Positions 1-64,000 of a stretch of 64,000 nt of DNA are shown here, in pieces. Below the pieces are notes generated by a model. It searched no databases. It saw only the letters and a program-made list of their open reading frames with translations, and was not told the DNA's origin. Made by a program: the position numbers and the translations under genes. The DNA lies in NCBI GenBank assembly GCA_964017155.1, contig OZ024861.1, forward strand, positions 21,507,213 through 21,571,212, read 5' to 3'. The DNA is from Oasisia sp. SBJ-2009 (taxonomy: Eukaryota > Annelida > Polychaeta > Sabellida > Siboglinidae). Each line of letters begins with the position of its first letter. Positions within the stretch are counted from its first letter, which is position 1.

Positions 1-235
1 GGATGGATACGTTAAGTAGCGGTGTTTGAATGGATGCGTTAAGTAGTGGTGGTTGAATGGATGCGTTATGTAGGGGTGATTGGATGGATTCGTTTAGTAT
101 GGCTGGCTGAATGGATGCTTTATGTAGGGGTGGTTGGATGGATGCGATAAGTAAGGGCGGTTGAATGGATGCGTTAATTAGGGGTGGTTGGATGGATGCG
201 TTAAGTAGGGGTGGTTGGATGGATGCGTTAAGTAG
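1..235 (+). repeat. C-type remnant at the left window edge
   Basis: The first ~190 bases match 4,897 onward (offset 4,896) nearly base for base, including the marker GGATTCGTTTAGTATGGCTGG. This places the window start inside the tail of a C block. The next monomers are near consensus and lead into the A-type block. Confidence 0.75.
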
Positions 236-2345
236 CGGTGGTTGGATGGATGTGTTAAGTAAGGGTGGTTGAATGGATGCCTTAATTAGTGGTGGTTGGA
301 TTGATGCTTTAAATAGGGGTGGTTGGATGGAAGCGGTAAGTAGGGGTGTTTGGATGGATGCGTTAAGTAGGGGTGGTAGGGTGGATGCGTTAATTAGGGG
401 TGGTTGGATGAATGCGTTAAGTAGTGGTGGTTGGATGGATGTGTTAAGTAGGGGTGATTGGATTGATACGCTAAGTAGTGGTTGTTGGGTGGATGCGTTA
501 AGTTGGGGTGGTTGGACGGATGCGTTAAGTAGGGGTGGTTGAATGGATGCGTTAAGTAGGGGTGGTTGGATGGATGCTTTATATACGGGTGGTTGAATGG
601 ATGCGTTAAGTAGGGGTGGTTGGATGGACGCGCTAAGTAGGGGTGGTTGGATGGATGCGTTATGTAAACTAAGGGTGGTTGCACTTATGCATTAATTAGT
701 GGAGGTTGGATGGGTGCGTTAAGTAGGGTTGGTTGGATGGATAATATAAGGAGGGGTGGTTGTATGGATACGTTAAGTAGGGGTGTTTGAATGAATGCGT
801 TAAGTACGGGTGGTTGGATGGATACGTTAAGTAGGGGTGGTTGATTGGACACATTAAGTAGAGTTGAATACATGGATGCATTAAATAGGTGTGGTTGGAT
901 GGACGCGTTAAGTAGGGGTGGTTGGACGGATGCGTTAAGTAGTGTTGGTTGGATGGATGCGTTAAGTAGGTGTGGTTGGATGGAAGCGCTAAGTAGGGGT
1001 GGTTGGTTGGTTGCGTTAATAGGAGTGGTTGGATGGATGCGTTAATTAGGGGTGGTTGGATGGATGCGCTAAGTAAGGGTGGTTGAATGGATGCGTTAAT
1101 TAGGGGTGGTTGGATTGATGCGTTAAGTAGCGGTGGTTGGATGGAAGCGCTAAGTAGGGGTGTTTGGATGGATGCGTTACGTAGGGGTGGTTGGATGGAT
1201 GCGTTAATTAGGGGTGGTTGGATGGACGCGTTAATTAGAGGTGATTGGATTGAAATGATAAGTAGGGGTGCTTGGTTGGATGCATTAAGTAGGAGTGGTT
1301 GGATTGATACGTTAAGTAGGGGTGGTTGGACGGATGCGTTAAGTAGGGGTGGTTGAATGGATGCGCTAAGTAGGGGTGGTTGGATGGATGCGATAAGTAG
1401 GTGTGGTTGGATGGATGCGTTAAGTAGTGGTGGTTGAATGGATGCGTTATGTAGGGGTGATTGAATGGATGCGTTAAGTAGGCCTGGTTGAATGGATGCG
1501 TTATGTAGGTGTGGTTGGATGGATGCATTAAGTAGGGGTGGATGGATGGATGCGTTAAGTAGAGGTGGTCGGATGGATGCGTTAAGTAAAGTAAGGGAGG
1601 TTGTACTTATGCATTAATTAGGGGTGGTTGGATGGATGCGTTAAGAAGGGGTGGTTGAATGGATGCGATAAGTAGGGGTGGTTGGATGGTTGCGGTAAGT
1701 AGTGGTGGTTGAATGGATGCGTTATGTAGGGGTGGTTGGAAGGATGCGCTAAGTAAAGTAAGTATGGTTGGACTGATGCATTAATTAGGGGTGGTTGCAT
1801 GGATGCGTTAAGTACGGGTTGTTGGATGGATGCGATAAGTAGCGGTGGTTGGAAGGATACGTTAAGTAGAGGTGACTAGATGGATGCATTACATAGGTGT
1901 GGTTGGATGGATGCGTTAAGTAGGGGTGGTTGGATGGATGCGTTAAGTAGTGGTGGTTGGATGGGTGCGTTAAGTAAAGTAAGGGTGGTTGGTCTGATGC
2001 ATTAATTAGGGGTGGTTGGATGGATGCGTTATGTAGGGTGAATGGTGGATGCATTCAGTAGAGGTGAATGGATGGATGCATTAAGTAGAGGTGAATGGAT
2101 AGATGCACTAAGTAGGGGTGGATGGGATAAGTAGGAGTGGTAGAATGGATGCGTTAAGTAGGGGTGGTTGGATGGATACGTTAAATAGCGGTGGTTGGAT
2201 GGATGCCTTAAGTAAGGATGGTTGAATGGATGCGTTAATTAGTGGTGGTTGGATTGATGCTTTAAGGAGGGGTGGTTGGATGGAAGCGGTAAGTAGGGGT
2301 GTTTGGATGGATGCGTTAAGTAGGGGTGGTAGGGTGGATGCGTTA
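236..2345 (+). repeat. A-type HOR block, copy 1
   Basis: About 2.1 kb of ordered variant monomers. Landmarks are GGACACATTAAGTAGAG (near 848), GTTGCGTTAATAGGAG (near 1,010), GAAATGATAAG (near 1,252), the unique AGGCCT in GTAGGCCTGG (near 1,480) and GTGACTAGATGG (near 1,871). The block recurs at about 12,736-14,899. The offset between the two starts at 12,500, becomes 12,613 after a 113-bp insertion in the distal copy, and 12,554 after a 59-bp loss near 14,195. Inside the block, 273-664 and 2,226-2,617 are direct repeats 1,953 bp apart. Confidence 0.8.
577..585 (-). promoter_or_regulatory. TATA-like variant monomer, first of 29 in the left array
   Basis: CTTTATATA on + is TATATAAAG on the C-rich strand, a full match to the TATA-box pattern TATAWAAR. 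I count 29 such monomers (TTTATATAC) in the left array, for example near 2,531, 4,228, 7,775, 11,311, 15,445, 19,123 and 23,360. In the right array the same monomer position reads CTATATAACGC (28,875) in Q and R, or CTATATATCGC (23,797) in P. No start site or downstream gene is visible, so function is only a possibility; chance within an AT-rich half-monomer is the simpler explanation. Confidence 0.25.
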
Positions 2346-2616
2346 ATTAGGGGTGGTTGGATGAATGCGTTAAGTAGTGGTGGTTGGATGGATGTGTTAA
2401 GTAGGGGTGATTGGATTGATACGCTAAGTAGTGGTTGTTGGGTGGATGCGCTAAGTAGGGGTGGTTGGACGGATGCGTTAAGTAGGGGTGGTTGAATGGA
2501 TGCGTTAAGTAGGGGTGGTTGGATGGATGCTTTATATACGGGTGGTTGAATGGATGCGTTAAGTAGGGGTGGTTGGATGGGTGCGCTAAGTAGGGGTGGT
2601 TGGATGGATGCGTTAT
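2346..2616 (+). repeat. Repeat of the segment at 393-663
   Basis: This continues the 1,953-bp direct repeat: the order of variants, including GATGTGTTAAG, GATACGCTAAG, GGACGGATGCG and TTTATATAC, matches 393-663 closely. It leads into the first 32-bp monomer at 2,617, where the B-type block begins. Confidence 0.7.
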
Positions 2617-3816
2617 GTAAACTAAGGGTGGTTGGACTTATGCATTAATTAGTGGTGGTTGGATGGATGCGTTAAGTAGGGGTGGTTGGATGGATGCATT
2701 AAGTAGGGATTGTTGGATGCGTGCGTTAAGTAGGGGTGGTTGGATGGATGCGTTATGTAAACTAAGGGTGGTTGGACTTATGCATTAATTAGTGGTGGTT
2801 GGATGGATGCGTTAAGTAGGGTTGGTTGAATGGATGCTTTAAGTAGGGGTGGTTGGATGGATGCGTTATGTAGAGGTGATTGGATGGATGCGTTAAGTAT
2901 GGTTGTTTGAATGGATGCTTTATATACGGGTGGTTGAATGGATGCTCTAAGTAGGGGTGGTTGGTTGGTTGCGTTAATAGGAGTGGTTGGATGGATGCGT
3001 TAATTAGGGGTGGTTGGATGGATGCGTTAAGTAAAGGTGGTTGAATGGATGCGTTAATTAGGGGTGGGTGGATGGATGCGTTAATTAGAGGTGGTTGGAT
3101 GGAAATGATAAGTAGGGGTGCTTGGATGGATGCATTAAGTAGGAGTGGTTGGATTGATACGTTAAGTAGGGGTGGTTGGATGGATGCGTTAAGTAGTGGT
3201 GGTTGGATGGATGCGTTAAGTAAAGTAAGGGTGGTTGGTCTGATGCATTAATTAGGGGTGGTTGGATGGATGCGTTATGTAGGGTGAATGGTGGATGCAT
3301 TCAGTAGAGGTGAATGGATGGATGCATTAAGTAGAGGTGAATGGATAGATGCACTAAGTAGGGGTGGTTGGATGGATGGGATAAGTAGGAGTGGTTGAAT
3401 GGATGCGTTAAGTAGGGGTGGTTGGATGTATACGTTAAATAGCGGTGGTTGGATGGATGCGTTAAGTAAGGATGGTTGAATGGATGCGTTAATTAGTGGT
3501 GGTTGGATTGATGCTTTAAGTAGGGGTGGTTGGATGGAAGCGGTAAGTAGGGGTGTTTGGATGGATGCGTTAAGTAGGGGTGGTAGGGTGGATGCGTTAA
3601 TTAGGGGTGGTTGGATGAATGCGTTAAGTAGTGGTTGTTGGGTGGATGCGTTACGTAGGGGTGGTTGGACGGATGCATTAAGTAGGGGTGGTTGAATGGA
3701 TGCGTTAAGTAGGGGTGGTTGGATGGATGCTTTATATACGGGTGGTTGAATGGATGCGTTAAGTAGGGGTGGTTGGATGGGTGCGCTAAGTAGGGGTGGT
3801 TGGATGGATGCGTTAT
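2617..3816 (+). repeat. B-type HOR block, copy 1 (shortened)
   Basis: The block runs between 32-bp monomers carrying GTAAACTAAGG (2,617 and 3,817). It begins with a 140-bp direct repeat (GTAAACT at 2,617 and 2,757). Its landmarks are GTATGGTTGTTTG with TTTATATAC (2,919), GTTGCGTTAATAGGAG, GAAATGATAAG (near 3,101), GTAAAGTAAGG with TGGTCTGATGC (near 3,225) and GTAGGGTGAATGGTGG (near 3,280). At 1,200 bp it is shorter than the other B copies (1,334-1,416 bp); several monomers seen near 8,420-8,500 are missing after 3,060. Confidence 0.8.
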
Positions 3817-4100
3817 GTAAACTAAGGGTGGTTGGACTTATGCATTAATTAGTGGTGGTTGGATGGATGCGTTAAGTAGGGGTGGTTGGATGGATGCATT
3901 AAGTAGGGATTGTTGGATGCGTGCGTTAAGTAGGGGTGGTTGGATGGATGCGTTATGTAAACTAAGGGTGGTTGGACTTATGCATTAATTAGTGGTTGTT
4001 GGATGGAGGCGTTAAATAGGGTTGGTTGGATGGATGCTATAAGGAGGGGTGGTTGTATGGATACGTTAAGTAGGGGTGTTTGAATGAATGCATTACGTAC
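3817..4100 (+). repeat. Transition monomers between B and C blocks
   Basis: The GTAAACTAAGG pair (3,817 and 3,957, 140 bp apart) closes the B block. It is followed by GGATGGAGGCGTTAAATAGG and ATAAGGAGGGG variants. The same series is at 9,195-9,478 (offset 5,378). Confidence 0.65.
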
Positions 4101-5730
4101 GGGTGGTTAGATGGATGCGTTAAGTAGGGTTGGTTGAATGGATGCTATAAGTAGGGGTGGTTGGATGGATGCGTTATGTAGAGGTGATTGGATGGATGCG
4201 TTAAGTATGGTTGTTTGAATGGATGCTTTATATACGGGTGGGTGAATGGATGCTCTAAGTAGGGGTGGTTGGTTGGATGCATTCAGCAAAGGTGAATGGA
4301 TGGATGCATTAAGTATAGGTGAATGGATGTATGCACTAAGTAGGGGTGGTTGAATGGGTGCGATAAGTAGGGGTGGTTGGATGGATGCGATAAGTAGGGG
4401 TAGTTGGATGAATATGTTAAATAGCGGTGGTTGGATGGATGCGTTAAGTAAGGGAGGTTGAATGGATGCGTTAATTAGGGGTGGTTGGATTGATGCGTTA
4501 AGTAGGGGTGGTTGGATGGAAGCGCAGAGTAGGGGTGTTTGGATGGATGCGTAATGTAGGAGAGGTTGGATGGATGCGTTAAGTAAGGGTGATTGGATTG
4601 ATACGTTAAGTAGTGGCGGTTGGATGGATGTGTTAAGTAGGGGTGGTTGGACGGATGCGATAAGTACGGGTGGTTGAATGGATGCGTTAAGTAGGGGTGG
4701 TTGGATGGATGCTTTATATACGGGTGGTTGAATGGATGCGTTAAGTAGGGGTTGTTAGATGGATGCGTTAAGTAGGGGTGGTTGGATGGATGCGTTAAGT
4801 AAACTAAGGGTGGTTGGACTGATGCATTAATTACGGGTGTTTGGATGGATGCGTTAAGTAGGGGTGGTTGGATGGATGCTATAAGTACGGGTTGTTGGAT
4901 GGATACGTTAAGTAGCGGTGTTTGAATGGATGCGTTAAGTAGTGGTGGTTGAATGGATGCGTTATGTAGGGGTGATTGGATGGATTCGTTTAGTATGGCT
5001 GGCTGAATGGATGCTTTATGTAGGGGTGGTTGGATGGATGCGTTAAGTAAGGGCGGTTGAATGGATGCGTTAATAAGGGGTGGTTGGATCGATGCGTTAA
5101 GTAGGGGTGGTTGGATGGATGCGTTAAGTAGGAGTGGTTGAATGGATGCGTTAAGTAGGGGTGGTTGGATGGATGCTTTATATACGGGTGGTGGAATGGA
5201 TGCGCTAAGTAGGGGTGGTTGGTTGGATGCATTCAGGAAAGGTGAATGGATGGATGCATTAAGTTTAGTTGAATGGATGTATGCACTAAGTACGGGTGGT
5301 TGGATGGTTGCGATAAGTAGGAGTGGTTGGATGGATGCGTTTAGTAGGGGTGGTTGGATGGATGCGTTAAGTAGGGGTAATTGGATGAATACGTTAAATA
5401 GCGGTTGTTGGATGGATGCGATAAGTAAGGATGGTTGTATGGATGCGTTAGTTAGGGGTGGTTGGATTGATGCTGTAAGTAGGGGTGGTTGGATGGAAGC
5501 GCTGAGTAGGGGTGTTTGGATGGATGCGTTAAGTAGGAGAGGTTGGATGGATGCGTTAAGTAGGGGTGGTTGGATGGATGCGTTAATTAGGGGTGGTTGC
5601 ATGGATACGTTAAACAGGGGTGGTTGAATGGATGCTTTACGTAGAGGTGGTTGAATTGATGCGTTATGTAGGGGTGGTTGGATGGATGCGTTAAATAGAG
5701 GTGAATGGTTGGATGCATTCAGTAAAAGGG
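4101..5730 (+). repeat. C-type HOR block, copy 1
   Basis: Landmarks in order are GCATTCAGCAAAGG (near 4,279), AATATGTTAAATAGCGG, GCGCAGAGTAGG (near 4,524), GGTTGTTAGATGG (near 4,750), GCATTCAGGAAAGG (near 5,229), GCTGTAAG (5,472), GCGCTGAGTAGG, AAACAGGGG (near 5,612) and finally AGTAAAAGGG at 5,721, a 7-bp-class contraction that ends the block. The same order recurs at 9,479-11,275, at about 16,490-17,468, and in the copy cut by the inversion at about 22,500-23,677. Confidence 0.82.
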
Positions 5731-6444
5731 ATGGATGCGTTAAGTAGGGGTGGTTGGATGGATGCTTTATATACGGGTGGTTGGATGGATACGTTAAGTA
5801 GGGGTGGTTGGTTGGACACATTAAGTAGAGGTGAATACATGGATGCATTAAATAGGTGTGGTTGGATGGACGCGTTAAGTAGGGGTGGTTGGACGGATGC
5901 GTTAAGTAGTGTTGGTTGGATGGATGCGTTAAGTAGGGGTGGTTGGATGGAAGCGCTAAGTAGGGGTGGTTGGTTGGTTGCGTTAATAGGAGTGGTTGGA
6001 TGGATGCGTTAATTAGGGGTGGTTGGATGGATGCGGTAAGTAAGGGTGGTTGAATGGATGCGTTAATTAGGGGTGGTTGGATTGATGCGTTAAGTAGGGG
6101 TGGTTGGATGGAAGCGCTAAGTAGGGGTGTTTGAATGGATGCGTTAAGTAGGGGTGGTTGGATGGATGCGTTAATTAGGGGTGGTTGGATGGATGCGTTA
6201 ATTAGAGGTGGTTGGATGGAAATGATAAGTAGGGGTGCTTGGATGGATGCATTAAGTAGGAGTGGTTGGATTGATACGTTAAGTAGGGGTGGTTGGATGG
6301 ATGCGTTAAGTAGGGGTGGTTGAATGGATGCGTTAAGTAGGGGTGGTTGGATGGATGCTTTATATACGGGTGGTTGAATGGATGCGTTAAGTAGGGGTGG
6401 TTGGATGGGTGCGCTAAGTAGGGGTGGTTGGATGGATGCGTTAT
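5731..6444 (+). repeat. Short A-type block, start of super-unit 2
   Basis: After AGTAAAAGGG the order is TTTATATAC (5,766), GGACACATTAAG, AATACATGG, GTTGCGTTAATAGG and GAAATGATAAG (near 6,220). This matches the A blocks at 11,276 (offset 5,545) and 17,469. Unlike those, it lacks the AGGCCT and GACTAGATGG half and passes straight into a B block. Confidence 0.75.
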
Positions 6445-7860
6445 GTAAACTAAGGGTGGTTGGACTTATGCATTAATTAGTGGTGGTTGGATGGATGCGT
6501 TAAGTAGGGGTGGTTGGATGGATGCATTAAGTAGGGATTGTTGGATGCGTGCGTTAAGTAGGGGTGGTTGGATGGATGCGTTATGTAAACTAAGGGTGGT
6601 TGGACTTATGCATTATTTAGTGGTGGTTGGATGGATGCGTTAAGTAGGGTTGGTTGGATGGATGCTATAAGGAGGGGTGGTTGTATGGATACGTTAAGTA
6701 GGGGTGTTTGAATGAATGCGTTAAGTACTGGTGATTGGATGGATGCGTTAAGTAGGGTTGGTTGAATGGATGCTTTAAGTAGGGGTGGTTGGATGGATGC
6801 GTTATGTAGAGGTGATTGGATGGATGCGTTAAGTATGGTTGTTTGAATGGATGCTTTATATACGGGTGGTTGAATGGATGCTCTAAGTAGGGGTGGTTGG
6901 TTGGTTGCGTTAATAGGAGTGGTTGGATGGATGCGTTAATTAGGGGTGGTTGGATGGATGCGTTAAGTAAAGGTGGTTGAATGGATGCGTTAATTAGGGG
7001 TGGTTGGATTGATGCGTTAAGTACCGGTGGTTGGATGGAAGCGCTAAGTAGGGGTGTTTGGATGGATGCGTTAAGTAGGGGTGGTTGGATGGATGCGTTA
7101 ATTAGGGGTGGTTGGATGGATGCGTTAATTAGAGGTGGTTGGATGGAAATGATACGTAGGGGTGCTTGGATGGATGCATTAAGTAGGAGTGGTTGGATTG
7201 ATACGTTAAGTAGGGGTGGTTGGATGGATGCGTTAAGTAGTGGTGGTTGGATGGATGCGTTAAGTAAAGTAAGGGTGGTTGGTCTGATGCATTAATTAGG
7301 GGTGGTTGGATGGATGCGTTATGTAGGGTGAATGGTGGATGCATTCAGTAGAGGTGAATGGATGGATGCATTAAGTAGAGGTGAATGGATAGATGCACTA
7401 AGTAGGGGTGGTTGGATGGATGGGATAAGTAGGAGTGGTTGAATGGATGCGTTAAGTAGGGGTGATTGGATGTATACGTTAAATAGCGGTGGTTGGATGG
7501 ATGCGTTAAGTAAGGATGGTTGAATGGATGCGTTAATTAGTGGTGGTTGGATTGATGCTTTAAGTAGGGGTGGTTGGATGGAAGCGGTAAGTAGGGGTGT
7601 TTGGATGGATGCGTTAAGTAGGGGTGGTAGGGTGGATGCGTTAATTAGGGGTGGTTGGATGAATGCGTTAAGTAGTGGTTGTTGGGTGGATGCGTTACGT
7701 AGGGGTGGTTGGACGGATGCATTAAGTAGGGGTGGTTGAATGTATGCGTTAAGTAGGGGTGGTTGGATGGATGCTTTATATACGGGTGGTTGAATGGATG
7801 CGTTAAGTAGGGGTGGTTGGATGGGTGCGCTAAGTAGGGGTGGTTGGATGGATGCGTTAT
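6445..7860 (+). repeat. B-type HOR block, copy 2 (1,416 bp)
   Basis: This is the full-length B unit, from GTAAACT at 6,445 to GTAAACT at 7,861. It is followed directly by copy 3 at an offset of 1,416 bp, so the pair is a tandem duplication of an entire block. It has the complete internal order: 140-bp pair, ATAAGGAGGGG, GTATGGTTG, TTTATATAC, GTTAATAGGAG, GTACCGGTGG, GAAATGATACG, GTAAAGTAAGG and GTAGGGTGAATGG. Confidence 0.85.
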
Positions 7861-9194
7861 GTAAACTAAGGGTGGTTGGACTTATGCATTAATTAGTGGT
7901 GGTTGGATGGATGCGTTAAGTAGGGGTGGTTGGATGGATGCATTAAGTAGGGATTGTTGGATGCGTGCGTTAAGTAGGGGTGGTTGGATGGATGCGTTAT
8001 GTAAACTAAGGGTGGTTGGACTTATGCATTAATTAGTGGTGGTTGGATGGATGCGTTAAGTAGGGTTGGTTGGATGGATGCTATAAGGAGGGGTGGTTGT
8101 ATGGATACGTCAAGTAGGGGTGTTTGAATGAATGCGTTAAGTACGGGTGGTTGGATGGATGCGTTAAGTAGGGTTGGTTGAATGGATGCTTTAAGTAGGG
8201 GTGGTTGGATGGATGCGTTATGTAGAGGTGATTGGATGGATGCGTTAAGAATGGTTGTTTGAATGGATGCTTTATATACGGGTGGTTGAATGGATGCTCT
8301 AAGTAGGGGTGGTTGGTTGGTTGCGTTAATAGGAGTGGTTGGATGGATGCGTTAATTAGGGGTGGTTGGATGGATGCGTTAAGTAAAGGTGGTTGAATGG
8401 ATGCGTTAATTAGGGGTGGTTGGATTGATGCGTTAAGTACCGGTGGTTGGATGGAAGCGCTAAGTAGGGGTGTTTGGATGGATGCGTTAAGTAGGGGTGG
8501 TTGGATGGATGCGTTAATTGGGGTGGTTGGATGGATGCGTTAATTAGAGGTGGTTGGATGGAAATGATAAGTAGGGGTGCTTGGATGGATGCATTAAGTA
8601 GGAGTGGTTGGATTGATACGTTAAGTAGGGGTGGTTGGATGGATGCGTTAAGTAGTGGTGGTTGGATGGATGCGTTAAGTAAAGTAAGGGTGGTTGGTCT
8701 GATGCATTAATTAGGGGTGGTTGGATGGATGCGTTATGTAGGGTGAATGGTGGATGCATTCAGTAGAGGTGAATGGATGGATGCATTAAGTAGAGGTGAA
8801 TGGATAGATGCACTAAGTAGGGGTGGTTGAATGGATGGGATAAGTAGGAGTGGTTGAATGGATGCGTTAAGTAGGGGTGGTTGGATGTATACGTTAAATA
8901 GCGGTGGTTGGATGGATGCGTTAAGTAAGGATGGTTGAATGGATGCGTTAATTAGTGGTGGTTGGATTGATGCGTTAATTAGGGGTGGTTGGATGAATGC
9001 GTTAAGTAGTGGTTGTTGGGTGGATGCGTTACGTAGGGGTGGTTGGACGGATGCGTTAAGTAGGGGTGGTTGAATGGATGCGTTAAGTAGGGGTGGTTGG
9101 ATGGATGCTTTATATACGTGTGGTTGAATGGATGCGTTAAGTAGGGGTGGTTGGATAGGTGCGCTAAGTAGGGGTGGTTGGATGGATGCGTTAT
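7861..9194 (+). repeat. B-type HOR block, copy 3 (tandem copy of copy 2)
   Basis: Near-identical to 6,445-7,860; both share the rare GTACCGGTGG variant (near 7,020 and 8,436), which argues for recent duplication. One base is missing at about 8,519 (TTAATTGGGG for TTAATTAGGGG), and exactly 81 bp, three monomers, are missing at about 8,975. The offset falls accordingly from 1,416 to 1,415 to 1,334. It passes into a C block at an offset of 5,378 from copy 1. Confidence 0.85.
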
Positions 9195-9478
9195 GTAAAC
9201 TAAGTGTGGTTGGACTTATGCATTAATTAGTGGTGGTTGGATGGATGCGTTAAGTAGGGGTGGTTGGATGGATGCATTAAGTAGGGATTGTTGGATGCGT
9301 GCGTTAAGTAGGGGTGGTTGGATGGATGCGTTATGTAAACTAAGGGTGGTTGGACTTATGCATTAATTAGTGGTTGTTGGATGGAGGCGTTAAATAGGGT
9401 TGGTTGGATGGATGCTATAAGGAGGGGTGGTTGTATGGATACGTTAAGTAGGGGTGTTTGAATGAATGCATTACGTAC
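9195..9478 (+). repeat. B-to-C transition, copy of 3,817-4,100
   Basis: The variant series is the same as at 3,817-4,100 with an offset of 5,378, including GGATGGAGGCG and ATAAGGAGGGG. This shows that the B-C boundary itself was copied as part of a larger unit. Confidence 0.7.
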
Positions 9479-11275
9479 GGGTGGTTAGATGGATGCGTTA
9501 AGTAGGGTTGGTTGAATGGATGCTATAAGTAGGGGTGGTTGGATGGATGCGTTATGTAGAGGTGATTGGATGGATGCGTTAAGTATGGTTGTTTGAATGG
9601 ATGCTTTATATACGGGTGGGTGAATGGATGCTCTAAGTAGGGGTGGTTGGTTGGATGCATTCAGCAAAGGTGAATGGATGGATGCATTAAGTATAGGTGA
9701 ATGGATGTATGCACTAAGTAGGGGTGGTTGAATGGGTGCGATAAGTAGGGGTGGTTGGATGGATGCGATAAGTAGGGGTAGTTGGATGAATATGTTAAAT
9801 AGCGGTGGTTGGATGGATGCGTTAAGTAAGGGAGGTTGAATGGATGCGTTAATTAGGGGTGGTTGGATTGATGCGTTAAGTAGGGGTGGTTGGATGGAAG
9901 CGCAGAGTAGGGGTGTTTGGATGGATGCGTAATGTAGGAGAGGTTGGATGGATGCGTTAAGTAAGGGTGATTGGATTGATACGTTAAGTAGTGGTGGTTG
10001 GATGGATGTGTTAAGTAGGGGTGGTTGGACGGATGCGATAAGTACGGGTGGTTGAATGGATGCGTTAAGTAGGGGTGGTTGGATGGATGCTTTATATACG
10101 GGTGGTTGAATGGATGCGTTAAGTAGGGGTTGTTAGATGGATGCGTTAAGTAGGGGTGGTTGGATGGATGCGTTAAGTAAACTAAGGGTGGTTGGACTGA
10201 TGCATTAATTACGGGTGTTTGGATGGATGCGTTAAGTAGGGGTGGTTGGATGGATGCTATAAGTACGGGTTGTTGGATGGATACGTTAAGTAGCGGTGTT
10301 TGAATGGATGCGTTAAGTAGTGGTGGTTGAATGGATGCGTTATGTGGGGGTGATTGGATGGATTCGTTTAGTATGGCTGGCTGAATGGATGCTTTATGTA
10401 GGGGTGGTTGGATGGATGCGTTAAGTAAGGGCGGTTGGACGGATGCGATAAGTACGGGTGGTTGAATGGATGCGTTAAGTAGGGGTGGTTGGATGGATGC
10501 TTTATATACGGGTGGTTGAATGGATGCGTTAAGTAGGGGTTGTTAGATGGATGCGTTAAGTAGGGGTGGTTGGATGGATGCGTTAAGTAAACTAAGGGTG
10601 GTTGGACTGATGCATTAATTACGGGTGTTTGGATCGATGCGTTAAGTAGGGGTGGTTGGATGGATGCGTTAAGTAGGAGTGGTTGAATGGATGCGTTAAG
10701 TAGGGGTGGTTGGATGGATGCTTTATATACGGGTGGTGGAATGGATGCGCTAAGTAGGGGTGGTTGGTTGGATGCATTCAGGAAAGGTGAATGGATGGAT
10801 GCATTAAGTATAGTTGAATGGATGTATGCACTAAGTACGGGTGGTTGGATGGTTGCGATAAGTAGGAGTGTTTGGATGGATGCGTTTAGTAGGGGTGGTT
10901 GGATGGATGCGTTAAGTAGGGGTAATTGGATGAATACGTTAAATAGCGGTTGTTGGATGGATGCGATAAGTAAGGATGGTTGTATGGATGCGTTAGTTAG
11001 GGGTGGTTGGATTGATGCTGTAAGTAGGGGTGGTTGGATGGAAGCGCTGAGTAGGGGTGTTTGGATGGATGCGTTAAGTAGGAGAGGTTGGATGGATGCG
11101 TTAAGTAGGGGTGGTTGGATGGATGCGTTAATTAGGGGTGGTTGCATGGATACGTTAAACAGGGGTGGTTGAATGGATGCTTTACGTAGAGGTGGTTGAA
11201 TTGATGCGTTATGTAGGGGTGGTTGGATGGATGCGTTAAATAGAGGTGAATGGTTGGATGCATTCAGTAAAAGGG
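9479..11275 (+). repeat. C-type HOR block, copy 2, with internal duplication
   Basis: This follows copy 1 at offset 5,378 as far as about 10,430, then at 5,545 for the second half. The change reflects replacement of a short piece by a second copy of a ~200-bp segment: GGACGGATGCGATAAG at about 10,027 recurs at 10,437 (410 bp apart), and the likeness runs to about 10,634. It ends with AGTAAAAGGG at 11,266. Confidence 0.8.
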
Positions 11276-12735
11276 ATGGATGCGTTAAGTAGGGGTGGTT
11301 GGATGGATGCTTTATATACGGGTGGTTGGATGGATACGTTAAGTAGGGGTGGTTGGTTGGACACATTAAGTAGAGGTGAATACATGGATGCATTAAATAG
11401 GTGTGGTTGGATGGACGCGTTAAGTAGGGGTGGTTGGACGGATGCGTTAAGTAGTGTTGGTTGGATGGATGCGTTAAGTAGGGGTGGTTGGATGGAAGCG
11501 CTAAGTAGGGGTGGTTGGTTGGTTGCGTTAATAGGAGTGGTTGGATGGATGCGTTAATTAGGGGTGGTTGGATGGATGCGGTAAGTAAGGGTGGTTGAAT
11601 GGATGCGTTAATTAGGGGTGGTTGGATTGATGCGTTAAGTAGCGGTGGTTGGATGGAAGCGCTAAGTAGGGGTGTTTGAATGGATGCGTTAAGTAGGGGT
11701 GGTTGGATGGATGCGTTAATTAGGGGTGGTTGGATGGATGCGTTAATTAGAGGTGGTTGGATGGAAATGATAAGTAGGGGTGCTTGGATGGATGCATTAA
11801 GTAGGAGTGGTTGGATTGATACGTTAAGTAGGGGTGGTTGGACGGATGCGTTAAGTAGGGGTGGTTGAATGGATGCGCTAAGTAGGTGTGGTTGGATGGA
11901 TGCGTTAAGTAGTGGTGGTTGAATGGATGCGTTATGTAGGGGTGATTGAATGGATGCGTTAAGTAGGCCTGGTTGAATGGATGCGTTATGTAGGTGTGGT
12001 TGGATGGATGCATTAAGTAGGGGTAGATGGATGGATGCGTTAAGTAGAGGTGGTCGGATGGATGCGTTAAGTAAAGTAAGGGAGGTTGTACTTATGCATT
12101 AATTAGTGGTGGTTGGATGGATGCGTTAAGAAGGGGTGGTTGAATGGATGCGATAAGTAGGGGTGGTTGGATGGTTGCGGTAAGTAGTGGTGGTTGAATG
12201 GATGCGTTATGCAGGGGTGGTTGGAAGGATGCGCTAAGTAAAGTAAGTATTGTTGGACTGATGCATTAATTAGGTGTGGTTGCATGGATGCGTTAAGTAC
12301 GGGTTGTTGGATGGATGCGATAAGTAGGGATGGTTGGAAGGATACGTTAAGTAGGGGTGTTTGAATGGATGCGCTACGTAGGGGTGGTTGGATGGATACA
12401 TTAAGTAGAGGTGACTAGATGGATGCATTACATAGGTGTGGTTGGATGGATGCGTTAAGTAGGGGTGGTTGGATGGATGCGTTAAGTAGTGGTGGTTGGA
12501 TGGATGCGTTAAGTAAAGTAAGGGTGGTTGGTCTGATGCATTAATTAGGGGTGGTTGGATGGATGCGTTATGTAGGGTGAATGGTGGATGCATTCAGTAG
12601 AGGTGAATGGATGGATGCATTAAGTAGAGGTGAATGGATAGATGCACTAAGTAGGGGTCGTTGGATGGATGGGATAAGTAGGAGTGGTTGAATGGATGCG
12701 TTAAGTGGGGGTGGTTGGATGGATACGTTAAATAG
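11276..12735 (+). repeat. A-type HOR block, copy 3, start of super-unit 3
   Basis: Complete A order: TTTATATAC (11,311), GGACACATTAAG, GTTGCGTTAATAGG, GAAATGATAAG (near 11,765), AGGCCT (near 11,966), AAAGTAAGTATTG, GACTAGATGG (near 12,414), GTAAAGTAAGG, GTAGGGTGAATGG, then GGGATAAGTAGG. It is followed at once by a second A block. Confidence 0.78.
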
Positions 12736-14899
12736 CGGTGGTTGGATGGATGTGTTAAGTAAGGGTGGTTGAATGGATGCCTTAATTAGTGGTGGTTGGA
12801 TTGATGCTTTAAATAGGGGTGGTTGGATGGAAGCGGTAAGTAGGGGTGTTTGGATGGATGCGTTAAGTAGGGGTGGTAGGGTGGATGCGTTAATTAGGGG
12901 TGGTTGGATGAATGCGTTAAGTAGTGGTGGTTGGATGGATGTGTTAAGTAGGGGTGATTGGATTGATACGCTAAGTAGTGGTTGTTGGGTGGATGCGTTA
13001 AGTAGGGGTGGTTGGACGGATGCGTTAAGTAGGGGTGGTTGAATGGATGCGTTAAGTAGGGGTGGTTGGATGGATGCTTTATATACTTGTGGTTGAATGG
13101 ATGCGTTAAGTAGGGGTGGTTGGATGGATGCGCTAAGTAGAGGTGGTTGGATGGATGCGTTATGTAAACTAAGGGTGGTTGGACTTATGCATTAATTAGT
13201 GGTGGTTGGATGGATGCGTTAAGTAGGGGTGGTTGGATGGATGCATTAAGTAGGGATTGTTGGATGGATGCGTTATGTAAACTAAGGGTGGCTGGACTTA
13301 TGCATTAATTAGTGGAGGTTGGATGGATGCGTTAAGTAGGGTTGTTTGGATGGATACTATAAGGAGGGGTGGTTGTATGGATACGTTAAGTAGGGGTGTT
13401 TGAATGAATGCGTTAAGTACGGGTGGTTGGATGGATACGTTAAGTAGGGGTGGTTGATTGGACACATTAAGTAGAGTTGAATACATGGATGCATTAAATA
13501 GGTGTGGTTGGATGGACGCGTTAAGTAGGGGTGGTTGGACGGATGCGTTAAGTAGTGTTGGTTGGATGGATGCGTTAAGTAGGGGTGGTTGGATGGAAGC
13601 GCTAAGTAGGGGTGGTTGGTTGGTTGCGTTAATAGGAGTGGTTGGATGGATGCGTTAATTAGGGGTGGTTGGATGGATGCGCTAAGTAAGGGTGGTTGAA
13701 TGGATGCGTTAATTAGGGGTGGTTGGATTGATGCGTTAAGTAGCGGTGGTTGGATGGAAGCGCTAAGTAGGGGTGTTTGGATGGATGCGTTAAGTAGGGG
13801 TGGTTGGATGGATGCGTTAATTAGGGGTGGTTGGATGGATGCGTTAATTAGAGGTGGTTGGATTGAAATGATAAGTAGGGGTGCTTGGTTGGATGCATTA
13901 AGTAGGAGTGGTTGGATTGATACGTTAAGTAGGGGTGGTTGGACGGATGCGTTAAGTAGGGGTGGTTGAATGGATGCGCTAAGTAGGGGTGGTTGGATGG
14001 ATGCGATAAGTAGGTGTGGTTGGATGGATGCGTTAAGTAGTGGTGGTTGAATGGATGCGTAATGTAGGGGTGATTGAATGGATGCGTTAAGTAGGCCTGG
14101 TTGAATGGATGCGTTATGTAGGTGTGGTTGGATGGATGCATTAAGTAGGGGTGGATGGATGGATGCGTTAAGTAGAGGTGGTCGGATGGATGCGTTAAGA
14201 AGGGGTGGTTGAATGGATGCGATAAGTAGGGGTGGTTGGATGGTTGCGGTAAGTAGTGGTGGTTGAATGGATGCGTTATGTAGGGGTGGTTGGAAGGATG
14301 CGCTAAGTAAAGTAAGTATGGTTGGACTGATGCATTAATTAGGGGTGGTTGCATGGATGCGTTAAGTACGGGTTGTTGGATGGATGCGATAAGTAGGGGT
14401 GGTTGGAAGGATACCTTAAGTAGAGGTGACTAGATGGATGCATTACATAGGTGTGGTTGGATGGATGCGTTAAGTAGGGGTGGTTGGATGGATGCGTTAA
14501 GTAGTGGTGGTTGGATGGATGCGTTAAGTAAAGTAAGGGTGGTTGGTCTGATGCATTAATTAGGGGTGGTTGGATGAATGCGTTATGTAGGGTGAATGGT
14601 GGATGCATTCAGTAGAGGTGAATGGATGGATGCATTAAGTAGAGGTGAATGGATAGATGCACTAAGTAGGGGTGGATGGGATAAGTAGGAGTGGTTGAAT
14701 GGATGCGTTAAGTAGGGGTGGTTGGATGGATACGTTAAATAGCGGTGGTTGGATGGATGCGTTAAGTAAGGATGGTTGAATGGATGCGTTAATTAGTGGC
14801 GGTTGGATTGATGCTTTAAGTAGGGGTGGTTGGATGGAAGCGGTAATTAGGGGTGTTTGGATGGATGCGTTAAGTAGGGGTGGTAGGGTGGATGCGTTA
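12736..14899 (+). repeat. A-type HOR block, copy 4 (duplicate of copy 1)
   Basis: It matches 236-2,345. Compared with that copy it has an extra 113 bp between the GTAAACTAAGG monomers at 13,164 and 13,277 (three 27-bp units plus one 32-bp unit) and lacks 59 bp near 14,195 (27 plus 32). Single-base differences are few, for instance AAATAGGGG against AAGGAGGGG in the flanking repeat. Confidence 0.8.
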
Positions 14900-15034
14900 A
14901 TTAGGGGTGGTAGGGTGGATGCGTTAAGTAGGGGTGGTTGGATGGATGCTTTATATACGGGTGGTTGAATGGATGCTTAAGTAGGGGTGGTTGGATGGGT
15001 GCGCTAAGTAGGGGTGGTTGGATGGATGCGTTAT
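14900..15034 (+). repeat. A-to-B transition
   Basis: Two AGGGTGGATGCG variants in a row, then TTTATATAC (14,950) and a monomer with one base missing (GGATGCTTAAG). The same series leads into the B block at 20,747. Confidence 0.6.
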
Positions 15035-16423
15035 GTAAACTAAGGGTGGTTGGACTTATGCATTAATTAGTGGTGGTTGGATGGATGCGCTAAGTAGGGG
15101 TTGTTGGATGGATGCATTAAGTAGGGATTGTTGGATGCGTGCATTAAGTAGGGGTGGTTGGATGGATGCGTTATGTAAACTAAGGGTGGTTGGACTTATG
15201 CATTAATTAGTGGTGGTTGGATGGATGCGTTAAGTAGGGTTGGTTGGATGGATGCTATAAGGAGGGGTGGTTGTATGGATACGTTAAGTAGGGGTGTTTG
15301 AATGAATGCGTTAAGTACGGGTGGTTGGATGGATGGGTTAAGTAGGGTTGGTTGAATGGATGCTTTAAGTAGGGGTGGTTGGATGGATGCGTTATGTAGA
15401 GGTGATTGGATGGATGCGTTAAGTATGGTTGTTTGAATGGATGCTTTATATACGGGTGGTTGAATGGATGCTCTAAGTAGGGGTGGTTGGTTGGTTGCGT
15501 TAATAGGAGTGGTTGGATGGATGCGTTAAGTAAAGGTGGTTGAATGGATGCGTTAATTAGGGGTGGTTGGATTGATGCGTTAAGTAGCGGTGGTTGGATG
15601 GAAGCGCTAAGTAGGGGTGTTTGGATGGATGCGTTAAGTAGGGGTGGTTTGATGGATGCGTTAATTAGGGGTGGTTGGATGGATGCGTTAATTAGAGGTG
15701 GTTGGATGGAAATGATAAGTAGGGGTGCTTGGATGGATGCATTAAGTAGGAGTGGTTGGATTGATACGTTAAGTAGGGGTGGTTGGATGGATGCGTTAAG
15801 TAGTGACGGTTGGATGGATGCGTTAAGTAAAGTAAGGGTGGTTGGTCTGATGCATTAATTAGGGGTGGTTGGATGGATGCGTTATGTAGGGTGAATGGTG
15901 GATGCATTCAGTAGAGGTGAATGGATGGATGCATTAAGTAGAGGTGAATGGATAGATGCACTAAGTAGGGGTGGTTGGATGGATGGGATAAGTAGGAGTG
16001 GTTGAATGGATGCGTTAAGTAGGGGTAGTTGGATGGATACGTTAAATAGCGGTGGTTGGTTGGATGCGTTAAGTAAGGATGGTTGAATGGATGCGTTAAT
16101 TAGTGGTGGTTGGATTGATGCTTTAAGTAGGGGTGGTTGGATGGAAGCGGTAAGTAGGGGTGTTTGGATGGATGCGTTAAGTAGGGGTGGTAGGGTGGAT
16201 GCGTTAATTAGGGGGGGTTGGATGAATGCGTTAAGTAGTGGTTGTTGGGTGGATGCGTTAAGTAGGGGTGGTTGGACGGATGCGTTAAGTAGGGGTGGTT
16301 GAATGGATGCGTTAAGTAGGGGTGGTTGGATGGATGCTTTATATACGTGTGGTTGAATGGATGCGTTAAGTAGGGGTGGTTGGATGGGTGCGCTAAGTAG
16401 GGGTGGTTGGATGGATGCGTTAT
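15035..16423 (+). repeat. B-type HOR block, copy 4 (1,389 bp)
   Basis: It runs from GTAAACT at 15,035 to GTAAACT at 16,424. The order is as in copy 2 but 27 bp shorter overall: one TTAATTAG monomer after GTTAATAGGAG is absent near 15,520. It carries private changes such as GTAGTGACGG near 15,800. It belongs to super-unit 3 and leads into C copy 3. Confidence 0.8.
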
Positions 16424-17468
16424 GTAAACTAAGGGTGGTTGGACTTATGCATTAATTAGTGGTGGTTGGATGGATGCGCTAAGTAGGGGTGGTTGGATGG
16501 ATGCGTTAAGTAGGGGTGGTTGGATGGATGCGTTAAGTAAACTAAGGGTGGTTGGACTGATGCATTAATTACGGGTGGTTGGATGGATGCGTTAAGTAGG
16601 GGTGGTTGGATGGATGCTATAAGTACGGGTTGTTGGATGGATACGTTAAGTAGCGGTGTTTGAATGGATGCGTTAAGTAGTGGTGGTTGAATGGATGCGT
16701 TATGTAGGGGTGATTGGATGGATTCTTTTAGTATGGCTGGCTGAATGGATGCTTTAAGTAGGGGTGGTTGGATGGATGCGTTAAGTAAGGGCGGTTGAAT
16801 GGATGCGCTAATAAGGGGTGGTTGGATCGATGCGTTAAGTAGGGGTGGTTGGATGGATGCGTTAAGTAGGAGTGGTTGAATGAATGCGTTAAGTAGGGGT
16901 GGTTGGATGGATGCTTTATATACGGGTGGTGGAATGGATGCGCTAAGTAGGGGTGGTTGGTTGGATGCATTCAGGAAAGGTGAATGGATGGATGCATTAA
17001 GTATAGTTGAATGGATGTATGCACTAAGTACGGGTGGTTGGATGGTTGCGATAAGTAGGAGTGGTTGGATGGATGCGTTTAGTAGGGGTGGTTGGATGGA
17101 TGCGTTAAGTAGGGGTAATTGGATGAATACGTTAAATAGCGGTTGTTGGATGGATGCGATAAGTAAGGATGGTTGTATGGATGCGTTAGTTAGGGGTGGT
17201 TGGATTGATGCTGTAAGTAGGGGTGGTTGGATGGAAGCGCTGAGTAGGGGTGTTTGGATGGCTGCGTTAAGTAGGAGAGGTTGGATGGATGCGTTAAGTA
17301 GGGGTGGTTGGATGGATGCGTTAATTAGGGGTGGTTGCATGGATACGTTAAACAGGGGTGGTTGAATGGATGCTTTACGTAGAGGTGGTTGAATTGATGC
17401 GTTATGTAGGGGTGGTTGGATGGATGCGTTAAATAGAGGTGAATGGTTGGATGCATTCAGTAAAAGGG
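16424..17468 (+). repeat. C-type HOR block, copy 3
   Basis: It contains GTAAACTAAGG units (16,424 and 16,538), GGATTCTTTTAGTATGG, GCATTCAGGAAAGG (near 16,970), GCTGTAAG (17,210), GCGCTGAGTAGG, AAACAGGGG and terminal AGTAAAAGGG (17,459). Its second half lies 6,193 bp from C copy 2. The first half of the C order (GCGCAGAGTAGG and its neighbours) is missing here. Confidence 0.78.
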
Positions 17469-18789
17469 ATGGATGCGTTAAGTAGGGGTGGTTGGATGGA
17501 TGCTTTATATACGGGTGGTTGGATGGATACGTTAAGTAGGGGTGGTTGGTTGGACACATTAAGTAGAGGTGAATACATGGATGCATTAAATAGGTGTGGT
17601 TGGATGGACGCGTTAAGTAGGGTTGGTTGGACGGATGCGTTAAGTAGTGTTGGTTGGATGGATGCGTTAAGTAGGGGTGGTTGGATGGAAGCGCTAAGTA
17701 GGGGTGGTTGGTTGGTTGCGTTAATAGGAGTGGTTGGATGGATGCGTTAATTAGGGGTGGTTGGATGGATGCGGTAAGTAAGGGTGGTTGAATGGATGCG
17801 TTAATTAGGGGTGGTTGGATTGATGCGTTAAGTAGCGGTGGTTGGATGGAAGCGCTAAGTAGGGGTGTTTGAATGGATGCGTTAAGTAGGGGTGGTTGGA
17901 TGGATGCGTTAATTAGGGGTGGTTGGATGGATGCGTTAATTAGAGGTGGTTGGATGGAAATGATAAGTAGGGGTGCTTGGATGGATGCATTAAGTAGGAG
18001 TGGTTGGATTGATACGTTAAGTAGGGGTGGTTGGACGGATGCGTTAAGTAGGGGTGGTTGAATGGATGCGCTAAGTAGGGGTGGTTGGATGGATGCGATA
18101 AGTAGGTGTGGTTGGATGGATGCGTTAAGTAGTGGTGGTTGAATGGATGCGTTATGTAGGGGTGATTGAATGGATGCGTTAAGTAGGCCTGGTTGAATGG
18201 ATGCGTTATGTAGGTGTGGTTGGATGGATGCATTAAGTAGGGGTGGATGGATGGATGCGTTAAGTAGAGGTGGTCGGATGGATGCGTTAAGTAAAGTAAG
18301 GGAGGTTGTACTTATGCATTAATTAGGGGTGGTTGGATGGATGCGTTAAGAAGGGGTGGTTGAATGGATGCGATAAGTAGGGGTGGTTGGATGGTTGCGG
18401 TAAGTAGTGGTGGTTGAATGGATGCGTTATGTAGGGGTGGTTGGAAGGATGCGCTAAGTAAAGTAAGTATGGTTGGACTGATGCATTAATTAGGGGTGGT
18501 TGCATGGATGCGTTAAGTACGGGTTGTTGGATGGATGCGATAAGTAGGGGTGGTTGGAAGGATACGTTAAGTAGAGGTGACTAGATGGATGCATTACATA
18601 GGTGTGGTTGGATGGATGCGTTAAGTAGGGGTGGTTGGTCTGATGCATTAATTAGGGGTGGTTGGATGGATGCGTTATGTAGGGTGAATGGTGGATGCAT
18701 TCAGTAGAGGTGAATGGATGGATGCATTAAGTAGAGGTGAATGGATAGATGCACTAAGTAGGGGTGGATGGGATAAGTAGGAGTGGTTG
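17391..18789 (+). repeat. A-type segment, first copy of a 1,619-bp-spaced pair
   Basis: From GAATTGATGCG at 17,391 to GAGTGGTTG at 18,789 the sequence recurs at 19,010-20,408 with a constant offset of 1,619 bp. It includes the end of C copy 3, AGTAAAAGGG, and the full A order with AGGCCT near 18,186. The GTAAAGTAAGG monomer before TGGTCTGATGC is deleted, together with its neighbours, near 18,630 in both copies, so the deletion came before the duplication. Confidence 0.85.
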
Positions 18790-19009
18790 GATGGTTGCGG
18801 TAAGTAGTGGTGGTTGAATGGATGCGTTATGTAGGGGTGGTTGGAAGGATGCGCTAAGTAAAGTAAGTATGGTTGGACTGATGCATTAATTAGGGGTGGT
18901 TGCATGGATGCGTTAAGTACGGGTTGTTGGATGGATGCGATAAGTAGGGGTGGTTGGAAGGATACGTTAAGTAGAGGTGACTAGATGGATGCATTACATA
19001 GGTGTGGTT
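18790..19009 (+). repeat. Partial A-type copy between the duplicates
   Basis: About 220 bp repeat the segment starting near 18,385 (GATGGTTGCGGTAAG, AAAGTAAGTATGG, GTGACTAGATGG, GCATTACATAGG). It joins copy 2 at 19,010. It looks like a footprint of out-of-register exchange between two A blocks. Confidence 0.8.
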
Positions 19010-20408
19010 GAATTGATGCGTTATGTAGGGGTGGTTGGATGGATGCGTTAAATAGAGGTGAATGGTTGGATGCATTCAGTAAAAGGGATGGATGCGTTAA
19101 GTAGGGGTGGTTGGATGGATGCTTTATATACGGGTGGTTGGATGGATACGTTAAGTAGGGGTGGTTGGTTGGACACATTAAGTAGAGTTGAATACATGGA
19201 TGCATTAAATAGGTGTGGTTGGATGGACGCGTTAAGTAGGGTTGGTTGGACGGATGCGTTAAGTAGTGTTGGTTGGATGGATGCGTTAAGTAGGGGTGGT
19301 TGGATGGAAGCGCTAAGTAGGGGTGGTTGGTTGGTTGCGTTAATAGGAGTGGTTGGATGGATGCGTTAATTAGGGGTGGTTGGATGGATGCGGTAAGTAA
19401 GGGTGGTTGAATGGATGCGTTAATTAGGGGTGGTTGGATTGATGCGTTAAGTAGCGGTGGTTGGATGGAAGCGCTAAGTAGGGGTGTTTGAATGGATGCG
19501 TTAAGTAGGGGTGGTTGGATGGATGCGTTAATTAGGGGTGGTTGGATGGATGCGTTAATTAGAGGTGGTTGGATGGAAATGATAAGTAGGGGTGCTTGGA
19601 TGGATGCATTAAGTAGGAGTGGTTGGATTGATACGTTAAGTAGGGGTGGTTGGACGGACGCGTTAAGTAGGGGTGGTTGAATGGATGCCCTAAGTAGGGG
19701 TGGTTGGATGGATGCGATAAGTAGGTGTGGTTGGATGGATGCGTTAAGTAGTGGTGGTTGAATGGATGCGTTATGTAGGGGTGATTGAATGGATGCGTTA
19801 AGTAAGCCTGGTTGAATGGATGCGTTATGTAGGTGTGGTTGGATGGATGCATTAAGTAGGGGTGGATGGATGGATGCGTTAAGTAGAGGTGGTCGGATGG
19901 ATGCGTTAAGTAAAGTAAGGGAGGTTGTACTTATGCATTAATTAGGGGTGGTTGGATGGATGCGTTAAGAAGGGGTGGTTGAATGGATGCGATAAGTAGG
20001 GGTGGTTGGATGGTTGCGGTAAGTAGTGGTGGTTGAATGGATGCGTTATGTAGGGGTGGTTGGAAGGATGCGCTAAGTAAAGTAAGTATGGTTGGACTGA
20101 TGCATTAATTAGGGGTGGTTGCATGGATGCGTTAAGTACGGGTTGTTGGGTGGATGCGATAAGTAGGGGTGGTTGGAAGGATACGTTAAGTAGAGGTGAC
20201 TAGATGGATGCATTACATAGGTGTGGTTGGATGGATGCGTTAAGTAGGGGTGGTTGGTCTGATGCATTAATTAGGGGTGGTTGGATGGATGCGTTATGTA
20301 GGGTGAATGGTGGATGCATTCAGTAGAGGTGAATGGATGGATGCATTAAGTAGAGGTGAATGGATAGATGCACTAAGTAGGGGTGGATGGGATAAGTAGG
20401 AGTGGTTG
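19010..20408 (+). repeat. A-type segment, second copy of the 1,619-bp pair
   Basis: Close copy of 17,391-18,789 at 1,619 bp. Differences are single bases, such as GTAAGCCTGG at 19,802, which destroys AGGCCT, and GGTTGTTGGGTGG near 20,145. The high likeness suggests that this is one of the youngest events in the left array. Confidence 0.85.
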
Positions 20409-20745
20409 AATGGATGCGTTAAGTAGGGGTGGTTGGATGGATACGTTAAATAGCGGTGGTTGGATGGATGCGTTAAGTAAGGATGGTTGAATGGATGCGT
20501 TAATTAGTGGCGGTTGGATTGATGCTTTAAGTAGGGGTGGTTGGATGGAAGCGGTAAGTAGGGGTGTTTGGATGGATGCGTTAAGTAGGGGTGGTAGGGT
20601 GGATGCGTTAATTAGGGGTGGTAGGGTGGATGCGTTAAGTAGGGGTGGTTGGATGGATGCTTTATATACGGGTGGTTGAATGGATGCTTAAGTAGGGGTG
20701 GTTGGATGGGTGCGCTAAGTAGGGGTGGTTGGATGGATGCGTTAT
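20409..20745 (+). repeat. A-to-B transition, copy of 14,691-15,034
   Basis: ATACGTTAAATAGCGG, GTAAGGATGG, TTAATTAGTGGCGG, the AGGGTGGATGCG pair, TTTATATAC (20,661) and GGATGCTTAAG follow in the same order as before the B block at 15,035. Confidence 0.65.
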
Positions 20746-22107
20746 GTAAACTAAGGGTGGTTGGACTTATGCATTAATTAGTGGTGGTTGGATGGATGCG
20801 TTAAGTAGGGGTTGTTGGATGGATGCATTAAGTAGGGATTGTTGGATGCGTGCGTTAAGTAGGGGTGGTTGGATGGATGCGTTATGTAAACTAAGGGTGG
20901 TTGGACTTATGCATTAATTAGCGGTGGTTGGATGGATGCGTTAAGTAGGGTTGGTTGGATGGATGCTATAAGGAGGGGTGGTTGTATGGATACGTTAAGT
21001 AGGGGTGTTTGAATGAATGCGTTAAGTACGGGTAGTTGGATGGATGCGTTAAGTAGGGTTGGTTGAATGGATGCTTTAAGTAGGGGTGGTTGGATGGATG
21101 CGTTATGTAGAGGTGATTGGATGGATGCGTTAAGTATGGTTGTTTGAATGGATGCTTTATATACGGGTGGTTGAATGGATGCTCTAAGTAGGGGTGGTTG
21201 GTTGGTTGCGTTAATAGGAGTGGTTGGATGGATGCGTTAATTAGGGGTGGTTGGATTGATGCGTTAAGTAGCGGTGGTTGGATGGAAGCGTTAATTAGGG
21301 GTGGTTGGATTGATGCGTTAAGTAGCGATGGTTGGATGGAAGCGCTAAGTAGGGGTGTTTGGATGGATGCGTTAAGTAGGGGTGGTTTGATGGATGCGTT
21401 AATTAGGGGTGGTTGGATGGATGCGTTAATTAGAGGTGGTTGGATGGAAATGATAAGTAGGGGTGCTTGGATGGATGCATTAAATAGGAGTGGTTGGATT
21501 GATACGTTAAGTAGGGGTGGTTGGATGGATGCGTTAAGTAGTGATGGTTGGATGGATGCGTTAAGTAAAGTAAGGGTGGTTGGTCTGATGCATTAATTAG
21601 GGGTGGTTGGATGGATGCGTTATGTAGGGTGAATGGTGGATGCATTCAGTAGAGGTGAATGGATGGATGCATTAAGTAGAGGTGAATGGATAGATGCACT
21701 AAGTAGGGGTGGTTGGATGGATGGGATAAGTAGGAGTGGTTGAATGGATGCGTTAAGTAGGGGTAGTTGGATGGATACGTTAACTAGCGGTGGTTGGATG
21801 GATGCGTTAAGTAAGGATGGTTGAATGGATGCGTTAATTAGTGGTGGTTGGATTGATGCTTTAAGTAGGGGTGGTTGGATGGAAGCGGTAAGTAGGGGTG
21901 TTTGGATGGATGCGTTAAGTAGGGGTGGTAGGGTGGATGCGTTAATTAGGGGGGGTTGGATGAATGCGTTAAGTAGTGGTTGTTGGGTGGATGCGTTATG
22001 TAGGGGTGGTTGGACGGATGCGTTAAGTAGGGGTGGTTGAATGGATGCGTTAAGTAGGGGTGGTTGGATGGGTGCGCTAAGTAGGGGTGGTTGGATGGAT
22101 GCGTTAT
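20746..22107 (+). repeat. B-type HOR block, copy 5 (1,362 bp)
   Basis: It runs from GTAAACT at 20,746 to GTAAACT at 22,108. Here the GGAAGCGTTAATTAGG / GATTGATGCGTTAAG pair is doubled near 21,240-21,340, an extra two-monomer step. It shares GTTTGATGGATGCG with copy 4 (15,650 and 21,390), so copies 4 and 5 are sisters. Confidence 0.8.
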
Positions 22108-23677
22108 GTAAACTAAGGGTGGTTGGACTTATGCATTAATTAGTGGTGGTTGGATGGATGCGTTAAGTAGGGGTGGTTGGATGGATGCATTAAGTAGGGA
22201 TTGTTGGATGCGTGCGTTAAGTAGGGGTGGTTGGATGGATGCGTTATGTAAACTAAGGGTGGTTGGACTTATGCATTAATTAGTGGTTGTTGGATGGATG
22301 CGTTAAATAGGGTTGGTTGGATGGATGGTATAAGGAGGGGTGGTTGTATGGATACGTTAAGTAGGGGAGTTTGAATGAATGCGTTAAGTACGGGTGGTTG
22401 GATGGATGCGTTAAGTAGGGTTGGTTGAATGGATGCTTTAAGTAGGGGTGGTTGGATGGATGCGTTATGTAGAGGTGATTGGATGGATGCGTTAAGTATA
22501 GGTGAATGGATGTATGCACTAAGTAGGGGTGGTTGAATGGGTGCGATAAGTAGGGGTGGTTGGATGGATGCGATAAGTAGGGGTAGTTGGATGAATATGT
22601 TAAATAGCGGTGGTTGGATGGATGCGTTAAGTAAGGGAGGTTGAATGGATGCGTTAATTAGGGGTGGTTGGTTTGATGCGTTAAGTAGGGGTGGTTGGAT
22701 TGAAGCGCAGAGTAGGGGTGTTTGGATGGATGCGTAAAGTAGGAGAGGTTGGATGGATGCGTTAAGTAAGGGTGATTGGATTGATACGTTTAGTAGTGGT
22801 GGTTGGATGGATGTGTTAAGTAGGGGTGGTTGGACGGATGCGATAAGTAGGGGTGGTTGAATGGATGCGTTAAGTAGGGGTGGTTGGATGGATGTTTTAT
22901 ATACGGGTGGTTGAATGGATGCGTTAAGTAGGGGTTGTTAGATGGATGCGTTAAGTAGGGGTGGTTGGATGGATGCGCTAAGTAAACTAAGGGTGGTTGG
23001 ACTGATGCATTAATTACGGGTGGTTGGATGGATGCGTTAAGTAGGGGTGGTTGGATGGATGCTATAAGTAGGGGTTGTTGGATGGATACGTTAAGTAGCG
23101 GTGTTTGAATGGATGCGTTAAGTAGTGGTGGTTGAATGGATGCGTTATGTAGGGGTGATTGGATGGATTCGTTTAGTATGGCTGGCTGAATGGATGCTTT
23201 ATGTAGGGGTGGTTGGATGGATGCGTTAAGTAAGGGCGGTTGAATGGATGCGTTAATTAGGGGTGGTTGGATCGATGCGTTAAGTAGGGGTGGTTGGATG
23301 GATGCGTTAAGTAGGAGTGGTTGAATGGATGCGTTAAGTAGGGGTGGTTGGATGGATGCTTTATATACGGGTGGTGGAATGGATGCGCTAAGTAGGGGTG
23401 GTTGGTTGGATGCATTCAGGAAAGGTGAATGGATGGATGCATTAAATATAGTTGAATGGATGTATGCACTAAGTAGGGGTGGTTGGATGGTTGCGATAAG
23501 TAGGAGTGGTTGGATGGATGCGTTTAGTAGGGGTGGTTGGATGGATGCGTTAAGTAGCGGTAATTGGATGAATACGTTAAATAGCGGTTGTTGGATGGAT
23601 GCGTTAAGTAAGGGTGGTTGTATGGATTCGTTAATTAGGGGTGGTTGGATTGATGCTGTAAGTAGGGGTGGTTGGAT
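22108..23677 (+). repeat. C-type HOR block, copy 4, truncated by the inversion
   Basis: Transition monomers, then the C order: AATATGTTAAATAGCGG (near 22,594), GCGCAGAGTAGG, GGTTGTTAGATGG, GGATTCGTTTAGTATGG, GCATTCAGGAAAGG (near 23,412), AATACGTTAAATAGCGG and GCTGTAAG at 23,655. The block stops 23 bases later; in the intact copies it goes on for about 250 bp to AGTAAAAGGG. The spacing from C copy 3 at GCTGTAAG is 6,445 bp. Confidence 0.82.
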
Positions 23678-23730
23678 TCGAAACACTCCTACCGAACATG
23701 TCCATCCAACCTCCTCTACTTAACGCATCC
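23630..23730. other. Orientation-switch junction between the two arrays
   Basis: The + strand passes from G-rich to C-rich at 23,677/23,678 (GGTTGGAT then TCGAAACACTCC). The left flank has an uninterrupted counterpart at 5,461-5,500, where GGTTGGAT continues as GGAAGCGC; the same is seen near 11,020 and 17,220. The right flank has an uninterrupted counterpart at 25,891, where TCGAAACACTCC is preceded by GCATCCA. So each side was broken inside an ordinary monomer and joined directly, with no inserted bases and no clear microhomology. A palindrome, TTCGAA (23,677-23,682), sits on the join. The two flanking monomers are in register and pair as an imperfect inverted repeat with about 12 of 15 bases matching around a 1-base centre. 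An assembly misjoin cannot be excluded from sequence alone. Confidence 0.9.
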
Positions 23731-24950
23731 ATCCAACCACCCCTACTTAACGCATCCATCCAACCACCCGTAATTAACGCATCCATCCAACTACCCCTAT
23801 ATATCGCATCCATCCCACCACTCCTACTTAACGCATCTATTCAACCACCCCTAATTAACACATCAATACAACGCCATACTTAATGCATCCATCCAACCTC
23901 CCCTCCTTAACGCATCCATCCCACCACCCCTACCTAACGCATCCATTCAACCACCCCTTCTTAACGCATCCATTCAACCACCCCTGCTTATCCCATCCAT
24001 TTATCCACCCGTACTTAGCGCATCCATCCAATAACCCCTACTTATCGTATCCATCCAACCACTCCTACTTAACGTATCCATCCAACCACCCCTACTTAAC
24101 GCATCCATTCAACCACCCCCATTTAACTTATCCATCCAATCTCCCCTACTTAATGCATCCATCCAATCCCCCCTACTTATCACATCCATTCACCAACCAC
24201 CCCTGCTTTACGCATCCATTCAACCACCCCTACTTAACGCATCCATCCAACCACCCCTACTTAACGCATCCATCCAACCACCCGTAATTAATGCATCCAT
24301 CCAACTACCCCTATATATCGCATCCATCCCACCACTCCTACTTAACGTATCCATCCAACCACCCCTACTTAACGCATCCATTCAACCACCCCCATTTAAC
24401 TTATCCATCCAATCTCCCCTACTTAATGCATCCATCCAATCCCCCCTACTTATCACATCCATTCACCAACCACCCCTGCTTTACGCTTCCATTCAACCAA
24501 CCCTAATTAACGCATCCATACAACCACCTACTTAATGCATCCATCCAACCACCACTCCTTAGCGCATCAATACTACCACCCCTACCTAACGCATCCATTC
24601 AACCACCCCTTCTAATCGCATCCATTCAACCACCCGTACTTATCCCATCCATTCAACCACCCGTACTTAACGCTTCCATCCAATAACCCCTACTTATCGT
24701 ATCCATCCAACCACTCCTACTTAACGTATCCATCCAAACACCCCTACTTAACGCATCCATCCAACCACCCCTATTTAACGTATCCATCCAATCTTCCCTA
24801 CTTAATGCATCCATCCAATCCCCCCTACTTATCACATCCATTCACCAACCACTCCTACTTAAAGCATCCATCCAACTACCCCTACATAACGCATACATTC
24901 GACAATCCCTAATTAACGCATTAATCCAACCAGCCCCACGTATCGCATCC
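23678..24950 (-). repeat. P-type HOR block, copy 1, at the junction
   Basis: It begins CGAAACACTCCTACCGAAC. Landmarks are CTATATATCGC (23,797), ACACATCAATACAACGCC, CTTATCCCATCC, CCCCCATTTAACTTATCC (near 24,117), CTTATCACATCC and a 30-bp monomer with CATTCACCAACCACC. The segment starting at 24,121 repeats at 24,394 (273 bp: nine 27-bp units plus the 30-bp one). The opening part of the block recurs at 25,891 (offset 2,213). Confidence 0.8.
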
Positions 24951-25400
24951 ATTCAACAACCCGTACTTAACGCATCCATCCAACCACCCCTACTTAAAGC
25001 ATCCATCCAATCACCCCTAGTTAATGCATCCGTCCAACCACTCCTACTTATCGAATCCGTCCAACCTCTCCTACTTAGCGCATCCATCCAACCGCTCCTA
25101 CTTAGTGCATCCTTCCATTCACCACTGCTTAATGCATCCACCCGACCACCCCTACTTAACGCATCCATTCAACTACCCCTATAGAACGCATCCATCCAAC
25201 CACCCCTACTTAATGCTTCCATCCATTCAACTCAACTTAGTGCATCCATCCAACTACCCCTATATAACGCATCCATCCAACCACCCCTACATAATTCTTC
25301 CATCCATTCACCTCAACTTTATACATCCATCCAAGCACCCCTGCATAACGCATCCATCCATTCACCTCTACTTAATGCATTCAACCACCCATACTTAGCG
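24951..25400 (-). repeat. R-type HOR block, copy 1
   Basis: Landmarks are GTTAATGCATCCGTCC, CGAATCCGTCCAACC, GCATCCTTCCATTCACC, CACCCGACC, CTATAGAACGC (near 25,190), CTATATAACGC (25,260) and CTACATAATTCTTCC. The same order follows P blocks at 30.0, 32.4, 38.9 and 49.0 kb. Confidence 0.75.
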
Positions 25401-25540
25401 CATCCATCCAACCATCCCTACTTAACGCATCCATCCAACTACACCTACTTATCGCATCCATCCAACCACCCCTACTTAACGCATCCATCCAACCACTCAT
25501 AGTTAACGCTCCTATTCAACCACCGCTAATTAACGCATCC
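25401..25540 (-). repeat. Near-consensus monomers between R and P
   Basis: About five monomers close to consensus (CTACACCTACTTATCGC, ACTCATAGTTAACGC). Nothing else is seen. Confidence 0.55.
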
Positions 25541-26690
25541 ATACAACTCCCTACTTAATGCATCCATCCAACCACCCCTCCTTAGCGCATCTTTCCTACC
25601 ACCCCTACCTAACGCATCCATTCAACCACCCCTATTTAACGTATCCATCCAATCTCCCCTACTTAATGCGTCCATCCAACCACCCCTCCTTAGCGCTTCC
25701 ATCCTACCACCGCTACCTAATGCATCCATTCAACCACCCCTCCTTAACGCATCCATCCAATCACCCCTACTTCACGCATCCATCCAACCACTCCTACGTA
25801 ATGCATCCGTCCAACCACCTCTACTAAACGCATCCATCCAACCACCCATACTTAACGCATCCATTCAACCACCGGTACTTAACGCATCCATCGAAACACT
25901 CCTACCGAACATATCCATCCAACCTCCTCTACTTAACGCATCCATCCAACCACCCCTACTTAACGCATCCATCCAACCACCCTTAATTAAGGCATCCATC
26001 CAACTACCCCTATATATCGCATCCATCCCACCATTCCTACTTAACGCATCCATTCAACCACCCCTAATTAACACATCAATACAATGCCATACTTAATGCA
26101 TCAATCCAACCTCCCCTCCTTAGCGCATCCATCCTACCACCCCTACCTAACGCATCCATTCAACCACCCCTTCTTAACGCATCCATTCAACCACCCCTAC
26201 TTATCCCATCCATTCAACCACCCGTACTTAACGCATCCATCCAATAACCCCTACTTATCGTATTCATCCAACCACTCCTACCGAACATATCCATCCAACC
26301 TCCTCTACTTAACGCATCCATCCATTCACCACTACTTAACGCATCCATCCAACCACCCGTAATTAACGCATCCATCCAACTACCCCTATATATCGCATCC
26401 ATCCCACCACTCCTACTTAACGCATCCATTCAACCACCCCTAATTAACACATCAATACAACGCCATACTTAATGCATCCATCCAACCTCCCCTCCTTAGC
26501 GCATCCATCCTACCACCCCTACCTAACGCATCCATTCAACCACCCCTTCTTAACGCATCCATTCAACCACCCCTACTTATCCCATCCATTCAACCACCCG
26601 TACTTAAGGCACCCATCCATAACCCCTACTTATCGTATCCATCCAACCACTCCTACTTAACGTATCCATCCAACAGCTCCTACTTAACGC
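25541..26690 (-). repeat. P-type HOR blocks, copies 2 and 3
   Basis: A short P copy (25,541-25,890) is followed by one starting GCATCCATCGAAACACTCCT at 25,884, the intact counterpart of the junction flank. A further partial copy has CTCCTACCGAACATATCC at 26,275. CTATATATCGC recurs near 26,010 and 26,390. Near 26,610 one monomer is shortened (CACCCATCCATAACCCC). Confidence 0.75.
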
Positions 26691-29560
26691 ATCCATCCAA
26701 ACACCCCTAATTAACGCATCCATCCAACCACTCCTACTTAACGCATCCATCCAACCTCCCTTTCTTAACGCATCCACTCAAACACCCCTACTTAACGCAT
26801 CCGTCGAACCACCCCTACTTAACGCATCCGTCCAACAACCCCTACTTATCGCAACCATTCAACCACCCCTACTTAACTTATCCATCCAACCACCCCTAAA
26901 TAACGCATCCATTCAACCACCCGTACTTAGCTCATCCATCCAACCACCACTACTTAACGCATACATTCAACTACCCGTTCTTAGCGCATCCATCCTATCA
27001 TCCCTACTTAACGCATCCATCGAAACACTCCTACTTAGCGGATCCATCCAACCACCTCTACTTAACGCATCCATCCAACCACCCCTACTTAACGCATCCA
27101 TCCAACCACCCCTAATTAACGCATCCATCCAACCACCCATACTTAGCGCATCCATCCAACTACCCTACTTAACGCAATAATCCAACCACCACTACTTAAT
27201 GCATCCAACCACCCATACTTTATGCATCCATCCAACCACCACTACTTAACGCATACATTCAACTACCCGTACTTAGCGCATCCATCCAATCATCCCTACT
27301 TAACGCATCCATCCAACCACCCCTACTTAACGCTTCTATCCAACCACCCCTTATTAACGCATCCATCCAACCACCTCTACTTAACGCATCCATCCAACCA
27401 CCACAACTTAATGCATCCATCCATTCACCTCTACTTAATGCATTCAACCACCCATACTTAACGCATCCATCCAACCACTCCTACTTAACACATCCACCCA
27501 ACCTCCCCTTCTTAACGCATCCAATCAAACACCCCTAAGTAATGCATCCGTCCCACCACCCCTACTTAACGCATCCGTCCAACCACCCCTACTTATCGCA
27601 ACCATTCAACTACCCTTACTTAACTTATCCATCCAACCACCCCTAAATAACGCATCCATTCAACCACCCGTACTTAGCTCATCCATCCAACCACCACTAC
27701 TTAACGCATACATTCAACTACCCGTTCTTAGCGCATCCATCCAACCACCTCTACTTAACGCATCCATCCAACCACCCCTACTTAGCGCATCCATCCAACC
27801 ACCCCTAATTAACGCATCCATCCAACCACCCATACTTAGCGCATCCATCCAACCACCCTACTTAACGCAGCAATCCAACCACCACTACTTAATGCATCCA
27901 ACCACCCATACTTTATGCATCCATCCAACCACCCCTACTTAACGCATCCATCCCACCACTCCTACTTAAAGGATCCATTCAACCACCCCTACCAAACGCA
28001 TCCATCCAACCATCCCTACTTAATGCTTCCATCCATTCACCTCCACTTAATGCATCCATCCAACCACCGCTATATAACGCATCCATCCAACCACCCCTAC
28101 TTACTTCTTCCATCCATTTACCTCAACTTAATGCATCCATCCAAGCACCCCTACTTAACGCATCTATCCAATCACCTCTACTTAACGCATCCATCCAACC
28201 ACTCCTACTTAACACATCCACCCAACCTCCCCTTCTTAACGCATCCAATCAAACACCCCTACGTAATGCATCCGTCCCACCATCCCTACTTAACGCATCC
28301 GTCCAACCACCCCTACTTATCGCAACCATTCAACTACCCTTACTTAACTTATCCATCCAACCACCCCTAAATAACGCATCCATTCAACCACCCGTACTTA
28401 GCTCGTCCATCCAACCACCACTACTTAACGCATACATTCAACTACCCGTTCTTAGCGCATCCATCCTATCATCCCTACTTAACGCATCCATCGAAACACT
28501 CCTACTTAGCGTATCCATCCAACCACCTCTACTTAACGCATCCATCCAACCACCCCTACGTAACGCATCCATCCAACCACCCCTAATTAACGCATCCATC
28601 CAACCACCCATACTTAGCGCATCCATCCAACCACCCTACTTAACGCATCCATCCAACCACCACTACTTAACGCAGCAATCCAACCACCACTACTTAATGC
28701 ATCCAACCACCCATACTTTATGCATCCATCCAACCACCCCTACTTAACGCATCCATCCCACCACTCCTACTTAAAGGATCCATTCAACCACCCCTAACAA
28801 ACGCATCCACCCAACCATCCCTACTTAATGCTTCCATCCATTCACCTCCACTTAATGCATCCATCCAACCACCCCTATATAACGCATCCATCCAACCACC
28901 CCTACTTAATTCTTCCATCCATTCACCTCAACTTAATGCATCCATCCAACCACCCCTACTTAACGCATCTATACTTTCACCTCTACTTAGCGCATCCATC
29001 CAACCACTCCTACTTAACGCATCCATCCATCCACCCCGTCTTAACGCATCCATCCAACCACTCCTACTTAACGCATCCATCCAACCTCCCCCTTCTTAAC
29101 GCATCCAATCAAACACCCCTACTTAACGCGTCCGTCCAACCACCCCTACTTAACGCATCCGTCCAACAACCCCTACTTATCGCAAACATTCAACCACCCC
29201 TACTTATCTTATCCATCCAACCACCCCTAAATAACGCATCCATTCAACCACCCGTACTTAGCTCATCCATCCAACCACCACTACTTAACGCATACATTCA
29301 ACTACCCGTACTTAGCGCATCCATCCAATCATCCCTACTTAAAACGCATCCATTGAAACACTCGTACTTAACGTATCCATCCAACCACCCCTGCTTAACG
29401 CTTCCATCCAACCACCCCTTATTAACGCATCCATCCATTCACCTCTACTTAATGCATTCAACCACCCATACTTAACGCATCCATCCAACCATCCCTACTT
29501 AGCGCATCCATCCAACTACACCTACTTATCGCATCCATCCAACCACCCCTACTTAACGCA
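26691..29560 (-). repeat. Q-type HOR region 1
   Basis: The Q order is GTCCAACAACCCCTACTTATCGC, CTTAACTTATCC, CTAAATAACGC, CTTAGCTCATCC, GCATACATTCAACTACCCG, CGAAACACTCC, then a 23-bp monomer (GCATCCAACCACCCATAC), TTCACCTC, CTATATAACGC (28,875) and CTTAATTCTTCC (28,906). Much of this region recurs about 9 kb away (see 35,970-39,507). Two extra bases lie at 29,341 (CTTAAAACGC). Confidence 0.8.
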
Positions 29561-30620
29561 TCCATCCCACCACTCCTACTTCACGCTTCCATTCAACCAC
29601 CCCTAATTAACGCATCCATACAACCACCTACTTAATGCATCCATCCAACCACCACTCCTTAGCACATCCATCCTACCACCCCTACATAACGCATCCATTC
29701 AACCACCCCTTCTTATCGCATCCATTCAACCACCCGAACTTATCCCATCCATTCAACCACCCGTACTTAACGCTTCCATCCAATAACCCCTACTTATCGT
29801 ATCCATCCAACCACTCCTACTTAACGTATCCATCCAAACACCCCTACTTAACGCATCCATCCAATCTCCCCTACTTAATGCATCCATCCAATCCCCCCTA
29901 CTTATCACATCCATTCACCTACCACTCCTACTTAAAGCATCCATCCAACTACCCCTACATAACGCATACATTCAACCATCCCTAATTAACGCATTAATCC
30001 AACCAGTCCCACGTATCGCATCCATTGAACCACCCGTACTTAACGCATCCATCCAACCACCCCTACTTAACCCATCCATTCAACCACCCGTACTTAACGC
30101 ATCCATCCAATCACCCCTTGTTAACGCATCCGTCCAACCACTCCTACTTAACGAATCCGTCCAACCTCTCCTACTTAACGCATCCATCCAACCGCTCCTA
30201 CTTAGTGCATCCATCCATTCACCACTACTTAATGCATCCACCCGACCACCCCTACTTAACGCATCCATTCAACTACCCCTATAGAACGCATCCATCCAAC
30301 CACCCCTACTTAATGCTTCCATCCATTCAACTCAACTTAGTGCTTCCATCCAACTACCCCTATATAACGCATCCATCCAACCACCCCTACATAATTCTTC
30401 CATCCATTCACCTCAACTTAATATATCCATCTAAGCACCCCTACATAACGCATCCATCCATTCACCTCAACTTAAAGCATCCATCCAACCACCCCTACTT
30501 AACGCATCCATCCAACCACTCCTACTTAGCGCATCCATCCAACCTCCCCTTCTTAACGCATCCAATCAAACACCCCTACGTAATGCATCCATCCAACCAA
30601 CCTACTTAACGCATCCATCC
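29561..30620 (-). repeat. P plus R block, copy 2
   Basis: P part (CCGAACTTATCCC, CTTATCACATCC, CATTCACCTACCACTCC) to about 30,000, then R (CTTGTTAACGCATCCGTCC at 30,114, CGAATCCGTCC, CTATAGAACGC, CTACATAATTCTTCC). It is copied at 38,460-39,430; the second copy lacks 81 bp (three monomers) corresponding to about 30,310-30,390. Confidence 0.78.
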
Positions 30621-31530
30621 AACCAACACTACTTAATGGATCCATCCATTCACCTCCACTTAATGCATCCAACCACCTACAATTAGCGCATCCACCCAAT
30701 CATCCCCACTTAACGCATCCATCAAAACACTCGTACTTAACGTATCCATCCAACCACCCCTACTTAACGCTTCCATCCAACCACCCCTTATTAACGCATC
30801 CATCCAACCACCCCTACTTAACGCATCCATCCAACCACCACTACTTAAAGCATACATCCATTCACCTCTACTTAATTAACGCATCCATCCAACCACCCCT
30901 ACTTAACGCATCCATCCAACCACTCCTACTTAGCGCATCCATCCAACCTCCCCTTCTTAACGCATCCAATCAAACACCCCTATGTAATGCATCCGTCCCA
31001 CCACCCCTACTTAACGCATCCATCCCACCACTCCTACTTAAAGCATCCACTCAACCACCCCTACAGAACGCATCCATCCAACCATCCCTACTTAATGCTT
31101 CCATCCATTCATATCAACTTAATGCATCCATCCAACCACCCCTATATAACGCATCCATCCAACCACGCCTACTTAATTCTTCCATCCATTCACGTCAACT
31201 TAATGCATCCATCCAAGCACCCCTACTTAACGCATCCATCCATTCACCTCTACTTAACGCATCCATCCAACCACTCCTACTTAACGCATCCATCCAACCA
31301 CCCCTACTGAACGCATCCATCCAACCACTCCTACTTAACGCGTCCATCCAACCTCCCCTTCTTAACGCATCCAATCAAACACCCCTACCTACCGCATCCG
31401 TCCAACCACCCCTACTTAACGCATCCGTCCAACAACCCCTACTTATCGCAACCATTCAACCTCCTCTACTTAACGCATCCATCCAACCACCCCTACTTAA
31501 CGCATCCATCTAACCACCCGTAATTAACGC
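30621..31530 (-). repeat. Q-type HOR region 2
   Basis: GCATCCATCAAAACACTCG, a TTATTAACGC monomer, a contracted CTTAATTAACGC unit near 30,870, then CTATATAACGC (near 31,142), ACGCCTACTTAATTCTTCC and GTCCAACAACCCC. It has the usual Q order but is short. Confidence 0.7.
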
Positions 31531-32880
31531 ATCCGTTCAACCACCCCTTCTTAACGCATCCATTCAACCACCCCTACTTATCCCATCCATTCAACCACTC
31601 GTACTTAGCGCATCCATCCAATAACCCCTACTTATCGTATCCATCCAACCACTCCTACTTAACGTATCCATCCAGCCACCACTACTTAACGCATCCATTC
31701 AACCACCCCTATTTAACGTATCCATCCAATCTCCCCTACTTAAAGCATCCATCCAATCCCCCCTACTTATCACATCCATTCACGAACCACCCCTGCTTTA
31801 CGCATCCATTCAACCACCCCTACTTAACGCATCCATCCAACCACCCCTACTTAACGCATCCATCCAACCACCCGTAATTAATGCATCCATCCAACTACCC
31901 CTGTATATCGCATCCATCCCACCACTCCTACTTCACGCTTCCATTCAACCACCCCTAATTAACGCATCCATAAAGCCACCTACTTAATGCATCCATCCAA
32001 CCACCACTCCTTAGCGCATCCATCCTACCACCCCTACCTAACGCATCCATTCAACCACCCCTTCTTATCGCATCCATTCAACCACCCGTACTTATCCCAT
32101 CCATTCAACCACCCGTACTTAGCGCTTCCATCCAATAACCCCTACTTATCTTATCCATCCAAACACTCCTACTTAACGTATCAATCCAACCACCCCTATT
32201 TAACGTATCCATCCAATCTCCCCTACTTAATGCATCCATCCAATCCCCCCTACTTATCACATCCATTCACCAACCACTCCTACTTAAAGCATCCATCCAA
32301 CTACCCCTACATAACGCATACATTCGACCATCCCTAATTAACGCATTAATCCAACCAGCCCCACGTATCGCATCCATTCAACCACCCGTACTTAACGCAT
32401 CCATCCAACCACCCCTACTTAGCCCATCCATTCAACCACCCGTACTTAACGCATCCATCCAATCACCCCTAGTTAACGCATCCGTCCAACCACTCCTACT
32501 TAACGAATCCGTCCAACCTCTCCTACTTAACGCATCCATCCAACCGCTCCTACTTAATGCATCCATCCATTCACCACTACTTAATGCATCCACCCGACCA
32601 CCCCTACTTAACGCATCCATTCAACTACCCCTATAGAACGCATCCATCCAACCACCCCTACTTAATGCTTCCATCCATTCAACTCAACTTAGCACATCCA
32701 TCCAAGCACCCCTACATAACGCATCCATTCATTCACCTCTACTTAAAGCATCCATCCAACCCCCACTACTTAACGCATCCATCCAACCATCCCTACTTAA
32801 CGCATCCATCCAACCACTCCTACTTAGCGCATCCATCCAACCTCCCCTTCTTAACGCATCCAATCAAACACCCCTACGTA
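31531..32880 (-). repeat. P plus R block, copy 3
   Basis: P markers CTTATCCCATCC and CTGTATATCGC (a one-base variant of CTATATATCGC, near 31,900), a repeated P start near 31,985, then R from about 32,370 (GTTAACGCATCCGTCC, CGAATCCGTCC, CTATAGAACGC). The R part is shortened and lacks the CTATATAACGC and CTACATAATTC monomers. Confidence 0.75.
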
Positions 32881-35800
32881 ATGCATCCGTCCAACCACCC
32901 CTACTTAACGCATCGGTCCAACCACCCCTATTTATTTCAACCATTCAACTACCCCTACTTAACTTATCCATCCAACCACCCCTAAATAACGCATCCATTC
33001 AACCACCCGTACTTAGCTCATCCATCCAACCACCCCTAAATAACGCATCCATTCAACCACCCGTACTTAGCTCATCCATCCAACCACCACTACTTAACGC
33101 ATACATTCAACTACCCGTACTTAGCGCATCCATCCAATCATCCCTACTTAACGCTTCCATCGAAACACTCCTACTTAACGCATCCATCCAACCACCCCTA
33201 CTTAAAGCATCCATCCAACCACCCCTAATTAATGCATCCGTCCAACCACCCTACTCAACGCATCCATCCAACCACCACTACTTAATGGATCCATCCATTC
33301 ACCTCTACTTAATGCATCCAACCACCCAAACGTAATGCATCCAACCACCCATACTTAATGCATCCATCCAACCATCCCTACTTAGCGCATCCATCCAACT
33401 ACACTTACTTATCGCATCCAACCAACCACCCCTACTTAACGCATCCATCCCACCCCTCCTACTTAAAGCATCCATTCAACCACCCGTACAGAATGCATCC
33501 ATCCTACCATCCATACTTAGTGCTTCCACCCATTCACCTCAACTTAATGCATCCATCCAACCACGCCTACTTAATTCTTCCATCCATTCACCTCAACTTA
33601 ACGCATCCATCGAAGCACCCCTATTTAGCGCATCCATCCAACCACTCCTACTTAGCGCATCCATCCAAACACCCCTAATTAACGCATCCATCCAACCACT
33701 CCTACTTAACGCATCCATCCAACCTCCCCTTCTTAACGCATCCAATCAAACACCCCTACTTAACGCATCCGTCCAACCACCCCTACTTAGCGCCTCCGTC
33801 CAACAACCCCTACTTATCGCAACCATTCAACCACCCCTACTTAACTTATCCATCCAACCACCCCTAAATAACGCATCCATTCAACCACCCGTACTTAGCT
33901 CATCCATCCAACCACCACTACTTAACGCATACATTCAACTACCCGTACTTAGCGCATCCATCCAATCATCCCCACTTAACGCATCCATCGAAACACTCGT
34001 ACTTAACGTATCCATCCAACCACCTCTACTTAACGCATCCATCCAACCACCCCTACTTATCGCTTCCATCCAACCACCCCTTATTAACGCATCCATCCAA
34101 CCACCACTACTTAACGCATCCATCCAACCACCACTACTTAAAGCATCCATCCATTCACCTCTGCTTAATGCATCCAACCCCCAATAATTAACGCATCCAT
34201 CCAACCACTCCTACTTAGCGCATACATCCAACATCCCCTTCTTAACGCATTCAATCAAACACCCCTATGTAATGCATCCGTCCCACCACCCCTACTTAAC
34301 GCATCCGTCCAACCACCCCTACTTATCGCAACCATTCAATTACCCTTACTTAGCTTATCCATCCAACTACCCCTAAATAACGCATCCATTCAACCACCCG
34401 TACATAGCGCATCCATCCAACTACACGTACTTATCGCATCCATCCAACCACCCCTACTTAACGAATCCATCCCACCACTCCTACTTAAAGCATCCATTCA
34501 ACCACCCCTACCAAACGCATCCATCCAACCATCCCTACTTAATGCTTCCAACCATTCACCTCAACTTAATGCATCCATCCAACCACCCCTATATAACGCA
34601 TCCATCCAACCACCCCTACTTAATTCTTCCATCCATTCACCTCAACTTAATGCATCCATCCAAGCACTCCTACTTAACACATCCACCCAACCTCCCCTTC
34701 TTAACGCATCCAATCAAACACCCCTACTTAACGCATCCGTCCAACCACCCCTACTTAACGCATCCGTCCAACAACCCCTACTTATCGCAACCATTCAACC
34801 ACCCCTACTTAGCTTATCCAACCAACCACCCCTAAATAACGCATCCATTCAACCACCCGTACTTAGCTCATCCATCCAACAACCACTACTTAACGCATAC
34901 ATTCAACTACCCGTACTTAGCGCATCCATCCAATCATCCCTACTTAACGCATCCATCCAACCACCCCTACTTAACGCTTCTATCCAACCACCCCTTATTA
35001 ACGCATCCATCCAACCACCTCTACTTAACGCATCCATCCAACCACCACAACTTAATGCATCCATCCATTCACCTCTACTTAATGCATTCAACCACCCATA
35101 CTTAACGCATCCATCCAACCACTCCTACTTAACACATCCACCCAACCTCCCCTTCTTAACGCATCCAATCAAACACCCCTACGTAATGCATCCGTCCCAC
35201 CACCCCTACTTAACGCATCCGTCCAACCACCCCTACTTATCGCAACCATTCAACTACCCTTACTTAACTTATCCATCCAACCACCCCTAAATAACGCATC
35301 CATCCAACCACCCCTACTTAACGCATCCATCCAACCACCCCTAATTAACGCATCCATCCAACCACCCATACTTAGCGCATCCATCCAACCACCCTACTTA
35401 ACGCAACAATCCAACCACCACTACTTAATGCATCCAACCACCCATACTTTATGCATCCATCCAACCACCCCTACTTAACGCATCCATCCCACCACTCCTA
35501 CTTAAAGGATCCATTCAACCACCCCTACCAAACGCATCCATCCAACCATCCCTACTTAATGCTTCCATCCATTCACCTCCACTTAATGCATCCATCCAAA
35601 CACCCCTATATAACGCATCCATCCAACCACCCCTACTTACTTCTTCCATCCATTCACCTCAACTTAATGCATCCATCCAAGCACCCCTACTTAACGCATC
35701 TATCCATTCACCTCTACTTAACGCATCCATCCAACCACTCCTACTTAACACATCCACCCAACCTCCCCTTCTTAACGCATCCAATCAAACACCCCTACGT

Positions 35801-38460
35801 AATGCATCCGTCCCACCACCCCTACTTAACGCATCCGTCCAACCACCCCTACTTATCGCAACCATTCAACTACCCTTACTTAACTTATCCATCCAACCAC
35901 CCCTAAATAACGCATCCATTCAACCACCCGTACTTAGCTCGTCCATCCAACCACCACTACTTAACGCATACATTCAACTACCCGTTCTTAGCGCATCCAT
36001 CCTATCATCCCTACTTAACGCATCCATCGAAACACTCCTACTTAGCGGATCCATCCAACCACCTCTACTTAACGCATCCATCCAACCACCCCTACTTAAC
36101 GCATCCATCCAACCACCCCTAATTAACGCATCCATCCAACCACCCATACTTAGCGCATCCATCCAACTACCCTACTTAACGCAATAATCCAACCACCACT
36201 ACTTAATGCATCCAACCACCCATACTTTATGCATACATCCAACCACCACTACTTAACGCATACATTCAACTACCCGTACTTAGCGCATCCATCCAATCAT
36301 CCCTACTTAACGCATCCATCCAACCACCCCTACTTAACGCTTCTATCCAACCACCCCTTATTAACGCATCCATCCAACCACCTCTACTTAACGCATCCAT
36401 CCAACCACCACAACTTAATGCATCCATCCATTCACCTCTACTTAATGCATTCAACCACCCATACTTTATGCATCCATCCAACCACCACTACTTAACGCAT
36501 ACATTCAACTACCCGTACTTAGCGCATCCATCCAATCATCCCTACTTAATGCATCCAACCACCCATACTTTATGCATCCATCCAACCACCACTACTTAAC
36601 GCATACATTCAACTACCCGTACTTAGCGCATCCATCCAATCATCCCTACTTAACGCATCCATCCAACCACTCCTACTTAACACATCCACCCAACCTCCCC
36701 TTCTTAACGCATCCAATCAAACACCCCTAAGTAATGCATCCGTCCCACCACCCCTACTTAACGCATCCGTCCAACCACCCCTACTTATCGCAACCATTCA
36801 ACTACCCTTACTTAACTTATCCATCCAACCACCCCTAAATAACGCATCCATTCAACCACCCGTACTTAGCTCATCCATCCAACCACCACTACTTAACGCA
36901 TACATTCAACTACCCGTTCTTAGCGCATCCATCCAACCACCTCTACTTAACGCATCCATCCAACCACCCCTACTTAGCGCATCCATCCAACCACCCCTAA
37001 TTAACGCATCCATCCAACCACCCATACTTAGCGCATCCATCCAACCACCCTACTTAACGCATCTATCCAATCACCTCTACTTAACGCATCCATCCAACCA
37101 CTCCTACTTAACACATCCACCCAACCTCCCCTTCTTAACGCATCTAATCAAACACCCCTACGTAATGCATCCGTCCCACCATCCCTACTTAACGCATCCG
37201 TCCAACCACCCCTACTTATCGCAACCATTCAACTACCCTTACTTAACTTATCCATCCAACCACCCCTAAATAACGCATCCATTCAACCACCCGTACTTAG
37301 CTCGTCCATCCAACCACCACTACTTAACGCATACATTCAACTACCCGTTCTTAGCGCATCCATCCTATCATCCCTACTTAACGCATCCATCGAAACACTC
37401 CTACTTAGCGTATCCATCCAACCACCTCTACTTAACGCATCCATCCAACCACCCCTACGTAACGCATCCATCCAACCACCCCTAATTAACGCATCCATCC
37501 AACCACCCATACTTAGCGCATCCATCCAACCACCCTACTTAACGCATCCATCCAACCACCACTACTTAACGCAGCAATCCAACCACCACTACTTAATGCA
37601 TCCAACCACCCATACTTTATGCATCCATCCAACCACCCCTACTTAACGCATCCATCCCACCACTCCTACTTAAAGGATCCATTCAACCACCCCTAACAAA
37701 CGCATCCACCCAACCATCCCTACTTAATGCTTCCATCCATTCACCTCCACTTAATGCATCCATCCAACCACCCCTATATAACGCATCCATCCAACCACCC
37801 CTACTTAATTCTTCCATCCATTCACCTCAACTTAATGCATCCATCCAACCACCCCTACTTAACGCATCTATACTTTCACCTCTACTTAGCGCATCCATCC
37901 AACCACTCCTACTTAACGCATCCATCCATCCACCCCGTCTTAACGCATCCATCCAACCACTCCTACTTAACGCATCCATCCAACCTCCCCCTTCTTAACG
38001 CATCCAATCAAACACCCCTACTTAACGCGTCCGTCCAACCACCCCTACTTAACGCATCCGTCCAACAACCCCTACTTATCGCAAACATTCAACCACCCCT
38101 ACTTATCTTATCCATCCAACCACCCCTAAATAACGCATCCATTCAACCACCCGTACTTAGCTCATCCATCCAACCACCACTACTTAACGCATACATTCAA
38201 CTACCCGTACTTAGCGCATCCATCCAATCATCCCTACTTAACGCATCCATTGAAACACTCGTACTTAACGTATCCATCCAACCACCCCTGCTTAACGCTT
38301 CCATCCAACCACCCCTTATTAACGCATCCATCCATTCACCTCTACTTAATGCATTCAACAACCCATACTTAACGCATCCATCCAACCATCCCTACTTAGC
38401 GCATCCATCCAACTACACCTACTTATCGCATCCATCCAACCACCCCTACTTAACGCATCC
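32881..38460 (-). repeat. Q-type HOR region 3
   Basis: About 5.6 kb of Q units, with CTTAATTCTTCC or its variants near 33,570, 34,620, 35,640 and 37,804. The pair CTAAATAACGC / CTTAGCTCATCC is tandemly doubled at about 32,970-33,080. Segment 35,451-35,906 matches 27,915-28,370 (offset 7,536). From 35,974 the region follows 26,967 onward at about 9 kb. Confidence 0.78.
36221..36667 (-). repeat. Local expansion marked by CATACTTTATGCAT
   Basis: The marker CATACTTTATGCAT is at 36,221, 36,460 and 36,564. The last two are heads of a 104-bp tandem duplication (three 27-bp units plus one 23-bp unit); the first gap is 239 bp (eight plus one). The related region near 27,222 has fewer copies, which accounts for a 185-bp difference between the two. 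Confidence 0.8.
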
Positions 38461-39430
38461 ATCCCACCACTCCTACTTCACGCTTCCATTCAACCACCCC
38501 TAATTAACGCATCCATACAACCACCTACTTAATGCATCCATCCAACCACCACTCCTTAGCACATCCATCCTACCACCCCTACCTAACGCATCCATTCAAC
38601 CACCCCTTCTTATCGCATCCATTCAACCACCCGAACTTATCCCATCCATTCAACCACCCGTACTTAACGCTTCCATCCAATAACCCCTACTTATCGTATC
38701 CATCCAACCACTCCTACTTAACGTATCCATCCAAACACCCCTACTTAACGCATCCATCCAATCTCCCCTACTTAATGCATCCATCCAATCCCCCCTACTT
38801 ATCACATCCATTCACCTACCACTCCTACTTAAAGCATCCATCCAACTACCCCTACATAACGCATACATTCAACCATCCCTAATTAACGCATTAATCCAAC
38901 CAGTCCCACGTATCGCATCCATTGAACCACCCGTACTTAACGCATCCATCCAACCACCCCTACTTAACCCATCCATTCAACCACCCGTACTTAACGCATC
39001 CATCCAATCACCCCTTGTTAACGCATCCGTCCAACCACTCCTACTTAACGAATCCGTCCAACCTCTCCTACTTAACGCATCCATCCAACCGCTCCTACTT
39101 AGTGCATCCATCCATTCACCACTACTTAATGCATCCACCCGACCACCCCTACTTAACGCATCCATTCAACTACCCCTATAGAACGCATCCATCCAACCAC
39201 CCCTACATAATTCTTCCATCCATTCACCTCAACTTAATATATCCATCCAAGCACCCCTACATAACGCATCCATCCATTCACCTCAACTTAAAGCATCCAT
39301 CCAACCACCCCTACTTAACGCATCCATCCAACCACTCCTACTTAGCGCATCCATCCAACCTCCCCTTCTTAACGCATCCAATCAAACACCCCTACGTAAT
39401 GCATCCATCCAACCAACCTACTTAACGCAT
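38461..39430 (-). repeat. P plus R block, copy 4
   Basis: Close copy of 29,561-30,620 at offset 8,897, falling to 8,816 after an 81-bp deletion near 39,205 that removes CTATATAACGC and its neighbours. It is itself matched at 48,600-49,600 (offset 10,091, then 10,172 across the same 81 bp), so the deletion is private to this copy. Confidence 0.78.
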
Positions 39431-42400
39431 CCATCCAACCAACACTACTTAATGGATCCATCCATTCACCTCCACTTAATGCATCCAACCACCCACAATT
39501 AGCGCATCCATCCAACCACCCTACTTAACGCATCCATCCAACCACCACTACATATTTCTTCCATCCATTCACCTCAATTTAATGCATCCATCCAAGCACC
39601 CCTATTTAACGCATCCATCCAACCACTCCTACTTAACGCATCCATCCAAACACCCCTAATTAACGCATCCATCCAACCACTCCTACTTAACGCATCCATC
39701 CAACCTCCCCTTCTTAACGCATCCAATCAAACACCCCTACCTAACGCATCCATCCAACCTCCCCTTCTTAACGCATCCAATCAAACACCCCTACGTAATG
39801 CATCCGTCCAACCACCCCTACTTAACGCATCCGTCCAACCACCCCTATTTATCGCAACCATTCAACTACTCCTACATAACGTATCCATCCAACCACCCCT
39901 AAATAACGCATCCATTCAACCACTCGTTCTTAGCTCATCCATGCAACCACCACTACTTAACGCATACATTCAACTACCCGTACTTAGCGCATCCTTCCAA
40001 TCATACCTACTTAACGCATCCATCGAAACACTCCTACTTAGCATATCCATCCAACCACCTCTAATTAACGCATCCATCCAACCACCCATACTTAGCGCAT
40101 CCATCCAACCAACCTACTTAACGCATCCATCCAACCACCACTACTTAATGGATCCATCCATTCACCTCCACTTAATGCATCCAACCACCCATACTTAGCG
40201 CATCCATCCAACCACCCTACTTAACGCATCAATCCAACCACCACTACATATTTCTTCCATCCATTCACCTCAACTTAATGCATGCATCCAAGCACCCCTA
40301 TTTAACGCATCCATCCAACCACTCCTACTTAACGCATCCATCCAAACACCCCTAATTAACGCATCCATCCAACCACTCCTACTTAACGCATCCATCCAAC
40401 CACTCCTACTTAACGCATCCATCCAAACACCCCTAATTAACGCATCCATCCAACCACTCCTACTTAACGCATCCGTCCAACCACCCCTACTTAACGCATC
40501 CGTCCAACAACCCCTACTTATCGCAACCATTCAACCACCCCTACTTAACGCATCCATCCCACCCCTCCTACTTAAAGCATCCATTCAACCACCCGTACAG
40601 AACGCATCCATCCAACCATCCATACTTAGTGCTTCCACCCATTCACCTCAACTTAATGCTTCCATCCAACCACCCCTATATAACGGATCCATCCAACCAC
40701 GCCTACTTAATTCTTCCATCCATTCACCTCAACTTAATGCATCCATCCAAGCACCCCTATTTAACGCATCCATCCAACCACTCCTACTTAACGCATCCAT
40801 CCAAACACCCTTAATTAACGCATCCATCCAACCACTCCTACTTAACGCATCCATCCAACCTCCCCTTCTTAACGCTTCCAATCAAACACCCCTATGTAAT
40901 GCATCCGTCCCACCACCCCTACTTAACGCATCCGTCCAACAACCCCTACTTATCGCAACCATTCAACCACCCCTACTTAACTTATCCATCCAACCAACCC
41001 TAAATAACGCATCCATTCAACCACCCGTACTTAGCTCATCTATCCAATCATCCCCACTTAACGCATCCATCGAAACACTCGTACTTAACGTATCCATCCA
41101 ACCACCTCTACTTAACGCATCCATCCAACCACCCCTACCTAACGCTTCCATCCAACCACCCCTTATTAACGCATCCATCCAACCACCCCTACTTAACGCA
41201 TCCATCCAACCACCACTACTTAAAGCATCCATCCATTCACCTTAATGCATCCAACCCCCACTATTTAACGCATCCATCCAACCACCCCTACTTCGCGCAT
41301 CCATCCAACCACTCCTACTTAGCGCATCCATCCAACCTCACCTTCTTAACGCTTCCAATCAAACACCCCTATGTAATGCATCCGTCCCACCACCCCTACT
41401 TAACGCATCCGTCCAACCACCCCTACTTATCGCAACCATTCAATTACCCTTACTTAACTTATCCACCCAACTCCCCCTAAATAACGCATCCATTCAACCA
41501 CCCGTATTTAACGCATCCATCCAACCACCACTACTTAACGCATACATTCAACTACCCGTACTTAGCGCATCCATCCAACTACACCTACTTATCGCATCCA
41601 TCCAACCACCCCTACTTAACGCATCCATCCCACCACTCCTACTTAAAGCATCCATTCAACCACACCTACCAAACGCATCCATCCAACCTTCCCTACTTAA
41701 TGCTTCCATACATTCACCTCAACTTAATGCATCCATCCAACCACCCCTATATAACGCATCCATCCAACCACCCCTACTTAACTCTTCCATCCATTCACCT
41801 CAACTTAATGCATCCATCCAAGCACCCCTACTTAACGCATCCATCCATTCACCTCTACTTAACGCATCCATCCAACCACTCCTACTTAACGCATCCATCC
41901 ATCCACCCCTTCTTAACGCATCCATCCAACCACTCCTACTTAACGCATCCATCCAACCTCCCCTTCTTAACTTATCCAACCAACCACCCCTAAATAACGC
42001 ATCCATTCAACCACCCGTACTTAGCTCATCCATCCAACCACCACTACTTAACGCATACATTCAACTACCCGTACTTAGCGCATCCATCCTATCATCCCTA
42101 CTTAACGCATCCATCGAAACACTCGTACTTAACGTAGGCATCCAAACACCTCTACTTAGCGCTTCCATCCAACCACCCATACTTAGCGCATCCATCCAAC
42201 CACACCTACTTAACGCATCCATCCAACCACCACAACTTAATGCATCCATCCATTCACCTCTACTTAATGCATTCAACCACCCATACTTAACGCATCCATC
42301 CAACCAACCCTACTTAACGCATCCATCCAACCACTCCTACTTAGCGCATCCATCCAACCTCCCCTTCTTAACGCATCCAATCAAACACCCCTATGTAATG

Positions 42401-45400
42401 CATCCGTCCCACCACCCCTACTTAACGCATCCGTCCAACCACCCCTACTTATCGCAACCATTCAACTACCCTTACTTAACTTATCCATCCAACCACCCCT
42501 AAATAACGCATCCATTCAACCACCCGTACTTAGCTCATCCATCCAACCACCACTACTTAACGCATACATTCAACTACCCGTTCTTAGCGCATCCATCCTA
42601 TCATCCCTACTTAACGCATCCATCGAAACACTCCTACTTAGCGTATCCATCCAACCACCTCTACTTAACGCATCCATCCAACCACTCCTACTTAACGCAT
42701 CCATCCAAACACCCCTAATTAACGCATCCATCCAACCACTCCTACTTAACGCATCCATCCAACCTCCCCTTCTTAACGCATCCAATCAAACACCCCTACC
42801 TAACGCATCCGTCCAACCACCCCTACTTAGCGCATCCGTCCAACAACCCCTACTTATCGCAACCATTCAACCACCCCTACTTAACGCATCCATCCCACCC
42901 CTCCTACTTAAAGCATCCATTCAACCACCCGTACAGAACGCATCCATCCAACCATCCATACTTAGTGCTTCCACCCATTCACCTCAACTTAATGCTTCCA
43001 TCCAACCACCCCTATATAACGCATCCATCCAACCACGCCTACTTAATTCTTCCATCCATTCACCTCAACTTAATGCATCCATCCAAGCACCCCTATTTAA
43101 CGCATCCATCCAACCACTCCTACTTAACGCATCCATCCAAACACCCCTAATTAACGCATCCATCCAACCACTCCTACTTAACGCATCCATCCAACCTCCC
43201 CTTCTTAACGCTTCCAATCAAACACCCCTATGTAATGCATCCGTCCCACCACCCCTACTTAACGCATCCGTCCAACAACCCCTACTTATCGCAACCATTC
43301 AACCACCCCTACTTAACTTATCCATCCAACCACCCCTAAATAACGCATCCTTTCAACCACCCGTACTTAGCTCATCCATCCAATCATCCCCACTTAACGC
43401 ATCCATCGAAACACTCGTACTTAACGTATCCATCCAACCACCTCTACTTAACGCATCCATCCAACCACCCCTACTTAACGCTTCCATCCAACCACCCCTT
43501 ATTAACGCATCCATCCAACCACCCCTACTTAACGCATCCATCCAACCACCACTACTTAAAGCATCCATCCATTCATCTCTACTTAATGCATCCAACCCCC
43601 ACTAATTAACGCATCCATCCAACCACCCCTACTTCGCGCATCCATCCAACCACTCCTACTTAGCGCATCCATCCAACCTCCCCTTCTTAACGCTTCCAAT
43701 CAAACACCCCTATGTAATGCATCCGTCCCACCACCCCTACTTAACGCATCCGTCCAACAACCCCTACTTATCGCAACCATTCAATTACCCTTACTTAACT
43801 TATCCATCCAACTACCCCTAAATAACGCATCCATTCAACCACCCGTACTTAACGCATCCATCCAACCACCACTACTTAACGCATACATTCAACTACCCGT
43901 ACTTAGCGCATCCATACAATCATCCCTACTTAATGCATCCAACCACCCATACTTAATGCATCCATCTAACCATCCCTACTTAGCGCATCCATCCAACTAC
44001 ACCTACTTATCGCATCCATCCAACCACCCCTACTTAACGCATCCATCCCACCACTCCTACTTAAAGCATCCATTCAACCACACCTACCAAACGCATCCAT
44101 CCAACCTTCCCTACTTAATGGTTCCATACATTCACCTCAACTTAATGCATCCATCCAACCACCCCGATATAACGCATCCATCCAACCACCCCTACTTAAT
44201 TCTTCCATCCATTCACCTCAACTTAATGCATCCAACCAAGCACCCCTACTTAACGCATCCATCCATTCACCTCTACTTAACGCATCCACCCAACCACTCC
44301 TACTTAACGCATCCATCCATCCACCCCTTCTTAACGCATCCATCCAACCACTCCTACTTAACGCATCCATCCAACCTCCCCTTCTTAACGCATCCAATCA
44401 AACACCCCTACCTAACGCATCCGTCCAACCACCCCTACTTAACGCATCCGTCCAACAACCCCTACTTATCGCAACCATTCAACCACCCCTACTTAACGCA
44501 TCCATCCCACCCCTCCTACTTAAAGCATCCATTCAACCACCCGCACAGAACGCATCCATCCAACCATCCATACTTAGTGCTTCCACCCATTCACCTCAAC
44601 TTAATGCTTCCATTCAACCACCCCTATATAACGCATCCATCCAACCACGCCTACTTATTTCTTCCATCCATTCACCTCAACTTAATGCATCCATCCAAGC
44701 ACCCCTATTTAACGCATCCATCCAACCACTCCTACTTAACGCATCCATCCAAACACCCCTAATTAACGCATCCATCCAACCACTCCTACTTAACGCATCC
44801 ATCCAACCTCCCCTTCTTAACGTTTCCAATCAAACACCCCTATGCAATGCATCCGTCCCACCACCCCTACTTAACGCATCCGTCCAACAACCCCTACTTA
44901 TCGCAACCATTCAACCACCCCTACTTAACTTATCCATCCAACCACCCCTAAATAACGCATCCATTCAACCCCCCGTACTTAGCTCATCCATCCAATCATC
45001 CCCACTTAACGCATCCATCGAAACACTCGTACTTAACGTATCCATCCAACCACCTCTACTTAACGCATCCATCCAACCACCCCTACTTAACGCTTCCATC
45101 CAACACCCCTTATTAACGCATCCATCCAACCACCCCTACTTAACGCATCCATCGAACCACCACTACTTAAAGCATCCATCCATTCACCTCTACTTAATGC
45201 ATCCAACCCCCACTAATTAACGCATCCATCCAACCACCCCTACTTCGCGCATCCATCCAACCACTCCTACTTAGCGCATCCATCCAACCTCCCCTTCTTA
45301 ATGCTTCCAATCAAACACCCCTATGTAATGCATCCGTCCCACCACCCCTACTTAACGCATCCGTCCAACCACCCCTACTTATCGCAACCATTCAATTACC

Positions 45401-47870
45401 CTTACTTAACTTATCCATCCAACTACCCCTAAATAACGCATCCATTCAACCACCCGTACTTAACGCATCCATCCAACCACCACTACTTAACGCATACATT
45501 CAACTACCCGTACTTAGCGCATCCATACAATCATCCCTACTTAATGCATCCAACCACCCATACTTAATGCATCCATCTAACCATCCCTACTTAGCGCATC
45601 CATCCAACTACACCTAATTATCGCATCCATCCAACCACCCCTACTTAACGCATCCATCCCACCACTCCTACTTATAGCATCCATTCAACCACACCTACCA
45701 AACGCATCCATCCAACCTTCCCTACTTAATGCTTCCATACATTCACCTCAACTTAATGCATCCATCCAACCACCCCTATATAACGCATCCATCCAACCAC
45801 CCCTACTTAATTCTTCCATCCATTCACCTCAACTTAATGCATCCATCCAAGCACCCCTACTTAACGCATCCATCCATTCACCTCTACTTAACGCATCCAT
45901 CCAACCATTCCTACTTAACGCATCCATCCATCCACCCCTTCTTAACGCATCCATCCAACCACTCCTACTTAACGCATCCATCCAACCTCCCCTTCTTAAC
46001 TTATCCAACCAACCACCCCTAAATAACGCATCCATTCAACCACCCGTACTTAGCTCATCCATCCAACCACCACTACTTAACGCATACATTCAACTACCCG
46101 TACTTAGCGCATCCATCCTATCATCCCTATTAAACGCATCCATCGAAACACTCGTACTTAACGTAGGCATCCAAACACCTCTACTTAGCGCTTCCATCCA
46201 ACCACCCCTTATTAACGGATCCATCCAACCACACCTACTTAACGCATCCATCCAACCACCACAACTTAATGCATCCATCCATTCACCTCTACTTAATGCA
46301 TTCAACCACCCATACTTAACGCATCCATCCAACCAACCCTACTTAACGCATCCATCCAACCACTCCTACTTAGCGCATCCATCCAACCTCCCCTTCTTAA
46401 CGCATCCAATCAAACACCCCTATGTAATGCACCCGTCCCACCACCCCTACTTAACGCATCCGTCCAACCACCCCTACTTATCGCAACCATTCAACTACCC
46501 TTACTTAACTTATCCATCCAACCACCCCTAAATAACGCATCCATTCAACCACTCGTACTTAGCTCATCCATCCAACCACCACTACTTAACGCATACATTC
46601 AACTACCCGTTCTTAGCGCATCCATCCTATCATCCCTACTTAACGCATCCATCGAAACACTCCTACTTAGCGTATCCATCCAACCATCTCTACTTAACGC
46701 ATCCATCCAACCACCCCTACTTAACGCATCCATCCAACCACCCCTAATTAACGCATCCATCCAACCACCCATACTTAGCGCATCCATCCAAACACCCTAC
46801 TTAACGCATCCATCCAACCACCACTACTTAATGCATCCATCCATTCACCTCTACTTAATGCGTCCAACCACCCATACTTAATGCATCCATCCAACCACCT
46901 CTACTTAACGCATCCATCCCACCACTCCTACTTAAAGGATCCATTCAACCACCCCTACCAAACGCATCCATCCAAACACCCTACTTAACGCATCCATCCA
47001 ACCACCACTACTTATTGCATCCATCCATTCACCTCTACTTAATGCGTCCAACCACCCACACTTAATGCTTCCATCCATTCACCTCAACTTAATGCATCCA
47101 TCCAACCACCCCTATATAACGCATCCATCCAACCACCCCTACTTAATTCTTCCATCCATTCACCTCAACTTAATGCATCCATCCAAGCACCCCTACTTAA
47201 CGCATCCATCCATTCACCTCTACTTAACGCATCCATCCAACCACTCCTACTTAACGCATCCATCCATCCACCCCGTCTTAACGCATCCATCCAACCACTC
47301 CTACTTAACGCATCCATCCAACCTCCCCCTCTTAACGCATCCATTCAAACACCCCTACTTAACGCATCCGTCCAACCACCCCTACCTAACGCATCCGTCC
47401 AACAACCCCTACTTATCGCAACCAGTCAACCACCCCTAATTAACTTATCCATCCAAACACCCCTAAATAACGCATCCATTCAACCACCCGTACTTAGCTC
47501 ATCCATCCAACCACCACTACTTAACGCATACATTCAGCTACCCGTACTTAGCGCATCCATCCAATCATCCCTACTTAACGCATCCATTGAAACACTCGTG
47601 CTTAACGTATCCATCCAACCACCCCTACTTAACGCTTCCATCCAACCACCCCTTATTAACGCATCCATCCAACCACCCCTACTTAACGCATCCATCCAAC
47701 CACCACTACTTAATGCATCCATCCATTCACCTCTACTTAATGCATTCAACCACCCATACTTAACGCATCCATCTAACCATCCCTACTTAACGCATCCATC
47801 CAACTACACCTAGTTATCGCATCCATCCAACCACCCCTACTTAACGCATCCATCCCACCACGCATACTTA
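39431..47870 (-). repeat. Q-type HOR region 4
   Basis: About 8.4 kb of Q units with no P or R block. A subtype with GCTTCCACCCATTCACC and ACGCCTACTTAATTC alternates with one carrying GCTTCCATACATTCACC. CTTAATTCTTCC or variants fall near 40,708, 41,780, 43,044, 44,202, 44,657, 45,810 and 47,148, giving units of about 0.45-1.3 kb. Near 40,310-40,470 the pair ACTCCTACTTAACGC / ACACCCCTAATTAACGC is tandemly repeated. 43,956-44,400 and 45,569-46,000 are close copies 1,613 bp apart. Confidence 0.75.
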
Positions 47871-49600
47871 ACGCTCCTATTCAACCACCGCTAATTAACG
47901 CATCCATTCAACTCCCTACTTAGTGCATCCATCCAACCACCCCTCCTTAGCGCATCTTTCCTACCACCCCTAACTAACGCATCCATTCAACCACCCCTTC
48001 TTAGCGCATCCATTCAACCACCCCTACTTATCCCATCCATTCAACCACCCCTACTTAACGCATCCATCCAACAACCCGTAATTAACGCATCCATTCAACT
48101 ACCCCTATACATCGCATCCATCCCACCACTCTTACTTAACGCTTCCATTCAACCACCCCTAATTAACGCATCAATACAACCCCATACTTAATGCATCCAT
48201 CCAACCTCCCCTCCTTAGCGCATCCATCCTACCACCCCTACCTAACGCATCCATTCAACCACCCCTTCTTAACGCATCCATTCAACCACCCCTACTTATC
48301 CCATCCATTCAACCACCCGTACTTATCGCATCCATCCAATGACCCCTACGTATCGTATCCATACAACCACTCCTACTTAACGTATCCATCCAATCTCCCC
48401 TACTTAATGCATCCTTCCAATCCCCCCTACTTATCACATCCATTCACCAACCACCCCTGCTTTACGCATCCATTCAACAACCCCTACTTAACGCATCCAT
48501 CCAACCACTCCTACTTAACGCATCCATCCAACCACCCCTACTTAACGCATCCATCCCACCACTCCTACTTCATGCTTCCATTCAACCACCCCTAATTAAC
48601 GCATCCATACAACCACCTACTTAATGCATCCATCCAACCACCACTCCTTAGCGCATCCATCCTACCACCCCTACCTAACGCATCATTCAACTACCCCTTC
48701 TTATCGCATCCATTCAACCAACCGAACTTATCCCATCCATTCAACCACCCGTACTTAACGCTTCCATCCAATAACCCCTACTTATCGTATCCATCCAACC
48801 ACTCCTACTTAACGTATCCATCCAAACACCCCTACTTAACGCATCCATCCAATCTCCCCTACTTAATGCATCCATCCAATCCCCCCTACTTATCACATCC
48901 ATTCACCTACCACTCCTACTTAAAGCATCCATCCAACTACCCCTACATAACGCATACATTCAACCATCCCTAATTAACGCATTAATCCAACCAGTCCCAC
49001 GTATCGCATCCATTCAACCACCCGTACTTAACGCATCCATCCAACCACCCCTACTTAGCCCATCCATTCAACCACCCGTACTTAACGCATCCATCCAATC
49101 ACCCCTTGTTAACGCATCCGTCCAACCACTCCTACTTAACGAATCCGTCCAACCTCTCCTACTTAACGCATCCATCCAACCGCTCCTACTTAGTGCATCC
49201 ATCCATTCACCACTACTTAATGCATCCACCCGACCACCCCTACTTAACGCATCCATTCAACTACCCCTATAGAACGCATCCATCCAACCACCCCTACTTA
49301 ATGCTTCCATCCATTCAACTCAACTTAGTGCATCCATCCAATTACCCCTATATAACGCATCCATCCAACCACCCCTACATAATTCTTCCATCCATTCACC
49401 TCAACTTAATATATCCATCCAAGCACCCCTACATAACGCATCCATCCATTCACCTCAACTTAAAGCATCCATCCAACCACCCCTACTTAACGCATCCATC
49501 CAACCACTCCTACTTAGCGCATCCATCCAACCTCCCCTTCTTAACGCATCCAATCAAACACCCCTACGTAATGCATCCATCCAACCAACCTACTTAACGC
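47871..49600 (-). repeat. P plus R block, copy 5
   Basis: P from GCTCCTATTCAACCACCGC (near 47,870), CTATACATCGC (variant of CTATATATCGC), CATACTTAATGCATCC, the 30-bp monomer near 48,450, then R from 49,105 (CTTGTTAACGCATCCGTCC) to CTACATAATTCTTCC (near 49,375). The 48,600-49,600 part matches 38,500-39,430 and 29,600-30,600. Confidence 0.77.
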
Positions 49601-50929
49601 ATCCATCCAACCACCACTACTTAATGGATCCATCCATTCACCTCCACTTAATGCATCCAACCACCCATACTTAGCGCATCCATCCAACCACCCTACTTAA
49701 CGCATCCATCCAACCACCACTACATATTTCTTCCATCCATTCACCTCAACTTAATGCATCCATCCAAGCACCCCTATTTAACGCATCCATCCAACCACTC
49801 CTACTTAACGCATCCTTCCAAACACCCCTAATTAACGCATCCATCCAACCACTCCTACTTAACGCATCCATCCAACCTCCCCTTCTTAACGCATCCAATC
49901 AAACACCCCTACCTAACGCATCCATCCAACCTCCCCTTCTTAACGCATCCAATCAAACACCCCTACGTAATGCATCCGTCCAACCACCCCTACTTAACGC
50001 ATCCGTCCAACCACCCCTATTTATCGCAACCATTCAACTACTCCTACATAACGTATCCATCCAACCACCCCTAAATAACGCATCCATTCAACCACCCGTA
50101 CTTAGCTCATCCATGCAACCACCACTACTTAACGCATACATTCAACTACCCGTACTTAGCGCATCCTTCCAATCATACCTACTTAACGCATCCATCGAAA
50201 CACTCCTACTTAGCGTATCCATCCAACCACCTCTAATTAACGCATCCATCCAACCACCCATACTTAGCGCATCCATCCAACCAACCTACTTAACGCATCC
50301 ATCCAACCACCACTACTTAATGGATCCATCCATTCACCTCCACTTAATGCATCCAACCACCCATACTTAGCGCATCCATCCAACCACCCTACTTAACGCA
50401 TCCATCCAACCACCACTACATATTTCTTCCATCCATTCACCTCAACTTAATGCATGCATCCAAGCACCCCTATTTAACGCATCCATCCAACCACTCCTAC
50501 TTAACGCATCCATCCAAACACCCCTAATTAACGCATCCATCCAACCACTTCTACTTAACGCATCCATCCAACCTCCCCTTCTTAACGCATCCAATCAAAC
50601 ACCCCTACCTAACGCATCCGTCCAACCACCCCTACTTAACGCATCCGTCCAACAACCCCTACTTATCGCAACCATTCAACCACCCCTACTTAACGCATCC
50701 ATCCCACCCCTCCTACTTAAAGCATCCATTCAACCACCCGTACAGAACGCATCCATCCAACCATCCATACTTAGTGCTTCCACCCATTCACCTCAACTTA
50801 ATGCTTCCATCCAACCACCCCTATATAACGGATCCATCCAACCACGCCTACTTAATTCTTCCATCCATTCACCTCAACTTAATGCATCCATCCAAGCACC
50901 CCTATTTAACGCATCCATCCAACCACTCC
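49106..50929 (-). repeat. First copy of a 1,824-bp tandem duplication
   Basis: Starts TTGTTAACGCATCCGTCC and ends CCAACCACTCC at 50,929. The next base opens the second copy. It holds an R block and a Q segment with CATATTTCTTCC, GCATCCTTCCAAACACC and CTATATAACGG. Landmarks at 49,591 and 51,415, at 50,113 and 51,937, and at 49,106 and 50,930 all give exactly 1,824. Confidence 0.92.
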
Positions 50930-52753
50930 TTGTTAACGCATCCGTCCAACCACTCCTACTTAACGAATCCGTCCAACCTCTCCTACTTAACGCATCCATC
51001 CAAACGCTCCTACTTAGTGCATCCATCCATTCACCACTACTTAATGCATCCACCCGACCACCCCTACTTAACGCATCCATTCAACTACCCCTATAGAACG
51101 CATCCATCCAACCACCCCTACTTAATGCTTCCATCCATTCAACTCAACTTAGTGCATCCATCCAATTACCCCTATATAACGCATCCATCCAACCACCCCT
51201 ACATAATTCTTCCATCCATTCACCTCAACTTAATATATCCATCCAAGCACCCCTACACAACGCATCCATCCATTCACCTCAACTTAAAGCATCCATCCAA
51301 CCACCCCTACTTAACGCATCCATCCAACCACTCCTACTTAGCGCATCCATCCAACCTCCCCTTCTTAACGCATCCAATCAAACACCCCTACGTAATGCAT
51401 CCATCCAACCAACCTACTTAACGCATCCATCCAACCACCACTACTTAATGGATCCATCCATTCACCTCCACTTAATGCATCCAACCACCCATACTTAGCG
51501 CATCCATCCAACCACCCTACTTAACGCATCCATCCAACCACCACTACATATTTCTTCCATCCATTCACCTCAACTTAATGCATCCATCCAAGCACCCCTA
51601 TTTAACCCATCCATCCAACCACTCCTACTTAACGCATCCTTCCAAACACCCCTAATTAACGCATCCATCCAACCACTCCTACTTAACGCATCCATCCAAC
51701 CTCCCCTTCTTAACGCATCCAATCAAACACCCCTACCTAACGCATCCATCCAACCTCCCCTTCTTAACGCATCCAATCAAACACCCCTACGTAATGCATC
51801 CGTCCAACCACCCCTACTTAACGCATCCGTCCAACCACCCCTATTTATCGCAACCATTCAACTACTCCTACATAACGTATCCATCCAACCACCCCTAAAT
51901 AACGCATCCATTCAACCACCCGTACTTAGCTCATCCATGCAACCACCACTACTTAACGCATACATTCAACTACCCGTACTTAGCGCATCCTTCCAATCAT
52001 ACCTACTTAACGCATCCATCGAAACACTCCTACTTAGCGTATCCATCCAACCACCTCTAATTAACGCATCCATCCAACCACCCATACTTAGCGCATCCAT
52101 CCAACCAACCTACTTAACGCATCCATCCAACCACCACTACTTAATGGATCCATCCATTCACCTCCACTTAATGCATCCAACCACCCATACTTAGCGCATC
52201 CATCCAACCACCCTACTTAACGCATCCATCCAACCACCACTACATATTTCTTCCATCCATTCACCTCAACTTAATGCATGCATCCAAGCACCCCTATTTA
52301 ACGCATCCATCCAACCACTCCTACTTAACGCATCCATCCAAACACCCCTAATTAACGCATCCATCCAACCACTTCTACTTAACGCATCCATCCAACCTCC
52401 CCTTCTTAACGCATCCAATCAAACACCCCTACCTAACGCATCCGTCCAACCACCCCTACTTAACGCATCCGTCCAACAACCCCTACTTATCGCAACCATT
52501 CAACCACCCCTACTTAACGCATCCATCCCACCCCTCCTACTTAAAGCATCCATTCAACCACCCGTACAGAACGCATCCATCCAACCATCCATACTTAGTG
52601 CTTCCACCCATTCACCTCAACTTAATGCTTCCATCCAACCACCCCTATATAACGGATCCATCCAACCACGCCTACTTAATTCTTCCATCCATTCACCTCA
52701 ACTTAATGCATCCATCCAAGCACCCCTATTTAACGCATCCATCTAACCACTCC
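50930..52753 (-). repeat. Second copy of the 1,824-bp tandem duplication
   Basis: Copies 49,106-50,929 without any length change that I can find. I saw only scattered substitutions: CCAAACGCTCC for CCAACCGCTCC near 51,003, CTACACAACGC near 51,257, TTTAACCCATCC near 51,605, GCATGCATCC and GCATCTAACC (52,741) variants. The far edge is at 52,753, after which the sequence returns to ordinary Q monomers. Confidence 0.92.
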
Positions 52754-54680
52754 TACTTAACGCATCCATCCAAACACCCCTAATTAACGCATCCATCCAA
52801 CCACTCCTACTTAACGCATCCATCCAACCTCCCCTTCTTAACGCTTCCAATCAAACACCCCTATGTAATGCATCCGTCCCACCACCCCTACTTAACGCAT
52901 CCGTCCAACAACCCCTACTTATCGCAACCATTCAACCACCCCTACTTAACTTATCCATCCAACCAACCCTAAATAACGCATCCATTCAACCACCCGTACT
53001 TAGCTCATGTATCCAATCATCCCCACTTAACGCATCCATCGAAACACTCGTACTTAACGTATCCATCCAACCACCTCTACTTAACGCATCCATCCAACCA
53101 CCCCTACTTAACGCTTCCATCCAACCACCCCTTATTAACGCATCCATCCAACCACCCCTACTTAACGCATCCATCCAACCACCACTACTTAAAGCATCCA
53201 TCCATTCACCTTAATGCATCCAACCCCCACTAATTAACGCATCCATCCAACCACCCCTACTTCGCGCATCCATCCAACCACTCCTACTTAGCGCATCCAT
53301 CCAACCTCACCTTCTTAACGCTTCCAATCAAACACCCCTATGTAATGCATCCGTCCCACCACCCCTACTTAACGCATCCGTGCAACCACCCCTACTTATC
53401 GCAACCATTCAATTACCCTTACTTAACTTATCCATCGAACTACCCCTAAATAACGCATCCATTCAACCACCCGTATTTAACGCATCCATCCAACCACCAC
53501 TACTTAACGCATACATTCAACTACCCGTACTTAGCGAATCCATACAATCATCCCTACTTAATGCATCCAACCACCCATACTTAATGCATCCATCTAACCA
53601 TCCCTACTTAGCGCATCCATCCAACTACACCTACTTACCGCATCCATCCAACCACCCCTACTTAACGCATCCATCCCACCACTCCTACTTAAAGCATCCA
53701 TTCAACCACACCTACCAAACGCATCCATCCAACCTTCCCTACTTAATGCTTCCATACATTCACCTCAACTTAATGCATCCATCCAACCACCCCTATATAA
53801 GGCATCCATCCAACCACCCCTACTTAATTCTTCCATCCATTCACCTCAACTTAATGCATCCATCCAAGCACCCCTACTTAACGCATCCATCCATTCACCT
53901 CTACTTAACGCATCCATCCAGCCACTCCTACTTAACGCATCCATCCATCCACCCCTTCTTAACGCATCCATCGAACCACTCCTACTTAACGCATCCATCC
54001 AACCTCCCCTTCTTAACGCATCCAATCAAACACCCCTACCTAACGCATCCGTCCAACCACCCCTACTTAACGCATCCGTCCAACAACCCCTACTTATCGC
54101 AACCATTCAACCACCCCTACTTAACGCATCCATCCCACCCCTCCTACTTAAAGCATCCATTCAACCACCCGTACAGAACGCATCCATCCAACCATCCATA
54201 CTTAGTGCTTCCACCCATTCACCTCAACTTAATGCTTCCATCCAACCACCCCTATATAACGCATACATCCAACCACGCCTACTTATTTCTTCCATCCATT
54301 CACCTCAACTTAATGCATCCATCCAAGCACCCCTATTTAACGCATCCATCCAACCATTCCTACTTAACGCATCCATCCAAACACCCCTAATTAACGCATC
54401 CATCCAACCACTCCTACTTAACGCATCCATCCAACCTCCCCTTCTTAACGCTTCCAATCAAACACCCCTACGCAATGCATCCGTCCCACCACCCCTACTT
54501 AACGCATCCGTCCAACAACCCCTACTTATCGCAACCATTCAACCACCCCTACTTAACTTATCCATCCAACCAACCCTAAATAACGCATCCATTCAACCAC
54601 CCGTACTTAGCTCATCCATCCAATCATCCCCACTTAACGCATCCATCGAAACACTCGTACTTAACGTATCCATCCAACCA
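52754..54680 (-). repeat. Q-type HOR region 5
   Basis: Q units matching 40,800-41,700 at offset 11,969 and, further on, 43,900-44,900. CTTAATTCTTCC lies near 53,822 and CTTATTTCTTCC near 54,283. Monomers with TTATTAACGC and CGAAACACTCG occur in the usual order. No other feature is present. Confidence 0.75.
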
Positions 54681-56747
54681 CCTCTACTTAACGCATCCAT
54701 CCAACCACCCCTACTTAACGCTTCCATCCAACCACCCCTTATTAACGCATCCATCCAACCACCCGTACTTAACGCATCCATCCAACCACCACTACTTAAA
54801 GCATCCATCCATTCACCTCTACTTAATGCATCCAACCCCCACTAATTAACGCATCCATCCAACCACCCCTACTTCGCGAATCCATCCAACCACTCCTACT
54901 TAGCGCATCCATCCAACCTCCCCTTCTTAACGCTTCCAATCAAACACCCCTATGTAATGCATCCGTCCCACCACCCCTACTTAACGCATCCGTCCAACCA
55001 CCCCTACTTATCGCAACCATTCAATTACCCTTACTTAACTTATCCATCCAACTACCCCTAAATAACGCATCCATTCAACCACCCGTACTTAACGCATCCA
55101 TCCAACCAGCACTACTTAACGCATACATTCAACTACCCGAACTTAGCGAATCCATACAATCATCCCTACTTAATGCATCCAACCACCCATACTTAATGCA
55201 TCCATCTAACCATCCCTACTTAGCGCATCCATCCAACTACACCTACTTATCGCATCCATCCAACCACCCCTACTTAACGCATCCATCCCACCACTCCTAC
55301 TTAAAGCATCCATTCAACCACACCTACCAAACGCATCCATCCAACCTTCCCTACTTAATGCTTCCATACATTCACCTCAACTTAATGCATCCATCCAACC
55401 ACCCCTATATAGCGCATCCATCCAACCACCCCTACTTAATTCTTCCATCCATTCACCTCAACTTAATGCATCCATCCAAGCACCCCTACTTAACGCATCC
55501 ATCCATTCACCTCTACTTAACGCATCCATCCAGCCACTCCTACTTAACGCATCCATCCATCCACCCCTTCTTAACGCATCCATCCAACCACTCCTACTTA
55601 ACGCATCCATCCAACCTCCCCTTCTTAACGCATCCAATCAAACACCCCTACCTAACGCATCCGTCCAACCACCCCTACTTAACGCATCCGTCCAACAACC
55701 CCTACTTATCGCAACCATTCAACCACCCCTACTTAACGCATCCATCCCACCCCTCCTACTTAACGCATCCATCCAACCACCACTACTTAAAGCATCCATC
55801 CATTCACCTCTACTTAATGCATCCAACCCCCACTAATTAACGCATCCATCCAACCACCCCTACTTCGCGAATCCATTCAACCACTCCTACTTAGCGCATC
55901 CATCCAACCTCCACTTCTTAACGCTTCCAATCAAACACCCCTATGTAATGCATCCGTCCCACCACCCCTACTTAACGCATCCGTCCAACCACCCCTACTT
56001 ATCGCAACCATTCAATTACCCTTACTTAACTTATCCATCCAACTACCCCTAAATAACGCATCCATTCAACCACCCGTACTTAACGCATCCATCCAACCAC
56101 CCCTACTTATCGCAACCATTCAATTACCCTTACTTAACTTATCCATCCAACTACCCCTAAATAACGCATCCATTCAACCACCCGTACTTATCGCATCTAT
56201 CCAAACACCCCTACTTAACGCATCCATCCCACCACTCCTACTTAAAGCATCCATTCAACCACACCTACCAAACGCATCCATCCAACCTTCCCTACTTAAT
56301 GCTTCCATACATTCACCTCAACTTAATGCATCCATCCAACCACCCCTATATAACGCATCCATCCAACCACCCCTACTTAATTCTTCCATCCATTCACCTC
56401 AACTTAATGCATCCATCCAAGCACCCCTACTTAACGCATCCATCCATTCACCTCTACTTAACGCATCCATCCAACCACTCCTACTTAACGCATCCATCCA
56501 TCCACCCCTTCTTAACGCATCCATCCAACCACTCCTACTTAACGCATCCATCCAACCTCCCTTTCTTAACTTATCCAACCAACCACCCCTAAATAACGCA
56601 TCCATTCAACCACCCGTACTTAGCACATCCATCCAACCACCACTACTTAACGCATACATTCAACTACCCGTACTTAGCGCATCCATCCTATCATCCCTAC
56701 TTAACGCATCCATCGAAACACTCGTACTTAACGTAGGCATCCAAACA
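54681..56747 (-). repeat. First copy of a 2,067-bp tandem duplication
   Basis: From CCTCTACTTAACGC at 54,681 to CATCCAAACA at 56,747. Landmark pairs at 54,681 and 56,748, 55,196 and 57,263, and 56,299 and 58,366 all differ by 2,067. It contains two Q units, GCTTCCATACATTCACC at about 55,365 and 56,304, so the duplicated piece is itself a dimer of Q units about 0.94 kb apart. Confidence 0.9.
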
Positions 56748-58787
56748 CCTCTACTTAACGCATCCATCCAACCACCCCTACTTAACGCTTCCATCCAACC
56801 ACCCCTTATTAACGCATCCATCCAACCACCCGTACTTAACGCATCCATCCAACCACCACTACTTAAAGCATCCATCCATTCACCTCTACTTAATGCATCC
56901 AACCCCCACTAATTAACGCATCCATCCAACCACCCCTACTTCGCGAATCCATCCAACCACTCCTACTTAGCGCATCCATCCAACCTCCCCTTCTTAACGC
57001 TTCCAATCAAACACCCCTATGTAATGCATCCGTCCCACCACCCCTACTTAACGCATCCGTCCAACCACCCCTACTTATCGCAACCATTCAATTACCCTTA
57101 CTTAACTTATCCATCCAACTACCCCTAAATAACGCATCCATTCAACCACCCGTACTTAACGCATCCATCCAACCAGCACTACTTAACGCATACATTCAAC
57201 TACCCGAACTTAGCGAATCCATACAATCATCCCTACTTAATGCATCCAACCACCCATACTTAATGCATCCATCTAACCATCCCTACTTAGCGCATCCATC
57301 CAACTACACCTACTTATCGCATCCATCCAACCACCCCTACTTAACGCATCCATCCCACCACTCCTACTTAAAGCATCCATTCAACCACACCTACCAAACG
57401 CATCCATCCAACCTTCCCTACTTAATGCTTCCATACATTCACCTCAACTTAATGCATCCATCCAACCACCCCTATATAGCGCATCCATCCAACCACCCCT
57501 ACTTAATTCTTCCATCCATTCACCTCAACTTAATGCATCCATCCAAGCACCCCTACTTAACGCATCCATCCATTCACCTCTACTTAACGCATCCATCCAG
57601 CCACTCCTACTTAACGCATCCATCCATCCACCCCTTCTTAACGCATCCATCCAACCACTCCTACTTAACGCATCCATCCAACCTCCCCTTCTTAACGCAT
57701 CCAATCAAACACCCCTACCTAACGCATCCGTCCAACCACCCCTACTTAACGCACCCGTCCAACAACCCCTACTTATCGCAACCATTCAACCACCCCTACT
57801 TAACGCATCCATCCCACCCCTCCTACTTAACGCATCCATCCAACCACCACTACTTAAAGCATCCATCCATTCACCTCTACTTAATGCATCCAACCCCCAC
57901 TAATTAACGCATCCATCCAACCACCCCTACTTCGCGAATCCATTCAACCACTCCTACTTAGCGCATCCATCCAACCTCCACTTCTTAACGCTTCCAATCA
58001 AACACCCCTATGTAATGCATCCGTCCCACCACCCCTACTTAACGCATCCGTCCAACCACCCCTACTTATCGCAACCATTCAATTACCCTTACTTAACTTA
58101 TCCATCCAACTACCCCTAAATAACGCATCCATTCAACCACCCGTACTTAACGCATCCATCCAACCACCCCTACTTATCGCAACCATTCAATTACCCTTAC
58201 TTAACTTATCCATCCAACTACCCCTAAATAACGCATCCATTCAACCACCCGTACTTATCGCATCTATCCAAACACCCCTACTTAACGCATCCATCCCACC
58301 ACTCCTACTTAAAGCATCCATTCAACCACACCTACCAAACGCATCCATCCAACCTTCCCTACTTAATGCTTCCATACATTCACCTCAACTTAATGCATCC
58401 ATCCAACCACCCCTATATAACGCATCCATCCAACCACCCCTACTTAATTCTTCCATCCATTCACCTCAACTTAATGCATCCATCCAAGCACCCCTACTTA
58501 ACGCATCCATCCATTCACCTCTACTTAACGCATCCATCCAACCACTCCTACTTAACGCATCCATCCATCCACCCCTTCTTAACGCATCCATCCAACCACT
58601 CCTACTTAACGCATCCATCCAACCTCCCTTTCTTAACTTATCCAACCAACCACCCCTAAATAACGCATCCATTCAACCACCACTACTTAACGCATACATT
58701 CAACTACCCGTACTTAGCGCATCCATCCTATCATCCCTACTTAACGCATCCATCGAAACACTCGTACTTAACGTAGGCATCCAAACA
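56748..58787 (-). repeat. Second copy of the 2,067-bp tandem duplication
   Basis: Near-identical to 54,681-56,747. One whole monomer (27 bp, the CCCGTACTTAGCACATCC unit at about 56,620) is missing at about 58,680, which drops the offset to 2,040. Few substitutions are visible, for example GCACCCGTCC near 57,752. Both copies end at the same CATCCAAACA sequence. Confidence 0.9.
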
Positions 58788-60470
58788 CCTCTACTTAGCG
58801 CTTCCATCCAACCACCCCTTATTAACGCATCCATCCAACCACACCTACTTAACGCATCCATCCAACCACCACAACTTAATGCATCCATCCATTCACCTCT
58901 ACTTAATGCATTCAACCACCCATACTTAACGCATCCATCCAACCAACCCTACTTAACGCATCCATCCAACCACTCCTACTTAGCGCATCCATCCAACCTC
59001 CCCTTCTTAACGCATCCAATCAAACACCCCTATGTAATGCATCCGTCCCACCACCCCTACTTAACGCATCCGTCCAACCACCCCTACTTATCGCAACCAT
59101 TCAACTACCCTTACTTAACTTATCCATCCAACCACCCCTAAATAACGCATCCATTCAACCACCCGTACTTAGCTCATCCATCCAACCACCACTACTTAAC
59201 GCATACATTCAACTACCCGTTCTTAGCGCATCCATCCTATCATCCCTACTTAACGCATCCATCGAAACACTCCTACTTAGCGTATCCATCCAACCACCTC
59301 TACTTAACGCATCCATCCAACCACACCCCTACTTAACGCATCCATCCAACCACCCCTAATTAACGCATCCATCCAACCACCCATACTTAGCGCATCCATC
59401 CAAACACCCTACTTAACGCATCCATCCAACCACCACAAATGAATGCATCCATCCATTCACCTCTACTTAATGCGTCCAACCACCCATACTTAATGCATCC
59501 ATCCAACCACCTCTACTTAACGCATCCATCCCACCACTCCTACTTAAAGGATCCATTCAACCACCCCTACCAAACGCATCCATCCAAACACCCTACTTAA
59601 CGCATCCATCCAACCACCACTACTTAATGCATCCATCCATTCACCTCTACTTAATGCGTCCAACCACCCACACTTAATGCTTCCATCCATTCACCTCAAC
59701 TTAATGCATCCATCCAACCACCCCTATATAACGCATCCATCCAACCACCCCTACTTAATTCTTCCATCCATTCACCTCAACTTAATGCATCCATCCAAGC
59801 ACCCCTACTTAACGCATCCATCCATTCACCTCTACTTAACGCATCCATCCAACCACTCCTACTTAACGCATCCATCCATCCACCCCGTCTTAACGCATCC
59901 ATCCAACCACTCCTACTTAACGCATCCATCCAACCTCCCCCTCTTAACGCATCCATTCAAACACCCCTACTTAACGCATCCGTCCAACCACCCCTACTTA
60001 ACGCATCCGTCCAACAACCCCTACTTATCGCAACCAGTCAACCACCCCTTATCCATCCAAACACCCCTAAATAACGCATCCATTCAACCACCCGTACTTA
60101 GCTCATCCATCCAACCACCACTACTTAACGCATACATTCAGCTACCCGTACTTAGCGCATCCATCCAATCATCCCTACTTAACGCATCCATTGAAACACT
60201 CGTGCTTAACGTATCCATCCAACCACCCCTACTTAACGCTTCCATCCAACCACCCCTTATTAACGCATCCATCCAACCACCCCTACTTAACGCATCCATC
60301 CAACCACCACTACTTAATGCATCCATCCATTCACCTCTACTTAATGCATTCAACCACCCATACTTAACGCATCCATCTAACCATCCCTACTTAACGCATC
60401 CATCCAACTACACCTACTTATCGCATCCATCCAACCACCCCTACTTAACGCATCCATCCCACCACGCATA
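58788..60470 (-). repeat. Q-type HOR region 6
   Basis: It matches 46,170-47,870 at offsets of 12,604-12,612. Differences include CCACACCCCTAC (near 59,322), CACAAATGAATGC (near 59,434) and a contraction at CCCTTATCCATCC (near 60,047). CTATATAACGC is near 59,724 and CTTAATTCTTCC at 59,757. Confidence 0.77.
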
Positions 60471-61400
60471 CTTAACGGTCCTATTCAACCACCGCTAATT
60501 AACGCATCCATTCAACTCCCTACTTAGTGCATCCATCCAACCACCCCTCCTTATCGCATCTTTCCTACCACCCCTATCTAACGCATCCATTCAACCACCC
60601 CTTCTTAACGCATCCATTCAACCACCCCTACTTATCCCATCCATTCAAAAACCCGTACTTAACGCATCCATCAATAACTCCTACTTATCGTATCCATCCA
60701 GGCACTCCTACTTAACGTATCCATCCAACCACCCCTACTTAACGCATCCATTCTACCACCCCTATTTAACGTATCCATCCAATCTCCACTATTTAATGCA
60801 TCCATCCAATCCCCCGTACTTATCACATCCATTCAGCAACCACCCCTGCTTTACGCATCCATTCAACCACCCCTACTTAACGCATCCATCCAACAACCCG
60901 TAATTAACGCATCCATTCAACTACCCCTATATATCGCATCCACCCCACCACTCTTACTTAACGCTTCCATTCAACCACCCCTAATTAACGCATCAATACA
61001 ACCCCATACTTAATGCATCCATCCAACCTCCCCTCCTTAGCGCATCCATCCTACCTAACGCATCCATTCAACCACCCCTTCTTAACGCATCCATTCAACC
61101 ACCCCTACTTATCCCATCCATTCAACCACCCGTACTTATCGCATCCATCCAATGACCCCTACGTATCGTATCCATCCAACCACTCCTACTTAACGTATCC
61201 ATCCAACCACCCCTACTTAACGCATCCATTCAACCACCCCTATTTAACGTATCCATCCAATCTCCCCTACTTAATGCATCCTTCCAATCCCCCCTACTTA
61301 TCACATCCATTCACCAACCACCCCTGCTTTACGCATCCATTCAACAACCCCTACTTAACGCATCCATCCAACCACTCCTACTTAACGCATCCATCCAACC
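60471..61400 (-). repeat. P-type HOR block, copy 6 (no R block)
   Basis: GGTCCTATTCAACCACCGC, CTTATCCCATCC, CTATATATCGC (near 60,925), two 30-bp monomers (near 60,830 and 61,310) and CCATACTTAATGC. It matches 47,870-48,530 but is about 218 bp longer. Unlike most P blocks it leads directly into Q units. Confidence 0.76.
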
Positions 61401-64000
61401 TCCCCTTCTTAACGCATCCAATCAAACACCCCAACTTAACGCATCCGTCCAACCACCCCTACATAACGCATCCGTCCAATAACCCCTACTTATCGCAACC
61501 ATTCAACCACCCCTACTTAACTTATCCATCCAACCACCCCTAAATAACGCATACATTCAACTACCCATACTTAGCGCATCCATCGAAACACTCGTACTTA
61601 ACGTATCCATCCAACCACCTCTACTTAACGCATCCATCCAACCACCCCTACTTAGCGCTTCCATCCAACCACCCCTTATTAACGCATCCATCCAACCACC
61701 CCTACTTAACGCATCCATCCAACCACCCCTACTTAACTTATCCATCCAACCACCCCTAAATAACGCATACATTCAACTACCCATACTTAGCGCATCCATC
61801 GAAACACTCGTACTTAACGTATCCATCCAACCACCTCTACTTAACGCATCCATCCAACCACCCCTACTTAGCGCTTCCATCCAACCACCCCTTATTAACG
61901 CATCCGTCCAACCACCCCTACTTAACGCATCCGTCCAACAACCCCTACTTATCTCAACCATTCAACCACCCCTACTTAGCTTATCCATCCAACCACCCCT
62001 AAATAACGCATACATTTAACTACCCGTACTTAGCGCATCCATCGAAACACTCGTACTTAACATATCCATCCAACAACCTCTACTTAACGCATCCATCCAA
62101 CCACTCCTACTTATCGCATCCATCCAACCTCCCCTTCTTAACGCATCCAATCAAACACCCCTATGTAATGCATCCATCCAACCACCACTACTTACAGCAT
62201 CCATCCATTCACCTCTACTTAATGCATCCAACCCCCACTAATTAACGCGTCCATCCAACCACCCCTACTTCGCGCATCCATCCAACCACTCCTACTTAGC
62301 GCATCCATCCAACCTCCCCTTCTTAGCGCTTCCAATCAAACACCCCTATGTAATGCATCCGTCCCACCACCCCTACTTAACGCATCCGTCCAACCACCCC
62401 TACTTATCGCAACCATTCAATTACCCTTACTTAACTTATCCATCCAACTACCCCTAAATAACGCATCCATTCAACCACCCGTACTTAACGCATCCATCCA
62501 ACCACCACTACTTAACGCATACATTCAACTACCCGTACTTAGCGCATCCATACAATCATCCCTACTTAATGCATCCAACCACCCATACTTAATGCATCCA
62601 TCTAACCATCCCTACTTAGCGCATCCTTCCAACTACACCTACTTATCGCATCCATCCAACCACCCCTACTTAACGCATCCATCCCACCACTCCTACTTAA
62701 AGCATCCATTCAACCACACCTACCAAACGCATCCATCCAACCTTCCCTACTTAATGCTTCCATACATTCACCTCAACTTAATGCATCCATCCAACCACCC
62801 CTATATAACGCATCCATCCAACCACCCCTACTTAATTCTTCCATCCATTCACCTCAACTTAATGCATCCATCCAAGCACCCCAACTTAACGCATCCATCC
62901 ATTCACCTCTACTTAACGCATCCATCCAACCACTCCTACTTAACGCATCCATCCATCCACCCCTTCTTACCGCATCCATCCAACCACTCCTACTTAACGC
63001 ATTCATCCAACCTCCCCTTCTTAACTTATCCAACCAACCACCCCTAAATAACGCATCCATTCAACAACCCGTACTTAGCTCATCCATCCAACCACCACTA
63101 CTTAACGCATACATTCAACTACCCGTACTTAGCGCATCCATCCTATCATCCCTACTTAACGCATCCATCGAAACACTCGTACTTAACGTAGGCATCCAAA
63201 CACCTCTACTTAGCGCTTCCATCCAACCACCCGTTATTAATGCATCAACCACCCATACTTAACGCATCCATCCAACCAACCCTACTTAACGCATCCATCA
63301 AACCAACCCTACTTAACGCATCCATCCAACCACTCCTACTTAGCGCATCCATCCAACCTCCCCTTCTTAACGCATCCAATCAAACACCCCTATGTAATGC
63401 ATCCGTCCCACCACCCCTACTTAACGCATCCGTCCAACCACCCCTACTTATCGCAACCATTCAACTACCCTTACTTAACTTATCCATCCAACCACCCTTA
63501 AATAACGCATCCTTTCAACCACCCGTACTTAGCTCATCCATCCAACCACCACTACTTAACGCATACATTCAACTACCAGTTCTTAGCGCATCCATCCTAT
63601 CATCCCTACTTAACGCATCCATCGAAACACTCCTACTTAGCGTATCCATCCAACCACCTCTACTTAACGCATCCATCCAACCACCCCTACTTAACGCATC
63701 CATCCAACCACCCCTAATTAACGCATCCATCCAACCACCCATACTTAGCGCATCCATCCAACCACCACTACTTAATGCATCCATCCATTCATCTCTACTT
63801 AATGCATCCAACCACCCATACTTAATGCATCCATCCCACCACTCCTACTTAAAGGATCCATTCAACCACCCCTACCAAACGCATCCATCCAACCATCCCT
63901 ACTTAATGCTTCCATCCATTCACCTCAACTTAATCATCCATCCAACCACCCCTATATAACGCATCCATCCAACCACCCCTACTTAATTCTTCCATCCATT
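61401..64000 (-). repeat. Q-type HOR region 7, to the window end
   Basis: It opens with a segment of about 11 monomers, CTTAACTTATCC to GTTCC-type units, that is repeated: CTTAACTTATCC, CTAAATAACGCATAC and CGAAACACTCG occur near 61,515-61,600, 61,735-61,815 and, with changes, 61,978-62,060. Ordinary Q units follow, with CTTAATTCTTCC near 62,830 and 63,985. One base is lost at about 63,934 (CTTAATCATCC). The last base is inside a monomer. Confidence 0.75.

Follow-up and report, generated by a model that had tools for sequence, protein, structure and literature searches.

The orientation switch at 23,677/23,678 is probably a breakpoint junction between two separately amplified, opposed domains of one satellite family that were united by end-joining. 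The whole stretch of DNA that was analysed (the window, 64 kb) consists from end to end of one 27-bp satellite, which changes orientation only there. The left array (1-23,677, + strand, approximately 872 monomers with a mean monomer-consensus identity of 89.4%) carries the G-rich strand on +, and the right array (23,678-64,000, - strand, approximately 1,502 monomers with a mean identity of 88.0%) runs in the opposite orientation, C-rich on +; terminal partial monomers were left out of both counts. The consensus, GGATGGATGCGTTAAGTAGGGGTGGTT, is letter-identical for the left array and, on the - strand, for the right array, so the same satellite family lies in opposite orientation on the two sides of a single switch. 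Orientation switches in satellites are already known, and this one is a cleanly resolved, ordinary example.

A single orientation switch

The flip from G-rich to C-rich on the + strand, as the original prediction had placed it, is confirmed. Per kb, GC skew lies between +0.74 and +0.80 up to 23,000 and between -0.75 and -0.82 from 24,001. Tandem Repeats Finder reports a 27-bp array at 1-23,677 and the reverse complement of the same array at 23,701-63,998; the intervening bases (23,678-23,700) are a diverged monomer of the right array, placed gap-free by wrap-around alignment. When every 27-base stretch was scored against the consensus on both strands, no other orientation switch was found in the window (0 exceptions on the left, 0 on the right). 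The arrays measure 23.7 kb and 40.3 kb, and both are cut by the window ends. Wrap-around alignment was also used to cut the monomers, approximately 10% of which have a gap or an insertion, and the mean and median figures given here rest on it.

The join at base level

Inside satellites, the sequences flanking a breakpoint are as a rule so similar that it can seldom be read at base level; in this case, variant monomers allow such a reading on both sides. The last 30 bases of the left array recur exactly at 5,465, 11,010 and 17,203, and the last 60 match 58 of 60 bases in the copies at 5,435, 10,980 and 17,173, which then read GGAAGCG where the junction reads TCGAAAC. On the other side, the first 60 bases of the right flank match the copy at 25,891 at 59 of 60 positions, and the sequence ahead of that copy is CGCATCCA, as against TTGGAT at the junction. 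Of the truncated last left monomer (23,674-23,677, + strand) 4 bases remain, the break lying after monomer position 4, and of the truncated first right monomer (23,678-23,680, - strand) 3 bases, the break lying after position 3 of the - strand. The larger samples agree: among 262 places in the left array that resemble the left flank, the 12 commonest continuations (250 of the 262) are never that of the junction, and in the right array ...CA stands ahead of all 27 places that resemble the right flank, in 23 cases as GCATCCA. Each flank therefore exists uninterrupted in other copies, and the join is the derived state.

The join is blunt, the left flank matching left copies to its last base and the right flank matching right copies from its first base. 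Alignment of the flanks to their copies within each array revealed no inserted bases, no shared bases and no unrelated spacer at 23,677/23,678, and there is no N at the join. Microhomology was considered and rejected: the right copy at 25,891 has A as its preceding base and the left copies continue with G, whereas the junction has T in both places. The intact counterparts at 5,461-5,500 and 25,884-25,910 on which the original prediction relied are real, and its reading of a break within one monomer on each side, with nothing inserted, stands.

These details bear on the possibility that a misassembly or a chimaeric read united two separate satellite places. Assembly gaps are known to arise in long satellite arrays, and some stretches of long-read assemblies are misoriented; in the human assemblies described in PMC10234299, satellite DNA accounts for 22.3% of the contig breaks, and true inversions overlap 31 of the 38 misoriented regions. 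An overlap-based assembler, however, needs common sequence, and the two flanks share no base at the join; a fold-back read with a missed adapter would yield mirror-image flanks, which are absent here; and neither an N nor an odd spacer marks the join. An artefact of this kind is accordingly quite unlikely. Non-homologous end-joining can leave a blunt join of truncated monomers without a shared base.

The symmetry axis of the two arms is base 23,677, and the arms are within one base of perfect mirror register (position 4 on the left, position 3 on the right). This leans weakly towards a hairpin or strand-switch origin, and is weighed as a slight hint only, because with random phases a register this close is expected by chance in 3 of 27 cases. 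As single-stranded DNA, 23,570-23,785 is predicted to form a hairpin of -72.5 kcal/mol (z -14.7, with 0 of 200 shuffles as good); no function is read into it, because any two opposed arrays of one satellite would fold in this way.

Monomers and block order on the two sides

The monomers of the left and right arrays belong to one cloud: the mean pairwise difference, out of 27 positions, is 5.02 within the left array, 5.66 within the right array and 5.40 between them. There are 239 monomer types on the left and 434 on the right, 15 of them common to both, and the common types account for 155 left and 153 right monomers. Certain variants are almost confined to one side: T at position 5 is present in 11.1% of left versus 1.3% of right monomers, A at position 10 in 0.1% versus 7.5%, and A at position 17 in 0.9% versus 8.0%.

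At the level of monomer order, the left and right arrays have nothing in common. No 8-monomer block has a copy of less than 3% divergence on the opposite side (0 of 865 from left to right; 0 of 1,495 from right to left), and the count is still 0 at 8%; at a looser cut-off of 10%, 12 of the 865 left blocks and 4 of the 1,495 right blocks match across the switch. In 14 artificial splits analysed as a control at the cut-off of less than 3%, 61 to 91% of blocks found such a copy across the six splits inside the left array and 17 to 73% across the eight inside the right array. Compared within their own array, 8-monomer blocks have a median best divergence of 0.5% (left) and 0.9% (right), versus 13.4% from left to right and 14.8% from right to left; the value of 13.4% is no better than that obtained against the right array in shuffled monomer order (13.2%, from every tenth left block and 20 shuffles). 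A comparison of monomer order detected 40 diagonal runs of at least 20 monomers within the left array and 42 within the right array, and none of even 6 monomers between the two. The original prediction had assigned the two sides to different families of higher-order repeats (HORs); the absence of common higher-order blocks agrees with this, but at monomer level it overstates the difference, as the consensus is the same and only the frequencies of variants differ. The term HOR is itself loose here, as no regular higher-order period is seen on either side, where the structure is instead pieced together from internal duplications, each tens of monomers long, at many lags (for example 52, 60, 198, 204 and 432 monomers on the left; 60, 68, 77, 331, 359 and 470 on the right).

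A recent fold-back (palindromic) duplication of one array would account for the near mirror register about the axis at 23,677, but it should also have left the variant monomers in mirrored order around that axis, and they are not. Over 8 to 64 monomers, the mirror divergence at the junction (0.19 to 0.21) does not improve on the values at 399 other offsets, and no block is common to the two sides under 3% (0 of 865 and 0 of 1,495). Such an event is extremely improbable and was rejected, in line with the original prediction, which had argued against a fresh fold-back copy.

An older event is harder to dismiss. An inversion or fold-back inside a single array might have been followed by homogenisation of the arms apart from each other until no block remained in common; opposed arrays could not undergo in-register unequal crossing-over, and gene conversion would keep the flanks young-looking. 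The identical consensus on both sides, the left-right difference (5.40) that falls between the two within-array values, and the near mirror register at the join all suit such a history, and gene conversion would need no further cause to end at the break. Against it, the junction lacks mirror order, as noted above for the recent fold-back, and the truncated blocks described below resemble members of within-array duplications, which a later join fits more simply. An old inversion or fold-back within one array is thus unlikely.

The join between two separately amplified domains would require that each domain was amplified and homogenised on its own through internal duplications, and that a double-strand break in each was followed by blunt end-joining in opposed orientation. 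The junction may, for example, mark an end of an inversion, or the edge of a satellite block that was transposed or translocated; it would suffice for an inversion to have its two ends in different satellite domains, or for a satellite block to be transposed. It is observed directly that the join is blunt, that a block is truncated on each side, and that the two sides have the same monomer consensus but no higher-order block in common; from these, end-joining would be the mechanism, an inversion may have been involved, and the order of events may be reconstructed as set out in the next section. The original prediction called for a reciprocal join of GCATCCA to GGAAGCGC, a form that follows correctly from the flanks; within the window, the search for it gave only one hit, with 3 mismatches, a number reached by 42 of 100 shuffles. 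The lack of this reciprocal breakpoint in the window speaks against the two-domain reading, as do the near mirror register and the few cross-side block matches at 10%.

It is also conceivable, although doubtful, that the orientation switch itself is a barrier to homogenisation, such that neighbouring arrays with the same consensus exchange no block across 23,678 and do so freely within each side. If this is true and the arrays have long been neighbours, the junction would show directly that the repeats of a satellite must lie in the same orientation to evolve in concert.

Truncated duplications and the age of the join

The junction truncates a block of internally duplicated monomers on each side. 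On the left, the 44 monomers at 22,481-23,677 (+ strand) have a copy at 4,298-5,490 with 1.7% divergence, and a 27-monomer part of the block is 2.1% diverged from a copy at 16,495-17,202 (plus its last monomer). Left copies at 5,494 and 17,232 continue beyond the position of the break, and over the next 810 bases each 54-base step remains 98 to 100% alike. On the right, the block at 23,678-24,056 (- strand) has a copy that starts at 25,891, with 14 monomers at 3.7% divergence and identities of 0.98 to 0.93 in 54-base steps across its first 378 bases; the right-side runs that reach the junction are this one and another of 10 monomers at 2.2%.

The join looks younger than the duplications because copies with a divergence of approximately 2% on the left and 2 to 4% on the right extend past the break, and the simplest order would be duplication within each array first and the join later. 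The last 189 bases of the left array contain 5 sites that set the junction copy apart from all three of its relatives, and comparison with five more distant copies suggests 2 changes in the junction copy itself and 3 in the relatives. An older join could be made to look young by gene conversion with interior copies as donors, which would halt at the break because homology ends there; the order of events is read from one haplotype, in which duplication followed by a join and gene conversion give the same picture.

The original prediction offered either an old or complex inversion or a join of two separately amplified arrays. The latter fits best, and "old" is unsupported for the join, because the copies of the truncated blocks past the break are so little diverged; the great age belongs to the separation between the arrays, not to the join itself.

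Degeneration of the array edges at the junction was also considered and is unsupported: the terminal 16-monomer block is 2.1% (left) and 4.6% (right) diverged from its best copy, and 276 of 857 left blocks and 463 of 1,487 right blocks are at least as diverged as the terminal one. The first 2.7 kb of the right array (23,678-26,400), with a mean best-copy divergence of 8 to 11% in 50-block bins, is among its least homogenised parts; similar patches lie deeper in the right array, where other bins have 7 to 10%.

Comparison with other satellites

On its own, the junction is an ordinary rearrangement. Inversions of primate alpha satellite include one of 3.2 Mb in one orangutan chromosome 20 centromere and others in macaque chromosomes 5 and 10 (PMC11062924); as in those arrays, a tandem array changes strand at a point, but the monomer here is of 27 bp, unrelated to alpha satellite by anything tested, and one breakpoint is visible. 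Changes of direction are likewise described in mouse satellites, where directional switches in 1.7% of minor and 1.9% of major satellites are read as inversion events (PMC10880262); here a single switch is seen in a single window.

The macro-dyad symmetries of Tribolium satellites, called by their authors documented only in that genus, are similar in having opposed subarrays of one satellite over tens of kilobases and a predicted large hairpin at the inversion site (PMC13081366), and the 23.7-kb and 40.3-kb arrays are within the corresponding range of kilobases to tens of kilobases. The Tribolium inversion sites, however, as that report presents them, exist in thousands of near-identical copies with specific diverged subunits, whereas there is one site in 64 kb here, and recurrent conserved inversion sites with site-specific diverged subunits were not found within the window. 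Unlike its Tribolium counterparts, the first right monomer is nothing exceptional, since it recurs in near-identical form inside the right array at 25,891. The PpCR-1 repeat of Poa pratensis is a 27-bp pericentromeric monomer (PMC5345224); kinship with the present satellite is not claimed.

The region 23,400-24,000 had no match among plasmids, and Rfam gave no match; a 28-base piece in viral contigs and a 23-base piece in prokaryote genome contigs had no exact match, and a literature text search found none of six consensus pieces of 14 to 16 bases. The window contains no open reading frame of at least 500 amino acids; the 27-bp monomer is a multiple of three, and its consensus, read by eye, is stop-free in some frames. 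Some of the internal duplications are nearly identical, for example 58,674-56,769 versus 56,607-54,702, which differ by 0.1%. The junction can be used as a marker for long-read validation and for a test of whether opposed orientation stops satellite homogenisation.
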